The notes under the pieces were generated by a model, which saw only the letters and a program-made list of their open reading frames with translations, was not told the DNA's origin and did not search any database. From Thermotomaculum hydrothermale (GTDB taxonomy: Bacteria > Acidobacteriota > Holophagae > Thermotomaculales > Thermotomaculaceae), in assembly GCF_016592575.1 (NCBI RefSeq), contig NZ_AP017470.1, positions 1,139,471 through 1,203,470 on the forward strand: DNA of 64,000 nucleotides, written 5' to 3'. Of the stretch, positions 1 through 64,000 are shown one piece after another. The position numbers and the translations under genes were made by a program. Position 1 is the stretch's first letter. Each line of letters opens with the position of its first letter.

Positions 1-1
1 T

Positions 2-364
2 TTAAGATTGGAAAAACAAATAGAAGAAAGCCTTTCTGAATTTTTTGAGGAAGAATTTGAAAAAGCAACCCCTTTGAATATTGAATTTAAAGAAACTAAA
101 AAAGAAACATTCCTAAAGTTTAGTATGTTTAATAAACTTGCTATTGCAATTGCTGCAAGTTTTTTTATTGCATTTATCATTTTCCTCTCTGGAAAACAAA
201 AAAATAAAACAATAAAAATAACAACTCCTGTTATCCGCACCGTACAATTCTCATCCCCAATAATAAAGGATGTGGTTTTTATAGACGGAAAACTTAAAAC
301 AAGGGTAAACAAAGTAGGTGACAATATCTATATGATTAAAATATTAGGAGGAAGAAATGATTAA
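2..364 (+). CDS. membrane-anchored protein, possibly anti-sigma-factor-like (5' end outside window)
   Basis: The reading frame is open from the first bases of the window, so the true start may lie upstream; the first in-window start codon is a TTG at 8. The visible part has an acidic N-terminal segment, one hydrophobic helix of about 20 residues in the middle and a short basic C-terminal domain that would lie outside the inner membrane. This single-span layout resembles anti-sigma factors, but no zinc-binding motif is visible, so that is only a guess. It overlaps the next gene by 8 bases, so the two are probably co-translated. Confidence 0.6.
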   Translation, partial: LRLEKQIEESLSEFFEEEFEKATPLNIEFKETKKETFLKFSMFNKLAIAIAASFFIAFIIFLSGKQKNKTIKITTPVIRTVQFSSPIIKDVVFIDGKLKTRVNKVGDNIYMIKILGGRND

Positions 365-1097
365 AAGATTTTTGGTTTTCCTGCTTGTGTTAACAACCTT
401 TTTAAACGGGATATACTCTTTCTCAGAAGATAAAGAAATTCCCGCAAGGCTTCAAACAGAGGTAATTAAACTCAGGCATATAAGCTTTACAAAGCCTATA
501 GAAGAGACAATTAAAACAATAATTGATACAGATTATTCAGGAAATGCATTCTTTACTTTTGACAAGAAAAACAATGCAATTATAGTTACAGCAACAAATG
601 TAACAATTGACAAAATTAAAAGGTTTATAAACAAGTTTGATGTAAAGGGAATTCCTGTGAATTTAAAGATTTACATTTTGACCGAGTCAAAAGAAAAAGG
701 GGATATTAAAAAACTCCCTAAAAGCCTTGTTAACAAACTTGAAAAAATAAATATTTATGGTGCCGAAATCCTTGCAAACGCTTTTATAACAAGCAAAACA
801 GGTAAAAGCGTTATGGTAAGCCTCAAAGACCCTGATTATGGCACCCAGTTTCAGATAACCTTTTTTCTTACAGAAGACGGAAATAAAATAGGGCTTTACG
901 ATTTTACCGTGTATAAAATTACCAAAGAAAAAGTCCAGGCATATTATAAAGACAAACCAATTCCGTCACAAGATGTTTACAAAAAATGGAAAATTATTCA
1001 GTCCTCTTACAGCATATCTCCAAATGACCCTCTAATAATAGGGATAAGCGGTGACAACAATGTTGACTACATATTTGCGGTGACAATGATTAAATAA
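357..1097 (+). CDS. exported protein with a secretin N-domain-like segment
   Basis: The protein has 246 residues and starts with a typical signal peptide of about 22 residues. Residues 35-100 follow the pattern of the short N0/N1 (NolW-like) domain of secretins: a strand, a helix pair that would span a pore subunit contact, then an 'aIIVTAT' strand followed by a helix ending in 'KFDV'. There is no secretin barrel, so this is an orphan N-domain protein. The rest is beta-rich and not recognised. The ATG overlaps the upstream gene, and an AGGAGG ribosome site sits just before it, so both genes are likely one unit. The function is unknown. The fold call is pattern recognition only. Confidence 0.65.
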   Translation: MIKRFLVFLLVLTTFLNGIYSFSEDKEIPARLQTEVIKLRHISFTKPIEETIKTIIDTDYSGNAFFTFDKKNNAIIVTATNVTIDKIKRFINKFDVKGIPVNLKIYILTESKEKGDIKKLPKSLVNKLEKINIYGAEILANAFITSKTGKSVMVSLKDPDYGTQFQITFFLTEDGNKIGLYDFTVYKITKEKVQAYYKDKPIPSQDVYKKWKIIQSSYSISPNDPLIIGISGDNNVDYIFAVTMIK

Positions 1098-1124
1098 CTT
1101 AAAGTAAACAGGTTAATCTGCTAT

Positions 1125-1151
1125 AATCCCCCTATAAAAGGGGGATTTTTT
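1125..1151 (+). terminator. Rho-independent terminator that also carries the next gene's ribosome site
   Basis: An 8-bp perfect stem (AATCCCCC / GGGGGATT) with a 7-base loop is followed by a run of T. It ends the upstream pair of genes. The G5 of the 3' arm lies 8 bases before the ATG at 1153 and is the only Shine-Dalgarno-like sequence there. Confidence 0.8.
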
Positions 1152-1152
1152 C

Positions 1153-1908
1153 ATGATTGTGCTTTTAACTGACTTCGGGCTAAAAGATGAATATGTTGCT
1201 GAGATGAAAGCAGCTATAAAATACATTGAACCGTCTGTTGAAATAATAGATTTAACACACTTTGTTGAATCTGGAAACATAAAACACGGGCAATTTTTTT
1301 TAAAATACTCATACAAATTTTTCCCCAAAAACACAATATTTGTTGCAGTTGTTGACCCTGGAGTCGGGGGAGAAAGGGCTGAGGTTTGTGTCAGGTTTGA
1401 AGAAAGGTGGTTTATAACACCTGATAATGGAATACTAAGCTTTGCACAAAATGGAATTGTTTACAGGATAAAAAATGTTAAAAACCCCATTACAAAATCA
1501 ATTAGCAACACTTTTCACGGTAGAGATATTTTTGCCCCTGCTGCAGCATACCTCTATCAGGGAAGAGGAGATTTTTTTGAAAGAATTGAAAACTTAAGCA
1601 CTTTGTTAGAGTTAGAAGAGGTTAAAAGTTTAAATCAGTTAGACAGAGGAGAAATTCTCCACATTGACAACTTTGGCAATATTATTACTAACATTTCAGA
1701 CAAACTCTTTGAAAAAATTAAGATTGAAGTAAACGGAAAGACAATATCCCACTTTGCAAATAGCTTTGAAGAGGCAAAGCTAAAAGGATACGACCTATTT
1801 ATCTCAAATGGGAGTAAAGGCTTACTGGAAATTGCTTCTCCTCAAAACAATGCTGCAAAAATTTTGAATGCAAAAATATCTCAAAAAATAAAAATATCGG
1901 AGGTGTAA
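1153..1908 (+). CDS. SAM hydrolase (SAM hydroxide adenosyltransferase, DUF62 family)
   Basis: The 251-residue protein matches the family that includes the SAM-dependent chlorinase and fluorinase as well as the common SAM hydroxide adenosyltransferases. Typical features are the N-terminal 'LLTDFG' strand, the 'VVDPGVGG' motif near residue 70, 'TPDNG' near residue 95 and the 'FHGRDIFAPAAA' motif near 120. The C-terminal half is the small beta domain with 'IDNFGNIITN'. Most bacterial members hydrolyse S-adenosylmethionine to adenosine and methionine; halogenation is rare and nothing here indicates it. The stop codon is directly followed by the next ATG, so it is co-transcribed with the transpeptidase-like gene. 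Confidence 0.88.
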   Translation: MIVLLTDFGLKDEYVAEMKAAIKYIEPSVEIIDLTHFVESGNIKHGQFFLKYSYKFFPKNTIFVAVVDPGVGGERAEVCVRFEERWFITPDNGILSFAQNGIVYRIKNVKNPITKSISNTFHGRDIFAPAAAYLYQGRGDFFERIENLSTLLELEEVKSLNQLDRGEILHIDNFGNIITNISDKLFEKIKIEVNGKTISHFANSFEEAKLKGYDLFISNGSKGLLEIASPQNNAAKILNAKISQKIKISEV

Positions 1909-3402
1909 ATGTCAATACTAAGAGCTAAAAAAAAGAAAAAAAGACCTGTTTTAAAATTTATTGTCGTTTTAATTATCGTCTGGGCGGCAAGCGGGCTATA
2001 CCTTTCATACAAAGCGACCAAAAACCTTGAAAATCTAAAAAATCCAGAAAAACAGGTTAAAATACTGAGGTTAATAAAATTCTTTCCGTCATACACAGAA
2101 GAGGTAAACAATGTATGGCAGATTTTAAACGGTAAAAAGGTTGAACCGTTTGATAAAAAACTTTATTCATCAAGTTATAAAACAATCCTTGCTAAACTTA
2201 TAGAAAATAATTTAATAGATAGATTTAAATCCTTAATGGAATACATAAATTCAAAAAAAGAAAAACCAGAATTACCTTACTTTAATGCTCTCTATCTTTT
2301 TAACAATGGTGAATTTGAGCAAGCAAAGCCCTATCTTGAGAAGGATAAAAAGTTTGCAAATATGTATAAAAGCGGAGAAGTTCCTGTAATTGAAAACCTG
2401 CTTTACTATAATATGAAAACAAAGAAATACAGGTGTGTTTACAGGGGAATGAAATTTTTAGAAAAACATTTCCCTGCAAAAAGAGATTTTTTAAAGATTT
2501 ACAAATCTTCTATTAACAAAAGAATGCAGGAATACGCTGAAACAATGTTAGGCAAGCAGGAAGGTTTCTTTGCCGTTCAGAAGGCGGGATTTATTTACTG
2601 CATGGTAGCAAATGGTGTTGACCCATTCACAGACTATTTTGAGCCTGGCTCTGTTATTAAATTAATCACTCTTACAGGTTATCTTGAAGAAAACAGAAAC
2701 GATGTAAAATTTCCCTTCTATTGCATAAAACCATTAAACATAGACGGGAAAGCATTCTATGACTGGAAAAAGCACGGCAAAATCCCGTCTGTTGAAGAGG
2801 CACTTGCAGAATCATGCAACCTTGTGTTTGCTGAATGTGCATTGTCATTAGGGAAAACAGATTTAATGGACTGGTATTCAAAATTCTACATAGACAAAAA
2901 CAAAAAGGTAAAGGTATGCGAATTTGAGTTTAACCCGGCCTATGTTAAAAAAGAAATTTTAGATAAATATACCCTTGCTGAAGCTGGAATTGGAATTGAA
3001 GTACCCTATGTAACGCCTTACTGGCTTTTAAAAACATCAGCAATAATTGCAAGATACGGGAAAGATACCACCCCCACCTGTGCTTTATTTGAAGATTCAA
3101 CCTTTAACGAAAATACTGTTTTTGAATATAATGATAAAATAAAACCCCTATACAATGGAATGCTTAAAGCAGTTGAACTTCCTATTGGCACTGGGAAAAG
3201 GGCAAAGGTTGACAACATTAAAATTTACCTTAAAACAGGAACGGCAGGCAAAAAACCGTTCAATGCATTTATTGTGGGATTTGCAAATTATAAAAGACTT
3301 GATTATTCTTTTGCACTATTCTTAAAAAACGGCGGAAAGGCAGAATTCAAAGCAGCAAAAACTATCAATGAATTCTTTTCTTCATTTGATAAATTCTTTT
3401 AA
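1909..3402 (+). CDS. penicillin-binding transpeptidase-like protein with N-terminal membrane anchor
   Basis: The 497-residue protein has a basic N-terminus, one membrane helix at about residues 17-34 and a helical region that may hold TPR-like repeats. The second half carries the three motifs of serine-active-site penicillin-binding enzymes in order: SxxK as 'PGSVIKL' (about residue 247), SxN as 'SCN' (about 303) and 'KTGTAG' (about 443). This predicts a periplasmic, membrane-anchored D,D-transpeptidase or a penicillin-recognising relative. The N-terminal part does not look like the usual class B PBP dimerisation domain, so the exact role in cell-wall synthesis is open. It starts right after the SAM hydrolase stop codon and ends at a strong terminator. 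Confidence 0.75.
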   Translation: MSILRAKKKKKRPVLKFIVVLIIVWAASGLYLSYKATKNLENLKNPEKQVKILRLIKFFPSYTEEVNNVWQILNGKKVEPFDKKLYSSSYKTILAKLIENNLIDRFKSLMEYINSKKEKPELPYFNALYLFNNGEFEQAKPYLEKDKKFANMYKSGEVPVIENLLYYNMKTKKYRCVYRGMKFLEKHFPAKRDFLKIYKSSINKRMQEYAETMLGKQEGFFAVQKAGFIYCMVANGVDPFTDYFEPGSVIKLITLTGYLEENRNDVKFPFYCIKPLNIDGKAFYDWKKHGKIPSVEEALAESCNLVFAECALSLGKTDLMDWYSKFYIDKNKKVKVCEFEFNPAYVKKEILDKYTLAEAGIGIEVPYVTPYWLLKTSAIIARYGKDTTPTCALFEDSTFNENTVFEYNDKIKPLYNGMLKAVELPIGTGKRAKVDNIKIYLKTGTAGKKPFNAFIVGFANYKRLDYSFALFLKNGGKAEFKAAKTINEFFSSFDKFF

Positions 3403-3410
3403 AATAAAAA

Positions 3411-3437
3411 AGCCTCCTATTCAGGAGGCTGATTTTT
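3411..3437. terminator. bidirectional Rho-independent terminator
   Basis: An 8-bp perfect stem (AGCCTCCT / AGGAGGCT) with a 4-base loop has an A-run on its left and a T-run on its right. It can serve both the transpeptidase-like gene (+) and the CBS gene (-), which converge here. Confidence 0.85.
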
Positions 3438-3451
3438 CTTTTTAATAAAAA

Positions 3452-3895
3452 TCAGGTTTGAAGATTGCCCTGAATATAATTGTGCAGGTGTTCTATTTCA
3501 ATCTTTCTGTCTTCTAAAACAGTAACCATAATATCACCACTGGTAATAAGGCCAATCAATTTTCCTTTATCAATCACAGGGATATGCCTTTTTCTTGCAG
3601 CGGTTATCATTCTTGAAACCTCTTCAATTGTGTCGTCTGGTGAGCAAACAAGCAAATCTTTGGTCATAAAATCATCCACTTTACTTTTATCAGGATCAAC
3701 TCCGGCTGCACACACCTTAACTAAAACATCCCTTTCGGTAAAGATTCCCTTAATATCTTTCCCCTTTACAACCAGCACACTACCTACTTTATTTTCAGCC
3801 ATTACTTTACTTGCATCTCTTATAGTTGTACCGCTTTCAACTGTAATCACCCCATCAACGGGTTTTCTTTTTAAAACATCTTTTACCTTTTTCAT
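3452..3895 (-). CDS. two-CBS-domain protein
   Basis: The 147-residue protein consists almost entirely of a tandem pair of CBS motifs (a Bateman module). The first runs from about residue 8 to 65, with 'VGSVLVV' and 'GIFTERD'. The second runs from about 75 to 135, with 'RHIPVIDKGKLIGLITSGD'. Such stand-alone pairs bind adenosine nucleotides and act as regulators. The partner here is unknown. A GGAGG ribosome site precedes the ATG. The gene has no operon partner; it lies between rpoD and the convergent transpeptidase-like gene. The 225 bases upstream, before the rpoD stop, show no gene. Confidence 0.88.
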   Translation of the reverse strand: MKKVKDVLKRKPVDGVITVESGTTIRDASKVMAENKVGSVLVVKGKDIKGIFTERDVLVKVCAAGVDPDKSKVDDFMTKDLLVCSPDDTIEEVSRMITAARKRHIPVIDKGKLIGLITSGDIMVTVLEDRKIEIEHLHNYIQGNLQT

Positions 3896-4120
3896 AAAAT
3901 ATCTCCTCCCTTCTTTTTCAATGAAACCTTATTTAAATTATAAGATTAGAAAAAAGTTTTTCAACTTAAAATATGGATTGTAACCAATTATAAAATTGCA
4001 GCTTACAGGTGGTTTTTCATTTTAATGAAACAAGAAAGGGTGAAGATTTAAAGTGTTATCTTAAAAATTGATACTGATTATCTATACAAAACACCTTAAA
4101 TCCTCAACCCTGAATAACTA

Positions 4121-5800
4121 TTACCTCATACCTTCAAGGAAGGCTTTTAGTTTTCTACTCCTCGATGGATGTCTGAGCTTTCTTAACGCCTTTGATTCAA
4201 TCTGCCTGATTCTTTCCCTTGTTACTGCAAATAATTGCCCAACTTCCTCAAGGGTGTGCTCACCATCTTCAGTTAAACCAAACCTCATTTCCAGCACTTT
4301 TGCTTCCCTCTCTGGAAGTGTTTTTAATACCTCTAAAACAGAGTTTTTAAGATCAAGATCAATTACATTATCAATGGGAGACACATTCTTTTCATCTTCA
4401 ATAAAATCTCCAAGATGTGAATCTTCCTCTTCACCAATAGGAGTTTCAAGAGAAATTGGGTCCTGTGCAATTTTCATTATCTTTCTGATTTTGTCCACAG
4501 ACATTTCCATTTTTAGAGCAATTTCTTCTGGAGAAGGTTCTCTCCCAAGCTCCTGGACAAGTTGTCTTGAAACCCTGATTACCTTATTAATTGTTTCAAT
4601 CATGTGCACAGGAATCCTTATTGTTCTTGCCTGGTCTGCAATAGCCCTTGTAATAGCCTGCCTAATCCACCATGTTGCATATGTGGAAAACTTATACCCT
4701 CTTCTGTATTCAAATTTTTCTACCGCCTTCATTAAACCAATATTTCCTTCCTGGATTAAGTCAAGAAACTGCAAACCTTTATTGGTGTACTTTTTAGCAA
4801 TTGAAACAACGAGCCTTAAATTTGCTTCAATTAAAGCATTCTTGGCCTTTTCAGTTCTATTTTCCCCCTCTTTTAAAAGTTTGTAATTTTTATCAAAAAT
4901 TTCAAGGGTTGTGCCTAACTCATTTAACCTTTTATTTAATTTCCCCTCAAGCTCAACCAATTCTTTTGTCAACTTAGGTCTTAATTTTTCATATGCAGGC
5001 TTTTCAAGTTTTTCTTTTATCTCTTTTATTCTTCTATTGTAGTTGTGAAGCTCTTTATGTGTTTCATTTACCATCTCAATAAGTTTGTGCATATGGTGAA
5101 AATTTAATTTTAATTTTCTTATTTCCCTTGAAACCCTTACCTTTTGCCTGTTAATTTGAGAAAAGAGCTTTTTCCTTTCCTCTTCGTCAACAGTATCATT
5201 ATACTTTTGTATTAAACTTTGAAGTTTACCTTCCTCTACTCTAATATTTCTGAAAATCTGCAAAGCAAAATTTAGTGCCTCATTATCCTCACCAAAAGCA
5301 TCATCGTCTAAACCTATTACTTCTTTAAGGTGGAATGGCTTTTCTTCAATTAACTCTCCTAATTTTAACAAGTAGGGAACAACAACCCTCATTCTTGACA
5401 GGGCTTTTAAGGTAGTTTTCATTCCAGCTTCAATTTCTTTTGCATAATAAATTTCCTCTTCCCTTGTTAAAAGAGGCACATTGCCCATTTCCTTGAGGTA
5501 AAGCCTTACAGGGTCATTTACCCTGTCAACTTCTCCCGGAGCAAAGGTTTTATGTTCAATATCTTCTTCAGTTTCTTCGTTCTCTTCTACCTCGTCTAAT
5601 TCACCTGTACCATAATAATCACCATCTTCCTTTTCAAAATCAACCAAATCAACTCCACCAGCTTTAATATCCCCTATTAATTTATCAATCTCCTCAATTG
5701 TTGCATCAGGGTCAAGCATACTATTTAATTCATCAAATGAGATTGACCCCTTACTTATGGCGTATTCTTTAATGTGTGAGTACTTGCTGTTTTTTGCCAA
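4121..5800 (-). CDS. rpoD: RNA polymerase primary sigma factor RpoD (sigma-70)
   Basis: The 559-residue protein has all the sigma-70 regions: a short acidic region 1.1, region 1.2 ('[11 protein letters not shown]', about residue 93), a non-conserved insert, region 2 with '[18 protein letters not shown]' and the DNA-melting '[10 protein letters not shown]', region 3 and region 4 with '[20 protein letters not shown]'. It is the housekeeping promoter-recognition subunit. The start is a TTG that gives MAKNSKY, preceded by a run of eight G residues that serves as ribosome site. The gene is not next to dnaG in this window; the c-di-AMP cyclase operon diverges from it. Confidence 0.97.
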
Positions 5801-5837
5801 TTTTACCCCCCCCTAATATTTTAAAATCCAAAAGGTA

Positions 5838-5865
5838 TTTATACCATAAAAGTTTCTATGCACAA
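5838..5865 (-). promoter_or_regulatory. probable rpoD promoter
   Basis: On the minus strand TTGTGC (5865-5860) and TATAAA (5843-5838) are separated by 16 bases, about 40 bases before the TTG start. The -10 lies in a GGTATAAATACC-type palindrome. The hexamers are imperfect, so this is tentative. Confidence 0.45.
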
Positions 5866-5967
5866 ATAAGAATATATACAGGTAATTTGAATTTGCAATT
5901 TTTTTTTAAAGAATATGTTTTAATTTGTTAAAATTTCTATGGATATACTTTTTATTTCAGAGGTTTT

Positions 5968-6795
5968 ATGGAAATTTTAAACATTGAAGCAATAAGGATT
6001 CCTACAATTACTGATATTATAGACATCGTTATTCTTGCTTATATCATCTATAAACTCCTTGTCCTTATAAAAGGGACAAGGGCAATGCAAATGATTGCAG
6101 GCATTGCCTTACTATTCTTTGCAAGTTTTCTCTCTGGTGTTTTTCATTTAAACACATTAAAGACTGTGATTGATTCAACAATCAGCTTTTTACCAATTGC
6201 GGTAATAGTTCTTTTTCAATATGAAATAAGAAAGATTCTCGCCAGGATGGGTACCTACTCTTTTATAAAAAATCACGAAAGTATAGAAGAGCATATAATA
6301 GAACAAATTTTAAAAGCAGCAAATATGCTTTCAAAGGAAAAAAAAGGTGGTTTAATTGTTATTGAAAGGGGACAGGGATTGGGACAGTATATTGAAACTG
6401 GTATAACAATTGACGCAAAAATCTCATTTGACCTTATTATAAATATTTTTGAGCCTAAAACAGCATTACACGATGGGGCAATAATTATCTCAAAAGGAAG
6501 AATTGCAGCGGCATCATGCCTTCTACCTCTATCTTCAAACCCACATTTGCCGCCTCACTTTGGAACAAGACATAGAGCAGGGATAGGAATTACAGAAGAA
6601 ACAGACGCAATAGCTATTATTATTTCTGAAGAAACTGGAAAAATCTCTTTTGCTAAAAACGGTACTATTATGCATTACAAAGATAAATCTTTTGAAGGTA
6701 TGAAAAACCATTTAATAGGGCTTTTAGAAATGGAAAATAAAAAAGGTTCTAAAAAGAATTTACTGGGAAAAATTAAGGAAGCGTTTAAAAAATGA
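5968..6795 (+). CDS. cdaA: membrane diadenylate cyclase CdaA
   Basis: The 275-residue protein has three predicted membrane helices (about residues 13-90) and a DisA_N-type cyclase domain. The catalytic signatures are 'DGAIII' (about residue 169) and 'RHRAGIG' (about 203). It makes cyclic di-AMP from two ATP at the inner membrane. It is the first gene of an operon with the YbbR-domain protein and glmM, the same order as the cdaA-cdaR-glmM operon of Firmicutes, in which CdaR and GlmM modulate the cyclase. The GAGG ribosome site lies 5 bases before the ATG. Confidence 0.95.
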   Translation: MEILNIEAIRIPTITDIIDIVILAYIIYKLLVLIKGTRAMQMIAGIALLFFASFLSGVFHLNTLKTVIDSTISFLPIAVIVLFQYEIRKILARMGTYSFIKNHESIEEHIIEQILKAANMLSKEKKGGLIVIERGQGLGQYIETGITIDAKISFDLIINIFEPKTALHDGAIIISKGRIAAASCLLPLSSNPHLPPHFGTRHRAGIGITEETDAIAIIISEETGKISFAKNGTIMHYKDKSFEGMKNHLIGLLEMENKKGSKKNLLGKIKEAFKK

Positions 6796-7745
6796 AAAAA
6801 ATAAAAATTTTTGAGTCAGACTGGTTTTTAAAAGTAATCTCGTTAATTATAGCCTTTACAATGTGGGCATACATAAGCGGACAAAAAACTCCAAAGATTA
6901 TTGAAAAAAACTTCACAGCTCCTATTTACTTTGAAAATACTTCAGACAATATGATTTTAACCAGAGATGTTTTGTATGAAATTACCGTACAATTGAGAGG
7001 CCCCGAGACAATTATCAAAAAAATTAAATCTGAAGATGTTTATATAACAATAGATTTAAAAAATAAAAAATTCGGACTTCACTCAATTCCTTTAACCGAG
7101 GATCTTGTTCATAAACCTAATGGAGTTAAAGTAGTTAACATTATTCCAAATACAATACAGTTTAAAATTGAAAGAAAGGTTACAAGGCTTGTCCCCATAA
7201 AAGCAAACCTTGTGGGAGATTTACCAGATGACCTTGAAGTAAAAAAAATAATACTCTCACCTCCTACTGTGAAAGTTGAAGGACCCCAATCAGTGTTAGG
7301 AAAAATTCAATACTTTAAAACAGAGGTTATTGATATTAGCGACAAAATGAAAACTTTCGAAACAAGCACAGTGGTTATTCTAAATTCAAACTTTTTAAAA
7401 TTGCTATCTGAGCCTAACATTAAAGTTAAAGTTATTATCGGGGAAAAAGACAGAGTTAAATTATTTAGAAATATTACAGTGACACTGGCAAACATAGGGA
7501 AACATACTGTATGGATAAACCCTAAAAAAGTAGCGGTTCAGGTTAAAGGGAGTAAGAAATTTGTTGATATGGTTTTAAGAAAAAATATAAAGGTTTTCGT
7601 TGACTGCAAAAATCTTAAACCAAATGAAAAAGACTATATTCTGACTCCGCAGGTAGACTATGTAGGTGCAAACAGCGAACAAATAAAGGAAAATGTAAAA
7701 TTCAAAACAATACCATCACTTGTTAATGTCAGGGTTTTTAAATGA
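6792..7745 (+). CDS. YbbR-domain protein, CdaR-like cyclase regulator
   Basis: The 317-residue protein has one N-terminal membrane helix ('VISLIIAFTMWAYISG') and then about three YbbR-type repeats outside the membrane, seen as recurring 'V.V.GP...I..I' and 'V.V.G....V' patterns around residues 70, 155 and 250. It overlaps cdaA by 4 bases and glmM by 4 bases, so all three are translationally coupled. By family and position it is the counterpart of CdaR, which binds CdaA and adjusts its activity. Confidence 0.88.
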   Translation: MKKIKIFESDWFLKVISLIIAFTMWAYISGQKTPKIIEKNFTAPIYFENTSDNMILTRDVLYEITVQLRGPETIIKKIKSEDVYITIDLKNKKFGLHSIPLTEDLVHKPNGVKVVNIIPNTIQFKIERKVTRLVPIKANLVGDLPDDLEVKKIILSPPTVKVEGPQSVLGKIQYFKTEVIDISDKMKTFETSTVVILNSNFLKLLSEPNIKVKVIIGEKDRVKLFRNITVTLANIGKHTVWINPKKVAVQVKGSKKFVDMVLRKNIKVFVDCKNLKPNEKDYILTPQVDYVGANSEQIKENVKFKTIPSLVNVRVFK

Positions 7746-9013
7746 AAAAAATCTTTGGTACAGACGGAATCAGGGGAAAGGCAGGAGAATTCCCTATTAC
7801 CCCTGAAAATATTTACAAATTAGGATACCTTTTTGTAAAAATAACCGGCTATAAAAATATTGCTATAGGCTGGGACACGAGAGAGTCCTCACTATGGATA
7901 GCAAACTCTTTAATCTCAGGAATAGAAAATGCAGGGGGGAAACCTGTAAATTTAGGTTGCATACCGACACCTGTTTTGTCTTTCTGCACATCAGACTCTT
8001 TTGACGGTGGTGTTATGATAACAGCCTCTCACAACCCTTACACTGATAACGGAATTAAATTTTTTAACTATAAAGGCGAAAAAATTAGCGATGAAGTAGA
8101 AAATGAAATTACAAAAGAATTTTATAACTTTTTAGGAGAAATAAAACTATCTGAAAAAATAAAAAACATACTATTTATTGAGGAAAAAATTGTAAAAACA
8201 TACCTTTCCCATATAAAAAACAAAATAGATTTAAGCAAAATAATAAAAACCTACCCTGTTGATTGCGCAAACGGGGCAACTTCCCTTTTCATAGAACTTG
8301 CACAAAAAACTCTAAACATTAAACTTAATCCATACAACACCAACCCTGATGGAAAAAACATAAACCTAAAATGTGGAGCTGCACAACCTGATTTTATTAA
8401 AAAAGAAAGTTTTGCCTTTGACGGTGACGGTGACAGAATTATGGGAAAAGACTTAAATGGAAATATAATCAATGGGGATATAATCCTTATGTTTTTAGCT
8501 GATAAACTGAATTTAGATAAACTTGTGGGAACTGTAATGACAAATATGGCTGTTGAATCTTTCTGCAAAGAGAGAAAAATAGAATTTTACAGGACAAAGG
8601 TTGGTGATAGGTTTGTAAAAGAAAAAATGAATGAAACAAATGCCAAATTGGGAGGGGAAACATCAGGGCATATAATCTTAACTGATTTAAACTCAACAGG
8701 AGACAGCTTTGCTGTTTACCTTAAAATACTTGAACTTCTCAATACTTTTAAAATAGACATTAATGATTTAACTAAAAAATACAGATTATTTCCCCAGAAA
8801 GTAATAAATATCCCTGTAAAAGAAAAAAAACCTTTTGAACAAATAAAAGGCTTTAAAAAATTAATGGAAAAATGTGAAATAATACTGGGAGATAAAGGCA
8901 GGATTTTTCCGAGATATTCGGGAACTGAAAACCTGTTGAGGATTCTCATCGAATGTCAGGCTGAAGATAGAGTAAATGAAGCACAAAAAATAATAAAAAA
9001 CTTTTTTAAATAA
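7742..9013 (+). CDS. glmM: phosphoglucosamine mutase GlmM
   Basis: The 423-residue protein converts glucosamine-6-phosphate to glucosamine-1-phosphate for peptidoglycan and lipopolysaccharide synthesis. It shows the phospho-serine loop 'TASHNP' (Ser96), the metal-binding 'DGDGDR' loop near residue 227 and the C-terminal phosphate-binding 'RYSGTENLLRI'. It is slightly shorter than the usual 445-450 residues. The ATG overlaps the stop of the CdaR-like gene. Confidence 0.95.
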   Translation: MKKIFGTDGIRGKAGEFPITPENIYKLGYLFVKITGYKNIAIGWDTRESSLWIANSLISGIENAGGKPVNLGCIPTPVLSFCTSDSFDGGVMITASHNPYTDNGIKFFNYKGEKISDEVENEITKEFYNFLGEIKLSEKIKNILFIEEKIVKTYLSHIKNKIDLSKIIKTYPVDCANGATSLFIELAQKTLNIKLNPYNTNPDGKNINLKCGAAQPDFIKKESFAFDGDGDRIMGKDLNGNIINGDIILMFLADKLNLDKLVGTVMTNMAVESFCKERKIEFYRTKVGDRFVKEKMNETNAKLGGETSGHIILTDLNSTGDSFAVYLKILELLNTFKIDINDLTKKYRLFPQKVINIPVKEKKPFEQIKGFKKLMEKCEIILGDKGRIFPRYSGTENLLRILIECQAEDRVNEAQKIIKNFFK

Positions 9014-9027
9014 TATTGGAGGTAAAA

Positions 9028-9750
9028 ATGACTAAATTAGGCGTTAATATTGATCATATTGCCACAGTGAGGGAAGCAAGAAAAATAGATATACCAGACC
9101 CTGTTTATGCTGCTGTAATTGCCGAGCTTGCAGGAGCGGATGGAATAACTGTGCACTTAAGGGGAGATAGAAGACACATTAAAGAGAGAGATGTTGAATT
9201 GCTCTCAAAATTCATTAAAACAAGGCTGAACATTGAAATGGCAACCACCACTGAAATGTTTGAAATTGCCTGCAAAATCAAACCTTATAGCGTAACATTG
9301 GTACCTGAAAAAAAGGAAGAAGTAACAACTGAAGGAGGCCTTGATGTAATCCTTCACCAGTCTGTTTTAAAAACCCTTATTCCTGAATATAAATCACATA
9401 ACATAAAGATTTCTATTTTTGTTGACCCAGATAATGAACAGATTAAAAGGTGTATAAAACTAAATGCAGATATAATTGAAATTAATACAGGTAAATATGC
9501 AGAAACTGAAGACGAAAGGGAAAGAGAATTAGAACTTGAGAAAATCAAAAATGCAGCAAGGTTTGCAGCAAAATCAGGATTGAAGGTTGCAGCAGGCCAC
9601 GGGTTAAACTATAGAAATGTAAAACCAATCGCACAAATTCCTGAAATTGAAGAGTTAAATATAGGGCATGCAATTATAGCGAGAGCAATATTTGTAGGGC
9701 TTGATAAAGCTGTAAGAGAGATGAAGGAATTGATTAAAAAGGAGAAGTAA
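9028..9750 (+). CDS. pdxJ: pyridoxine 5'-phosphate synthase PdxJ
   Basis: The 240-residue protein carries the PdxJ signatures 'GVNIDHIATVREAR' at the N-terminus, 'HLRGDRRHI' near residue 50 and 'AGHGLNYRNV' near 195. It condenses 1-deoxyxylulose 5-phosphate and 3-hydroxy-1-aminoacetone phosphate in the DXP-dependent vitamin B6 pathway. The ATG at 9028 is chosen over an upstream in-frame TTG because a GGAGG ribosome site lies 5 bases before it, inside the longer frame. It follows glmM by 14 bases and is probably in the same operon. Confidence 0.95.
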   Translation: MTKLGVNIDHIATVREARKIDIPDPVYAAVIAELAGADGITVHLRGDRRHIKERDVELLSKFIKTRLNIEMATTTEMFEIACKIKPYSVTLVPEKKEEVTTEGGLDVILHQSVLKTLIPEYKSHNIKISIFVDPDNEQIKRCIKLNADIIEINTGKYAETEDERERELELEKIKNAARFAAKSGLKVAAGHGLNYRNVKPIAQIPEIEELNIGHAIIARAIFVGLDKAVREMKELIKKEK

Positions 9751-10668
9751 ATGAGAAAAACGATTTTAGTTGTATTAACTCTACTGTTTGTAAATGCTAT
9801 TTTTGCAGAAACAATATGCATAAAAGTAGATAACCCCTCACCTGCACTTTTTAAAAGCATTGCAAATGAATTAAAAGATTACTCTCAGAAATTATACAGG
9901 GTCGAGACCTTTAATATTGATAAAGCAACAAAAACAATCAAAGGGGAGAGATTATTTAAAGTTAAAAAAAGAAACAAAAAAAAGTTGTTGATAGGCACTC
10001 CAGTTGATGATTTCAGGAAAAAGCCTAAGTGGAAAAAAGAAAAAATTGAAATCACCGCAAAAATTGAAAAAAATGAAATATGCATCTCCGTTGATTTAAC
10101 TGCTTATAATAAAAGAACGAGAAAATGGCACAAACTGAGAAGTGATAATTTACTTGAAGAACACATGGCATCATATATCCTTTCTAAAACATTAAAGGGA
10201 GAGACATTGTGGAGCATAGGAAATATCACTGTAGATGAGAATGGGATATCCAAAAAGATTTTAAATTTAACAAAATTCAAGGTTGATAGCGTAGATATAT
10301 CAGTAGACCCATCAACTGGAATAAAAAGTGTCAATTTTAACCTATTAAAAGGAAATAACCTTGTTGTTTACAAAGTGTTAATGATTGGGGATATTCAAGA
10401 TGTAAACTCTGCACTTAGCTTTTTTAAATCTCATTTCCTTGCCTATAATCCTATATCAAAAACCCCAAAAGTATACGATTATTACTGGGAATATGCAAAA
10501 CATGGAGAGATTATGGACGGGATGCATAAATTACAGCTAATCACTGCATTGGGATACCCTGATAAAATTGTTAAAAAAAATAAAAATACCCAAATTTTTG
10601 TTTATAATTTTGACGGAAAAACATATAATTATACTCTTATAAAAAATGAATTGTCTCTTGGAGATTAA
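9751..10668 (+). CDS. exported protein of unknown function
   Basis: The 305-residue protein starts directly after the pdxJ stop codon and has a clear signal peptide (cleavage probably after 'IFA' at about residue 19). The mature part is lysine-rich and mixed alpha/beta, with no motif I recognise. A patch near residues 165-195 looks like a repeated beta hairpin, and the C-terminal 60 residues (Tyr/Trp/Asp-rich 'YDYYWEYAKHGEIMDGM') could be a separate small domain. Position suggests co-transcription with pdxJ. I infer only a periplasmic or outer-membrane-associated location. Confidence 0.7.
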   Translation: MRKTILVVLTLLFVNAIFAETICIKVDNPSPALFKSIANELKDYSQKLYRVETFNIDKATKTIKGERLFKVKKRNKKKLLIGTPVDDFRKKPKWKKEKIEITAKIEKNEICISVDLTAYNKRTRKWHKLRSDNLLEEHMASYILSKTLKGETLWSIGNITVDENGISKKILNLTKFKVDSVDISVDPSTGIKSVNFNLLKGNNLVVYKVLMIGDIQDVNSALSFFKSHFLAYNPISKTPKVYDYYWEYAKHGEIMDGMHKLQLITALGYPDKIVKKNKNTQIFVYNFDGKTYNYTLIKNELSLGD

Positions 10669-10695
10669 TTTAAGATGAAAAAAATAAATTTTTTC

Positions 10696-10724
10696 TTGAC
10701 AGTAAAGGAGTTTGCTAATAATAT
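10696..10724 (+). promoter_or_regulatory. sigma-70 promoter of the HU gene
   Basis: TTGACA at 10696-10701 and TAATAT at 10719-10724 are separated by 17 bases, close to consensus. The ATG of the HU gene lies 63 bases downstream of the -10, which gives a leader of roughly 55 bases. Confidence 0.85.
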
Positions 10725-10786
10725 TAACCCGTAATTACATGTTTAAATCTCACAAGGAAACTTGTGAAATAATGAAGGAGGCTTTT

Positions 10787-11059
10787 ATGAACAAAACTGA
10801 TTTAGTAAATGCTGTTGCCGAGAAAACTGGTCTCTCAAAAGTCAAAGCTGCTGAAGCTGTTGATGGTGTTATCAGTGCTATTGGCGATACTTTGAAAAAT
10901 GGGGACAAAGTATCTCTCGTTGGTTTTGGAACTTTTGAAGTTGTTGAAAGAGCAGCAAGAAAGGGAAGAAACCCTCAGACTGGAAAAGAAATTACCATCC
11001 CAGCTAAAAAGGTTGTTAGATTTAAACCTGGCAAAAAGCTTAAAGACCTTGTAAACTAA
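10787..11059 (+). CDS. HU-family DNA-binding protein
   Basis: The 90-residue protein matches HU over its full length, including '[19 protein letters not shown]' and '[11 protein letters not shown]' at the C-terminus, the signatures of the DNA-gripping beta arms. The ATG at 10787 is chosen because it follows an AAGGAGG site and gives the standard HU N-terminus '[13 protein letters not shown]'; a longer frame has no family support. HU bends DNA and compacts the nucleoid. The gene is single, with its own strong promoter and terminator. Confidence 0.96.
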
Positions 11060-11080
11060 ATTGAAGGGTTTGAGAAAATA

Positions 11081-11110
11081 AAAAGGGGGCTATAAAAGCC
11101 CCCTTTTTTT
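11081..11110. terminator. bidirectional Rho-independent terminator
   Basis: GGGGGC / GCCCCC stem with a 7-base loop, extended by an A-run on the left and seven T on the right. It lies between the convergent HU and ybaB genes and can serve both. Confidence 0.9.
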
Positions 11111-11129
11111 ATATGAAAAAATAAAAAGA

Positions 11130-11426
11130 CTAAAATAGCCCGGGGAATCCTAATCCACCTAATCCCTTCATTGATGATTCAACCTCTTCATCAACCTTTC
11201 TATAACCCTCTGATAAAGCTGCAACAATCAAATCTTCAAGCATCTCTTTGTCTTCAATAATTGAATCATCCTCAATCTTTAAAGACAATACCTCTTTATG
11301 CCCGTTCAACACAACCTTAACAGCACCACCTCCACTTGTTGCCTCTACCCTCAACTCTTCAAGTTTCTTCTGCAACATCTGTTGCATTTTTTTTGCCTGT
11401 TTCATTAAAAAATTAATATCTGCCAT
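11130..11426 (-). CDS. YbaB/EbfC nucleoid-associated protein
   Basis: The 98-residue protein has the YbaB/EbfC pattern: an N-terminal helix rich in Met, Lys and Gln ('LMKQAKKMQQMLQKK'), a central 'GGGAVKVVLNGHKEV' and a helical end with a Gly-rich tail. These small dimers bind DNA. It lies 11 bases after dnaX, the usual dnaX-ybaB pair. The recR gene that often follows is absent here. Confidence 0.93.
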   Translation of the reverse strand: MADINFLMKQAKKMQQMLQKKLEELRVEATSGGGAVKVVLNGHKEVLSLKIEDDSIIEDKEMLEDLIVAALSEGYRKVDEEVESSMKGLGGLGFPGLF

Positions 11427-11437
11427 AATTCCTCCAT

Positions 11438-12964
11438 TTATTTAATTATTCTTTCAATCCTTCCCTCAAACTCCTCCAATATTTTCTTTACAAGAGGATG
11501 ATTTGCAATTTTTTCACTTTCTGACACGGGGTTATTGTTCCCCCCTGATATCTCAAGATTCAACTTTATCCTTTTTTGAAATTTAATATGAGCATTTCCC
11601 TCAATTGATTTAAAAACCTTGTTTTCTATTAACTCTTTCACTGAATTTGGCAAAGGGTGAAGGTTAACGGTTATTATATCTCCCTCTAAATCAAGTTTAG
11701 CTTTTCTTAAAATAGGGGCTATTTCTTCAAAATCTTCGAAACTCTTTCTTACAAAATTTAAAATATCATCACCTTTATCTGAATGATTTTCTTTCAATTG
11801 GTTTTCATCTAAATTTAAATTTTGCAATTTTTCACTTTCAGTTTTTGTAGTGGTTTTATTTATTAGTTTTTTTTTTGAAATCAACTCTGAAATTGGCATA
11901 ACCTTTGAAGCAAAAACCATTTTAAACAGCAATAGTTCTACTGCTATACGAGGATTAAAGGATTCCCTTACAAACCTTTCATTTTGAAGGATAACATTAA
12001 GATATCTAATTACATCCTCAACTGAAAATTTTTTCTCCTTTAATTCTTCAGGGAAAAAGTCTTTGTCATTATTAACAATAGCATGTAAAAGGTTGTTAAA
12101 AAATTCTCCAAGCCTTAAAACAAACTTAACAAAATCTGTATTTCTCTCCTCTAATTTATCAAGAATGTCAACAATAGACTTTCTATCATCGTTTACAATT
12201 GCTTTAAATATTTTGAAAAATACTGTTGAATCAGGAACCCCAAGAACAATTGAAACATCTTCCTCCGTTATCTTTCCACCTGAAAAAGAAACAATCTGGT
12301 CAAGAAGGCTTTGAGCATCTCTCATACTTCCTTCTGAGGCGTCTACAATCAACTTTAAAGCACTTTCTTCAATGTCAATACCCTCTTTGTCGCAAATATC
12401 CTTTAAATGCCTGATAATTTGAACAGGGGGGATTTTCTTAAACTCAAAAATCTGACACCTTGAACGGATTGTTGCTGGGATCTTATGAGGTTCAGTTGTT
12501 GCAAGTATAAAAACCACATAGGAAGGCGGCTCTTCAATTGTTTTTAAAAGAGCGTTAAAAGCATGAGTTGAAAGCATGTGAACTTCATCAATTATAAAAA
12601 CCCTGTACCTATCTCTAATAGGCGGGTATTGAACAATCTCTTTTAAATTCCTTATATCATCCACCCCTTTGTTTGACGCTGCATCTATCTCCATTACATC
12701 AATATCTCTTCCCTCTGCAATCTCTTTGCAGGCATCACATTCAAGGCAGGGTTCAACAGTTGGACCGTTTTTGCAATTCAAAGCCTTAGCATAAATCCTT
12801 GCAGTTGAGGTTTTCCCCGTTCCCCTTAAACCTGAAAAAATAAGTGAGTGGTGGATTCTTCCTTCAGCAATGGAGTTTTTCAGCGTTTGAATTACCGCTT
12901 CCTGGCCTATAACTTCATCAAAGGTGGCAGGTCTCCATTTCCTTGCAATAACGCTGTAACTCAT
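11438..12964 (-). CDS. dnaX: DNA polymerase III subunit gamma/tau DnaX
   Basis: The clamp-loader ATPase has a Walker A motif 'GLRGTGKTS' (about residue 44), a zinc-binding set of four cysteines ('CKNG...CLECDAC', about 64-79), the Walker B 'IIDEVHM', and the sensor 'TTEPHKIPATIRSRCQ'. The C-terminal third is lysine-rich and less conserved, as expected for tau. I choose the second in-frame ATG (12964, MSYSVIARKWRP) because AAAGGA lies 5 bases before it and this is the common family start; the ATG at 12970 is the alternative. The SRP RNA gene lies just upstream. Confidence 0.95.
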   Translation of the reverse strand: MSYSVIARKWRPATFDEVIGQEAVIQTLKNSIAEGRIHHSLIFSGLRGTGKTSTARIYAKALNCKNGPTVEPCLECDACKEIAEGRDIDVMEIDAASNKGVDDIRNLKEIVQYPPIRDRYRVFIIDEVHMLSTHAFNALLKTIEEPPSYVVFILATTEPHKIPATIRSRCQIFEFKKIPPVQIIRHLKDICDKEGIDIEESALKLIVDASEGSMRDAQSLLDQIVSFSGGKITEEDVSIVLGVPDSTVFFKIFKAIVNDDRKSIVDILDKLEERNTDFVKFVLRLGEFFNNLLHAIVNNDKDFFPEELKEKKFSVEDVIRYLNVILQNERFVRESFNPRIAVELLLFKMVFASKVMPISELISKKKLINKTTTKTESEKLQNLNLDENQLKENHSDKGDDILNFVRKSFEDFEEIAPILRKAKLDLEGDIITVNLHPLPNSVKELIENKVFKSIEGNAHIKFQKRIKLNLEISGGNNNPVSESEKIANHPLVKKILEEFEGRIERIIK

Positions 12965-12981
12965 ATTCATCCTTTTATGAA

Positions 12982-13100
12982 ATACTTTGCGGGAGTCTGG
13001 TTACCTGCGGCACACGGCAAATATCCTTAGTGCTGCTCCCGTCAGGGCCTGACACGGTTCGGATACCGCCGTTGCACAGGACCAGACCCCCGTAAAGTAT
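12982..13100 (-). ncRNA. ffs: signal recognition particle RNA, small bacterial type (4.5S)
   Basis: The two ends pair almost perfectly over 20 bases (ATACTTTACGGGGGTCTGGT with ACCAGACTCCCGCAAAGTAT), forming the long SRP hairpin. The apical part holds 'GTGTCAGGCCCTGACGGGAG' followed by 'CAGCAC', the family's tetraloop and Ffh-binding region. The length of about 119 bases fits the 4.5S class, which lacks an Alu domain. It lies between dnaX and tRNA-Ser on the same strand, a common bacterial neighbourhood. Ends are set by the pairing and may be off by a few bases. Confidence 0.88.
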
Positions 13101-13112
13101 TCCGTATAAAAA

Positions 13113-13200
<88 letters not shown>

Positions 13201-13269
13201 TTAAAGTTTACAAAGAACAATCAAGCAGTAAAAAAGATACCATAAAATGAACAATTAGTAAACGGTAAT

Positions 13270-13962
13270 TTACTCTCCGTAAAACTTATTTTCTTTAATT
13301 ATTTCAAGTAAATTCTTGTACACACTTACCTCGTCGGTCTCCATTTTGTTTAAGAACTCTCTCACATCCTGCCTTACCCTGTTTTTTAACTCACACTTTA
13401 TTTCAATATCCTTTAAAACCATTAAATTTGCATACCTTAAAATATCCTTTTTAAAAACAAAGGCAAAAGGCCTTACAACAAAGAATTTCCCGTTAAAGTA
13501 ATTGCGACACAAAGGCATTGATTCCAACCTTTTATGATACAAAGCATTCCAGATAAAATTTTCTGCATAATCGTTTGCAATATGGCCAAAGGCAACAAAT
13601 TTTATCCCTCTTCCCTCACAAAACTTAAAAACCTCTATCTTTCTCAACCTTGCACACAAACTGCAATTAAAGTTATCAAAGTCTTTTCTTTCAGGAAAAA
13701 TATTTATAACATCGTCAAACCTAACCGGCTTTAAATCACCCTTCCCTAAAACAACATTCACCCCGTAAACCCTTCCTTCAAATTTTCTCAACTTATAGTA
13801 TTCCTTCAAAAATGTATAGAGGGACAGGCTATCAAGCCCACCAGACACCCCGACAACAACATCCTTGCCTAAAAACCCGCACACCTTATCAACTTCAAGA
13901 ATTGAATAAACAAACTTCTTAAAAATCCTCTTGTAAATACTTTGATTTTTTACATTCTCCAT
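13270..13962 (-). CDS. PP-loop ATPase, TtcA-like tRNA thiolation family
   Basis: The protein of about 230 residues has the PP-loop 'GVSGGLDSLS' (about residue 38), which activates a tRNA base with ATP, and a 'CSLCARLRK' motif near residue 105 that is close to the CxxC motif of TtcA, the 2-thiocytidine-32 enzyme. The usual HHxDD-type motif is altered to 'GHIANDYAENF'. It is smaller than E. coli TtcA (311 residues). It may thiolate tRNA or be a diverged relative. The ATG at 13962 has no ribosome site; a TATAAT lies only 10 bases upstream, so the mRNA may be nearly leaderless. A TTG at 13992 is the other possible start. Confidence 0.75.
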   Translation of the reverse strand: MENVKNQSIYKRIFKKFVYSILEVDKVCGFLGKDVVVGVSGGLDSLSLYTFLKEYYKLRKFEGRVYGVNVVLGKGDLKPVRFDDVINIFPERKDFDNFNCSLCARLRKIEVFKFCEGRGIKFVAFGHIANDYAENFIWNALYHKRLESMPLCRNYFNGKFFVVRPFAFVFKKDILRYANLMVLKDIEIKCELKNRVRQDVREFLNKMETDEVSVYKNLLEIIKENKFYGE

Positions 13963-14047
13963 ATCGCTAAAATTATAACCTATCTTAAACAAGAAAAAAA
14001 TGTAATAAATAGAGTATAATTATAAAGACTAAAAAAAGGAGAGTGAT

Positions 14048-15721
14048 ATGGCAAATTCAAATAGATTAAAAGAAATTTTAAGAAGAATAAACGGAAGAGG
14101 ATACAAGGCTTACAAAGACATTAAAGGAATTTATGAATTTACAAACTTTACCCTTGAGATAACCCATGTACAGGGAGACCCCTTTGCGTCCCCTTCAAGC
14201 CTGATTGCAACTATAAAATTAAACAACACCCAGTTAACAGAAGATACCTATAAAACAAAGGAAAGAAGAATAGCAACCTGCGATTTTTTAACAAGGTTGT
14301 TTGATAAAAACTGCAAAAGGTTAAGCAGGGGCTTGAGGGGCACAGGAAACAGCGGAATAATATCAATCCAAAAGTGCGGTCAGGAAATATTAGAAAGAAG
14401 TTCCGCTGTAATAGATACTGAAAATAAAGCCCTTGAATTCAGGTTTTACGCAGGCCTACCTGCAAGGGGGAGAAGTGTTTTAGGAAAGATTGCTGAGGAA
14501 ATGTTTTTTAAAGAGATTGTTGACATTGTTTACTATTCCACACATTTTGACGACACAACTTACAACAATCTGCTAAAGCATATAAAAGTGTATGGGGATT
14601 ACTGCTTTATTAAAAAATCATTAAAAGAAAAAAGACTTGTTGCATTTATCCCAAACGGAAGCATTTTGCCAAGGAGAAGCGGTATTGACGAGAGACCGCC
14701 TGAATTAAACAAGACAACTATCATTCCCTTTAAATCACCTGAAAGCCTTTTGGTTGAGTTTGATTTGCCTAACTATGGAAAGATACACGGTATGGGAATA
14801 CCTGAGGGAGTAACCGTTATTACAGGCGGGGGATTTCACGGGAAATCAACCCTTTTAAAGGCAATTGAAAGGGGGATTTACGGGCACATCCCCGAGGATG
14901 GAAGAGAACTTGTTGCAACAGTTGAAAATGCTGTAAAAATAAGGGCAGAAGACGGCAGAAACATTGAAGGTGTTGACATTTCATTTTTTATAAAAGACCT
15001 TCCATTTAAAAAGGATACAAAAAACTTTTCAACAGAAAATGCAAGCGGTTCAACATCAATGGCGGCAAATATTGTTGAGGCTATTGAGTGTGGGGCAGAA
15101 CTCTTTTTAATTGACGAAGACACATCAGCAACAAACTTTTTAATCAGGGATGAAAAAATAAGGGAAATAGTAAAAAAAGAGCCAATTACCCCCTATATTG
15201 ATGTTGCAAAATCCCTTTACAAAGATTACGGTATCTCAACAATCATTATTACAGGGGGAAGCGGAGATTACTTTGATGTTGCCGACAGAGTAATTTTAAT
15301 GGATGAATATTTGCCATACGATGTTACAGACAATGCTGTAAAACACAGAAATAGGTTTAACAAAAAAGCAAATATTGAGATAAAAAAAAGGGTTATTACC
15401 CTTCCCTCCCCCCAAAAGGGGAAAAGGGAAAAGATTGCTTCAAAGGGGAAAAACTCAATTCAATTCGGGAAAAGCAGTATAGATTTAAACCTTGTTGAAC
15501 AGATTGCCGAAGCAAACCAGACTGAATTTATTGGCCTTGTATTAAGGTTTCTTTATATGGATAAAACAGAAAATCCAACAGTTGACAAAATTGAACACAT
15601 TTTAAGCAAAATAGAAAAAGACGGCTTTGTTAAATACAAAAGCGGGAATTTAGCACTTGCAAGAAAATACGAAATAATGGCTGCAATCAATAGATTAAGG
15701 GGAATAAGAATCTCAAAATAA
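14048..15721 (+). CDS. predicted ATPase of the ABC class (COG3044 type)
   Basis: The 557-residue protein resembles the stand-alone 'ABC-class ATPase' family. It has a glycine-rich P-loop 'GGGFHGKSTLLKAIERGIYG' (about residue 257), a 'LIDEDTSATNFLIRD' Walker B/D-loop region near residue 355 and 'IIITGGSGDYF' near 400. No membrane segment or partner permease is present, so it is not a transporter in the usual sense. The function of the family is unknown. It has a good AGGAG ribosome site and stands alone between the TtcA-like gene and a terminator. Confidence 0.82.
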   Translation: MANSNRLKEILRRINGRGYKAYKDIKGIYEFTNFTLEITHVQGDPFASPSSLIATIKLNNTQLTEDTYKTKERRIATCDFLTRLFDKNCKRLSRGLRGTGNSGIISIQKCGQEILERSSAVIDTENKALEFRFYAGLPARGRSVLGKIAEEMFFKEIVDIVYYSTHFDDTTYNNLLKHIKVYGDYCFIKKSLKEKRLVAFIPNGSILPRRSGIDERPPELNKTTIIPFKSPESLLVEFDLPNYGKIHGMGIPEGVTVITGGGFHGKSTLLKAIERGIYGHIPEDGRELVATVENAVKIRAEDGRNIEGVDISFFIKDLPFKKDTKNFSTENASGSTSMAANIVEAIECGAELFLIDEDTSATNFLIRDEKIREIVKKEPITPYIDVAKSLYKDYGISTIIITGGSGDYFDVADRVILMDEYLPYDVTDNAVKHRNRFNKKANIEIKKRVITLPSPQKGKREKIASKGKNSIQFGKSSIDLNLVEQIAEANQTEFIGLVLRFLYMDKTENPTVDKIEHILSKIEKDGFVKYKSGNLALARKYEIMAAINRLRGIRISK

Positions 15722-15746
15722 AAAAAGGGGCTTTTGCCCCTTTTTT
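15721..15746. terminator. bidirectional Rho-independent terminator
   Basis: AAAAAAGGGGC, TTTT loop, GCCCCTTTTTT. It lies between the convergent ABC-class ATPase gene and the thioredoxin-fold lipoprotein gene and can act in both directions. Confidence 0.9.
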
Positions 15747-15756
15747 ACAATCTTCT

Positions 15757-17457
15757 CTATTTTTTCCCCTCAAATTTTTTTAATGTTTTTTCCATATCCT
15801 TTAAATATGCCTGCTTTCTCATTTCCTTTATATTCTTTGCCTTTTTAAGCAAATCAATTGCCTGTTTTTCAGTTTCAATAGCCTTGTTTCTTTCACCTTT
15901 TAAAAAATACAAATTGGCAAGAGTATCAAGGTAAAGGGGATGGTTATCATAAGAGATTGCCTTCTGACAAAGGGATATTAAGTAATCGTCTGAATACTTT
16001 GCCTCCACAAAATTCCAGCACATATTATTTATAAAATCTGCAATAGTATTCTTTTTCATCTTTTTTACAAGGCTTAATTTATTTAACACAAAATCTATAA
16101 AATGTTTTGAATCATCTATTCTATTTTCTTTCAAAAGAAAACTAATTACCAATTTTGAATAAACTTTTACTTCCAGATAGCTTCTTTCTCCATAGACAAT
16201 TTTTTTGTAGGCTAAATCACACTCTTTTAATCTTTGCTTAAAAAAAGTTAAACACTCATTCTCAATACAACCTATTTGTTGACAATAATAAATTATAATC
16301 GGGCCAATCAAAGACTGTTTTGTTTTAAACATCTTTTTTATTCTGGAATCAAAATCAATAAGCTTTATCCCTATTTCTTTTACATCTTCAATTTTTTTCT
16401 CGTTTTTAGCCAACAATCCCAATTTACAGTATATAAAAGCAACAGAATTAATTTGATGACTACATTCAACTTTGGATAAATCTTTTGGTACAACATTTTC
16501 TAATCTTTCTAAAGTCTCAAAAACCCTTTTCTTTTCACCATTTGCATAAAGAATTTTTAAAGCATTGGCAAGTTGATTGGGATATTTTTCCAGCAATATT
16601 TTTAATGAAAAATCGGAAAAAAGTTTATCCGCATTATCAACTTTACCTTTGTATTGGTTAGACAAATCAAATAAATCAATAAGAACAAGATTCTCATATC
16701 TATCGGGAAGTGTTTCAGCAAATGATTTAATCTCTCTATAAAAAGTCATTATTTCTTGTTTATTTTTAGTATTCTTTCTATAACGATTTTTAAGTGCTGA
16801 AATAAAACTTAGCAATGCTTTGGTTTTCAATTTCAGATTTTTGGTATCTAAATTTTTAAAAATCTCATTAAAAACCTTAACAGATAAATCTAAATCCGAA
16901 ACCCTTAAAGAATTGGCAAAATAATAAGCATCTTCAAAACTAACCCTATTGTTTTTTACAAGGTTTAAAATATTATCTTTTGAAATAAAAACCCCAGCCT
17001 TTGAGAGCCAGGATTTATAAAAATCAATATCTAACTGCACTCCCAAGGTGGAAATTATTCTTTTGCCATTTGAATCAAAGACTATTAAAGTTGGAACTTT
17101 TGTTACCTTATACTTTTCAAATAACTCTTTACCTAAATCTGTCGTTTCTTCAACATAAACAGGGATTAGGTCTTTTAAAACAAATTTAAAATCATCTCTC
17201 ATAAAAACCTTATACTTTAATAATTCGCAGCCTCCACACATTTTACTTGCAAAAACAACAAAAAGCTTTCTATTTTCCTTCTTTGCTTTTTCTAAAGCTT
17301 TGTCAAAGCTTTGTTCTGTAAACCATTTTAGATTTCCCATCTCCTTAAATTCTGACACTTTTTTGTTTTGCGGCAATTTAGTTTTAACAGATTCTTTTTT
17401 ACCGCAGGACACAAAAATAAAACTCATTATCAGAAACAAAACAAAAAACTTTTTCAT
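15757..17457 (-). CDS. lipoprotein with thioredoxin-like domain and helical repeat region
   Basis: The 566-residue protein begins with a lipoprotein signal peptide ending in the lipobox 'FVSC'. Residues about 45-150 form a thioredoxin-like domain with the active-site-type motif 'CGGC' in 'FASKMCGGCELLK' and the cis-proline strand 'KVPTLIVFD'. The remaining 400 residues are all-helical and end in TPR-like 'LANLYFLKGERNKAIETEKQAIDLLKKA'. A periplasmic thiol reductase or redox chaperone is likely. The ATG at 17457 follows TAAGGAG and begins the signal peptide; the longer frame upstream is not supported. Confidence 0.75.
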   Translation of the reverse strand: MKKFFVLFLIMSFIFVSCGKKESVKTKLPQNKKVSEFKEMGNLKWFTEQSFDKALEKAKKENRKLFVVFASKMCGGCELLKYKVFMRDDFKFVLKDLIPVYVEETTDLGKELFEKYKVTKVPTLIVFDSNGKRIISTLGVQLDIDFYKSWLSKAGVFISKDNILNLVKNNRVSFEDAYYFANSLRVSDLDLSVKVFNEIFKNLDTKNLKLKTKALLSFISALKNRYRKNTKNKQEIMTFYREIKSFAETLPDRYENLVLIDLFDLSNQYKGKVDNADKLFSDFSLKILLEKYPNQLANALKILYANGEKKRVFETLERLENVVPKDLSKVECSHQINSVAFIYCKLGLLAKNEKKIEDVKEIGIKLIDFDSRIKKMFKTKQSLIGPIIIYYCQQIGCIENECLTFFKQRLKECDLAYKKIVYGERSYLEVKVYSKLVISFLLKENRIDDSKHFIDFVLNKLSLVKKMKKNTIADFINNMCWNFVEAKYSDDYLISLCQKAISYDNHPLYLDTLANLYFLKGERNKAIETEKQAIDLLKKAKNIKEMRKQAYLKDMEKTLKKFEGKK

Positions 17458-17566
17458 AAACAACTCCTTACTAATCGGCTTTATACAAAAAAATTGTAAA
17501 ATACGAACTTTAAAAATTAAAGTTAAAAAATTAAAAAAATTACATAAATAAATCAATTGTTAATTG

Positions 17567-18727
17567 TTAAAGTGCAAAGGTAAGGATTTTTTCTATATTT
17601 TCTTTTGAGTACTTATCTGTATCCATTGCCCAGAATTGCATTACTTCATAGGCTTTTTCTGCAATTTTTTCAATATCATTCTCTTTTATCCCTATTTCAC
17701 CTAAACTAACAGGTGCACCGATTGATTTTAGCCAGTTTTTGAATGCTTCTATTGTATGATCAGGTTTATGATTTTCAAGTTTAAACAGGTTTTGCCCAAA
17801 CCTTTTTAACAACTCTTCTTTTTCTTCTTTAACAAACCTCATCCATGCAGGCATTACAACTGCAAGCCCTGCACCGTGGGCAACATCAGGGAATAATCCG
17901 CTTATTGCGTGCTCTATTGCATGGTTTGGAAATTCACTTCTTCCAAGACCTGTTCTAATCAATCCATTAAATGCAACAGTTACAGACCACATATGATTTG
18001 CCCTGAAATTGTAATTATTTGGCTCATTTAAAATATTCTCGCAATTTTCCTTTAAAGATTTCAATACCCCATCTGCAACATTCAAAGAAAGGATATTGTA
18101 TTCAGCAGTATGGTTAAAGTATGGCTCAACTATGTGGGAAATGGCATCAACAGTGCCGTAAACTATCTGCTCTTCAGGCAAGGTCATTGTGTAATTGGGA
18201 TTTAGAAAAGATGCCTTTGGATATAAAACCTCTGCACCTGTTGAGAGTTTAAGGCCGTTTTCTTCGTTTGTGATTACTGATCCCATATTCATTTCAGATG
18301 CAGTCGCAGGCAAAGTTAAAACAGTAATTAAAGGCAATGCCTTTTCAGGAGTTTTCTCACCTGTATAAAAATTCCAGACATCAAAATCAACAACTGCACC
18401 AGCGGCAATTGCCTTTGATTCGTCAATAACACTTCCACCCCCTGCTGCAATTATAAAATCAACCTTTTCTTTTTTTGCCAACTCAATACCCTCTTTTGTA
18501 TGGGAAAGCACAGGGTTTGGCCTTACGCCTGAAAATTCAACAAACTCTATCTCTGCTTTTTCAAGAGAGTTAACTATATCGTGGTATGCACCATTCTTTT
18601 TTATAGAGCCTTTGCCGTAAACAAGTAAAGCCTTTTTACCGTGTTTTTTAGCCTCATTTCCAAAGTATTTCATACATTTTTTACCAAAGTATACTTTAAC
18701 AGGGTTAAAAAAAATAAAATCTCTCAT
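17567..18727 (-). CDS. iron-containing alcohol dehydrogenase (BdhA/YqhD-like)
   Basis: The 386-residue protein belongs to the group III metal-dependent alcohol dehydrogenases. It shows the nucleotide-binding 'AAGGGSVID' (about residue 96) and the metal ligands in 'DAISH' (Asp/His, about 194-198), 'NHAIEHAISG' (about 267) and 'DVAHGAGLAVV' (about 280). It likely reduces aldehydes with NAD(P)H in the cytoplasm, as butanol dehydrogenases do. It lies 9 bases after the receiver/ATP-grasp gene, so they share a transcript, but no functional link is evident. Confidence 0.9.
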   Translation of the reverse strand: MRDFIFFNPVKVYFGKKCMKYFGNEAKKHGKKALLVYGKGSIKKNGAYHDIVNSLEKAEIEFVEFSGVRPNPVLSHTKEGIELAKKEKVDFIIAAGGGSVIDESKAIAAGAVVDFDVWNFYTGEKTPEKALPLITVLTLPATASEMNMGSVITNEENGLKLSTGAEVLYPKASFLNPNYTMTLPEEQIVYGTVDAISHIVEPYFNHTAEYNILSLNVADGVLKSLKENCENILNEPNNYNFRANHMWSVTVAFNGLIRTGLGRSEFPNHAIEHAISGLFPDVAHGAGLAVVMPAWMRFVKEEKEELLKRFGQNLFKLENHKPDHTIEAFKNWLKSIGAPVSLGEIGIKENDIEKIAEKAYEVMQFWAMDTDKYSKENIEKILTFAL

Positions 18728-18736
18728 AATCCCCCC

Positions 18737-21679
18737 TTAAACAGGCTTTTTTATAAGTCCTATCCCTTTTTTACCGTCTATTTTTGTAATAAAAGGCAAA
18801 TCTGAAGAATAAACATCGAGGTATTTAGTTTTATTTAAAATATTCAATTTCTTTATAAAATCCCAGTCTAACCTCTGCTCTTTGTTCAAATGGTCAATGT
18901 AAAAGTACGCTATTTTTGAAGCAAGCATTTTCTGGAAAAAGTGATTTCCCTTTGAAGGTTCAACCCTGAAATCCTCTTTTGTGTATTCAACAATAACCTG
19001 TGCATTTGATATATCATTAAAATTAACAGGAATACCGTTTAGTGGATTGCTTGAGCCTAACCTTCCTGGAACAATTAAAATATAGTGTTCTCTATTTTCT
19101 TTAAATTCTGCATTTAGTTTTGCTATCTCATCTGCTATCTCAACTGTGTGCTTTCTATTAAATCTTTCAGGGGAAACAACAATAATGTGTCTCAAGTTGT
19201 TAAAAATTCCGTTTCCTAAAACCTCATTAGAAAAACAGAGGGAATTTTCAATTTCCTTTTTACCAATTAAAACCATTCCAATCCCGCTTCCAGACGCCAA
19301 CGGCTTGTTTTGAAGAAGGAAGAATTGATGGTTTTTATCCCTGTTTAAATTAATTGCAAACTCTATCTCTGAAGCCTCTCCTATAGCCTCTGAAGAAATT
19401 GTAAGCAACTCAGAAATCAATTGAGAAAAGGGGAAAAACCTGTCTGAAAGAAAATGTTTAAAGGTTAACACCCTTTTCGCCCCAGGTTTTTCAAAGTCAG
19501 AAAGCATATTTTCCTCAGGTAAATAGTATTGAGAGACAAAATTTAAAGCCTCGTTTTTCTCAAATTTAGAAACCTTTAACCTCTCAAGGCCTGACAATTC
19601 TCCCTTTTTTGCATCAAATTCTGATTCCTCAAGATTAAGAGCATAAAAATACTTCTGACTATTCTTCAAACATTCTTCAGGGGTTACACAAACAGGATCA
19701 ACTAAAGGATTTTTAGGAGAAATTCTTTTTATAAAATTTGACTCTTCAATTATTCTCCCAAGGCCAAATGCAAGGTAAACAACTCCATCTTCAGGTTTTA
19801 AACTTGAAACCGGATAGTAATTGTAACTTTGCGCAACGCCAGAAATTGTCGGGAAAAAGTATTTACCGTAATTTTTACCCACAACCTTTTGTATTAAAAC
19901 AGCCATCTTTTCTTCGCCTAAATTATAATTTGTGTTTTTTATAAACTTTTTAGCTACCGAAGAAAAAACAGAAGCATAAACAAGTTTAATTGAGGCAATT
20001 AGATTAGCAAGCCTGTGCTCAAGTGTTTGCTCATTGTTTGCAAGCATATAGGTTTTGTAAACCCCTGCAAAAGACAGTGTTTGAGAATCTTCAAATATGG
20101 AAGAAGACCTGACAGCAATAGGCGTTTTTAATTTTTTTAATAGTTTAATAAGGTCTTTTTCCACCCCTTTAGGCAATTTTGCATTTAAAAACAGATATTT
20201 TATCTCTTCATCGCTTTCAATCTCAAAAGCCCTGTCCAATAACTTATTTTTATTCATAAAATCTTCGTAAATGTCAGTTGCAAGCACTGTTGAAAAGGGA
20301 ACCTTTATGTCAACATCGGAAAATCTTTCTTCAAACCCTGTTTCAGATAACACAGCCTGAATAAAAGAAAGCCCCCTCGCCTTCCCCCCTAAAGATTCAT
20401 CTCCTATTTTTACAAAAATGGTTGATTCTGCATCAGACAAAGCTTGTAAACTAATAACAGAACTTTGTTTTTTATGTTTAAGGAAATTTACTATTGTGTC
20501 TCTAAGGAATTTCTTTATCTCCATTGCATCTTTGAAATCTTCAATACTTTTAGGCCTTAAAACCTCTGCAATTTCAAACTGCGTTCTTGCCCTGAACCAG
20601 ACTGAAAAGTGATTGTGAGATGCATGGTAAAGCACACTTTCGTCAGGTATATTTAAAATCTTTTCAGCAAACTCTTCTAAAGTCTTAGCCCTGTCAATTA
20701 CCCTTCCATTTGGAAATTTAAAAACAAAATCCCCAAAACCAAAATCCTTAAGTATATACTTTCTCAGCTGCCCTACCATGTTTTTTGAATGTTTATGGAA
20801 AAAGTCAACGCCCAATTTTTTTGCTACTTTTTTATTTTCTAAATTTGAAGATTGCAGAATAACGCTTAAATCTTTAACCTCACTTTTTACCTTTTTTACT
20901 AACTCAAAACCTGCCTCCTTATCTAACCTTCCCCCCTTGGGATACTGAACATCTGAAATTATCCCTAAAAGATTTTTTTTATATTTTTCATAAATCTTGA
21001 TTGCATCTTCAAAAGTCTCAGCAGTCAGAATTTTAGGCCTTGCCTTTACCCTAAAAATCACATCAGATTCGTTTATTGAATCTTTAATTATCTTTCTTGT
21101 CTGCTTTAAAATTTCTGTGTATATCAACGGAAGAAAAAATGAATAGTACCTTGGAGAATCCTCAACAACAAGGATAACATTAACCCCTAATTCTGTATCT
21201 CTGTCCGCATTCTTCTTATCTTCAATATATTTAATTATTGCAAGAAAAAGTTTTGAATCCCCCATCCAGTAAAAAATCTTATCTATGTATTTCTTCTCTC
21301 TTACAAGGATTAACACATCCTTTTCAACAGGGAAATAGGTTAAAAGTACAACCGGTAAATCATCTTTAATCTCTTTAACCTTTTTCCCAAATTCAATTGG
21401 GGTCATTTCAGAAAGCCTTGGCATTGTAATAACAAGATCATAACTATTATTCTTAAGAACAGACAGAGCCTCTTTTGCTGAAAACACCCTTGTTATTCTC
21501 GGGATATAGTGCAAATCCAATTCAAGAAAATCGTTAAAAATCCTCTTTGTTAATGCACCGTCTTCCTCAAGTATGTAAGCATCGTAAGGGGATGCAACAA
21601 GCAATACATCCTGAACATGATACTTCATCAGGTTGTAAAACTTGTCTGCCTTTGAAGAAAAATAATTCTTAAAAAACAT
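18737..21679 (-). CDS. dual-receiver protein fused to a PEP-synthase-type ATP-grasp domain
   Basis: The 980-residue protein is a rare fusion. Residues about 24-150 are a receiver-like domain whose phospho-acceptor position is lost ('VITMPRL'). Residues about 165-315 form a second receiver with the normal acidic pair ('VVEDS'), acceptor 'SDVQYP', and Lys in 'FHKHS'. Residues about 430-800 match the ATP-binding N-domain of PEP synthase/pyruvate phosphate dikinase: 'GGKARGLSFIQ' and 'AVRSSSIFEDSQTLSFAGVYKT'. The phosphohistidine swivel and the C-terminal PEP barrel are not seen. It is therefore unlikely to be a complete PEP synthase and may be a signal-controlled phosphotransferase. Confidence 0.78.
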   Translation of the reverse strand: MFFKNYFSSKADKFYNLMKYHVQDVLLVASPYDAYILEEDGALTKRIFNDFLELDLHYIPRITRVFSAKEALSVLKNNSYDLVITMPRLSEMTPIEFGKKVKEIKDDLPVVLLTYFPVEKDVLILVREKKYIDKIFYWMGDSKLFLAIIKYIEDKKNADRDTELGVNVILVVEDSPRYYSFFLPLIYTEILKQTRKIIKDSINESDVIFRVKARPKILTAETFEDAIKIYEKYKKNLLGIISDVQYPKGGRLDKEAGFELVKKVKSEVKDLSVILQSSNLENKKVAKKLGVDFFHKHSKNMVGQLRKYILKDFGFGDFVFKFPNGRVIDRAKTLEEFAEKILNIPDESVLYHASHNHFSVWFRARTQFEIAEVLRPKSIEDFKDAMEIKKFLRDTIVNFLKHKKQSSVISLQALSDAESTIFVKIGDESLGGKARGLSFIQAVLSETGFEERFSDVDIKVPFSTVLATDIYEDFMNKNKLLDRAFEIESDEEIKYLFLNAKLPKGVEKDLIKLLKKLKTPIAVRSSSIFEDSQTLSFAGVYKTYMLANNEQTLEHRLANLIASIKLVYASVFSSVAKKFIKNTNYNLGEEKMAVLIQKVVGKNYGKYFFPTISGVAQSYNYYPVSSLKPEDGVVYLAFGLGRIIEESNFIKRISPKNPLVDPVCVTPEECLKNSQKYFYALNLEESEFDAKKGELSGLERLKVSKFEKNEALNFVSQYYLPEENMLSDFEKPGAKRVLTFKHFLSDRFFPFSQLISELLTISSEAIGEASEIEFAINLNRDKNHQFFLLQNKPLASGSGIGMVLIGKKEIENSLCFSNEVLGNGIFNNLRHIIVVSPERFNRKHTVEIADEIAKLNAEFKENREHYILIVPGRLGSSNPLNGIPVNFNDISNAQVIVEYTKEDFRVEPSKGNHFFQKMLASKIAYFYIDHLNKEQRLDWDFIKKLNILNKTKYLDVYSSDLPFITKIDGKKGIGLIKKPV

Positions 21680-21684
21680 AAAGT

Positions 21685-23367
21685 TTAATCAACAAATTGA
21701 AGTTTATAGTACTTTGGATTTAGTTCATCCCCTGTTGCCTCTTTTACAAATCTATCCCACCTATACCTTGCCCCGGGCTTGAATATCTTTTCAATAAAGT
21801 ATTTGCCTATCTCTTTGTTATCACCTAAAAATGTTTGTTTTATATTGTCAGTGTGGATTATGTTCTTTGCAATATAGAAATTCATCTGTGAAGCAAATAA
21901 TTCACCTAACATATAGTTGTGATAGTAAACAGGATAGGCTGAAATATGGATTTTAGCCGCCCAATCTGGATTATTCCTGTCTTTCGGTTTTTTAATTAGT
22001 TGATACTTTTCCTTTAACTGCCACCAGTAATTGTTAAAGTAATCCACTCCCTTCTCAGGGTGAGCATACATCTCTTTTTCAAACCTTGTTACAACCTGAC
22101 ACCACCTTGAAAAAACAAGTTGCTGGAATTTCTGCATTTTGTAAAGTTGAGGGGCAATATTCTTTGCCTCTCTATCAGACAAACCGCAGTATTTTTTCAA
22201 AAACTCAGGGTTCTTAGACTGCCTTCCAAAAAGCATTGCAACAGCCTCTGTTGTAAAGGTATGGCAGGCTTCCCTTAAAACATAGGGCAAATTTTTATCA
22301 AGGTATTTGTCATAAACAGCGTGTCCTAACTCGTGTAAAACAGTATCCATCCAGGATTCATTGTCCTTAATATTTGTTAAAATCCTGACATCCCCTTCCC
22401 TGTCAATATCGGTGCAAAAAGCATGCTGCATCTTGCCTTCTTTTTCATACAAACTGCTTCTTTCAAGAATATCTGTAACATCAAGCCCAATAGAAGCATA
22501 AAAATCCTTTGCTATATTTGCAAGGTCTTTGCCTTTGTAATATTTATCAAGGTTTACACTATCAAATGAAATCCCTTCCTGAAAAAACGGGTCTTCATAA
22601 TGCCAGGGCATAATTGATTTAGAAGAAATTTTATACCTTCTTGCAAGCATTTTATCAATATCTGCCTTAACCTTCTGGTATTCAGGGGAAATCTCATTAT
22701 CAAGCTTGTCAAAAAGCCCAATAATCTCCTCTGGTGTTTGCTCCTGAAGTTTAAGAGCCATTTCAAAGTAATCCTTATAACCCAATGACTTAGCAAGTTT
22801 ATTCCTCAACTTTGCAAGTTCAAGAACATCTTTTGCAACAACCTTGCCAATCTGCTTTGATGCAAGCCAGGCTTCCTTTCTCAAAGCCATATTTTTCTTT
22901 TCACTTCTTAAAATCTCTTTTAGTTCATTGTCTGTTACCTTTTTACCATTAAGTTCAGCCCTGAAGGTATTAAACTTCTCCTCAATCTCGTTTTGCTTGT
23001 CAATAATCTGCTTAACTAAATTCGGGTCTCCCTGCTTTCCCGCATAGGAAAGGTAAATCAAAACAATCTGCCTCTTTAACAACTCATCTTTTATGTCTTC
23101 TTTCAAAAACTCTCTAAGCTTAAGGAATTCTTCTCTATTTGAATGTAATTTTGCTATCTCAAACTCATACTTTGCAGCCTCTTTATACTTTTCTGGATTT
23201 CCTGTAACAGATGCCTCCCAGTATGCAAGGTTTGCCTTTTTAACTAAAGGTGCAACCTTTTTAACATAGTTTTCTATAAAAAGTCTCATTTCATTCTCCC
23301 TGTCAATCTTTGTATTGCAAGAAACAGTCAATAAAATCAATACAGCAAACAAAATAAACTTCTTCAT
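21685..23367 (-). CDS. M2-type zinc peptidase, lipoprotein
   Basis: The 560-residue protein has a lipoprotein signal ending in 'LLTVSC' and the gluzincin motif HExxH as 'VLHELGHAVYD' (about residue 344), followed some 24 residues later by the third ligand in 'EACHTFTTEAVAMLFGR'. The all-helical architecture and this spacing fit the M2 (ACE-type peptidyl-dipeptidase) / M3-like group. It probably trims peptides in the periplasm. It is followed by the receiver fusion gene after 5 bases and preceded by cysS at 13 bases, so it sits in a long leftward operon. Confidence 0.82.
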   Translation of the reverse strand: MKKFILFAVLILLTVSCNTKIDRENEMRLFIENYVKKVAPLVKKANLAYWEASVTGNPEKYKEAAKYEFEIAKLHSNREEFLKLREFLKEDIKDELLKRQIVLIYLSYAGKQGDPNLVKQIIDKQNEIEEKFNTFRAELNGKKVTDNELKEILRSEKKNMALRKEAWLASKQIGKVVAKDVLELAKLRNKLAKSLGYKDYFEMALKLQEQTPEEIIGLFDKLDNEISPEYQKVKADIDKMLARRYKISSKSIMPWHYEDPFFQEGISFDSVNLDKYYKGKDLANIAKDFYASIGLDVTDILERSSLYEKEGKMQHAFCTDIDREGDVRILTNIKDNESWMDTVLHELGHAVYDKYLDKNLPYVLREACHTFTTEAVAMLFGRQSKNPEFLKKYCGLSDREAKNIAPQLYKMQKFQQLVFSRWCQVVTRFEKEMYAHPEKGVDYFNNYWWQLKEKYQLIKKPKDRNNPDWAAKIHISAYPVYYHNYMLGELFASQMNFYIAKNIIHTDNIKQTFLGDNKEIGKYFIEKIFKPGARYRWDRFVKEATGDELNPKYYKLQFVD

Positions 23368-23380
23368 AATCCCCCCGAAT

Positions 23381-24769
23381 TTATTTTATTCTCTTAAACC
23401 TTGTCCCATCCTTTGTATCTTCAAGAATAATTCCCTTCTCTTTTAGCATATCCCTTATCTCATCTGCCCTTTTAAAATTCCTGTTTTTCCTTGCTTCATT
23501 CCTCTCTTCAATAAGTTTCAAAATCTCATCATCAGGCAATTCAGTTGAAAAATCAAATACAGCAAAAACACTGTTAAGTTTTTCAAGAAATTGCAAAACC
23601 TTATCCCTGTTTGCTTCAGGGATATTAGAATCTGGATAAAGCTTGTTAACCTCTCCTATAAACTCAAAAAGTGCCCCTAATGCACCTGAAACATTTAAAT
23701 CATCATCCATTGCTTCTTCAAAATCTTTTCTGTATTTTTCAATCAATTCTTTTATTCTCTCATCGTAATCTGCCTTATTCTTTGTTTGACTTACGGCCTG
23801 ATAAAATCCCTCAACCTTTTCAATAGCCTTCTCAGCAGCCTTAACACTTTCAAGAGTGAAATTTAACTGTTTTCTATAATGGGAAGAAATAAGCACATAC
23901 CTGATTGCCCTCGGGTTATAGCCCTTTTTAATCAAATCCCTCAAGGTAAAAAAGTTGCCGAGGGATTTACTCATCTTTTTTCCTTCAACAATCAAATACT
24001 TGCAGTGAAGCCAATAATTTGAAAAAGGCTTGCCTGTTGCAGCCTCGCTTTGTGCTATCTCATTTTCGTGGTGAGGAAAAATTAAATCCTCACCCCCTGC
24101 GTGTAAATCTATTGTTTCGCCAAGATACTTCATTGCCATAACAGAGCATTCAAGATGCCAGCCTGGACGCCCTTCTCCCCAGGGTGATGGCCAGGAAGGC
24201 TCTCCTTCCTTCTTAGCTTTCCACAAAACAAAGTCTCTCACATCGTCCTTTTCATACTCGTCAGCGTCAACTGAAACCCCTTCCTTAATCTCCCTTCTAT
24301 CAAGTTTGGAAAGCTTCCCGTACTCATTAAAAGCAGATATATCAAAGTAAACAGACCCATCTTTCTCATAAGCAAAGCCTTTGTTAATTAAGGTTTTTAC
24401 AAGCTCTATCATCTCTTCAATATGCTCTGTCGCCCTTGGATTATACTCAACCTTTTCTATATTTAAAGTTTCGCAATCTTCAAAAAAAGCCTTTGCATAC
24501 TTTTCTGTATACTCCCTCAAAGACAAACCTTCTTCATTTGCCCTTCTAATAGTTTTGTCGTCAACATCTGTTAAATTCATAACCTGAATAACCTTATAAC
24601 CTTTGTACTTCAAATACCTTCTGAATATATCCTCAAAACAGAATGTTCTGAAATTACCTATATGTGCATAATCGTAAACAGTAGGGCCACAGGTATAAAT
24701 TCTTGCCTCTTTATCTCTCAATGTTTTAAACTCTTCCAGCTTACCACTTAAAGTGTTGTAAATCTTCAT
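23381..24769 (-). CDS. cysS: cysteinyl-tRNA synthetase CysS
   Basis: The class I synthetase of 462 residues has the zinc-site cysteine in 'TCGPTVYDYAHIGN' (Cys27, HIGN 36-39), further zinc ligands in 'LECSVMA' and 'HHENEIAQSEA', and the 'KMSKSLGN' loop near residue 268. It charges tRNA-Cys. The ATG at 24769 is preceded by AGGAGG and gives the usual 'MKIYNTLSG' start; a longer frame is unlikely. Confidence 0.96.
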   Translation of the reverse strand: MKIYNTLSGKLEEFKTLRDKEARIYTCGPTVYDYAHIGNFRTFCFEDIFRRYLKYKGYKVIQVMNLTDVDDKTIRRANEEGLSLREYTEKYAKAFFEDCETLNIEKVEYNPRATEHIEEMIELVKTLINKGFAYEKDGSVYFDISAFNEYGKLSKLDRREIKEGVSVDADEYEKDDVRDFVLWKAKKEGEPSWPSPWGEGRPGWHLECSVMAMKYLGETIDLHAGGEDLIFPHHENEIAQSEAATGKPFSNYWLHCKYLIVEGKKMSKSLGNFFTLRDLIKKGYNPRAIRYVLISSHYRKQLNFTLESVKAAEKAIEKVEGFYQAVSQTKNKADYDERIKELIEKYRKDFEEAMDDDLNVSGALGALFEFIGEVNKLYPDSNIPEANRDKVLQFLEKLNSVFAVFDFSTELPDDEILKLIEERNEARKNRNFKRADEIRDMLKEKGIILEDTKDGTRFKRIK

Positions 24770-24883
24770 ACTATCCTCCTGCAATAACATCAAAAGTATT
24801 ATACATTAAGTTAAAGATATATACCAGACACAGAGATTTGATTTTGTTAAGGGATTTTTTAAGTTTTTCAGGGGAAATAAAAA

Positions 24884-24960
<77 letters not shown>

Positions 24961-25130
24961 ACAGGCAATTAATAATTATAATGATATAACCTTAAATGTC
25001 AACAATTAATTTAAACATACCATTAATAAAACTTTGATTTCATTTATATAAATAAGATTTAAAAATACTCATTTTCACTCCTATAATAGTTGTATAATTT
25101 GATTAAGATAAGAAAGAAAAAGGGGGAAAT

Positions 25131-26930
25131 ATGGTTTTTACCAGAAAGATAGGGAAGATTTTAAGGGGAAATGCAACACCTGTGCAGATATTCTTTGCCT
25201 GTTTTTTAGGTTCAATTTTAGGATTTCTTCCAGGCTTTAGCAGGGCACCAGGGTTGACTGTTTTTGCAATTACCCTTTTAATTATCCTTAACGCAAATTT
25301 AGGCCTTGCATTAACAACATTTGCACTTACAAAAATTCTGTCATATATTCTCACCCCTCTCACCTTTGAAATTGGACATATTCTTATGGACGGTTTCGCA
25401 AAAAAACTGTTCATATACCTTATAAATGCCCCAGTTTTTGCCCTCTGCGGATTTGAATACTATGTAACAAGCGGAGGGTTTGTTTTAGGTATTCTAATCG
25501 GAATTATATGGGGTATTTTTGTGGTTTACTCTGTACAAAAATATAGAAAAACAATGGTAAAGACAAAAGAAAAAGATTCAAAAGTTTTAGCCTTTACAGA
25601 ATCGAAGTTTGGGAAAACCCTTATTTATATTCTTTTCGGAAAGGGGAAGGTTGAAGATTACGAAGAAATTTTGAAAAAAAAATCCTTTCCTTTTAGAATT
25701 TCAGGCATTGTATTTGTTGTTATAGCTTTTCTAATCCTTTTCTTTACCCAGCAGTTTTTTGCAGGAAATTTTATAAAAAAGTATATGAAAATGGGGCTTG
25801 AAGAGGCAAACGGTGCAACAGTTGATATAGGAAAAGCCTATATTAACTTAAAAGAGGGCAAATTCATTGTACAAAACCTTGCAATATGCGACCCTGAACA
25901 CCTTGATAAAAACCTTTTTGCAGCAAAAGAGATTATGGCAGATGTTAGCAGCAAAAGCCTTTTAGCAAAAAGGTTGAGGCTTGATAATGTCAAAATCATT
26001 GGTGCAGAAATTGAAAGTAAAAGAAAGAAAAAAGGGAAACTTTTAAAACCTCTGAAAGTTGAAGAAAGTGAGAAAAAGGGAGAAGCAAAATCACTTGACT
26101 ATTACATTTCAAACGCTAAAGAAATAAAGAAAAAATTGAAAAAAGCAAAAAGGTGGTATAAAAAGCTATCAGAATCAAGTGAAATGATTAAAAAGTACAC
26201 CGGGCAAAAGGGAGAAAGCCTTTCGGATAGGCTAAAAAGAGAGGCTGAAAGCCTGGGTTACAGAAATGTAATTGCAAAGCACTTAATTAGAAAATCTCCT
26301 CAATTTGCAATAAGCAATCTTGAAGCAGATAATATAAAAACCCTTGACTTATTAAAAGAAGAAACTTTAAAACTTAAAATGAAAGAGATTTCAACAAATC
26401 CTAACCTTTCACCCATCGCCCCGGAAATTCATATTAAATCTTCAAAAAACACATTTGATTTTAACGGAATTTTTACAGGGTTATCCTCTCAAAAAGGGGA
26501 AAATAACTTTAATTTTTCAGTAAACAAAATAGATACAGACAAACTCCTTCAATCTATTAAATTAAAAAACCAGAATACCCTCAAAGGCGGTACAATCACA
26601 ATTTCAGGAAAGGGGAAAATTTTTGAAAAACAGGATGTTATGATTGATGCTGTTTTGAATATTACAATTGAAAACTCTTTAATGAAAATTTCAAAATTAG
26701 GGGAAGAAAAGGTTGAAAAATTAGAATTCCCCCTTTATCTTACTGGAAAACTTGACAACCCAAAGGTTAAAGTTGACACTAAAACCCTGCTTAAACAAAT
26801 AAAATCAGTCTGGAAAGACAAAGCAAAAGAAAAACTAAACAAAAAGAAGAAAAAATTAGAGAAAAAATACAAAAACAAATTAAAAGAAAAACTGAAAAAG
26901 AAAAAGGGGATTTTAGGGAATATTTTATAG
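25131..26930 (+). CDS. membrane protein fused to an AsmA-like domain (TIGR03546/TIGR03545-like)
   Basis: The 599-residue protein has an N-terminal membrane part of about 150 residues with four helices and the sequence 'LGSILGFLPGFSRAPGLTVFAI', which resembles the TIGR03546/DUF2062-like family. A further membrane helix (about 185-210) leads into a long AsmA-like segment that includes 'MADVSSKSLLAKRLRLDNVKI' and, further on, lysine-rich coiled-coil-forming helices. TIGR03545 and TIGR03546 proteins are usually separate neighbours, so this looks like a fusion of the two; that assignment is from memory of the patterns. A role in outer-membrane or lipid homeostasis is plausible by analogy with AsmA proteins. 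The extreme C-terminus is almost pure Lys/Leu. Confidence 0.7.
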   Translation: MVFTRKIGKILRGNATPVQIFFACFLGSILGFLPGFSRAPGLTVFAITLLIILNANLGLALTTFALTKILSYILTPLTFEIGHILMDGFAKKLFIYLINAPVFALCGFEYYVTSGGFVLGILIGIIWGIFVVYSVQKYRKTMVKTKEKDSKVLAFTESKFGKTLIYILFGKGKVEDYEEILKKKSFPFRISGIVFVVIAFLILFFTQQFFAGNFIKKYMKMGLEEANGATVDIGKAYINLKEGKFIVQNLAICDPEHLDKNLFAAKEIMADVSSKSLLAKRLRLDNVKIIGAEIESKRKKKGKLLKPLKVEESEKKGEAKSLDYYISNAKEIKKKLKKAKRWYKKLSESSEMIKKYTGQKGESLSDRLKREAESLGYRNVIAKHLIRKSPQFAISNLEADNIKTLDLLKEETLKLKMKEISTNPNLSPIAPEIHIKSSKNTFDFNGIFTGLSSQKGENNFNFSVNKIDTDKLLQSIKLKNQNTLKGGTITISGKGKIFEKQDVMIDAVLNITIENSLMKISKLGEEKVEKLEFPLYLTGKLDNPKVKVDTKTLLKQIKSVWKDKAKEKLNKKKKKLEKKYKNKLKEKLKKKKGILGNIL

Positions 26931-27052
26931 GTAACTTTTTATCTACTTCACAACAAAATAAAAAAATAAAAATTAAAAAGAGCAAAAGTTTTATTAAGCT
27001 TTCAAAAAATTTAAAATTTAAATATTAATTATTATAAAAAATAAAAAATTCT

Positions 27053-27081
27053 TTGACTTTAAAAATTCAATGTGATATTAA
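27053..27081 (+). promoter_or_regulatory. promoter of the M4 protease gene
   Basis: TTGACT at 27053-27058 and TATTAA at 27076-27081 with a 17-base spacer, followed by a leader of about 25 bases with a GGAGGG ribosome site. The rest of the 180-base gap is very AT-rich and holds no gene. Confidence 0.6.
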
Positions 27082-27112
27082 AAAATTATATTTTCTTAAT
27101 GGAGGGCGCGTA

Positions 27113-28633
27113 ATGAAAAAATTTGTGTATTTTGTATTCACCTTTGTATTTATTTTTTCCACACTTGGTTTTTCTAAGGGTCACTATTTTAATTACAAAG
27201 CAAATGGTAAAAATGTTAAAGCCATGCTTCCATTGGAAGTTGAATTCTCTCAAAAAAGAATTCTAAAAACTGGCAAAAAAACCCACATAAGGTTTAGCCA
27301 AACTTATCATGGGATTGAGGTTTTTGGCGGTGAACTTATAAAGCATTACAATGGGAAAAATCTTGAATCAGTTAACGGAATAATTTTTGAAAACATTAAT
27401 GTAGGAACTGTTCCTGTTTTATCCAACTACGATGCAACAAAAATTGTTGTTCAGGACTTAAATAACCCTGAATATAAAATAAGGAACACCAAACTTGTTA
27501 TATTCCCTAAAAACGATGTTTACTACCTTGCATATAAAGTAGATAGTTTTAAATTTGATTCAAATATGATTTACTTTGTTGATGCCGAAACTGGAACAAT
27601 TTTATTTAAATATGAAAATGTTAAAGAAGGCAAACCTTCATGGGTAGGAGGAGGCAGCTCAACCACATTAACAGATGTAACTGGAACAGGAATTGGAGTT
27701 AATGGGGAAACTTATTCAGACCTTCATGTTGTTTTTGACGGGTCAAGCTATCAGATGATAAATAGGACAAGAGGAGCTGAAATTAAAACTTACAAAGCGG
27801 TGGGAAGAAGCCTCCCTGGAAATATTGTAACTGATGATGACAATTACTGGACAGACAGTGCAGCTGTATGTGCTCACAAATATCTTGAAGATGTTTATGA
27901 TTTCTATTACACACTTTACGGCAGAAAGAGTTATGACGATATGGACTCAGCTATGATAGCTACTGTTCATTATGGAACAAATTATGTTAATGCATACTGG
28001 AATGGGCAACAGATGGTTTTTGGAGACGGAGATGGCGTTCAGGCTACTTATCTTTCAGGTGCACTTGATGTTGTTGCTCACGAATTAAGCCATGCGGTAA
28101 CAGATTACACATCAGATTTAATTTACTCAAACGAATCTGGTGCATTAAATGAGGCATTTTCAGACATTATGGGAACATGCGTTGAATTCTATTTTCAGCC
28201 TGAAGGATTTGGGCTTCTTAAAGCAGATTACTGGATGGGTGAGGATATCTGGTATCCTAACGAACCTTTTGGTGATGCTTTAAGGTATCTTGATGACCCA
28301 ACAAAAGCTGGTGACCCTTGCCATTATGACCAAAGATACACAGGAACTCAGGATAATGGTGGGGTTCATATTAATTCTACAATTGTTTCACACTGGTTCT
28401 ACCTTATTGCACACGGCGGAACAAACCCCTACTCTGGTATTAAAGTAGATGGGATGGGGCTTGATAAAGCAAGAGACCTTGTTTTCAACGCTTTTACTAA
28501 TTATATGCCAGCAGACGCAGATTTCTCTGTAGCAAGACAGGTTACATTGCAGACTGCAGCAGAGATGTATGGTGAAAACAGCACTGAATATAATATTGTT
28601 CAGACTGGATGGGATGCTGTTGGAGTTTATTAA
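27113..28633 (+). CDS. secreted M4 (thermolysin-family) metalloprotease
   Basis: The 506-residue preproprotein has a signal peptide (about 22 residues), a propeptide with an FTP-type fold ('KTHIRFSQTYHGIEVFGGEL'), and a catalytic domain. Zinc ligands are in 'VAHELSHAVTDY' and the downstream 'NESGALNEAFSDIMG', with the conserved 'NGGVHINS' His further on. The C-terminal helical domain ends at 'GWDAVGVY' with no extra export domain. It should degrade protein outside the cell. The ATG at 27113 is chosen from the GGAGGG site and the signal peptide. It stands alone between its promoter and a terminator. Confidence 0.94.
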   Translation: MKKFVYFVFTFVFIFSTLGFSKGHYFNYKANGKNVKAMLPLEVEFSQKRILKTGKKTHIRFSQTYHGIEVFGGELIKHYNGKNLESVNGIIFENINVGTVPVLSNYDATKIVVQDLNNPEYKIRNTKLVIFPKNDVYYLAYKVDSFKFDSNMIYFVDAETGTILFKYENVKEGKPSWVGGGSSTTLTDVTGTGIGVNGETYSDLHVVFDGSSYQMINRTRGAEIKTYKAVGRSLPGNIVTDDDNYWTDSAAVCAHKYLEDVYDFYYTLYGRKSYDDMDSAMIATVHYGTNYVNAYWNGQQMVFGDGDGVQATYLSGALDVVAHELSHAVTDYTSDLIYSNESGALNEAFSDIMGTCVEFYFQPEGFGLLKADYWMGEDIWYPNEPFGDALRYLDDPTKAGDPCHYDQRYTGTQDNGGVHINSTIVSHWFYLIAHGGTNPYSGIKVDGMGLDKARDLVFNAFTNYMPADADFSVARQVTLQTAAEMYGENSTEYNIVQTGWDAVGVY

Positions 28634-28657
28634 AAATAATTAACAAGTCAAAGACAG

Positions 28658-28686
28658 AAGCGGGGAATAATTCCCCGCTTTTTTTG
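28658..28686 (+). terminator. Rho-independent terminator
   Basis: AAGCGGGGAA / TTCCCCGCTT stem with a short loop, then a T-run. It ends the M4 protease gene. The rubrerythrin gene ends in a terminator with nearly the same stem. Confidence 0.9.
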
Positions 28687-28693
28687 TTATAAT
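28685..28693 (+). promoter_or_regulatory. extended -10 promoter of the peroxiredoxin gene
   Basis: TGTTATAAT (TGnTATAAT) forms an extended -10 about 30 bases before the ATG. No -35 is evident because that position falls within the preceding terminator stem. Confidence 0.5.
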
Positions 28694-28722
28694 ACAAATA
28701 CAAAACACAAAGGAGTTTAAAA

Positions 28723-29238
28723 ATGAAAGTCTTTATGACTGTATTATTAATTTCAGGCTTATTCAGTTTTAATATTTATGCTAAAAGTGCAAAAAAAGGG
28801 GACCCAATCCCTAATTTCAAGGTTCAGGCTGATAACGGTGAGTTTATTGAACTTTCAAAATTTAAAGGAAAATGGGTTATTCTTTACTTTTATCCTAAAG
28901 ACGACACATCAGGCTGCACAAAAGAGGCAATAACCTTTTCAGAACTAAAAAAAGAATTTGAAAAGGTAAATGCTATTGTTTTCGGCATAAATAAAGACAA
29001 TCTTGAAAGCCATAGAAAATTTAAAAAGAAACACAACATTACTATTCCTCTTTTATACGATAAGACAGGGGAAGTATCAAAATTTTTTGGAGTAAAGTCA
29101 TTGTTCGGTATGTGCAGAAGAGATACAATCTTGATTAACCCTGAAGGCAAAATTGAAAAAATTTATAGAAGTGTAAACCCTGAGGGAAACCCAAAGGAAA
29201 TCCTTGAGTATATAAAGAAAAAATCAAAGGGGGAATAG
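28723..29238 (+). CDS. exported PrxQ/BCP-type peroxiredoxin
   Basis: The 171-residue protein has an N-terminal signal peptide (about 20 residues), which is unusual for this family, followed by a complete peroxiredoxin fold. The peroxidatic cysteine is in 'PKDDTSGCTKEA' (about residue 66). The resolving cysteine normally found five residues later is replaced by Ile; the only other Cys is in 'FGMCRRDT'. It should reduce peroxides in the periplasm, perhaps as a 1-Cys enzyme. The next gene begins 2 bases after its stop codon. Confidence 0.85.
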   Translation: MKVFMTVLLISGLFSFNIYAKSAKKGDPIPNFKVQADNGEFIELSKFKGKWVILYFYPKDDTSGCTKEAITFSELKKEFEKVNAIVFGINKDNLESHRKFKKKHNITIPLLYDKTGEVSKFFGVKSLFGMCRRDTILINPEGKIEKIYRSVNPEGNPKEILEYIKKKSKGE

Positions 29239-29239
29239 A

Positions 29240-29695
29240 ATGGAAAACAAAGAACAAGCATATAGAACAAGCTTAATGATATGGTATTCATTCTTTGTTT
29301 CAATATTCCTTTATGGAATCCCGGTAGGTATTAGTATGGGAGGATTTTCAACAAAAATTGAAGATTACAAAATGTTTTTTAAAATGTTTTACTATAATGC
29401 CCCTCACTTTGTAAAAATTTTATTTTTCGTTGGACTAATTGAATTTATTTTCTTTTTCACAATTCAAAAGGGAAAAATCACACTTCTAAAATCACTTAAT
29501 CCCCTTGGTAAATATTTAATTTTATGGGCATTTGCTGAATTTCCTGCTCTTTTAGGCTTGATTTCAGCGTTTAGAACAGGGGAATCAATTTATTTTATCC
29601 CTATGTTTGTTTTGTCTCTCATTGCTTTACTTTTTAGTTTTCCAAAAAAGGGGGAGTTTAAAGAAAAAAAAGATTTGCCCTATTCTTTTGAATAG
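29240..29695 (+). CDS. four-helix membrane protein of unknown function
   Basis: The 151-residue protein has four predicted membrane helices (about residues 14-34, 58-76, 89-107 and 116-134) with short loops and a charged C-terminal tail. I do not recognise the family. It starts 2 bases after the exported peroxiredoxin gene, so the two are co-transcribed and may act together, but that is inference. Confidence 0.7.
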   Translation: MENKEQAYRTSLMIWYSFFVSIFLYGIPVGISMGGFSTKIEDYKMFFKMFYYNAPHFVKILFFVGLIEFIFFFTIQKGKITLLKSLNPLGKYLILWAFAEFPALLGLISAFRTGESIYFIPMFVLSLIALLFSFPKKGEFKEKKDLPYSFE

Positions 29696-29781
29696 ATTTC
29701 AAAAAGTTAGAAAAAATAAATTAACAAAGGATTTAAGCAATAGTATTATATTTTTGGTATAAAAATGATATGGGAGATTAA

Positions 29782-30966
29782 ATGAGTGGATACAATAAAG
29801 AAAAAAGAGAGAAATTTTACCAGTACTGTAAAGGGATTTTAGAAGGGCAAAACGGCAAAGAATTGTTTGAAAAGAATAAAAGTCTTCTTGAAACAATTAC
29901 CCCAAGGGATGTGATTGAGGTTTTTCATTTTCTTGTTGAAGACAAATACCCTATTGAGAAAATTAAAAAGGCTGTAAATAAAATCTTGCACACTGTTTAC
30001 ATTCCTTTAAGAGATTACAAAAGCCTTCCATTTTCTGAAAACGGGCTAATAGATTTACTTGTTAAAGACAACCTTGAGATGGAGAAAAGGCTTAACAAAA
30101 TCAAACCTTTAATAAAAAGTTTAAACAAGGAGCATAACGAAGAAACAATAAAAAAACTACATAAAATGTTTTCCGAAATTTCAGAATTCTCCCTTCACTA
30201 TGTTGTTAAGGAGAATACTATTTTCCCTTTTTTAGAGAAAAAAAGCGAATTCTTTGGCTGCACTCAAATAATGTGGTCGTTTGACGATGACATTAAGAAA
30301 AACATAAAAAACATTTTGACCCTGCTTGAAGGAGAGTTTAACTTAAAAGACTTTAACATTCTATCAGGAAGGCTTTTCTTTGATATGTTTGCAATCTCTT
30401 TCAGGGAGAACAAGATACTTTTCCCATACTTACTTGAAATTGCGGAAGAGAAAGAGATAAACCTTATGCTTGATGAAGTGTATGAAATGGGATTACCTTT
30501 TGTAAAGGTTGAAAAAAAAGATTTAAAAAATAAAGAAAACACTGTAACTAATGATTTATTTGTAGATTTAGGTACAGGAAAACTCAAACCTGAACAAATA
30601 ACTCTCATATTCAATCATCTGCCCGTTGATATAACCTATGTTGATGAAAACAATGAGGTTAAATTCTTTTCAACCCCGAAAGAGAGGATTTTCCCGAGAA
30701 CAAAATCAGTTTTAGGGAGAAAGGTTCAAAACTGCCATCCACCAGAGAGTATAGACACTGTTAACAAAATTGTTGAAAGCTTTAAAAATGGGGAAAAAGA
30801 TAGGGCAGATTTCTGGATAAACTTTAAAGGTAAGTTTATCCTTATTCAATACTTTGCTGTTAGAAACGAAAAGGGGGAGTATAAGGGAGTGCTTGAGGTA
30901 ACTCAGGACATAACAAACACAAAATCCCTTGAAGGTGAAAAAAGGCTTTTAGACTGGGAAAACTAA
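29782..30966 (+). CDS. DUF438 protein with hemerythrin-like and PAS domains
   Basis: The 394-residue protein has the three-part layout of DUF438 proteins: an N-terminal DUF438 helix bundle (residues 1-75), a hemerythrin-like region (about 90-240) with 'HYVVKENTIFPFLE', and a C-terminal PAS domain (about 275-380) with 'VDITYVDENNEVKFFSTPKERIFPRT'. It may sense redox state or ligands. The second half of the hemerythrin region contains no histidine (the usual 'HDEI' region reads 'SFDDDI'), so a full di-iron site is unlikely. The ATG follows GGGAG. The gene stands alone. Confidence 0.85.
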   Translation: MSGYNKEKREKFYQYCKGILEGQNGKELFEKNKSLLETITPRDVIEVFHFLVEDKYPIEKIKKAVNKILHTVYIPLRDYKSLPFSENGLIDLLVKDNLEMEKRLNKIKPLIKSLNKEHNEETIKKLHKMFSEISEFSLHYVVKENTIFPFLEKKSEFFGCTQIMWSFDDDIKKNIKNILTLLEGEFNLKDFNILSGRLFFDMFAISFRENKILFPYLLEIAEEKEINLMLDEVYEMGLPFVKVEKKDLKNKENTVTNDLFVDLGTGKLKPEQITLIFNHLPVDITYVDENNEVKFFSTPKERIFPRTKSVLGRKVQNCHPPESIDTVNKIVESFKNGEKDRADFWINFKGKFILIQYFAVRNEKGEYKGVLEVTQDITNTKSLEGEKRLLDWEN

Positions 30967-31007
30967 AATTAATTTTTTCTTAAAAATATTATGTTTCCCT
31001 GTAAATT

Positions 31008-31604
31008 TTAGTCAATCTTTCTGCCAACCCACTCCGAATCAGGTTCTTCGTCTCCAAAACCCCACTTTCCGTGAAAACTTGCCCCTGTTTCAGACAGGTG
31101 AAAAATAAATTTCCCTGCGTGTTTTGGCGGTTTAAAGTCTGGAACTTCCGCCCATCTGCCTGTTATTGTGTATCCATCTTCAGAGAGAGTGCCTTCAATT
31201 TTACCCTTCCCGTTCTTGTAATAACCTAAAACTTTATTGCCCTTTATCTTTATAATCATATTTCCAAAATTTGTTTTCCACATACCTTCAAAGGTTGGCT
31301 TTAATTTTGCTTTCATTTCATTTTCAAATTTAGCAAATTCGTCATTTTTATCTTTACTCTTTTCAACTTTCTTTGCAGGTTGAACCTTCTTTTTAACTAC
31401 AACTTTGTTAGGTTTGTTTTCAGTTTTAACTGCCTCTTTTTTCTCACTGTTAGAGGAAACAAATTTTATAGATTTTATAGCGGATAGTTGTTGCTTAATC
31501 ACAATTTTCTCGCTTGACCCGTCTTTGTATTTAATAACAATTACATCCCCTGCAAATATGGTGAATGAAAATATTACCATAAATAATAAAGCATACTTTT
31601 TCAT
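31008..31604 (-). CDS. exported protein with C-terminal beta-sandwich-like domain
   Basis: The 198-residue protein has a signal peptide, a short N-terminal segment with 'DVIVIKYKDGSSEKI', a Lys/Val-rich linker and a C-terminal domain of about 90 residues. That domain shows the pattern 'TFEGMWKTNFGNMIIKIKG', then 'GKIEGTL...TITGRWAE' and 'FHGKWGFG', a set of repeated Gly-Trp beta strands seen in many uncharacterised secreted proteins. The ATG at 31604 follows a GGGGG ribosome site and a strong promoter; the upstream in-frame start is rejected. Confidence 0.75.
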   Translation of the reverse strand: MKKYALLFMVIFSFTIFAGDVIVIKYKDGSSEKIVIKQQLSAIKSIKFVSSNSEKKEAVKTENKPNKVVVKKKVQPAKKVEKSKDKNDEFAKFENEMKAKLKPTFEGMWKTNFGNMIIKIKGNKVLGYYKNGKGKIEGTLSEDGYTITGRWAEVPDFKPPKHAGKFIFHLSETGASFHGKWGFGDEEPDSEWVGRKID

Positions 31605-31631
31605 ATTTCCCCCTTTTGGTAATGCTAAGCA

Positions 31632-31660
31632 ATTATATTTTAAAAGATGCAAAAAATCAA
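31632..31660 (-). promoter_or_regulatory. sigma-70 promoter of the exported Gly-Trp protein gene
   Basis: On the minus strand TTGATT (31660-31655) and TATAAT (31637-31632) are separated by 17 bases. This shows the gene is transcribed separately from the upstream Pit operon. Confidence 0.75.
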
Positions 31661-31735
31661 AAGAATAGATCTTACTTTTTAAGATTTTTACCAGGTAGCG
31701 TTTTTAACTGCATTTCAGTTTTTACCGAAACTTTC

Positions 31736-32783
31736 TTATCTATATAAACCTTTTGCATAAAAACATTTTGCATAAAAAACAGTGAAAAAAAATGTTATAA
31801 ATCCTGCAAATACAGGGGCAATAACCCAGCCTGCCATAATCTTTCCCAATGTTCTGTACTGAATATTCCTGCCTTTGCTTTTAACCAATCCTATGCCAGT
31901 AATAGCCCCCACAACAGCCTGTGTGGAAGACACAGGAACAAGTGGAATTGGGGGAAGGTGGTGAGAAATCAAAAATTTTTCAAGCCCTTTGGATGCAAAT
32001 AAAAACAATACAAGAGATTCTGCAAGCACTACAATAAGCGAAGTTTCTGGAGAAAGTCTGAAAATACCACCACCTATTGTTGAAATCACTTTGTGGGAGT
32101 ATGTAAAAATACCTATTGCAATGGCAACCCCCCCCCATAAAAAATAAAAGTTGGGTTGAAGAGATTGCCATTCCTAAAAATTTAACATTGGGAAAAGGGT
32201 TAACAGGAACAAATACCCCAACAACATTTGCTATATTGTTTGCACCAAGGGAATAAGAACCGAAAATGCCTATCAAAATAAGCCCTAACCTTGTAAAAAA
32301 ATCAAGGGTTAAAAGATGGATTGCAAACCTTTTTAAAACAAATCTAAAAATATAGTATAAAATTGCAGCAAAAATTCCTGCAAGAATAGGGCAAATTATC
32401 CAGGTTGAAACTATTTTTGTTAATGAATTATAATCTGTTGGCATTCCTGAAAACAAATTCCAGCCTACAATAGCGCCAACAATTGTTTGAGATGTTGAAA
32501 CCGGAAGTTTGTTCCTTACCATCAAATAAACCGCTAAAGCAGCACCAAACGCAACTGTAAAAGAACCTGCAATAGCGTTAACAGCACCTAATTTCCCTAA
32601 AGTCTGGCTTGCTCCTGCCCCACTTATAACTGCACCTAATATAACAAAAATACTTGCAAGAATAGCCGCGGTTTTAAACCTCACCATTCTTGAGTAAACA
32701 GCAGTTCCCCAGATGTTTCCTGTATCATTTGCTCCTAAAGACCAGCCTAAAAACAACCCACTTGACAGAAAAATTATAGACAT
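31736..32783 (-). pseudogene. Pit-family inorganic phosphate transporter, frameshifted in a G9 tract
   Basis: The first frame starts at ATG 32783 (MSIIFLSSGLFLGWSLGAND, one base after the DUF47 stop) and encodes the N-terminal Pit half, with 'GANDTGNIWG' and 'GANNIANVVG'. It becomes nonsense after a run of nine G on the coding strand (32136-32128). The next frame continues with '...VAIAIGIFTYSHKVISTIGG' and the second Pit signature 'PVSSTQAVVGAITGIG'. With eight G the join reads 'FFMGGVAIAIGI' and gives an ordinary transporter of about 348 residues. The break may be a sequencing slip or real slippage. When intact it would be a proton- or sodium-coupled phosphate importer. Confidence 0.85.
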
Positions 32784-32784
32784 T

Positions 32785-33426
32785 TCACATTTCCCTCTTA
32801 ATGGCATAGATAGCAAGTCGATCCGCAACCTCTTCAGCCCTATCTGACATTGTCTCAATACTTAAAGCAAAATACCTTAAATGAATCTTATGACTCTGTT
32901 TTAAATCTGATTTAAAAATCTTTCTCTTCAATTCCCTACTCACCCTATCTGCTTCTTTCTCATATAGAAAAACTTTATTCAGATAAAATTTTACCTCAAA
33001 AACTGATTTAAAGAAAGCGGATGCAGCATCAACACATGAGAATGCCGCATCCTTAGATTTTTCTGCAAGCTTCACAAAATCGGAATGCCATTTTGCAGGT
33101 ATATCAGGGATCTCTGTTTCAAACTTTTCCATAGTACTTTCCGCCGCGTCAATTATATCATCAAGTGTTTCAAGAAGGCCTAAAACATCTCCCCTGTTTT
33201 CAGGGATGAGAGATTTTTGATACAATTCCTGCTCAATGCTTCTCCTTAATTTATCAACATCACTTTCAAGGTTTTTAACTTTTTCAAGAGAAAGCAAAAA
33301 GTTTTCATTGTCCTTATTCATATATGCTTCAATACCGGTACAAAAAATAGATGCACTTTCTTTAATCTTTTCAAGAAGTATATCTATCTCTTTTTGAAGC
33401 TTGTCTGCCCCTCCCAAAAACCACAT
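32785..33426 (-). CDS. DUF47/PhoU-like protein, Pit accessory
   Basis: The 213-residue, all-helical protein matches the DUF47 (PhoU_div) family, with 'ESDVDKLRRSIEQELYQ' and the C-terminal 'EKEADRVSRELKRKIF' typical of the metal-binding helices. These proteins are usually encoded with Pit transporters and are thought to regulate them. I choose the start at 33426 (MWFLGGADKLQKE), which lies after the upstream stop codon with an AGGAG site further back. It is one base from the Pit start, so the pair is tightly coupled. Confidence 0.9.
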   Translation of the reverse strand: MWFLGGADKLQKEIDILLEKIKESASIFCTGIEAYMNKDNENFLLSLEKVKNLESDVDKLRRSIEQELYQKSLIPENRGDVLGLLETLDDIIDAAESTMEKFETEIPDIPAKWHSDFVKLAEKSKDAAFSCVDAASAFFKSVFEVKFYLNKVFLYEKEADRVSRELKRKIFKSDLKQSHKIHLRYFALSIETMSDRAEEVADRLAIYAIKREM

Positions 33427-33427
33427 A

Positions 33428-34087
33428 TTATTTGTAAAACTCCTCGTTTGCAAGAGGTTTGTCTATCATACCAATAACCCTTTTAATTGCCTGAAGATAG
33501 TTTATGTTTTCAAACCTGTCTAACCCAATATCTTTCAGAGTTTTCTTTATATCATCAATTTCAGTTGATTCAGAGTTTAAAGTGGTTACTTTAGCACCGT
33601 TTATTAAAACATTTGCAACCTCACAGATGGTATCATTTACCATATATCCAAATCTTTGCTTTTTAACCCTTACAGCCTGTAAATCAGGGTGATTCTTAAT
33701 CATTTCAAGAAACTCTTCAAGTGTATATTCATCCTTTGTCAATTCAGGCATCCCCTCAACCATAAATGCAGGGAAGACTTCTTTTTCAAGAACCTCTCTT
33801 TTTATTGGAAATTCCCCCTTCATTAAAGGATTCCATTGTTCAAGGCCATCTTTCACCTGAACAAGTGTTTTTATATCCATTTTCCCATCTCTTATTTTGG
33901 TATTGTTTTTATCATTTGTCTTTGAAACAATGTAAATCTCTTCTGAATACCTTTCCCAGACCTTTTCAGGTACAGGAACAGACAACCTTTGCATTCTGTA
34001 AATTTCCTTATCAAACCTCTGGCCGAATGTTCTAAATTCAAACCTTGGTTTTGAAATTTGTCCTATTTCAAGTTTTTCTTTAGCCAT
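33428..34087 (-). CDS. CYTH-like protein (diverged triphosphate-tunnel fold)
   Basis: The 219-residue protein shows a CYTH-like strand pattern: 'PRFEFRTFGQRF' at the start, 'EIYIVSKTNDKNNTKIRDGKMDIKTLV' in the middle and 'FGYMVNDTICEVANVLING' near residue 155. The strict ExExK signature of CYTH triphosphatases is not kept. It lies between the DASS permease gene (20 bases) and DUF47 (one base), all on one strand. Substrate is unknown. With the canonical CYTH protein two genes upstream, a role in binding or hydrolysing condensed phosphates is plausible. Confidence 0.65.
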   Translation of the reverse strand: MAKEKLEIGQISKPRFEFRTFGQRFDKEIYRMQRLSVPVPEKVWERYSEEIYIVSKTNDKNNTKIRDGKMDIKTLVQVKDGLEQWNPLMKGEFPIKREVLEKEVFPAFMVEGMPELTKDEYTLEEFLEMIKNHPDLQAVRVKKQRFGYMVNDTICEVANVLINGAKVTTLNSESTEIDDIKKTLKDIGLDRFENINYLQAIKRVIGMIDKPLANEEFYK

Positions 34088-34106
34088 TTTTCACCTCCTT
34101 AAAAAT

Positions 34107-35735
34107 CTAAAAGAACAATCCGTGTGGAGTAATCCCCCACCATTTGAAATATGTCATTGCTGAAACAATACTTATAGCCCATGCTATTAACATCATTGTT
34201 ATGCCGAATTTAAATGTATCTGACCAGCTGTACTGGTCTGTAACATAAAGTAAAGCCGCAGGTTTACTGTTAAAGGGGAGAACATAAACATGCTCTATCA
34301 ACAGTGCAACCGGAAAAGCAAGGCTCATTACAGGATAGCCAAACTTTCTTGCAACCCCTATGGCTATAGGGATAAATATCAAAGTCCTCATTGTTTTTGA
34401 CTGGAAAAACAAAGCACTAAAAAGCATGCCCCCTGTTAAAATCAGATACAACACCCAGAAAGGTGTATGAGGTCCAAAACCTAATGAGTTAAACATTGCA
34501 TCAACCAAAATTGTGGCAAGACCTGTGTGCTTTAATCCAGCCCCAAGAGTGTAAGCACCTGCGGAGAATAAAAGTAAGTGCCAGGGGATATCAACATCAT
34601 TCCACTCAACCACTCCAATTTTTGGAGTTAAAGCTACAACACCCCCTAAGAAAGCAACCGCTGTGGGGCTTATACCATGCCACCTGTCTGTAACCCAAAG
34701 AAGTAAAACTGTAACAAAAATAGCAACTGCTTTAATCTCCTCAACTGAAATTTTCCCCATTTTTTCCAATTCCTGCTTTAACCTCTCCATTCCTCCTTTA
34801 ATGTGTGGAGTTTTCTCTTTATCAGACAAGGGGAAAACCAACCTTGTACCGACAATCCAGCCTATAAACATAATGAGAATGGAGATTGGGAATGCAACCT
34901 TCATCCAGTCGGAAAAATAAATATCTTTCCCTATGGCTTCTCCTATAAACGCAGCAGCAAGCAAATTTGCACCTGACCCTGTTACAAAAGCACTTGCCCC
35001 CATGTTTATCTGGAAAAGGTTTTGTAAAATCAGGTTTCTTCCAAAGTTATTCTTATTCTTACCACCTGTTGCACCGTAAATAGCAGCAACCACCATCATA
35101 ATAGGAAGAAGAATTGCAGCTTTTGCAGTTGTTGCAGAGATAAAGGCTGAAAGAATAACATTAATTACAATAAAGCTTATAAAAATTGAGGACGCTGTTT
35201 TACCAAATTTTACAATAAACCAGAGGGCAAACCTCTTTGCAGCCCTTGTTTTAACAAGCATACTTGCCAGAATAAATGACATAATATTGAGCCACATTAC
35301 CTTGTGCCCCAACTGGTGATAAGCCTCAACCTCTGGCAACACTTTGTAAAGAACTAAACCGATTATCAAAATCAGTGAAGTTAAATAGTTGGGAATAGCC
35401 TCGGTAATCCACAAAATTAGAGAAGCAACAAACAGGGCAAGCATTGAAATGTTTTTTGCAACAAAAGCATTATGCCCAACAGTTTGAAGCACCTGCTGTG
35501 CCTCCTTAGGAAGAATTGATGCATCTATATGCTGAAAAAAGGAGAAATTAACAAGGTAATTTAAAGTAATAAAAACGATTATGGCTAATGGCCCCCCTAA
35601 TTTATGCATCCAGATTTCAAACTTAGAAAACTCTCTTTTAGGGAGTTTATTTAATTTGTAATTGCTCATATCAAGGGGATCAAAACCGTTACCGTTTAAA
35701 TCTATAACCCCGTTTTCTCCGTTTTTACCTTTCAT
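34107..35735 (-). CDS. DASS-family (SLC13) anion permease
   Basis: The 542-residue protein is a multi-span permease with about 12 membrane helices. It shows DASS features such as 'ITEAIPNYLTSLILI' near residue 115, 'SAFISATTAKAAILLPI' near 200 and 'ASAFVTGSGANLLAAAF' near 250. Members move dicarboxylates, sulfate or phosphate with sodium. In this operon, between a CYTH triphosphatase (3 bases upstream) and a second CYTH-like protein, phosphate or a small polyphosphate is a reasonable guess. The ligand cannot be read from sequence. About 40 charged N-terminal residues precede the first helix. Confidence 0.85.
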   Translation of the reverse strand: MKGKNGENGVIDLNGNGFDPLDMSNYKLNKLPKREFSKFEIWMHKLGGPLAIIVFITLNYLVNFSFFQHIDASILPKEAQQVLQTVGHNAFVAKNISMLALFVASLILWITEAIPNYLTSLILIIGLVLYKVLPEVEAYHQLGHKVMWLNIMSFILASMLVKTRAAKRFALWFIVKFGKTASSIFISFIVINVILSAFISATTAKAAILLPIMMVVAAIYGATGGKNKNNFGRNLILQNLFQINMGASAFVTGSGANLLAAAFIGEAIGKDIYFSDWMKVAFPISILIMFIGWIVGTRLVFPLSDKEKTPHIKGGMERLKQELEKMGKISVEEIKAVAIFVTVLLLWVTDRWHGISPTAVAFLGGVVALTPKIGVVEWNDVDIPWHLLLFSAGAYTLGAGLKHTGLATILVDAMFNSLGFGPHTPFWVLYLILTGGMLFSALFFQSKTMRTLIFIPIAIGVARKFGYPVMSLAFPVALLIEHVYVLPFNSKPAALLYVTDQYSWSDTFKFGITMMLIAWAISIVSAMTYFKWWGITPHGLFF

Positions 35736-35738
35736 TCT

Positions 35739-36209
35739 TTACTTTTCCCGCCAGTTTTTATAAGGATTTTTCATAAGCATTGAGTTGTAATATCTTACAT
35801 CTCCTGTAACCTCTTCACCTAACCATTCAGGTTTTTCAAACTCTTCGTTTTCGTCACTTAACTCAACCTCTGCAATTACAAGCCCTTCGTTGTCTCCATA
35901 AAATTCATCAATTTCAAACAGGTGGTTTCCAACCTTAACTCTGTACCTTGTTTTATCTATAACGCCTGGCTCGCATATATTTAACAATTGCTTTGCATCT
36001 TCAACAGGTATTTCAATCTCCCATTCAAACCTTGATGCACCTGATTCATTGCCAATTCCTTTAACAGTCAGATAGCCTTTATCTCCTTTTATTCTTACCC
36101 TTACAGTTCTTTCAGGGACGGAAGAGAGATAACCCTGAATTATCCTGATTCCGTTTTCTTTAGGGAAATTTCCTTTAACTAAAAATTTCCTCTCTATTTC
36201 TTTACCCAT
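35739..36209 (-). CDS. CYTH-domain triphosphatase
   Basis: The 156-residue protein is a single CYTH domain. It has the diagnostic ExExK as 'EIERK' at residues 4-8, then 'VRVRIKGDKGYLTVKG', 'RFEWEIEIP' and 'IDEFYGDNEGLVIAEVEL', the alternating charged strands that line the triphosphate tunnel. Bacterial single-domain members of this size hydrolyse inorganic tripolyphosphate or nucleoside triphosphates. It is the second gene of the porin operon and is followed after 3 bases by the DASS permease. AGGAGG precedes the ATG. Confidence 0.88.
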   Translation of the reverse strand: MGKEIERKFLVKGNFPKENGIRIIQGYLSSVPERTVRVRIKGDKGYLTVKGIGNESGASRFEWEIEIPVEDAKQLLNICEPGVIDKTRYRVKVGNHLFEIDEFYGDNEGLVIAEVELSDENEEFEKPEWLGEEVTGDVRYYNSMLMKNPYKNWREK

Positions 36210-36244
36210 GAAAACCTCCTGATTTTATTGGCTTTTTTAAATGG

Positions 36245-36273
36245 AAGAGGGGGAAAATTCCCCCTCTTTTTTT
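36245..36273. terminator. hairpin between porin and CYTH genes
   Basis: AAGAGGGGG / CCCCCTCTT, 9-bp perfect stem with a 6-base loop. A T7 run follows on the plus strand, but on the minus strand, which is the direction of transcription, only a broken T tract follows. It may reduce read-through from the porin into the downstream genes rather than end transcription fully. Confidence 0.6.
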
Positions 36274-36279
36274 AAATCT

Positions 36280-37485
36280 TTAGAATAAGTACTGGAATCT
36301 GAAAGCAAGTATCTGGAAATCGTCGTTTCCTATAAAGTCTCCATCACCATCTGCATATTCATCGTTGTTCACAAAAATATAGTTCATCATGAATCTTACA
36401 TTTGCATTAAAATAATAGTTTATTCCTAATGTAACATTTTCTTCTTTACCACCAAAAATTTCTGCAGACTCATCATTTAAATCAAGTGAACTATACCTCA
36501 AAGCAATTTCAAGTGCACCCTTCTTGCTATTAGGAGTGACTGCTGCAAATTCTGATTCACTCTTTTTCCACTGCCTTGTTTCACCTGTTACAAAGTAACT
36601 AACAAAAATGTAATAACCGTCAAAAGATGCATCAGGTTTTCCGTCATATCTATTTACATCCTGAGAAATATACTCAGCCTGAACCATTATATTGTCCAAT
36701 TGCCATGCAAACTCTAAACCGTAAGCTGAAAAATCGTCAACATTCTTAATTTTTCCAGTGTTCAAAATCTTTTCTGTTAAATGAAGCTCAGGTCTTTCTT
36801 TAAATTTAATTTTGTTGTCATCTTCAGCGTCAGGAATTGCATACTGGTAAGATGCACCAAAGTGAAGGAGTTTACCTTTTTCGGAAATAGGGTCATAGGT
36901 AAGCCTTGCAGCGTAAGCCCAGGATTCATTGTGTCCTGATTCTTCCCCTGTTCCAACTTCCTGACCGTAGAAACCAGCCTGAATTCTCCAATTGTCAGCC
37001 CACTTTGTATAAGAGACACCGATTCTTCTTCCAAGCGTAAAAACATTGGGAAGAGCTCTTTCCATAAAAACAATATACCTTGATGAGGTAACCTCTTCCA
37101 TTGAGAAAGGCATTTTGTGGTTACCTAACTTGATAATTGTGTTATCAAAACCAATATAAGCCATCCAGAAGTCTTTAATTTCAACTTCGTTATCTGCTAC
37201 ATCAATATCCCATTCTCCTGCCCACTGGTCATATAAAGTAGTCTTAAAGGAAACCCTTGCTCTTCTTGTCTCCGTTCCGTTTGCAAAATTGTTGTCATCA
37301 CCGAAAAAGAAACCAGAATCAATCATAACCCTTCCGTCAATCCAGAGTTTGAAAGAACCATCTTCACTTGCGGTTACAAAATAACCGCTGTCAAAATAGT
37401 TTTCCATTTTAATCCTGTTCTGAGAGAAAGCAAAACTAATTGACATTAAGCCAATAAGCAAAAAAACAAAAAAACTTGATTTCAT
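36280..37485 (-). CDS. phosphate-selective-type porin (porin O/P family)
   Basis: The 401-residue protein has a signal peptide of about 21 residues and an aromatic C-terminal residue (Phe) as in outer-membrane barrels. The pattern 'RRARVSFKTTLYDQWAGEWDIDVADN' and 'DFWMAYIGFDNTIIKLGNHKMPFSMEE' near residue 75-130 is typical of the OprO/OprP group, which form channels for phosphate or polyphosphate. It is the first gene of the leftward operon. A sigma-54 promoter lies upstream, and AGGAGG precedes the ATG. Confidence 0.85.
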   Translation of the reverse strand: MKSSFFVFLLIGLMSISFAFSQNRIKMENYFDSGYFVTASEDGSFKLWIDGRVMIDSGFFFGDDNNFANGTETRRARVSFKTTLYDQWAGEWDIDVADNEVEIKDFWMAYIGFDNTIIKLGNHKMPFSMEEVTSSRYIVFMERALPNVFTLGRRIGVSYTKWADNWRIQAGFYGQEVGTGEESGHNESWAYAARLTYDPISEKGKLLHFGASYQYAIPDAEDDNKIKFKERPELHLTEKILNTGKIKNVDDFSAYGLEFAWQLDNIMVQAEYISQDVNRYDGKPDASFDGYYIFVSYFVTGETRQWKKSESEFAAVTPNSKKGALEIALRYSSLDLNDESAEIFGGKEENVTLGINYYFNANVRFMMNYIFVNNDEYADGDGDFIGNDDFQILAFRFQYLF

Positions 37486-37536
37486 AGCAACCTCCTATTT
37501 TTTTGCCCTATAAAGAGCAACTACTTATCATATTTT

Positions 37537-37553
37537 CAGCAAGATATATGCCA
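37537..37553 (-). promoter_or_regulatory. sigma-54 (-24/-12) promoter of the porin operon
   Basis: Minus-strand TGGCATATATCTTGCT: GG at 37552-37551 and GC at 37540-37539, exactly 10 bases apart, a near-consensus match to TGGCAC-N5-TTGC. The predicted transcription start is near 37527, giving a 42-base leader. Confidence 0.85.
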
Positions 37554-37606
37554 CAGGAAACAAAACACAATTCCCACTATATAAAGGCAAAAAAGCCTTA
37601 GCGCAC

Positions 37607-37644
37607 TGACTAAAATTCGCCATTTTGACTAAATTTCGTCATTT
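37607..37644. promoter_or_regulatory. two tandem activator-binding dyads between divergent sigma-54 promoters
   Basis: Two head-to-tail 19-base repeats (37607-37625 and 37626-37644, two mismatches between them). The second contains the near-palindrome TGACTAAATTTCGTCA and the first the weaker TGACTAAAATTCGCCA. They centre about 88 and 107 bases upstream of the predicted porin start and about 75 and 94 bases upstream of the sensor-operon start. That is a typical enhancer distance for an NtrC-type activator, and the nearby activator gene is the obvious candidate binder. Confidence 0.75.
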
Positions 37645-37682
37645 TTTTCTATCAAAAAGCTTTGATAAGGTAAAATTATACC

Positions 37683-37699
37683 AGGCATAATTCTTGCGG
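37683..37699 (+). promoter_or_regulatory. sigma-54 (-24/-12) promoter of the sensor operon
   Basis: AGGCATAATTCTTGCGG: GG at 37684-37685 and GC at 37696-37697, 10 bases apart. The predicted start near 37709 leaves a leader of about 32 bases to the ATG at 37741. Confidence 0.75.
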
Positions 37700-37740
37700 A
37701 GTTGTTTATGAGAAATGAAAAGATTGAGAAGGGGAAATAT

Positions 37741-38640
37741 ATGAAAAAATTTTTTGGTCTTTTAATTTTGATTTTCATATTAACCATCTCTCTTCTATCA
37801 TTTATTGCATACAATTTTCTTACCGACATATCATACATGGAAGGTTTTAAAACAACCCCCCCCTCAACAACAAAAATCAGCAAAAAAATAATTAAAATTG
37901 GGGTTGTCTCAAGGTATTCTCCTTCCCTTATCTACGATGGATACCAGCCTATAATAGATTATCTAAACGAAAATACAAACTACTATTTTGAACTTGTGCT
38001 CAGCAAAAACTATCATGAAACAGTTTCAAAACTGAAAAATAAAGAAATTGACCTGGCTTTTTTAGGGGATATGGTTTTTATTGCAAACAGAAAAAAGTTA
38101 AACCTGATTCCCGTAGTGTGCCCTGTAAACAAAGAAGGTAAGCCATATTTAAGAGTGGTTCTTATAACAAAAGATGATTCACAAATAAATAACTTTTGTG
38201 ATTTAAACGGTAAGAAATTGGCTCTACCCTCAGAATCTTCATTCTCCTTTAAATGGGGAATATTAAAAACAAAAAAATGCGGTATTCAGGTGAAAATCAA
38301 GAAATTCAACTTCCACCATACTGTTGTGCTTCAGGTATTAAACGGCGTTTGTGCCGCAGGAGTGGTCAGAGAATATGTTGCTGAAGAATTTAAGGAAAAG
38401 GGGATAAAGCTTGCTGATTTTTCTCCCCCTATTCCCTCTCCCCCCCTCGTTGCCCTTTCTTCAACAGATAAACAAATAATAAAAGAGGTAAGAAAAAAAT
38501 TGCTTAAATTTAAAGGAATTAAAAACAGCAACAGGTTGATAGACAAAGAATTCTATTATGGATTTACTATTCCTGAAAAATCACTGTATTTAAAGTTTGA
38601 AAACTATTTGAAAAAAAACGGGATTGTTTATGAGAAGTAA
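37741..38640 (+). CDS. PhnD-like periplasmic phosphate/phosphonate-binding protein, sensor partner
   Basis: The 299-residue protein has an N-terminal hydrophobic segment that could be a signal peptide or anchor (residues 5-27), a Pro/Thr-rich stretch over a C8 tract, then a PhnD-type binding domain: 'IKIGVVSRYSPSLIYDGYQPIIDYL', 'EIDLAFLGDMVFIA' and 'CAAGVVREYV'. PhnD-like proteins bind phosphate, phosphite or phosphonates. No permease follows; instead a histidine kinase gene overlaps it by 11 bases, so it is probably a ligand sensor that signals to the kinase. The ATG at 37741 is chosen for its AGGGG site and because upstream start codons lie at or before the predicted transcription start. 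Confidence 0.85.
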   Translation: MKKFFGLLILIFILTISLLSFIAYNFLTDISYMEGFKTTPPSTTKISKKIIKIGVVSRYSPSLIYDGYQPIIDYLNENTNYYFELVLSKNYHETVSKLKNKEIDLAFLGDMVFIANRKKLNLIPVVCPVNKEGKPYLRVVLITKDDSQINNFCDLNGKKLALPSESSFSFKWGILKTKKCGIQVKIKKFNFHHTVVLQVLNGVCAAGVVREYVAEEFKEKGIKLADFSPPIPSPPLVALSSTDKQIIKEVRKKLLKFKGIKNSNRLIDKEFYYGFTIPEKSLYLKFENYLKKNGIVYEK

Positions 38641-40093
38641 TATACTTTCAAGCATAAAAACAAAACTTTTTGTCTTCCTTGGATTTACCCTAACCTTTTT
38701 CCTTTTTTTAATCTTTATATACTTTGGTTTTATCTGGAAAAAACTCATTGTAAGAAACTATGTTAACGCTATAAAATCAACTGCAAGGGCATTTGCTGTT
38801 GATGTGAAAAATAAACTGATACTTAAACAGAACAAACTTGAAAAAAGTGAGGATATTCTTGCAGGGGAAATATTAGCTTTTTTGAAAGACGAAAAAGATG
38901 CACTCTTTATTGCTGTTTATTCTCCTTCAGGTAAAGTTTTAATCTCAAGCGAAAAAATACCTAAAATCAAATTAAATGAAGCAAAAGAATTAAGCAAAAA
39001 CATTAAAGATATTTCAGTAAGAATCTATAAAAACCATTCTTATGGGTGGATAGGGGAATGTTATTATCCAATAAAATCAGGGGAAAAGGAATTAGGAATA
39101 CTTCACATAGGAATGAATGCCTCTTACCTTGCAAACGAGGTAAAATTTGTCTCAAAAATGTTTTACATCTCAACATTATTTATCCTGCTTTTCGTAATCT
39201 TAATCATTTACATTGTAACTGAAAAATTTACCCGCTCTATAATTACACTTTCCAATTTGCTTGAGGATATTGATGTGGAAAAAGACAGGTTTGTGAAATT
39301 CCCTGAATTTAAAGACGAAACAGGATTAATATCCAGAAAGCTAAATGAACTTCAAAATAAGATTGGCAAAGCAAAGGAAAATGTTAAAATTGCTGAAAGA
39401 AAAATACTTCAGGCTGAAAAATTAGCAAGTATAGGAAGGCTTGCTTCTGGAGTAGCTCATGAAATTAACAATCCCTTAAATGGAATTAAACATTGTATCA
39501 CCCTTATTAAAGAAAACCCTGAAGACAGAGAAACAAACAAAGAATATATTGATTTAATCAACGAAGGAGTGGATTATATCAGCGAAATTGTAAAAAAATT
39601 GCTTGAGTTTGCAAGGAGCTCTCAAAAAGATACAACAAAAGTTTTGTTAAAAGAATGCCTGGATTCAGTACTTTCCTTAATTGACTATCACCTAAACAAA
39701 GAAAGCATTGAAATAAACAAGAAAATTGACGAAAAAGAATATATTGTTTCAGGGAACAAAGTTTTAATACAGGAAGTTATAATGAATGTACTTCAAAACT
39801 CTATTGATGCCCTAAAGACAAGAGAAAACAAAAAGATTACATTATTAACAAAAGAAGAAAATGAAAAAATCATTCTTGAAATTAAAGACAATGGTAGAGG
39901 AATAGAAAAAGAATATTTAACTCAAATATTTGACCCATTTTTCACAACAAAGCCTGTAGGAGAAGGTACTGGCCTTGGATTGTATGTTGCTTTAGGAATT
40001 ATGAAAACACTCAAAGGTGACATAAAAATTGAAAGTGAAAAAGATAAGTACACAAAAGTAACTTTAATATTTAAGAAAGGGGACAAGAATTGA
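38630..40093 (+). CDS. membrane sensor histidine kinase
   Basis: The 487-residue kinase has two membrane helices (about 11-33 and 175-197) around a periplasmic sensor domain of about 140 residues, a HAMP-like linker and a kinase core. H-box: 'GRLASGVAHEINNPLNGIKH' (about 268). Then 'VLQNSIDAL' (N-box), 'IKDNGRGIE' (G1), 'FDPFFTTKPVGEGTGLGLYV' (F/G2). It should autophosphorylate on His and pass phosphate to the response regulator encoded next. The periplasmic domain may contact the PhnD-like protein. ATG 38630 overlaps that gene. Confidence 0.92.
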   Translation: MRSNILSSIKTKLFVFLGFTLTFFLFLIFIYFGFIWKKLIVRNYVNAIKSTARAFAVDVKNKLILKQNKLEKSEDILAGEILAFLKDEKDALFIAVYSPSGKVLISSEKIPKIKLNEAKELSKNIKDISVRIYKNHSYGWIGECYYPIKSGEKELGILHIGMNASYLANEVKFVSKMFYISTLFILLFVILIIYIVTEKFTRSIITLSNLLEDIDVEKDRFVKFPEFKDETGLISRKLNELQNKIGKAKENVKIAERKILQAEKLASIGRLASGVAHEINNPLNGIKHCITLIKENPEDRETNKEYIDLINEGVDYISEIVKKLLEFARSSQKDTTKVLLKECLDSVLSLIDYHLNKESIEINKKIDEKEYIVSGNKVLIQEVIMNVLQNSIDALKTRENKKITLLTKEENEKIILEIKDNGRGIEKEYLTQIFDPFFTTKPVGEGTGLGLYVALGIMKTLKGDIKIESEKDKYTKVTLIFKKGDKN

Positions 40094-41415
40094 GAATTTT
40101 AATTGTGGAAGACGATAAAATAAATAGAATTGCCCTGAAAAATGCTTTAACAAAAAACGGTTACACCGTAGATGTGGCTGAAAACGGGAATGAAGGAGGG
40201 CACAAAATTCAGGAAAACAATTACCACCTGGTAATTACAGATTTAAAACTACCTGGATTTGACGGAATAAAGGTGCTTGAAATTGCCAAAAAAAAGAATA
40301 AAGAATGCTTTGTCATTGTAATAACTGGATATGCAACTGTGGAAACAGCGGTTAAAGCTTTAAAATTAGGAGCTTACGATTATTTAATAAAACCATACCC
40401 ACTTGAAGAATTAATGAACAAAGTAAAGCAGATTGAGGAGTATCTTAAAATAAAAGAAGAAAATGAAAAGTTAAAAAGAGAGGCTCAAAGTTTGAAAACT
40501 CCCGACTTTGTTGGAGAATCTGATAAAATTAAAAAATTACTTAACCAGGCAAAAATCGTTGCTGAAACTGACGCAACTGTGCTAATTGAAGGAGAAAGCG
40601 GAACAGGTAAGGAAGTGCTTGCAAGGACAATTCATAATTTTAGCGAAAGGAAAGACAAACCCTTCGTCGGAATAAACTGCTCTGCAATTCCAGATTCACT
40701 TTTTGAATCAGAGTTATTTGGTTACAAAAAGGGGGCATTTACAGGCGCCGTATCGGACAAAAAGGGGTTTTTTGAAATAGCAAGCGGGGGTACTCTGTTT
40801 ATTGATGATATTGATGATATGCCTAAAAATGTTCAGGTAAAGATTTTAAGGGTAATTCAGGAGAGGGAAATTTTCCCTGTTGGCTCTGAATTCCCGGTAA
40901 AAATTGACATTAGAATTATAAGTGCAACAAAAAAACCCCTTGGGGAACTTGTTAAAAAAGGGAAATTCAGGGAAGATTTGTTTTATAGATTAAATGTTGT
41001 TAACCTGAAATTACCCCCTCTAAGGGAGAGAAAAGAGGACATCCCCTTACTTATCAAGCATTTTATAAACAAATACAATGGAAATGAAACTACAGAAAAA
41101 ATCATAGAAAAACATATAGATGTTTTAATGGCATACAATTGGCCGGGAAACATAAGGGAATTGGAAAACTTTGTCCAGAGAATATGCGCTTTCCCTGAGT
41201 TTCCATATAATTACTTTGAAAAAACAGATGAAAACAGTGCTATTTTTGACGGAAAAATCCCCCTTGACGAATATATTAGCAAAAGAGAAAGGGAGATAAT
41301 CTTAAATAGCCTTGAAAAATTCAACTGGAATATTTCAAAAACAGCGGAATTTTTGAAAATCCCAAGAACAACATTAAGAAGCAAAATGCAAAAATACGGG
41401 ATAAAAAAAGTTTAA
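40090..41415 (+). CDS. NtrC-family sigma-54-dependent response regulator
   Basis: The 441-residue protein has a receiver domain (acceptor Asp in 'ITDLKLPGFDG'), a central AAA+ domain with Walker A 'EGESGTGKEVLA' and 'GAFTGAVSDKKG' (the sigma-54 contact loop), and a C-terminal Fis-type helix-turn-helix ('WNISKTAEFLKIPRTTLRSKMQKY'). The TTG start overlaps the kinase stop codon. It is the likely activator of the two sigma-54 promoters next to it. It ends tail-to-tail with the radical SAM gene, with stop codons overlapping. Confidence 0.95.
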   Translation: MRILIVEDDKINRIALKNALTKNGYTVDVAENGNEGGHKIQENNYHLVITDLKLPGFDGIKVLEIAKKKNKECFVIVITGYATVETAVKALKLGAYDYLIKPYPLEELMNKVKQIEEYLKIKEENEKLKREAQSLKTPDFVGESDKIKKLLNQAKIVAETDATVLIEGESGTGKEVLARTIHNFSERKDKPFVGINCSAIPDSLFESELFGYKKGAFTGAVSDKKGFFEIASGGTLFIDDIDDMPKNVQVKILRVIQEREIFPVGSEFPVKIDIRIISATKKPLGELVKKGKFREDLFYRLNVVNLKLPPLRERKEDIPLLIKHFINKYNGNETTEKIIEKHIDVLMAYNWPGNIRELENFVQRICAFPEFPYNYFEKTDENSAIFDGKIPLDEYISKREREIILNSLEKFNWNISKTAEFLKIPRTTLRSKMQKYGIKKV

Positions 41416-42470
41416 AATAGGATTTTCATCTTTTCTTTTGAAAGGTAATTTTGGGGAAAAACCAATTCCCAGACATTTTTATCTTCCATGCAGAAATAAA
41501 TAGGTGTATCAGGGGATTTTTTGGAGACAAAATCAATCAATCTTCTGTAAAACTTTATCCTTTCAGGAAATAAATACCTGTATTTCCCATCGCTGCACTT
41601 AACAAACTCACCGTCAAGCAAACGAGATTTTTCAAACCTGTTTTCAACATACCACTTTAAATCAGGCTCATACCTGAAGCCTGCCATTGAAAGCCAGGCA
41701 AGTTTTTTGTGTATTTTGAAGACATCCTCAAGCATTTCAATATACAAACTTTGCGCATCTGGATAAAAGATTATCGGGTCTAAGTGAAATGAAACAAGAT
41801 AGCCTTTGTGAGCAGAATGCCTGCTTGAATCAAGTCTCTCTTTTAAGGATGCAACAAGCTTTTCCTCATTATCAATTATTTTTTGAGGGGCAATTGTCCA
41901 GCCTATTACAACCTTTGCCTTTCTTTCCTTTAAATCAGGAAGAGAGTAAACATTATTGCTTTTTGTCTTTAATTCAAGCATTGCATTTGGATAGCTTTCA
42001 AAAAAATCAATCAATTTGTTTGCAAAACCTGTTATAGGTTCTAATGCAAGGCTATCCGACAACTCTCCAGTGCCAATTCTTATAAACCTTCCATCTTTTA
42101 AAATTCCGTCAAGCTCTGAAAATAAGTCTTCAACATTTACAGCAAACCTTATAGCCCTGAAGTTAAGATAACTCTGCAAAAAACAGTATGAGCAGTCAAA
42201 AGGGCAATTTGTTGTCTGGTCAATTACATAGTAATTGCAGCATATTTTCCCCCTTGTGCCGGGGCACTTTCTAAAAAAATCACCTTTGAAAACGGTTAAA
42301 ACAAGATGAGACTTTCCCTCTTTTATGTCATCCTTTAAAAAAGCCTCAATTTTTTCCCTGTAATACTCTTCGTCAGGTATTATTTCAGGCTCAATCTCTG
42401 CTTTTTCGCATATTTCAAAGGAATAGGGATATTTTTTCGCCTCTTCTGTTATAAAAATCCTTTTAATCAT
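41412..42470 (-). CDS. radical SAM protein, spore photoproduct lyase-like
   Basis: The 352-residue protein has the radical SAM cluster motif as 'TTNCPFDCSYCFLQ' (CxxxCxxC, about residue 90) and the preceding 'KCPGTRGKICCNYYVID' typical of the spore photoproduct lyase family. The length fits that family. Spore photoproduct lyase repairs a thymine dimer in spores. Nothing here suggests sporulation, so the substrate is likely different. It lies next to a ParB-like gene whose broken C-terminus overlaps its start. Confidence 0.85.
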   Translation of the reverse strand: MIKRIFITEEAKKYPYSFEICEKAEIEPEIIPDEEYYREKIEAFLKDDIKEGKSHLVLTVFKGDFFRKCPGTRGKICCNYYVIDQTTNCPFDCSYCFLQSYLNFRAIRFAVNVEDLFSELDGILKDGRFIRIGTGELSDSLALEPITGFANKLIDFFESYPNAMLELKTKSNNVYSLPDLKERKAKVVIGWTIAPQKIIDNEEKLVASLKERLDSSRHSAHKGYLVSFHLDPIIFYPDAQSLYIEMLEDVFKIHKKLAWLSMAGFRYEPDLKWYVENRFEKSRLLDGEFVKCSDGKYRYLFPERIKFYRRLIDFVSKKSPDTPIYFCMEDKNVWELVFPQNYLSKEKMKILF

Positions 42471-42583
42471 TACCCTTTGCCTTTTTTAAAAATTCCCATA
42501 ATTTTTTATCGTTTTTTATTTTTTCAAGTATTTCTTTTCCATTGTCAATATCTGCCTGCTCAGAAATTTTTAAGAAAAGGAAA
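42463..42583 (-). other. out-of-frame continuation of the ParB-like gene
   Basis: On the minus strand, one frame away from the ParB-like gene, an open stretch of about 40 codons continues from the T7 tract at 42587-42581. It reads '..FLKISEQADIDNGKEI' and '..IKNDKKLWEFLKKAKGND' before a stop that overlaps the start of the radical SAM gene by 8 bases. Its charged, helical composition looks coding. One extra T in the tract would join it to the gene. Confidence 0.6.
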
Positions 42584-43340
42584 AAAAGCCTGCCTCCATA
42601 TCCTTTGGAAAGTTAAGATAGCCTTTGTATTTTGATAAAATTTCATTTAATTCATCTTTAAATTCAGAGTATTTTGGAGAGCGAATCCTTTCAAGGCACA
42701 AAACAAAATCCTCTTCTTTGCATTTTTTAGCAATTTCTTTAAAATCAATACTATCCCTCTTTCTTATGTAAAACATTAAATCGTATGCAATTTGCATTCT
42801 TGAAAATGATAACCTTTTTTCTTTAAAGACTTTTGCAAGAAAAACCTGGTTTTCTTTATCTTCTCTTGAAAGGGAAAGGGCAAATGATATAGGAGATTTT
42901 TTGCTTTCAAGCAATGAGAATAACTCTTTATCTAAATCAAAAATTTTAAAACAATCGTAAACAACCGAAACCTTTTTTGCAAATTTTAAAACAGGATTGA
43001 GTTTTTTAACTATAAACTCTTCTGAAAAATTAAAATACTCAACTGCAAATTTAATAACCCTTGCCTTTTCAAACTCAGAATAAGGATTTACAAGCATATT
43101 CAATTCAACTGATTTTAAAAAGGCTTTCTTACTGTCTTCTTCAATAATTGCCGGGATTTTATCCTCTTTTGAAAAATTTAACCTTGAAAAACCATCAATC
43201 AGCGTAAAATCATTTAAAAGAATTACAGGAGAGACAATCCCGAATTCTCGTACAGATTTTGCAATTGAATTATTTAACTCACTTCTTATTCTAAATTTTT
43301 CATTTATAACAATTCTGTCTTTTTCAATATATTGAATCAT
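42570..43340 (-). CDS. ParB N-terminal-domain-like protein, probably C-terminally frameshifted
   Basis: The 256-residue protein begins with a ParB/Spo0J-like nucleotide-binding pattern: a basic-residue strand, 'SIAKSVREFGIVSPVILLNDFTLIDGFSRL' (about residues 27-55) and 'IPAIIEED'. The rest is helical and unlike ParB's DNA-binding half. It ends in '..GFFSFS' right after a T7 run, and a plausible 40-residue tail lies in the next frame, so the intact protein would be about 295 residues. It is not near a parA. The adjacent radical SAM gene suggests a DNA-related role, but this is uncertain. It follows smpB by 4 bases. Confidence 0.7.
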   Translation of the reverse strand: MIQYIEKDRIVINEKFRIRSELNNSIAKSVREFGIVSPVILLNDFTLIDGFSRLNFSKEDKIPAIIEEDSKKAFLKSVELNMLVNPYSEFEKARVIKFAVEYFNFSEEFIVKKLNPVLKFAKKVSVVYDCFKIFDLDKELFSLLESKKSPISFALSLSREDKENQVFLAKVFKEKRLSFSRMQIAYDLMFYIRKRDSIDFKEIAKKCKEEDFVLCLERIRSPKYSEFKDELNEILSKYKGYLNFPKDMEAGFFSFS

Positions 43341-43344
43341 TTAT

Positions 43345-43803
43345 CTATTTGAAGAGCCCTTTCTTTAACTCACTTCTTACCATTCTCTCTAAATCCCTCT
43401 TTCTCTCAGTCTCCCTTTTATCGTAAAGCTTTTTACCCCTTGCAAGAGCAATTTCAACCTTGATAACCTTTCCTTTAAGATAAAAAGCAAGGGGAATAAT
43501 TGTGTACCCCTTTTCTTTAATTTTGCCTATTAACCTTCTTAACTCGTTTTTGTGGAGAAGTAATTTCCTGTCCCTTTCAGGGTCATGGTTAAAGGTTGGA
43601 GATGCGTGTTTATATGGAGCAATATATAGCCCTTTAATATACAATTCTCCGTTATCAAAATCGCAGTAAGAATCTTTAAAACTAATTTTACCTTCCCTAC
43701 ATGACTTTACTTCAGTCCCTGTTAAAACAATACCAGCCTCAATTTTTTCCTCAATAAAGTAATTATGATAGGCTTTTTTATTTTTTGCCAGAATCTTTAC
43801 CAT
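43345..43803 (-). CDS. smpB: SsrA-binding protein SmpB
   Basis: The 152-residue protein is SmpB: 'NKKAYHNYFIEEKIEAGIVLTGTEVKS' at the start, 'LLLHKNELRRL' and 'LARGKKLYDKRETERKRD' at the end. It binds tmRNA and delivers it to stalled ribosomes. The tmRNA gene is not in this window. The ATG overlaps the upstream HD-GYP gene by 26 bases. An AAGGAG lies only one base before the ATG, closer than usual. Confidence 0.95.
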   Translation of the reverse strand: MVKILAKNKKAYHNYFIEEKIEAGIVLTGTEVKSCREGKISFKDSYCDFDNGELYIKGLYIAPYKHASPTFNHDPERDRKLLLHKNELRRLIGKIKEKGYTIIPLAFYLKGKVIKVEIALARGKKLYDKRETERKRDLERMVRSELKKGLFK

Positions 43804-45349
43804 TCTCCTTATTCATCCTTTCTTTAACTACTGACTCAAGAGCAACAACAAGTTCAGGGTCAAATTGGTCTCCTGCATTCTTTCTCAACTCTTCTATTGC
43901 CTCCTTTAAGGAGAGGGTTTCTTTATAACTATCTTCCCCTGTCATTGTTTCAAACGCTTCAGCAACTGCTATAACCCTTGCTCCTAAAGGAATTTCCTCT
44001 CCCTTTAAGCCTTCAGGATACCCAAAACCATCATACCTCTCATGATGGTACTTTATCATATCCTTCACTTCCTCAGGCATTCTTATTTTACTTAAAAATT
44101 TCATACAAACAAGGGTATGTTGCCTTATTTTCTCAACATCCTCTTCAGTTAAATATAATTTTTCATATAGGTTTGAATCAATAAGAAGAATACCAATATC
44201 GTGAAGCAATGCTGCTATTGTAACTGAATCTATAAAATCCATATCATCACTTACTTTTTCAGCAATTAGTCTTGCATATTTTGCAGTATTTAAAGAGTGT
44301 CTTTCAAAAACCTCAGACTTCTTTTTTGAAAGTTCAAGAAGGTTTAAAATAAGCCCTATAAATGTTTCATTGCACCTGTAATCCCTGAAAAGCCTTTCAA
44401 AATAAGAGGTAAGCATTTTGTTGTAATTGCTTATGTGAACAAGTTCTTCTGCATCAAAATATACACTTGAGTTTCTCAACAAACAAAGATGCACCCTTAA
44501 AGTTCTTTTATCTGCAATTTTCACTGTATAAAAGGTTTTAGGAACATCCCTTATCTCATCACCTCTTAATTTTCCATAAAAAAATTGGGAATAACTCTCT
44601 CCCTTTGAATAATCGTAAGGAAATAAATCCTTTAACGAACTCATTAAGGCTTTTTTGCCTCTAATGCTTATAGGAGCTTTGCTGTAAACAAGGTTTATAC
44701 TGTTGTTTCCTATTCCAATTGACAAAAATGCTATGTCGTAATTCACAGCAGAGGCAAAAACCTCTGCTGAAGAAACAAAAAAATCACTAATTACAGGTAT
44801 ATACTTTTTAAAAGAGGAGAAACGAATTATAATCTCTTTTATAGTTTTTAAATACTCTTCTTTTCTATCTGTTTGTTTCTTTTTCTCTACTGGTTTTTCT
44901 TCTTTTTTATCAAAAAATAAAAGAGTTTCATTAATTTCCTCAACTATTTTCTTTGAGTTTTCCAATGTTTTCTCATCGTATTGCTGCTTAGCCGCTCTGT
45001 TTCTCTCCTCAAGAAAACCGTAGATTTTATCTTTATGGTAAATTGGAGTGATTTGAACATTATAAATAGCATGATCTCTATAGTAATCCTCTACAATTGG
45101 CTCGGTCGAAATGTCATTTATAAAGAATGGAGTTCTTTTTTGTCTCACCAATTCCACAATCGGATGGGAAAAGTCATATACCTTTAAATTAGGATTTAAT
45201 TTCAAATAACCGTAATATGCAATGAGGACAAACTCTCCACTACCCTCATCCATTACATACAACAATGCCCTTGTAGTTTCATTTTTTTCCATACACTGGA
45301 AAATAATCTTTTTAAATGTAATTTCATTTTCTTTTAATTTTTCTATCAC
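43778..45349 (-). CDS. GAF/HD-GYP domain protein, c-di-GMP phosphodiesterase-like
   Basis: The 523-residue protein has an N-terminal GAF-like segment (about 20-130), a central sensory region and an HD-GYP domain at about 350-510 with 'HSLNTAKYARLIA', 'ALLHDIGILLID', 'HHERYDGFGYPEGLKGEEIPLGARVIAVAEAFETM'. The HD pair and GYP triad are intact, so it probably hydrolyses cyclic di-GMP. It starts at GTG 45349 with GGAG 8 bases upstream. That ribosome site lies in a 10-bp inverted repeat (next entry). It is followed by smpB. Confidence 0.9.
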   Translation of the reverse strand: MIEKLKENEITFKKIIFQCMEKNETTRALLYVMDEGSGEFVLIAYYGYLKLNPNLKVYDFSHPIVELVRQKRTPFFINDISTEPIVEDYYRDHAIYNVQITPIYHKDKIYGFLEERNRAAKQQYDEKTLENSKKIVEEINETLLFFDKKEEKPVEKKKQTDRKEEYLKTIKEIIIRFSSFKKYIPVISDFFVSSAEVFASAVNYDIAFLSIGIGNNSINLVYSKAPISIRGKKALMSSLKDLFPYDYSKGESYSQFFYGKLRGDEIRDVPKTFYTVKIADKRTLRVHLCLLRNSSVYFDAEELVHISNYNKMLTSYFERLFRDYRCNETFIGLILNLLELSKKKSEVFERHSLNTAKYARLIAEKVSDDMDFIDSVTIAALLHDIGILLIDSNLYEKLYLTEEDVEKIRQHTLVCMKFLSKIRMPEEVKDMIKYHHERYDGFGYPEGLKGEEIPLGARVIAVAEAFETMTGEDSYKETLSLKEAIEELRKNAGDQFDPELVVALESVVKERMNKENGKDSGKK

Positions 45350-45352
45350 TGC

Positions 45353-45390
45353 TTTCTCCGTATCTATAATTTACACAAATTACGGAGAAA
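45353..45390 (-). promoter_or_regulatory. inverted repeat over the HD-GYP ribosome-binding site
   Basis: A perfect 10-bp inverted repeat (TTTCTCCGTA at 45353-45362 and TACGGAGAAA at 45381-45390) with an 18-base spacer. The GGAG of the HD-GYP ribosome site is part of the arm nearer the start codon. It could be an mRNA hairpin that hides the site or, as the AT-rich spacer contains a -10-like sequence, a repressor operator. Confidence 0.6.
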
Positions 45391-45461
45391 ATGCAAACTT
45401 AACCTTCAAATATATATTCCCACTTTTTTTAGATTAAAATCTATTAAAAAATCTTTGTCTT

Positions 45462-45704
45462 TTAAATATCGTCGCCTGCAGCCATTACATTTGAAGGGTC
45501 AAATGCATGGCAGGGGGTAACCCCATAAACCATTCCACACTCGGGGCACTTTGTTTCAAATGTCTCCATTAAAAATGTATGATTACACTTCTCACAGGTG
45601 ATTTCAAATGGCATTGGCATAAACTGATTTGAAAATCCCATCATTCTCAATTTCATAACAACCTGTTTACCATTTTCAAAACTTCCCATGCATCCATCGT
45701 GCAT
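45462..45704 (-). CDS. small zinc-ribbon protein
   Basis: The 80-residue protein has two CxxC pairs ('CEKC' at about 37-40 and 'CPEC' at about 53-56), a typical zinc ribbon, plus two more cysteines (Cys5 and the one in 'TPCHAFDP'). I do not recognise the family. It is the last gene of the operon with the ABC ATPase, 33 bases downstream, and may be a metal-binding accessory of that system. Confidence 0.75.
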   Translation of the reverse strand: MHDGCMGSFENGKQVVMKLRMMGFSNQFMPMPFEITCEKCNHTFLMETFETKCPECGMVYGVTPCHAFDPSNVMAAGDDI

Positions 45705-45737
45705 AATAAAGCCTCCTTAAAAAAATTAAAATAAATT

Positions 45738-46724
45738 TTAAGATAATCTTTCCCCTAATCTTAACCTGTTTCTATATTCAAGAAGGGTTTTATCTAACTC
45801 TTCCAATTTTTTCAGCAATTCTCTTTCCTCTTTTGTTGTCTCAAGGATTTTAACAATTCCCCCATGGCTTATAACAAACCTTTTATCCCCCATTAATGCA
45901 AGAATAGGGTCATGGGTTGCCATTAAAACAATCTTCTGCTCTTCCACAAGCAAATCTAAAGCCTTTTTTCTGTCTATTCCCGCATTCTCAATCTCATCTA
46001 TAAGTATTATTGGAGATTTACTTAAAATAGCCGTATCTGCAATCATTAAAGCCCTTGACTGCCCTCCGCTTAAAGAGGTTAAAGGGGTGTCACCAGTAAA
46101 ACTTTCTCCAGCAAGGTGATTTGCCTTTTCAATAACTTTTTCAACAATCTCTTCCTTGTTCTGTACATATCTGCTTTCAGCATGAAGAATTAAAAACTCT
46201 CTTACGCTTAAATCAATAACAAAATTCATATTTTGAGACAATTGGGCAACAAGCTTAAACTCTGAAGAAAACCTCAAATCTCTGTCAGGCACCTCACCGT
46301 TTAATAGGATATGCCTTTTAGTTGGGGTATCTCCCTGCGCCATCCACTCAATATCTGCAAGCAACCTGCTCTTCCCTGAACCTGTTGGGCCAACAATTGA
46401 TACAATCTCCCCGGCTTTTATTTCAATTTCAATATCCTCTTTTTCGCCTAATTTGTTGTATCCTCCAATAATGGTTATAGACTTTACCTGTTGTAATTCG
46501 TTTGACTCAATATCCTGCAAGTTGTTTAAAAATTCCTTAAAATTCTCAATAATAAACTCTTTTGAAAGCCCCAAATCCTCAAGCTTTTCTTCATCAACAT
46601 TTTCTATGTATTGATTTAGTGTTAGGTTATCATCTGTAATTTCAATCCCTATAGAGTCAAAAAAGTCTTTTGCGACAGGTTGTTTTTCAAAAATATCTCT
46701 TAATTTCATTTCGACAACATTCAT
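45738..46724 (-). CDS. ABC-type ATPase with N-terminal DUF1858-like domain, no permease partner
   Basis: The 328-residue protein has a helical N-terminal domain (about 1-70, 'LRDIFEKQPVAKDFFDSIGIEI') like DUF1858/ScdA_N. A complete ABC ATPase follows: Walker A 'GPTGSGKS' (112-119), signature 'LSGGQ' (218-222), Walker B 'IILIDEIENAG' (239-249) and the switch His in 'MATHDP' (His271). The C-terminus is a charged coiled coil. No membrane permease is encoded nearby. The ATG at 46724 is chosen for its GAGGT site; it lies 7 bases after the GTPase stop. A longer start (46739) overlaps that gene. Confidence 0.82.
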   Translation of the reverse strand: MNVVEMKLRDIFEKQPVAKDFFDSIGIEITDDNLTLNQYIENVDEEKLEDLGLSKEFIIENFKEFLNNLQDIESNELQQVKSITIIGGYNKLGEKEDIEIEIKAGEIVSIVGPTGSGKSRLLADIEWMAQGDTPTKRHILLNGEVPDRDLRFSSEFKLVAQLSQNMNFVIDLSVREFLILHAESRYVQNKEEIVEKVIEKANHLAGESFTGDTPLTSLSGGQSRALMIADTAILSKSPIILIDEIENAGIDRKKALDLLVEEQKIVLMATHDPILALMGDKRFVISHGGIVKILETTKEERELLKKLEELDKTLLEYRNRLRLGERLS

Positions 46725-46731
46725 ATTTACC

Positions 46732-47415
46732 TCACACATCCATTTTTCTTACATTTCCAACCTGATACTTTTCCCCTATTCTTGTCTCTCCAAGACAATA
46801 GGAGCATAAAGCAGAAGGCATAGAAAACCTTAAGCTTTTTCCTTCAAGGGTTTCAACATCCTGGCTCTGGTTTAAAAGAAGTGTAAGTTCGTAGGCACCC
46901 TGCCCTGTCAATCCGTTTACATGTAAAATCTTTGCAGTTGGATTAACCTGCCTTACCTTTGCCGCAAAAACCTCCCTTTCAGCCTGGGAAACAATGTCTC
47001 CCTTGGTTATTACCACAATATCAGCAGATTTAAGCATAGGGCCAATCTTTTTTGGGGTATTTAAGCCACTTAAATTGTCTATTACACAAACAGCAGTAAT
47101 ATCTTTAATATGAGGTGAACACCTGTTGCAAAGCCCTGCACTTTCAGAAATGAGGATATCAAGTTTTTCTTCCTTTCCCCAGTTAAAGCACTTCTCTATG
47201 TTTGAAACAAAGTAATGGTCAGGACAAAGAGCACCGGATAACCCCTTTAAAACAGGAATCCCCTGCTTTTTGAACAACAAATCGTCATCGGTTAACAAAC
47301 AGTCAAACTTAACCACACCAACCTTTTTATTTTGAGCCTTTAAAGACTCTATCACCTTCATGATTACTGCAGTTTTACCTGAAGAAGGTGGTCCAGAAAC
47401 AGTTATAAGTTTCAT
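46732..47415 (-). CDS. HypB/UreG/CobW-like GTPase with extra cysteine pairs
   Basis: The 227-residue protein belongs to the SIMIBI metal-chaperone GTPase group. It has the P-loop 'GPPSSGKT' (8-15), 'SESAGLCNRCSPH' (90-102) in place of the 'EN.GNLVC' segment of HypB/UreG, and a 'TKGD' guanine-type motif (137-140). Two Cys pairs are notable: C96/C99 and 'CSYC' C204/C207. Other family members insert nickel, cobalt or zinc. No hydrogenase or urease genes are present. Its ATG overlaps the stop of the binding-protein-like gene. Confidence 0.85.
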   Translation of the reverse strand: MKLITVSGPPSSGKTAVIMKVIESLKAQNKKVGVVKFDCLLTDDDLLFKKQGIPVLKGLSGALCPDHYFVSNIEKCFNWGKEEKLDILISESAGLCNRCSPHIKDITAVCVIDNLSGLNTPKKIGPMLKSADIVVITKGDIVSQAEREVFAAKVRQVNPTAKILHVNGLTGQGAYELTLLLNQSQDVETLEGKSLRFSMPSALCSYCLGETRIGEKYQVGNVRKMDV

Positions 47416-48641
47416 TATGATATCTCCTTTGCATTTTGGTTAAAAACAGTAAATAAATTGTCAATTAACCCCTGAATGTCATTTCCGTATACAAAATCCC
47501 ACCCTATCCAGTTAATAGGCGCATAATCAGGAAGTATGTTTTCAACTTCCGGATGGGTTGAAGGGAATAATCCTTTATGGGCAAGTATTTCCCCCACTTC
47601 CTTTGACACAAAGTAATCTGCAACCTCTTTTAACTCTTTAACAAGCTTCTTTTTTGCAACAACAAAGATTGGAGAAACTATTGAGCCGTCTTTAGGCCAA
47701 ACAACCTTAACCTTTTTTGAACCCTGCATCATTCTTGAGAAAAAGTAAGGCATAATAGTTACTGCTGGCCTAACATGAGCCTTTGTCCTTTGCACAGATT
47801 TAACCATCTGAGAGGGATGCATTGCCTTTATAAGCAATCTCCCAAGTTTTGCTACACCCCCTTCACCGTAAAGCTTGTATATTCCAAGCACCAATGCGTT
47901 AAACAAATCAAAATCTTCAACAGGAAGGGAAACCATCTGGTCGTAATCCCCCTCAAGCAAGTCTTCCCAGGATTCAGGGACAGGAAGGTCTCCTAAAATC
48001 TCAAGGTTTACAAGAAAAACCGCTGGAACAAAACCTATGAGGGAGTATATTTTTGAAGGGTCTTTCAATTGATAGTCTTTAAATGATTTATTGTACTTAT
48101 CCCATGAAATATCAATAAACTCACCGCTTTCCTTTATAATGCCACCTATACCTTTATTTGAAAAGAAAACATCAAAGCCAGCTGAAATAAAAAGGTCAGG
48201 CAAATCATCTGCGCTTTTTACATCTCTAAACCTTTCTTCAAGCCATTTTGCTCCCGTGCTTGCAGCTTCAAGTTTGGTGGAAACTGTCAGCCCTTTATTT
48301 TTACTTTGCTCAATTACCCTGTTTAACCCTTCAAGAAGGGGAATTCTTACAGGGCATGGAAGAAGCCCCTCGACTGAAAAATCACCTTCTTTTAAAGATT
48401 CCTTTAAAGTTATATCTTCAACCTGGTCTTTATTTAAATAATCGTTTATTGCTTTAATAAAATCCTTTTCATCCCTCTTTTTTAGTTTTAAAAAAGAAGA
48501 AAGTTTTAGAAACTTTCCAGTTGTTTTTAAAAAGTTAGTATCATCAACCTCTTTAAAACCATTGTTTATAAAAAAGCCCTTTAAATCAGGATACTTGTCA
48601 AATAATTCCGTAAGTTTTTCGCTACCATTTACACCGCTCAT
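47415..48641 (-). CDS. substrate-binding-protein-like gene without signal peptide, DUF1858-like N-terminus
   Basis: The 408-residue protein has an N-terminal helical domain (about 8-68, 'KLTELFDKYPDLKGFFINNGFKEV') like DUF1858, then a two-lobe fold resembling periplasmic binding proteins (such as 'LPDLFISAGFDVFFSNKGIGG' and 'DGSIVSPIFVVAKKKLVKELKEVADYFVSKEVGEILAHKGLFPS', an ABC substrate-binding pattern). There is no signal peptide or lipobox, so it should be cytoplasmic. The ATG at 48641 has GGAGG 6 bases upstream. It is the first gene of the operon behind an FNR-type promoter. Confidence 0.8.
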   Translation of the reverse strand: MSGVNGSEKLTELFDKYPDLKGFFINNGFKEVDDTNFLKTTGKFLKLSSFLKLKKRDEKDFIKAINDYLNKDQVEDITLKESLKEGDFSVEGLLPCPVRIPLLEGLNRVIEQSKNKGLTVSTKLEAASTGAKWLEERFRDVKSADDLPDLFISAGFDVFFSNKGIGGIIKESGEFIDISWDKYNKSFKDYQLKDPSKIYSLIGFVPAVFLVNLEILGDLPVPESWEDLLEGDYDQMVSLPVEDFDLFNALVLGIYKLYGEGGVAKLGRLLIKAMHPSQMVKSVQRTKAHVRPAVTIMPYFFSRMMQGSKKVKVVWPKDGSIVSPIFVVAKKKLVKELKEVADYFVSKEVGEILAHKGLFPSTHPEVENILPDYAPINWIGWDFVYGNDIQGLIDNLFTVFNQNAKEIS

Positions 48642-48672
48642 AAAATCCTCCAATATAAATTCTTACACCGAT

Positions 48673-48714
48673 ATTTTAATCTTTACTTTAAAATAAAGTT
48701 TTGATTTAAATCAA
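48673..48714 (-). promoter_or_regulatory. FNR-type class II promoter
   Basis: TTGATTTAAATCAA at 48701-48714 is an exact match to the FNR consensus TTGAT-N4-ATCAA. A TAAAAT -10 lies at 48678-48673 on the minus strand; the start predicted from it (about 48666) puts the box centre at -41.5, the standard class II activator position. It precedes the binding-protein-like gene by about 60 bases. Confidence 0.8.
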
Positions 48715-48743
48715 TTTTAGGGGTGATTTTTTTATTTTATAAA

Positions 48744-49358
48744 TTATTCTCCATACATCTCTATGTAATCTTCCATAGCGGCTTTTATAACTTTTTCAGC
48801 ATGATCAAAATCATAGACAAATTCAACACTTACAGCGGCTGAATTTTCTCCCGGTAAAATCTTATATGTTGCAAAGTAATGCCTTAACCTGTCAACCATT
48901 ATATCGGGAATATCTTTTATACTCTCAGCATTTCCCCAGATATTATCTTTTTCTAAAACAGCTATTATCTTATCGTCAGCCTCTCCATGGTCAACCATTT
49001 GAATTCCCCCAATTACCTTTGCCCTTAAAATTATCTCTCCCCTTGTTATTGGCCTTTCGCTTATTACGCATATATCAAGAGGGTCTCCGTCTGCCTTTTT
49101 CACGGTGGGGGAAAGCTCTGCAACCCTTCTCCCGCAGTATGTTCTTGGTATTAATCCATAAAGTGCTGGAGGCTGGGAAGAAGTTCTCTGTGGCCTATCA
49201 ACCCTTATGTACCCTGTTTCTTTGTCAAGTTCATACTTAACTGAATCAAAAGGCGTTATTTCTATATAGGCATTTACAATTCTTGGTGCGTCTTTACCAG
49301 CCTCAAGTCCATGCCATGGATGAGGCCTGAATCTATGAAACATTTTAGGAAAACTCAT
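48744..49358 (-). CDS. ppa: inorganic pyrophosphatase (family I)
   Basis: The 204-residue soluble pyrophosphatase has the signature '[10 protein letters not shown]' (about residue 91), the upstream '[16 protein letters not shown]' and further acidic active-site residues. It splits pyrophosphate to two phosphates. The ATG at 49358 follows a GGGGG site; an upstream in-frame start lacks support. Together with the CYTH proteins it adds to the phosphate theme of the region, though it is a housekeeping enzyme. Confidence 0.92.
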
Positions 49359-49421
49359 AAAAAACCCCCTTTTTGAAATTAATTTCCTTTTTATTATAAA
49401 GGAATTTTTCAAAAAGGGGAA

Positions 49422-49442
49422 AAGGCGGCAAAAAGCCGCCTT
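49422..49442 (-). terminator. Rho-independent terminator overlapping a stop codon
   Basis: AAGGCGGC / GCCGCCTT, 8-bp stem with a 5-base loop, followed on the minus strand by TTTTCCCC. It ends the PKD-like gene, whose TAA is partly inside the stem. Confidence 0.85.
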
Positions 49443-50952
49443 AAAATATCGGGAGGGCGCTTACCCTTGTCAGAGAGTAATTTCCCTGCAAGGTTAAACC
49501 CGATATTGGCTTTGTTGAAATAATAACAACCGAATCGCCGTTTTGAATTTCAACATCATTGAAAATATCCTTTATATATGAAGCAAGCATTCCCCTCTTG
49601 GGAACAGTAATAAATTTATTTACCTTAAAATTTCCGCTTGCAGTATAAAGGGCAAAGGTAATGGAAATCTCCTGGTCTGTAGTGTTTACCAATGAAAATG
49701 CAGTCCAATAATAATCATCACTTAATACAACTGAAGAATAACCACCTATCTCCCCATATGAAGGAAGAGTGAAAGCGTACTCTCCACCGTAAAGAAGTTT
49801 TACTTCATTAACACCAATTATAGGCTGTATTGAATCAATAACAGCATAGTCAGCATTAATATCAAGGTCATACAACACCTTTTCAAGGTAAATTTTAACC
49901 CTCTGCTGGTCAGGAATATTAACAGTGTATTCTCCTGTTTTAATGCCGTGATTATCGAAAAACCTGATAACAACATCAGACTCTCTGTCTCCAGTATTCA
50001 AAAGTACAAGGTCGTTATAGCAATCAATATGCGGTATAAAAGGAAGATACAACCTTGTGCTTCCATCCTGTTTCAATTCGTACATTGCAGGCTTTTTATC
50101 AAAATCAACCGAAATGCCAAGCCCGTTTAGAGTTTTTTCTTCAACAAGATTATTAAATGTCTGGATAATCTCGTCTCTCACCAATCCCCAGCACTTGCTG
50201 CTATCCATAAGAGGAGAAACATAACTTCCTGCATTTAAAATAATTGTGTAATCTTCAGGAAGTTCATTGATTGTTTCATTAAAAGTGTAAGCTACAGGTT
50301 TAACATAAGGGTTTGAAATGTAAACATAACTATCTCTAAAACCTGTGTTTTCTTCAATATAAGGGACATACATTTGAATTGTGTTGTCATATTTGTACCA
50401 TGCCCTTGCAATGCCTTCCGGTGTAAAAATCGATGCAGAAACCTTAATATGTGCAGAAGAATAAACAATAACATCTGTGGTAGGCACAACAAGGTAGTGT
50501 TCGGTAATTACAAATGTCTGGTTGGGTAAAATTGTTTCATTCTTATCAATAACAGGCTCTCCGTTATTGTATCCTTTTATGTTAATTGTTACATTGTAGT
50601 CTTTGTCATTGTAAAAAACCGTTTTTGCGCTAACCTTCCCAAAATCTTCATTCAAAATGCCCGCAAGCTGCCTTGATGTTAATACTGAGATTTTAATAGG
50701 TGTATTTGAAGGTAAAACTTTAACGGATAAAGCCTTGCTTAAAGTGGTTTCGTTATGAGACCCTGATACGCTCACTTTCACGGTATAATTTCCATCTGCG
50801 TAAAAAGTGTAATAAAAAATATTTGATTCTGAAATTATGTCATATTGTTCACCATTTTCATTAAAGATATGAAAAGTGTAAAAAAGTGCATCCCCCTCCG
50901 GGTCATAAGCATCTACTGTAAATTTAACAGTCATAGGGTTAAATCCTTCCAC
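49441..50952 (-). CDS. secreted PKD-like protein, main frame (frameshifted from its signal peptide)
   Basis: The 503-residue frame starts without a signal peptide at GTG 50952. Residues 1-80 show a PKD/Ig-like pattern: '[21 protein letters not shown]' and '[12 protein letters not shown]'. The rest is beta-rich with repeated strand pairs, like the adhesion-type secreted proteins that carry two later related domains. In the next frame upstream lies a 43-residue stretch with a perfect signal peptide. One extra G at about 50952-50954 would give '[18 protein letters not shown]', a classic PKD entry. So the intact gene probably spans 49441-51062. Confidence 0.75.
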
Positions 50953-51062
50953 CCTGTTGCCTTGAAAGATTTAATAACAGGTGGCTTTGCAAAAACAACG
51001 CTGCTAATCAATAGCAAAACTAAAATACTAAATTTAAACCTCATTGACTTTAAAATTTTCAT
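50931..51062 (-). CDS. out-of-frame signal-peptide segment of the PKD-like gene
   Basis: The frame begins at ATG 51062, with AGGAGG about 8 bases upstream, and encodes a signal peptide ('FSILVLLLISSVVFA') followed by '[12 protein letters not shown]'. It ends at a TGA after the frameshift. It is therefore most likely the true N-terminus of the PKD-like gene, not an independent gene. Confidence 0.7.
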   Translation of the reverse strand: MKILKSMRFKFSILVLLLISSVVFAKPPVIKSFKATGWKDLTL

Positions 51063-51438
51063 CTAACCTTCCTCCTCTTAATTTTGTTAAGCCTTTTTCA
51101 GGCATGGCAATTGTAAAATCAGCCTATTTTAAGTCAACACTTTTTTTAACTTTTTTACAAAGGCTAATTATTATGTTTTTTAATACAAGAGCCAATGCCA
51201 TGCCTTTAAAAAATTCTTATTTTTCAAGATATTGCATAACCTATTTAAAAAATCTAATCTTTGCATAAATCATTACCTAAAAAATAAAATATACTATTGA
51301 TTAAAATTTTAACTATGTTAGAATTTCTGATTAATTTATTTCAAGCCATTTCATCTTACAATATGAAAAAATTTGGTATTTAATCATTTTTGAAATTATG
51401 TTAACTTATTTATAGATAATCAAATATTTGGAGGACTT
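51063..51438. other. intergenic region upstream of pilT
   Basis: This 376-base, AT-rich stretch holds no convincing gene. It carries a possible pilT promoter: TTGATT at 51297-51302 and TAGAAT at 51319-51324 with a 16-base spacer. A 10-bp perfect inverted repeat (AGGCATGGCA at 51100-51109, TGCCATGCCT at 51196-51205) flanks an 86-base segment. Confidence 0.6.
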
Positions 51439-52596
51439 ATGCACATTAACGATTTGCTAAAGATTGCAACACAAAGAGGGGCATCCGACCTTCACTTAAA
51501 AGTAGGCTCATACCCTGTTTTAAGGATTAACGGTAAGCTTACCCCCTTAACTGAACTAAAAAAACTAATGCAGGAAGATACAATAGCAATGGCATTCTCT
51601 CTTATGAACGCAAGGCAAAAGCAGAAGTTTAAAGAAAATCTTGAAATAGACATTGCTTATTCTGTTCCAGGGCTTGGAAGGTTTAGATGCAACATATTTC
51701 AGCAAAGGGGAACGGTAGGCCTTGTTTTAAGGGTAATTCCTGTGAAGATAAGAACAATAAAGGAACTTCTCCTTCCAAAAGTTATTGAAAAAATATGCGA
51801 AGAACAGAGAGGATTGGTTCTCTGCACAGGAACAACAGGTTCAGGAAAATCAACAACCCTTGCTGCAATGATTGATTTTATAAATTCAACACGAACAGAG
51901 CATATTATTACAATTGAAGACCCGATTGAGTTTTTGCACAGGGATAAAAAATCTATTATTAACCAAAGAGAAATAGGTGTAGACACAAGAGACTTTGCCA
52001 ATGCTTTAAGGGGGGCACTCCGTCAGGACCCTGATGTAATACTTGTCGGTGAGATGAGAGACTATGAAACAATAGAAACAGCCCTAACGGCAGCAGAAAC
52101 AGGCCACCTTGTTCTTTCAACTTTGCATACATTAGACGCAACTGAAACAATTAACCGTATTATTTCAGTTTTTCCACCTCACCAGCAAAAACAGATAAGG
52201 CTTCAGCTTGCTCAGGTTTTAAAAGCTGTTATCTCAATGCGACTTGTGCCAAGGGCTGATGGAAAAGGCAGGGTACCAGCTGTTGAGGTTATGAGGGTTA
52301 CCCCGTACATTAGAACCCTTATAGAAGATAAAGAAAAAACAAAGCTTATACACGATGCAATTGAGAGAGGCACCTCTCAGTACGGTATGCAAACATTTGA
52401 CCAGTCTCTTTACTTCCTTTACAAACAGGGTTTAATTACCCTTGACGAAGCAATGAGAAGAGCATCAAATCCTGATGAATTTAAACTTAAAATTCAGGGA
52501 ATTCAGTCAACAAGCGATATTGCTCAGGAGAATATGGAAGAGGCGCTTGAAAAGGATAACATTCTTACAGATAATTCGCCATTTGAATTAGACTAA
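51439..52596 (+). CDS. pilT: type IV pilus retraction ATPase PilT
   Basis: The 385-residue secretion ATPase has Walker A 'CTGTTGSGKSTTLAAM' (about residue 129), the Asp box 'IITIEDPIEF', Walker B 'PDVILVGEMRDYETIETALTAAETGHLVLSTLHT' and the C-terminal 'GMQTFDQSLYFLYKQGLI' shared by PilT. It powers pilus retraction and twitching. It has a GGAGG site and is separated from the next gene by 5 bases. No other pilus gene lies in the window. Confidence 0.93.
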   Translation: MHINDLLKIATQRGASDLHLKVGSYPVLRINGKLTPLTELKKLMQEDTIAMAFSLMNARQKQKFKENLEIDIAYSVPGLGRFRCNIFQQRGTVGLVLRVIPVKIRTIKELLLPKVIEKICEEQRGLVLCTGTTGSGKSTTLAAMIDFINSTRTEHIITIEDPIEFLHRDKKSIINQREIGVDTRDFANALRGALRQDPDVILVGEMRDYETIETALTAAETGHLVLSTLHTLDATETINRIISVFPPHQQKQIRLQLAQVLKAVISMRLVPRADGKGRVPAVEVMRVTPYIRTLIEDKEKTKLIHDAIERGTSQYGMQTFDQSLYFLYKQGLITLDEAMRRASNPDEFKLKIQGIQSTSDIAQENMEEALEKDNILTDNSPFELD

Positions 52597-52601
52597 GAAA
52601 A

Positions 52602-53267
52602 ATGAACGAAAAATTCAGAATTATAGGCCACAGGGGGGCAAAGGGGGAAATGCCAGAAAACTCCCTTGAAGGCTTTGAATATATCTTGAAAAATGGGATA
52701 CAGTGGGCTGAAATTGATTTAAGGCTTAACGAAGATGGAGAAGTTGTTCTCCACCACGATAAAAAATATGAAAACCACATTGCGAACAAACCAAAAAATT
52801 TCAGGCTTTTGCCGAAACTGAAAGATGCCTTAAATTCTTTCCCCCAATTAAACTTTAACCTTGAATTAAAAGAGAGTGCTGTTGCTGAAAAACTAACAGA
52901 TTTCCCTGAATTAAAAAATAATCCAGGGAGATTTATACTTTCATCCTTTCATCACCATACGGTAAAGAAACTAAAAAAAATATTTCCAGATATTCCCTGC
53001 CTCTTTCTTATTAGCGGAGATTTTTTTGATTTACATAGCTATATTACAAGACACAAGGTTGACGGAGTTGTTTTTGAACACGAATTCTTCTCTGAAAAAG
53101 AGATAAAAAAACTTATTGAAAATGGAAAACAGGTTTACTGCTACTCTGTTGACGATGTAAAAGATGTTTTATACTTTTACAATCAGGGAATTAACGGAAT
53201 TATTACAAATTACCCTGTTAAAATGAAAAAATACCTTGAAACAATTGAGCCTTTCAAAAAAAAATGA
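52602..53267 (+). CDS. glycerophosphodiester phosphodiesterase
   Basis: The 221-residue protein is a single GDPD domain. The N-terminal '[45 protein letters not shown]' contains the catalytic His pair and metal-binding Glu/Asp. No signal peptide is present. It cleaves glycerophosphodiesters to glycerol-3-phosphate and an alcohol. It lies between pilT and uvrB and overlaps uvrB by 4 bases. Confidence 0.93.
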
Positions 53268-55249
53268 ATAGATTTAAACTTGTTTCCGATTACAAACCAA
53301 CTGGAGACCAGCCAGAGGCAATAGAAAAAATACTAAAAAGCCTTGAGAAAGGGAACAGGTATCAGACTCTTCTTGGAGTTACAGGCTCTGGAAAAACCTT
53401 CACAATGGCAAACATAATAAGCAAATGGCAAAAACCAACCCTGATAATTGCCCACAATAAAACACTTGCAGCCCAGCTTTACAATGAGTTTAAAACATTT
53501 TTCCCTGAAAACGCTGTTGAATACTTTGTTTCTTACTATGATTATTACCAGCCAGAAGCATATGTGCCTGAAAGCGATTTGTACATTGAAAAAGACTCTT
53601 CAATAAATGAAGAGATTGAAAAATTAAGGCTATCAGCCACAAAAAGCCTTTTAACAAGAAGAGATGTAATTGTTATTGCATCTGTTTCCTGCATATACGG
53701 TTTAGGCTCCCCAAGGGAATACAAAAATATGGCTATTTCAATAGCTCAAGGAGAAATTAAAAACAGAGGAAGGCTTTTAATGGAACTTGCACAAATCCAG
53801 TATGTAAGAAGTATGTTTGAATCAGAGGCAGGCACTTTCAGGGTAAGGGGAGATACAATTGAGGTTTTCCCCTCATACCAGGATGAGGGGATAAGGATTG
53901 AAATGTTTGACGATGAGATTGAGTCAATTAAATTATTTGACCCTCTTACAGGAAAAACAATTAAAAAACTGGATTCAGTGGAAATTTATCCATCCTCTCA
54001 CTATGTAACAAGCAAAGATAGGCTAATGCTTGCAATAGAGAGGATTAAGGAAGAGTTAAAGGAAAGGCTTGATTTTTTTGAAAAAAAGGGAAGACTTCTT
54101 GAAGCACAACGACTTGCCCAGAGAACAAATTACGACATTGAAATGTTATTAGAAACAGGGATATGCAAGGGAATTGAAAACTATTCAAGACACCTTGAGG
54201 GAAGGAATGAGGGAGAACCACCCTTTACACTTTTAGACTACTTCCCAGACGATTTTCTTGTTATTGTTGACGAAAGCCACATAACGATTCCCCAGATAGG
54301 GGGAATGTACAGGGGGGACAGAAGCAGAAAGGAAACCCTGGTTGAGTTTGGCTTCAGGTTACCTTCAGCCCTTGACAACAGGCCATTAAGGTTTGAAGAG
54401 TTTGAAGAAAAGATTAACCAGATTCTATTTGTCTCTGCTACGCCTGGAAAGTATGAAATAGAAAAAACAGGGGGAATTACAGCTGAGCAGATAATAAGGC
54501 CAACAGGGTTAATTGACCCTAAAATTATTGTAAAACCTGCAAAAAATCAGGTTGATGACCTGCTTGAAGAAATAAGAAAAAGGGTTGAAAAAAATGAGAG
54601 GGTGCTTGTTGCAACCTTAACAAAAAAAATGGCTGAAAATTTAAGCGAGTATTTAATTGAAGCAGGAATAAAAGCTAAATACCTTCATTCAGACATAGAT
54701 ACCCTTGAAAGGGTTGAAATTCTCAAAAATTTACGAAAGGGAGAATTTGATGTGCTTGTTGGAGTAAACCTATTGAGGGAAGGACTTGATTTGCCGGAGG
54801 TTTCATTGGTTGCAGTGCTTGATGCAGACAAAGAGGGATTTTTGAGAAGTGAAACTTCCCTTATTCAGGTTTCAGGAAGGGCTGCAAGAAATGTAAACGG
54901 CACAGCAATCTTTTATGCAGATAGAATGACAAAGGCTATTGAAAACACAATTAAAGAGAGTGAAAGAAGGAGAAAAAAACAGATTGAGTACAACAAAAAA
55001 CACGGTATAACACCAAAAACAATTGTTAAATCTTACGAAAATATACTCTCTTCAATATTTGAGAGGGATTACTTTACAGTAAAACTTGAAGAGGAAAGCA
55101 AAATTGAGGATTACTCAAGAGAGGCTTTATTAGAGCATATTAAAAAACTTGAAAAAGAGATGAAAAAACTTGCTAAAGATTTGAAATTTGAAGAAGCTGC
55201 AAAAATAAGGGAAAAAATAAAAGAATTAAAAGAAAAAGCTGTTATGTAA
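53264..55249 (+). CDS. uvrB: excinuclease ABC subunit UvrB
   Basis: The 661-residue helicase-like protein has Walker A 'GVTGSGKT' (about residue 39), the beta-hairpin '[12 protein letters not shown]', the DEAD-like 'VIVDESH', motif VI '[12 protein letters not shown]' and a C-terminal UVR motif ('[27 protein letters not shown]'). It loads UvrC at DNA damage. ATG 53264 overlaps the GDPD stop. Confidence 0.97.
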
Positions 55250-55271
55250 AAAGGGAGGGAACAAAAGCCCC

Positions 55272-56420
55272 CTAAAAACTTAAAGTAAGCCTCACCGTTA
55301 TTGCAGTCAAATCAGCTTTTGGAAAATCAATCAAATTTTCAACATACTGATAGTCAAATGCAGCAAGCATATTTTCATTCAAAAAAAACCTATACTGCAT
55401 TTCAAAGTGATTTTCATCTTTGAAACCCTTTTCATTTCCATTTATTTTTGAAAAACCAATCAATATTGAATCATTTTCAAACATTAAACAATCAATAGAA
55501 AATCCAAATGAATAGAAATTGTCGTAATGGTGCACATTGTGATAGGATTTACCATACCTGAAGAAAACACCTATCTTCTCACTTACATACTGGTCAAAAG
55601 ATAATCCAAAACCACTTGCCCTGATAAGTGAAGGTTTTCTATCTGGGTCTGATAAATCATCATAACATCTGAAATGGGGAACAGTGTTATTGTATATAAA
55701 GAATCTATAATTCCCCTTTAATCCATGGAAGTCAGCTTTATAATTTACCTGAAAACCGCTTGCTAAATTCTCATCATAATGGTGCACCCCTGTCTCTTCC
55801 ATAACCCATTCTTTTCCATCAAAAAAGACTTTGTGGTTTTCAATTGACTGCAAAAACCCAGAAAACTCAAAACTTCCGGAAGTGTATGCAAAACCTAAAA
55901 TTGGAGAATACCTGTCCTCCACATCAAAGAAAATATTGTTGACAAAAGGCTTTCCTATAAACTGGGTTATTTCATCGTTTGCAAACTCATTCTGGTCAAT
56001 AAAGAGAAAGGGCTCTGTTTTACCTAAAATTATGTTTAAATTGTCGTTAAAAAAATTAAAACTTAAATATGCCTCAAGCAATTTTAAGTCATAGTTATCG
56101 TCTGTGTTGTCGTCTGCAAGGGTGTTTAAATTAGCAAAAAGGTAATCAGCAAAAAGCTTATCAGCCCCCTGCCCATTTCCATTGTGAAACCTTGAATAAA
56201 AGTTAAAATATTTCCCCTCGTAATTTAATGCAAGGTCTAAAACTTCACCAAATCCTTTTTGAGGAGAAGGCAATTGAGAGGTAATAGATGGATTTGCCCC
56301 CTGAAAATAAATAACTGTTCCTCCGTTTAAAGAAAAATTATCAAACAAATTAAAGGCTGAGACATTAGTACTATAAATAACACCAAAAACTAATAATAGC
56401 AAAGCAAGTTTTATCCTCAT
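55272..56420 (-). CDS. outer-membrane porin-like protein (OprB-like)
   Basis: The 382-residue protein has a signal peptide (about 22 residues) and an aromatic, beta-strand-rich body ending in 'VRLTLSF', the usual C-terminal Phe of outer-membrane barrels. Motifs such as 'NFYSRFHNGNGQGADKLFADYLFANLN' and 'SFNFFNDNLNIILGKTEPFLFID' resemble carbohydrate-selective porins of the OprB group. The substrate is unknown. It has its own promoter and converges on uvrB. Confidence 0.78.
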   Translation of the reverse strand: MRIKLALLLLVFGVIYSTNVSAFNLFDNFSLNGGTVIYFQGANPSITSQLPSPQKGFGEVLDLALNYEGKYFNFYSRFHNGNGQGADKLFADYLFANLNTLADDNTDDNYDLKLLEAYLSFNFFNDNLNIILGKTEPFLFIDQNEFANDEITQFIGKPFVNNIFFDVEDRYSPILGFAYTSGSFEFSGFLQSIENHKVFFDGKEWVMEETGVHHYDENLASGFQVNYKADFHGLKGNYRFFIYNNTVPHFRCYDDLSDPDRKPSLIRASGFGLSFDQYVSEKIGVFFRYGKSYHNVHHYDNFYSFGFSIDCLMFENDSILIGFSKINGNEKGFKDENHFEMQYRFFLNENMLAAFDYQYVENLIDFPKADLTAITVRLTLSF

Positions 56421-56450
56421 TAACGACCCCCTTTATAGTTTACCCTATAA

Positions 56451-56478
56451 ATTATAGCCATAACTATAAAGCAGTCAA
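56451..56478 (-). promoter_or_regulatory. sigma-70 promoter of the OprB-like porin gene
   Basis: Minus-strand TTGACT (56478-56473) and TATAAT (56456-56451) with a 16-base spacer, about 30 bases before the ATG at 56420. Confidence 0.75.
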
Positions 56479-56489
56479 GTAAATTTTTT

Positions 56490-56523
56490 AAAAAAACAAA
56501 AAAAGCGGGGAAAATCCCCGCTT
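56490..56523 (-). terminator. Rho-independent terminator of the rubrerythrin gene
   Basis: AAGCGGGGA / TCCCCGCTT stem with a 3-base loop, followed on the minus strand by a long T-rich tract. It separates rubrerythrin from the porin promoter, which overlaps the T-rich end region. Confidence 0.9.
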
Positions 56524-56545
56524 GCAATATCAATAGGTTGCGTTA

Positions 56546-57139
56546 TCAATAATTTTCAGCTAAAAGTTCAAAGTACCCCTGTGGATGCTTGCAGGCGGGA
56601 CATTGCTTAGGTGCCTCAATCCCTTCATGGACATAACCGCACTTTCTGCACTTCCAGTAAACTTTGCCATCTTTTACAAAAACAGTGCCATCCTCAATAT
56701 TCTTTGCAAGCTTTAAAAACCTCTTCTCATGCCACATCTCAACCTTTGCAATAGCATTCCAGGATGCGGCTATTTCAGGAAAACCTTCTTCCTGCGCAAT
56801 CTTTGCAAATGTCGGATAAAGCTCAACAAATTCTTCATGCTCTCCCATGGCAGCAGCTTTAAGGTTTTCAAGAGTATTGCCTAACTGAACAGGGTATTCT
56901 GCCTGAATCTCAATCCCCAGTGGCTCATTTAACCCTAAATTCTCAACAATGTGTTTGTAAAAAGTCTTTGCATGCACCCTTTCATTATCTGCAGTCTCAA
57001 GGAATAAAGCCTCAATCTGCTTATAACCTTCTTTACCGGCTATTTTTGCGTACATATCGTACCTGTTTCTTGCTTGAGATTCACCGGCAAAACTTTTTAA
57101 TAAATTCTCTAAAGTTTTAGTCCCTTTTAAGCTTTTCAT
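56546..57139 (-). CDS. rubrerythrin
   Basis: The 197-residue protein has an N-terminal ferritin-like di-iron domain with ExxH-type motifs ('FAGESQARNRYDMYAKIA', 'ETADNERVHAKTFYKHI', 'MGEHEEFVELYPTFA', 'KVEMWHEKRFLKL') and a C-terminal rubredoxin-type domain with two CxxC pairs ('CRKCGYVHEG', 'CPACKHPQGYF'). It reduces hydrogen peroxide in anaerobes. It is a single gene with its own promoter. Confidence 0.96.
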   Translation of the reverse strand: MKSLKGTKTLENLLKSFAGESQARNRYDMYAKIAGKEGYKQIEALFLETADNERVHAKTFYKHIVENLGLNEPLGIEIQAEYPVQLGNTLENLKAAAMGEHEEFVELYPTFAKIAQEEGFPEIAASWNAIAKVEMWHEKRFLKLAKNIEDGTVFVKDGKVYWKCRKCGYVHEGIEAPKQCPACKHPQGYFELLAENY

Positions 57140-57163
57140 ATTACACCTCCTGAACTTAAAGTA

Positions 57164-57191
57164 ATTATAATATGCTAAACAACTCCGTCAA
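57164..57191 (-). promoter_or_regulatory. sigma-70 promoter of the rubrerythrin gene
   Basis: Minus-strand TTGACG (57191-57186) and TATAAT (57169-57164) with a 16-base spacer, about 25 bases before the ATG. AGGAGGT precedes the start codon. Confidence 0.8.
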
Positions 57192-57266
57192 TCATGAAAA
57201 AAAAGTAAAAATTTAAAATTTTCCTAATTAATCTAAATCTACTATAATTATATAGCGGAGGTGATT

Positions 57267-57587
57267 ATGAAAAAGGTTTTGAATATCATTCTATTATTAA
57301 TTGTTTTTACCTTTCTGTTTACTGCTTATAAATATACGGTAATAAGAAAAGGGATGTCTTTTTACTTTATGGAGAAAAATCCTCCTACTTTTCAGGAAAT
57401 TTATGTTGATGTAACAGACTGGACAATAAAAGATTATGCAACCCATCCGAAAATTTCAGCATTTTTAGTTACTCAGGGGGTAAAGAAAAAAACAATTGAA
57501 ATTAAAAGCAAGGTTTTAGAAACAATTGAAAAACATAAAGAAGAAATGAAAAAGATGATTGAAGAAGAGGAGGATGAAAATAAATGA
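57267..57587 (+). CDS. small membrane-anchored protein
   Basis: The 106-residue protein has one N-terminal membrane helix (about residues 5-24) and a charged C-terminal part that ends in a Lys/Glu coiled-coil-like helix. I do not recognise the family. ATG 57267 follows GGAGGT; a GTG 6 bases upstream is less likely. A TATAAT at 57243-57248 is a probable -10. It heads the def-fmt-lpxB-msbA operon and overlaps def by 4 bases. Confidence 0.7.
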   Translation: MKKVLNIILLLIVFTFLFTAYKYTVIRKGMSFYFMEKNPPTFQEIYVDVTDWTIKDYATHPKISAFLVTQGVKKKTIEIKSKVLETIEKHKEEMKKMIEEEEDENK

Positions 57588-58099
57588 AGCTCCCTATCGT
57601 TGTTTACGGTGACCCTGTTTTAGAAAAAAAGGGGGAAAAGATTAAAGAGATAAACGAAGAAATAAAAAAATTAGTTGAAGATATGTATGAAACAATGGTT
57701 GCAGCACCTGGAATAGGACTTGCTGCCCCTCAGGTAGGCAAAAGCCTTCAACTTGCAATAATAGATTTAAGTGCAGGAGAAAATCCCGAAGAAAGGCTTG
57801 TCCTGATAAATCCAGAGATTATTGAAAAAGAGGGTTTGCAAAAGGAAGAAGAGGGTTGTTTAAGCTTTCCTGGAATTTTTGGTTTTGTTGAAAGGCCTGA
57901 AAAGGTTAAGGTAAAGTACACTGATTTAGACGGGAATGAAAAAATAATTGAAGGGGAAGGTCTTCTTGCAAGGGCACTCTGCCATGAAATTGACCATTTA
58001 AACGGAGAATTGTTTATATTTAAATTTGCACCGGTAAAAAGACAGCTTGTAATGAAAAAGATTAAAAAACTTATGAAGGAAGGAAGATGGGGTTATTAA
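57584..58099 (+). CDS. def: peptide deformylase Def
   Basis: The 171-residue metalloenzyme has the three family motifs: 'GIGLAAPQVG' (about 45-54), 'EGCLSFPG' (about 89-96) and 'CHEIDHLNG' (about 131-139), which supply the metal ligands and catalytic Glu. It removes the formyl group from nascent proteins. The next gene, fmt, overlaps it by 13 bases. Confidence 0.97.
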   Translation: MKLPIVVYGDPVLEKKGEKIKEINEEIKKLVEDMYETMVAAPGIGLAAPQVGKSLQLAIIDLSAGENPEERLVLINPEIIEKEGLQKEEEGCLSFPGIFGFVERPEKVKVKYTDLDGNEKIIEGEGLLARALCHEIDHLNGELFIFKFAPVKRQLVMKKIKKLMKEGRWGY

Positions 58100-59025
58100 A
58101 AACTGTTTTTATGGGCACTCCTGAAATTGCAGTACCTTTTTTAAAAAAACTGAATGAATTAACCGATGTAAAGCTTGTTATAACCCAGCCTGACAAACCT
58201 AAAGGAAGAAAGAGGGTTTTAACTCCCCCTCCAGTAAAGGTTGAGGCTGAAAAACTTAATGTAGAAGTAATTCAGCCAGAAAAAATAAAGAAAAACGAAG
58301 AATTATTATCAAAACTTAAAAAAATTAACCCAGACTTAATTCTTGTTGTCGCTTATGGGAAAATTATTCCAGAAAATATACTAAACCTTCCCAAATATGG
58401 ATGTTTAAACATTCACTTTTCAGCATTACCAAAATACAGAGGTGCGGCACCTGTTAACTGGGCAATTGTAAACGGTGAGGTTATTACCGATGTTTGCTTG
58501 ATGAAAATGGACAAAGGTCTTGATACAGGTCCCATAATTGGATGTTTAAGCGAAAAGATTGACCCTAACGACAACGCAGAAGACTTATTTCAAAGGCTTA
58601 CAGAAAAGGGGTTAAAACTTCTTGAAACCACATTATTTGACTATGTTGAAGGAAAAATAACTCCTATCCCCCAAATAGAAGAACACGCAAGTTATGCTCC
58701 TATAATAAAAAAAAGTGATGGAAAACTTGACCCCAATTTGCCTGCAATAGATATACACAACAGAGTTAGGGGATTTTACCCGTGGCCCTCAGTTTTCGGA
58801 AAGATAAACGGAAAAACCATGAAGATTTTAAAAACATTTCCATCAGAGATGACTTCTGAAAAAGAGCCGGGGACAATTGTTATAAAAAACGGGATTCCAT
58901 TTATGGTATGCGGAGACAAACACCTTTTAAAACTTATGGTTGTTCAGCCTGAATCAAAAAAACCTATGGATGGTAAATCTGCTGTAAACGGAGGCTATTT
59001 GAAAGACGGAGACAAATTTGAATAA
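58087..59025 (+). CDS. fmt: methionyl-tRNA formyltransferase Fmt
   Basis: The 312-residue protein has 'FMGTPEIAVPFLKKL' at the N-terminus, the 'NIHFSALPKYRGAAPVNWAIVNG' active-site segment near residue 108 and the C-terminal tRNA-binding domain with 'VRGFYPWPSVFG'. It formylates initiator Met-tRNA. Its partner def is adjacent, and the initiator tRNA is elsewhere in the window. Confidence 0.97.
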   Translation: MGLLKTVFMGTPEIAVPFLKKLNELTDVKLVITQPDKPKGRKRVLTPPPVKVEAEKLNVEVIQPEKIKKNEELLSKLKKINPDLILVVAYGKIIPENILNLPKYGCLNIHFSALPKYRGAAPVNWAIVNGEVITDVCLMKMDKGLDTGPIIGCLSEKIDPNDNAEDLFQRLTEKGLKLLETTLFDYVEGKITPIPQIEEHASYAPIIKKSDGKLDPNLPAIDIHNRVRGFYPWPSVFGKINGKTMKILKTFPSEMTSEKEPGTIVIKNGIPFMVCGDKHLLKLMVVQPESKKPMDGKSAVNGGYLKDGDKFE

Positions 59026-60139
59026 AAAAATATTTATTCTTTGCGGTGAATTGTCAGCAGAGCAATACGCCGCAAAACTTGTCCCATTTTTTAAAAAACA
59101 AGGCTATGAAGTATATGCTTTAGGTGGGAATTTATTAAAAAAATCTGGGGCAAATGTTGTTCTTGATTACAAAGCACTCTCTGTTGTCGGCTTAACGGAG
59201 GTTATTGAACATTACTCGCACTTAAAAAAAGCATTTAACCTTTTAGTAGAAAAAATAAAAGAATTAAAGCCTGACATTCTAATATGCATAGATTTCCCTG
59301 ATTTCAATATTCGCCTTGCAAAAAAAGTAAAAAAGTATGTGGGAAAGCTTGTCTATTTTATACCCCCACAGGTATGGGCATGGAGGCTATACAGGGCAAA
59401 GTTTATCTCAAACCTCTTTGACAGGGTGATTGTTTTATTTCCATTTGAAAAACCACTGTACGAAAACGCCAGATACTATGGACACCCTCTAACAGAAATG
59501 ATAGAGGTAAAGTCTTCTGAAAACGAATTTGAAAAAAAATACTCCCTTGAATCAGATAAAAAAAGAGTGCTTTTGCTTCCAGGAAGCAGAAAAAAAGAGG
59601 TTATTTCACTAACTCCACATATGACAGACTTTGCAACATTAATTTTACAAAAACACAACGATATTGATTTTCTATTTCTTCCATCCCCCTCACTTGAAAG
59701 AGAAGTTATTAATCTGTTTAAAGCGGAATTTACAAAAGAAACCAGCACTCAACTTTACGAAATTCAACCTCAAGATAAGTATGAGGCAATAAAGTATTCA
59801 GATATTGCAATAGGCAGTTCAGGAACAGTATCCCTTGAATGCGGGCTTTTAAAAACCCCTATGGCTGCACTCTACAAACTCTCCAACCTTACATACTTTT
59901 TTGGATTATGCGTTGTAAGAAGTGATTTTATTACAATTCCAAACATTATTCTTGAAGAAGAAGTTTTTAAAGAACTAATTAATTTCACTTTAACCCCAGA
60001 AAATATAATGGATTATACAGAAAAAGTGTTGTATAATCCTGAATTTAGTGAGGCATTAAAGAAAAAGTTGGATAAATTAGGTACAATGCTTCACAAAGAT
60101 AAAATATTAGAAAACATTACAAAGGAAATTATGGACTGA
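59018..60139 (+). CDS. lpxB: lipid-A-disaccharide synthase LpxB
   Basis: The 373-residue GT19 glycosyltransferase has 'LCGELSAEQYAAKLV' near the start, 'PPQVWAWRLYRAKFI' near residue 115 and 'LLLPGSRKKEV' near 188. It joins UDP-diacylglucosamine and lipid X in lipid A synthesis, which shows the organism has an LPS-containing outer membrane. The start is TTG 59018 with GGAG upstream; it overlaps fmt by 8 bases. Confidence 0.95.
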   Translation: MNKKIFILCGELSAEQYAAKLVPFFKKQGYEVYALGGNLLKKSGANVVLDYKALSVVGLTEVIEHYSHLKKAFNLLVEKIKELKPDILICIDFPDFNIRLAKKVKKYVGKLVYFIPPQVWAWRLYRAKFISNLFDRVIVLFPFEKPLYENARYYGHPLTEMIEVKSSENEFEKKYSLESDKKRVLLLPGSRKKEVISLTPHMTDFATLILQKHNDIDFLFLPSPSLEREVINLFKAEFTKETSTQLYEIQPQDKYEAIKYSDIAIGSSGTVSLECGLLKTPMAALYKLSNLTYFFGLCVVRSDFITIPNIILEEEVFKELINFTLTPENIMDYTEKVLYNPEFSEALKKKLDKLGTMLHKDKILENITKEIMD

Positions 60140-62004
60140 TGCCTGTAGTAAAGAGATTTTTGAGATACTTTAAGCCTTACTGGGGTTCATTGATATTATC
60201 GTTTATCATTCTCTTTTTCGTTGCAGTTTTATGGGAAGTAAACACAGCAGTTGCAAAACTAATAATGGACGGCCCATTAAAGGAAAAAACATCAATTTCA
60301 AAAATAGAAAAGACTAAAACATATAAAAAAGACAGGCTTCAATTTGTAACAGACTTTAAGAATAAGGTAAAAAAATATCTTGAAAAAAAGGGATTTGGAA
60401 AAAAACTTAATTTAAAAAACGCATCAAGCGGGGATGTTGCCGTAATTGTTATTTTAATCCTTATCTTATACATTTTAAAAGGAATTACAACATTCTGGGG
60501 GTACTTTCTTTTAGGTGTTACAGGGCACAAGGTGATAAGGGATTTAAGGAACGATTTGTATTCCTCAATAATCAATCAATCTGTTTCGTTCTTTGATAAA
60601 TACCACTCAGGCACACTTATATCCAGAATAACAAACGATGTTTATATAATCCAGAACGCTGTTACAAGCAAAATAGGTGATTTATTTAAAGAAACCCTTT
60701 TTCTAATCTTAATTGTGGCTGCAATATTCTATATTGACTACAAACTCTCCTTTCTTTTAATGGTAATCTTCCCACTAATTGTTGTGCCTGTTATCCTCAT
60801 TTCAAAAGCAATAAGAAAAGCAACCACATTAAGCCAGATGAAAATGGCTGAAATGATGAATATCTTAAAAGAGACTATATCTGGCAGTAGAATTGTAAAA
60901 GCATTTGCAATGGAAAACTTTGAAATAAAGAAATTTGTTAACAAAAATTACGAATTTTTTAAAGCAAATGTAAAACTTGTGGCTGCAACCGTTATGTCTT
61001 CCCCAATAATGGAATTAGTAGGTGCAATAAGTTTAAGTATTGTTATTGTGTACGGGAATATGAAAATTAAATCAGGGGAAATGACAACAGGTACATTTAT
61101 GACATATGTAATGAATGTATTGCTCTTATACTCCCCTATCAGAAGGCTAAACAGGGTAAATAATGAAATGCAACAAGCAATGAGTGCTTTAAAAAGAGTT
61201 TTTTCATTAATGGATGAAAAAAATAAGATTAAATCTCCAACCAAACCTGTTAAATTTCCCGAAGAGATTAAAGAGATTGAATTCAAAAATGTATCATTTT
61301 CTTACGATGGAAAGAAAAAAGTGCTGGACAATATAAACCTTAAAGCAAAAAGGGGAGAAACTATCGCTGTTGTTGGTTCAAGTGGAGACGGTAAAACAAC
61401 CCTTGTAAATCTAATTCCCAGATTCTACGATTGCACAGATGGCCAGATTACAATAAACGGTATTGACATAAGGGAATTTGATTTGAAAGATTTAAGAAAC
61501 AACATAGGCATTGTAACTCAGGAAACAATACTCTTTGACGATACTGTATTTAACAACATTGCTTATGGAAGAAGTGATATCCCATTAGAAAAAGTTGAAT
61601 ACGCTGCTAAACTTGCCTATGCACACGATTTTATAAAAAAAATGAAAAAAGGATATGATACCAACATTGGAGAAAGCGGGTTATTCATTTCAGGGGGACA
61701 GAGGCAGAGGCTCGCAATTGCAAGGGCATTATTGAAAAACCCGCCAATACTTATACTTGATGAGGCAACAAGCGCACTTGATACTGAATCTGAAGTGCTT
61801 GTTCAAAAAGCCCTTGAAAATTTAATGAAAAATAGAACAACATTTGTTATAGCGCACAGGCTTTCAACAATAAGAAACGCTGACAGAATTTATGTTATAA
61901 GCAAGGGAAAAATTGTTGAAGTTGGTACCCATGAAGAATTGTTGAAAAAAAACGGAGTTTACAAAAGGCTTTACAATATTCAATTTGGCGCAAAAAATGA
62001 GTGA
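60139..62004 (+). CDS. lipid A exporter-type ABC transporter (MsbA-like)
   Basis: The 621-residue half-transporter has six membrane helices, with an insert of about 50 residues between the first two, and a C-terminal ABC domain: Walker A 'VVGSSGDGKTT', signature 'ISGGQRQRLAIA', Walker B 'ILILDEATSALD'. It resembles MsbA, and its place right after lpxB supports export of lipid A. The Walker A Ser-Gly-Asp-Gly-Lys form has an extra Asp compared with the usual GSGKST. Confidence 0.92.
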   Translation: MPVVKRFLRYFKPYWGSLILSFIILFFVAVLWEVNTAVAKLIMDGPLKEKTSISKIEKTKTYKKDRLQFVTDFKNKVKKYLEKKGFGKKLNLKNASSGDVAVIVILILILYILKGITTFWGYFLLGVTGHKVIRDLRNDLYSSIINQSVSFFDKYHSGTLISRITNDVYIIQNAVTSKIGDLFKETLFLILIVAAIFYIDYKLSFLLMVIFPLIVVPVILISKAIRKATTLSQMKMAEMMNILKETISGSRIVKAFAMENFEIKKFVNKNYEFFKANVKLVAATVMSSPIMELVGAISLSIVIVYGNMKIKSGEMTTGTFMTYVMNVLLLYSPIRRLNRVNNEMQQAMSALKRVFSLMDEKNKIKSPTKPVKFPEEIKEIEFKNVSFSYDGKKKVLDNINLKAKRGETIAVVGSSGDGKTTLVNLIPRFYDCTDGQITINGIDIREFDLKDLRNNIGIVTQETILFDDTVFNNIAYGRSDIPLEKVEYAAKLAYAHDFIKKMKKGYDTNIGESGLFISGGQRQRLAIARALLKNPPILILDEATSALDTESEVLVQKALENLMKNRTTFVIAHRLSTIRNADRIYVISKGKIVEVGTHEELLKKNGVYKRLYNIQFGAKNE

Positions 62005-62653
62005 TTTAGCCTTAAAGTTAGTTCCAACAATTGTATCCACTTATATGAAAATCTGCCATTATACCGCTTTGTCAAGAACAATGATAAATGTTGAGCCTGT
62101 AATTGACATGTACCAAAAAAATCAGGGTTTTATTTATGCATTCTGGCACAACAGAATATTTATGGCATCATTTGGAGTCCCTGAATATATCCATAAATAT
62201 GTTCCAATAATATCAAAGTCTAAAGACGGAGAATTTATTGCAAGAACGGTAGGAAAATTAGGGGTTAAAGCATATGCAAGAGGCTCTTCATCAAGGTATG
62301 GTAAAAATGCCTATCAAAGTGCTATTGAGCACTTAAAAATGGAAGACAAAGGCTATGTTGTGGCAGTTACCCCCGACGGCCCATTAGGACCAAAATATGT
62401 AGCTAAAGACGGGGTTGCAAGAATAGCCCTTGCAACAGGGAAACCGATAGTTTGCTTTGCATACAATGCATCAAAAAAGATTGTGGCAAACTCCTGGGAT
62501 AACTTTATAATCCCCCTTCCCTGCTCTGATTTTGTCTATGTGTATGACAAACCTTTCTTTGCAGATAAAAATATAAGTGTGAAAGAAAACCTTGAAATAA
62601 TAACTGAAAGATTAAACAAAGTAACCGCAATAGCGGACAATTGGGAGTTTTAG
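61997..62653 (+). CDS. DUF374 protein, lysophospholipid acyltransferase-like
   Basis: The protein of about 218 residues matches DUF374: 'FIYAFWHNRIFMA' near residue 45, 'KSKDGEFIARTVGKLGVKAYARGSS', and 'VVAVTPDGPLGPKYVAKDGVARIALATGKPIV' near residue 120. These are the acyltransferase-like motifs of a family usually found with lipid A genes. It may acylate or otherwise modify lipid A. The ATG at 61997 overlaps the exporter stop by 8 bases. Confidence 0.88.
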   Translation: MSDLALKLVPTIVSTYMKICHYTALSRTMINVEPVIDMYQKNQGFIYAFWHNRIFMASFGVPEYIHKYVPIISKSKDGEFIARTVGKLGVKAYARGSSSRYGKNAYQSAIEHLKMEDKGYVVAVTPDGPLGPKYVAKDGVARIALATGKPIVCFAYNASKKIVANSWDNFIIPLPCSDFVYVYDKPFFADKNISVKENLEIITERLNKVTAIADNWEF

Positions 62654-62654
62654 T

Positions 62655-63530
62655 ATGAGAAGTATGACAGGATTTGCAGAAGCAAAAAGAGAATTTGATG
62701 GTTTTACAGTAAATATTGTAATAAAGAGCATTAATAGTAAATACCTTGATGCAAATGTAAAAATTGATGATAACTTTCAATCATTTGAAAACGATATAAT
62801 TTCAATTGTCAAAACAAAGGTTAAAAGGGGAAGGGTAAGCATTTTTATAACAATTGAATTTGACACATCTAAATACCCTGTAATTGTTAACGAAGAAAAG
62901 GTAAAGCCCATTTTAGAGCAGATAGAAAAAATTCAGAAAGAATTCCCCTCTTTTGATTTTAATGTGCCTTTAAATGTATTTTTATCTCAAAACAATGGCT
63001 TTTTTGAAAACCAATTAACCGATGAATTAAAAGAGAAAATTAAACAAGCAATTCTTGAAACCCTTGATTCAATACTTGATACTTTTAATAAATCAAGGGA
63101 AAAGGAAGGGGAATTTCTTAAAAAAGACTTTAAAGAAAGGCTAAACAGGATTGAAATTCTGCTTGAAGAGATTGAGAAACAGAGAGACGGCTTTTTTGAA
63201 AAACAGCTTGAAAAATACAGAAAATTGATTGGAGGCCTTGTAAAAGAGGGTGACGAAAACAGAATAATGATTGAAGCAGGAATACTTGCCGACAAACTTG
63301 ACATTAGCGAGGAATTAACAAGGCTTAAAAGCCATGTATCAGTTTTCAGGGAAACTATGGAAGAAAAAGAAAAAGCAATAGGCAAAAAACTTGACTTTAT
63401 ACTTCAGGAGATGATGAGAGAATCAAATACAATAGGTTCAAAGGGTAAAGACAAAAATATATCAAAACTGGTAATTGAACTTAAAACAGAAATTGAAAAG
63501 ATAAGGGAACAGGTTCAAAATATAGAATAA
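62655..63530 (+). CDS. YicC-family endoribonuclease
   Basis: The 291-residue protein has the YicC start 'MRSMTGFAEAKREFDGF', the central helical part and the C-terminal 'KLDFILQEMMRESNTIGSKGKD' signature. Family members are endoribonucleases that act on mRNA. It begins one base after the DUF374 stop and is followed by the TauE-type gene after one base, so it is in the same operon. Confidence 0.93.
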   Translation: MRSMTGFAEAKREFDGFTVNIVIKSINSKYLDANVKIDDNFQSFENDIISIVKTKVKRGRVSIFITIEFDTSKYPVIVNEEKVKPILEQIEKIQKEFPSFDFNVPLNVFLSQNNGFFENQLTDELKEKIKQAILETLDSILDTFNKSREKEGEFLKKDFKERLNRIEILLEEIEKQRDGFFEKQLEKYRKLIGGLVKEGDENRIMIEAGILADKLDISEELTRLKSHVSVFRETMEEKEKAIGKKLDFILQEMMRESNTIGSKGKDKNISKLVIELKTEIEKIREQVQNIE

Positions 63531-63531
63531 A

Positions 63532-64000
63532 ATGGAATATCTAATTTTCAACTCCTTTCAGGTTTTCCTAATCGCAGGAATTATTATTTTCCTGGGACAG
63601 GTAATTTACGCAGCACTGGGGTTTGGCTCTGCAATGGTATCTATAACCCTTTTATCACTTGTTTTTGGAGATTTATCTCAAATAATCCCCTATTTTCTCC
63701 TGCTTTGCATACCCACCGAAATTGCAATTGTTTACAAAAATAGAAAAACAATAGATTTTTCATTTGTTAAAAAGTTTGTTCTATTCCTCTTTGCAGGGCT
63801 TTTAATTGGCTCTTATTTGTTAAAAAACGCTGTTCCAGAAAAACTTGTTATTTACCTTGGAATAACAATCTCTATTATTGCCCTGTACTTTCTGTTTTTT
63901 GAGAAAAAATTAGCATTCAGTTTTAAAAAAAACGGATTTGCAGGTAAGATACTCTCATTTATTACAGGGATTTTAGGGGGAGTGTACGGAATATCAGGCC
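63532..64000 (+). CDS. TauE/SafE-family permease, 3' end outside window
   Basis: The visible 156 codons start at ATG 63532, one base after the yicC stop. They encode several membrane helices with 'VIYAALGFGSAMVSITLLSL' near the start and 'GILGGVYGISG' at the cut end, features of the TauE/SafE family of anion exporters. The frame is still open at the last base. The substrate is unknown. Confidence 0.8.
   Translation, partial: MEYLIFNSFQVFLIAGIIIFLGQVIYAALGFGSAMVSITLLSLVFGDLSQIIPYFLLLCIPTEIAIVYKNRKTIDFSFVKKFVLFLFAGLLIGSYLLKNAVPEKLVIYLGITISIIALYFLFFEKKLAFSFKKNGFAGKILSFITGILGGVYGISG

Follow-up and report, generated by a model that had tools for sequence, protein, structure and literature searches.

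A conserved FNR-like box before a permease-less ABC ATPase and GTPase operon of Thermotomaculum hydrothermale points to a cysteine-less HcpR1/DNR-type activator

The 64,000-nucleotide stretch of Thermotomaculum hydrothermale DNA analyzed here (the window; G+C content 34%) contains what appears to be a perfect FNR box ahead of a four-gene operon, and it raises the questions of which regulator reads this box, in response to which signal, and what the products of the operon might do. The box, TTGATTTAAATCAA, is located on the minus strand at 48701-48714 and is the sole exact match to TTGATN4ATCAA in the window, where versions with one mismatch occur at chance level (6 as against 7.4 expected). 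Read along the minus strand, it is followed after 22 bp by a -10 element, TAAAAT (48673-48678), and then by GGAGG and an ATG. If the TAAAAT is taken to span positions -12 to -7, the predicted transcription start is the G at 48666 and the center of the box, at 48707.5, falls at -41.5. The start codon is most likely the ATG at 48641 behind the GGAGG, with a predicted leader of 25 nt, and less likely a TTG at 48653 that would yield a longer protein. The initial annotation had reported an exact FNR-consensus dyad at -41.5 before TAAAAT; its arithmetic is right, and the arrangement is also conserved in relatives. With its exact consensus, its center at -41.5 and the 22 bp to the -10 element, the promoter is strongly reminiscent of the class II promoters of Escherichia coli FNR, but the FNR with a cysteine cluster that serves those promoters is missing from this genome.

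In a genome this rich in A+T a perfect dyad taken alone is weak evidence. Pattern searches of the whole genome (2.317 Mb in one contig) located 7 exact boxes as against 3 matches to a reversed control pattern, and 13 as against 8 when T/C freedom was allowed; this excess is too weak for the genome-wide count to serve as proof. Further boxes thus do occur elsewhere in the genome, and several boxes are intergenic and precede genes for nitric oxide (NO) defence, but the excess of exact boxes over the control is small. The same small excess, together with the location of the dyad about 30 bp past the stop codon of the upstream pyrophosphatase gene, could be accommodated by a chance A+T-rich palindrome or by a terminator of that gene. 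However, comparison with relatives makes this account extremely improbable. The promoter of the same operon in a same-genus relative, whose version of the first protein (a DUF1858 and SBP_bac_6 protein, hereafter the SBP) is 86% identical, contains TTGACAAATATCAA, and that of a more distant relative, from a different genus within the family (46% identity), contains TTGACCCCGGTCAA, in both cases 21-22 bp upstream of a -10 element. The half-sites are constant and the spacer is altered in both relatives, as expected of a protein site rather than an RNA hairpin, and in the same-genus version the change in the spacer breaks the pairing of the stem.

Conservation of the box and of its spacing over a wider phyletic range places it above chance. 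Relatives of the module were confirmed in 488 stretches from a collection with one genome per species, from which 80 loci were kept, 70 of them with a usable upstream region. These loci span Desulfuromonadales, Deferribacteres, Clostridia, Tissierellia, Fusobacteria, Marinifilaceae, Cloacimonadota, Spirochaetes and Acidobacteria, and the same arrangement is seen in cultured relatives, Desulfuromusa kysingii and Tepidibacter. The pattern TTGAYN4RTCAA is present in 33 of the 70 upstream regions (Markov-shuffled sequences gave a mean of 0.28 and a maximum of 2) and GTAACN4GTTAC in a further 16 (shuffled mean 0.01), with 49 loci in all having one or the other. Four control palindromes were recovered from the same regions at 0, 0, 0 and 1 loci, and CRP-like TGTGA sites were found upstream of the module in none of the 70. 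A -10-like hexamer lies 21-23 bp 3' of the box in all 47 loci where this distance could be measured, and at exactly 22 bp in 34, although these loci include close relatives and hence are not 47 independent events. Such strong enrichment and fixed spacing are again at odds with a fortuitous palindrome or a terminator.

A search for candidate regulators recovered two proteins in the genome with a Crp-type DNA-binding domain above the family cut-off, and three further proteins with a cNMP domain. The initial annotation had proposed looking for CRP/FNR-family proteins; both of those recovered belong to this family and neither is an FNR. The first, of 215 aa (C1:697 kb; L001:1054-1698), possesses the helix SPETISR and is the only Crp/Fnr protein here with a recognition helix (P-E-x-x-S-R) suited to TTGA, its P180, E181 and R185 conforming to the published specificity rule for reading this sequence. 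The second possesses a CRP-type helix, SRETVTR, and is expected to read TGTGA. The 215-aa regulator has zero cysteines after its likely ATG, and its orthologs in the family similarly lack the cysteine cluster; it therefore cannot carry the oxygen-labile 4Fe-4S cluster of FNR. Its best match among solved structures in the PDB is DNR (E=5e-19). In PMC1274295, HcpR1 with Ser/Pro at 180 and Glu at 181 is paired with TTGAC sites and HcpR2 with Pro at 181 with GTAAC sites, the DNR site is given as TTGATnnnnATCAA, and all three regulators are described as lacking the FNR cysteines. HcpR1 of Desulfovibrio desulfuricans binds haem (PMC5701242), and in Clostridioides difficile the strong response of hcp and frdX to NO depends on HcpR (PMC12915319).

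The remaining boxes in the genome provide additional clues regarding the signal. Intergenic examples precede the gene for a 736-aa quinol NO reductase, qNor (TTGACAAATGTCAA), and that for cytochrome bd (CydA), with TAAAAT at 21 and 23 bp, respectively. Two more lie between divergent genes, one before the gene for a flavodiiron protein, opposite that for a NifX-like protein, and one before the gene for a NapH-like ferredoxin membrane protein, opposite that for a citrate-synthase-like protein. Genes for a multihaem cytochrome and for an extracellular beta-helix protein are likewise preceded by a box. All other boxes lie within genes or at a gene end, and no good -10 element was found at 22 bp from the cytochrome c and flavodiiron boxes. 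Divergent from the qNor gene, and sharing its box region, is a tandem pair of genes whose products, on inspection of the sequence, resemble microcompartment shell proteins of the EutN/CcmL type (L122:1624-2156, G000:C1 near 906 kb). Thus, qNor, the flavodiiron protein and cytochrome bd, all of them NO-defence genes, have the box upstream, as is typical of HcpR1/DNR regulons. Cytochrome bd is often under FNR control, and its box, along with the exact E. coli consensus at the class II position, could be read as the mark of a true oxygen-sensing FNR that turns the module on at oxygen loss. This is highly unlikely, since the only two Crp/Fnr proteins of a one-contig genome are a cysteine-less TTGA-type regulator and one with a CRP-type helix, and the boxes drift to the HcpR1 form TTGAC in relatives and the HcpR2 form GTAAC in other phyla rather than towards the site of an oxygen regulator. 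Hence, a perfect 'FNR box' should not be equated with oxygen control before the cysteines of the regulator have been checked.

Taken together, the regulator class and the putative regulon suggest that the box is probably the site of a cysteine-less HcpR1/DNR-type activator in an NO-responsive class II promoter. NO is a likelier signal than oxygen, though the 215-aa regulator could sense some other ligand. Of the two possibilities raised by the initial annotation, activation by loss of oxygen through FNR does not fit a regulator without cysteines, and activation at a class II position by another CRP/FNR-family protein is the one that stands. The similarities to the regulons of delta-proteobacterial HcpR1 and Pseudomonas DNR encompass the box type (TTGAC/T-N4-G/ATCAA), a cysteine-less regulator with Pro at 180 and NO-defence targets. 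They differ in that hcp is absent here and that the target is an ABC ATPase and GTPase module that is not named in the passages of PMC1274295 consulted. Given that neither this genome nor the family has an hcp gene to control, 'HcpR' is used here as the name of a type and does not imply proven orthology.

The operon, on the minus strand, encodes four proteins. The SBP (47415-48641; 408 aa from the ATG at 48641) has a predicted structure (pLDDT 89.5) that matches ferric-binding proteins and their relatives, indicating an FbpA-like fold. No relatives in the PDB were detected by single-sequence search, and a profile was needed. Profile alignment places the paired tyrosines of the Campylobacter jejuni ferric-binding protein at Y299 and F300; with one of the two iron-binding tyrosines aligned to a Phe, metal binding by the SBP is uncertain. 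Beyond this substitution, it differs from FbpA-type proteins, whose fold it is predicted to share, in having DUF1858 fused in front, no export signal (inspection of the sequence by eye revealed no signal peptide) and an LPCPVR motif whose Cys96 is invariant in 44 sequences. The second gene (46732-47415) encodes a GTPase that matches the UreG/HypB fold and belongs with UreG/HypB/CobW-like proteins; its invariant CPDH motif aligns to the CPH of UreG, consistent with the CPxH/CPH metal motif, and it possesses further invariant cysteines in CxxC motifs. The third (45738-46739) is an ABC-type ATPase with no partner permease in the operon, and in a profile comparison its N-terminal domain matches the DUF1858 part of the SBP with 94% probability. 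The fourth (45462-45704) is an 80-aa cysteine-rich zinc-ribbon protein, conserved in the module, with a weak resemblance to the ribbon of HypA. After a gap of 113 bp the module is followed, on the same strand, by a gene for a protein with GAF-like and HD-GYP domains (43778-45349), which has a sub-cut-off match to a model of NosR-family c-di-GMP phosphodiesterases.

The SBP_bac_6 and ABC_tran domains, and a fold like that of ferric-binding and aminoethylphosphonate-type binding proteins, could be taken to define an ordinary importer of iron or organophosphonates that borrows a permease encoded elsewhere. However, both the SBP and the ATPase begin with a DUF1858 or DUF1858-like domain, in the former where a signal peptide would be expected, the operon also includes a GTPase and a zinc ribbon, and no permease recurs among the neighbors of the module in the 80 loci. 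This makes an importer highly unlikely, and the protein make-up without a recurrent permease instead favors a cytosolic role in the assembly or repair of metal centers, which we regard as plausible but somewhat short of probable. Nickel insertion by HypA/HypB and UreG offers one parallel, with a similar GTPase fold, CPxH motif and small zinc-ribbon partner. The module differs in the extra invariant CxxC motifs of its GTPase, in scores far below the curated cut-offs (59.7 bits against HypB, cut-off 121.2; 36.4 bits against UreG, cut-off 204.2) and in that hydrogenase or urease neighbors do not recur around it. SufC, of the Suf system for Fe-S assembly, is a cytosolic ABC ATPase that works on metal clusters without a permease, and by analogy the ATPase of the module might act in the same manner; unlike Suf, the module combines its ATPase with a GTPase and an SBP, and SufB/D-like partners are absent from it.

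An alternative in which the HcpR/DNR-type control is right, with the module as a dedicated maturation system for Hcp, draws on genomic context. The hcp gene adjoins the module in 30 of the 80 loci, either divergent with a box of its own or downstream in the same direction. Among 293 clostridial genomes Hcp is present in 21/21 with the module as against 127/272 without it (p=4.5e-7, with kinship ignored), and of 48 module-bearing genomes identified from loci outside the host's own class, 42 have Hcp. However, those 127 module-less Clostridia have Hcp all the same, and so does E. coli. Moreover, Hcp is absent from all nine genomes of the host's family, the host included, yet four of these have the module, and the box is present in all three whose promoter region is covered. 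Thus, Hcp cannot be the only client of the module, and a dedicated Hcp-maturation function is unlikely; as a partner in this genome, Hcp is ruled out by its absence.

Returning to assembly or repair of metal centers under an NO-responsive activator, the following scheme may be envisaged. The 215-aa regulator would sense NO or nitrosative stress, probably through haem, bind directly at -41.5 and recruit RNA polymerase as class II activators do, to a promoter that has a -10 element and would need no -35 element. The operon would thereby be turned on along with qNor, the flavodiiron protein and cytochrome bd. In the cytosol, the FbpA-fold protein might hold a metal or metal complex, the UreG/HypB-like GTPase and the zinc-ribbon protein might deliver the metal, and the permease-less ATPase could drive its exchange, as suggested by SufC. 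The initial annotation's view of a redox-linked module gains support from these contextual associations; the putative link of DUF1858 to iron repair fits them too. More tentatively, the module might represent a widespread and hitherto undescribed system of anaerobes that rebuilds metal cofactors destroyed by NO, under HcpR1-, HcpR2- and DNR-type activators across phyla. It would then take its place beside Suf/Isc and YtfE/RIC, the latter being a di-iron protein that repairs NO damage. As such, it may fill a gap in the understanding of NO survival among anaerobes, gut Fusobacterium and Peptostreptococcus included, and its association with HcpR-type control of nitrosative stress, seen in several phyla, opens its role to direct testing. 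Literature searches on the module, on DUF1858 with Hcp and on HcpR with ABC transporters recovered no description of it; individual genes might have been listed earlier as HcpR targets (the PMC1274295 supplement, RegPrecise). A DUF1858 protein of Bradyrhizobium has been reported to be strongly NnrR-dependent (PMC6710368).

Some further features of the gene neighborhoods deserve mention. Genes for Crp/Fnr proteins, YgbA_NO family proteins and Rrf2-type regulators are neighbors of the module in 14, 10 and 8 of the 80 loci, respectively. The ten loci with a YgbA_NO gene ('nitrous oxide-stimulated promoter'), among them L071:9990-10304, are from Deferribacteres and a subset of Desulfuromonadales, and in these the gene comes after the module. 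Several Clostridia (G187, G224, G232, G366) have 2-3 copies of the GTPase, some of them distant (220-300 bits), which suggests paralogous modules with other clients. A fixed gene order is seen in Marinifilaceae (L095, L100, L107, L108, L117, L120), where the genes divergent from the module are a large one, a pair that likely encodes an ABC exporter and one for a Crp/Fnr protein.
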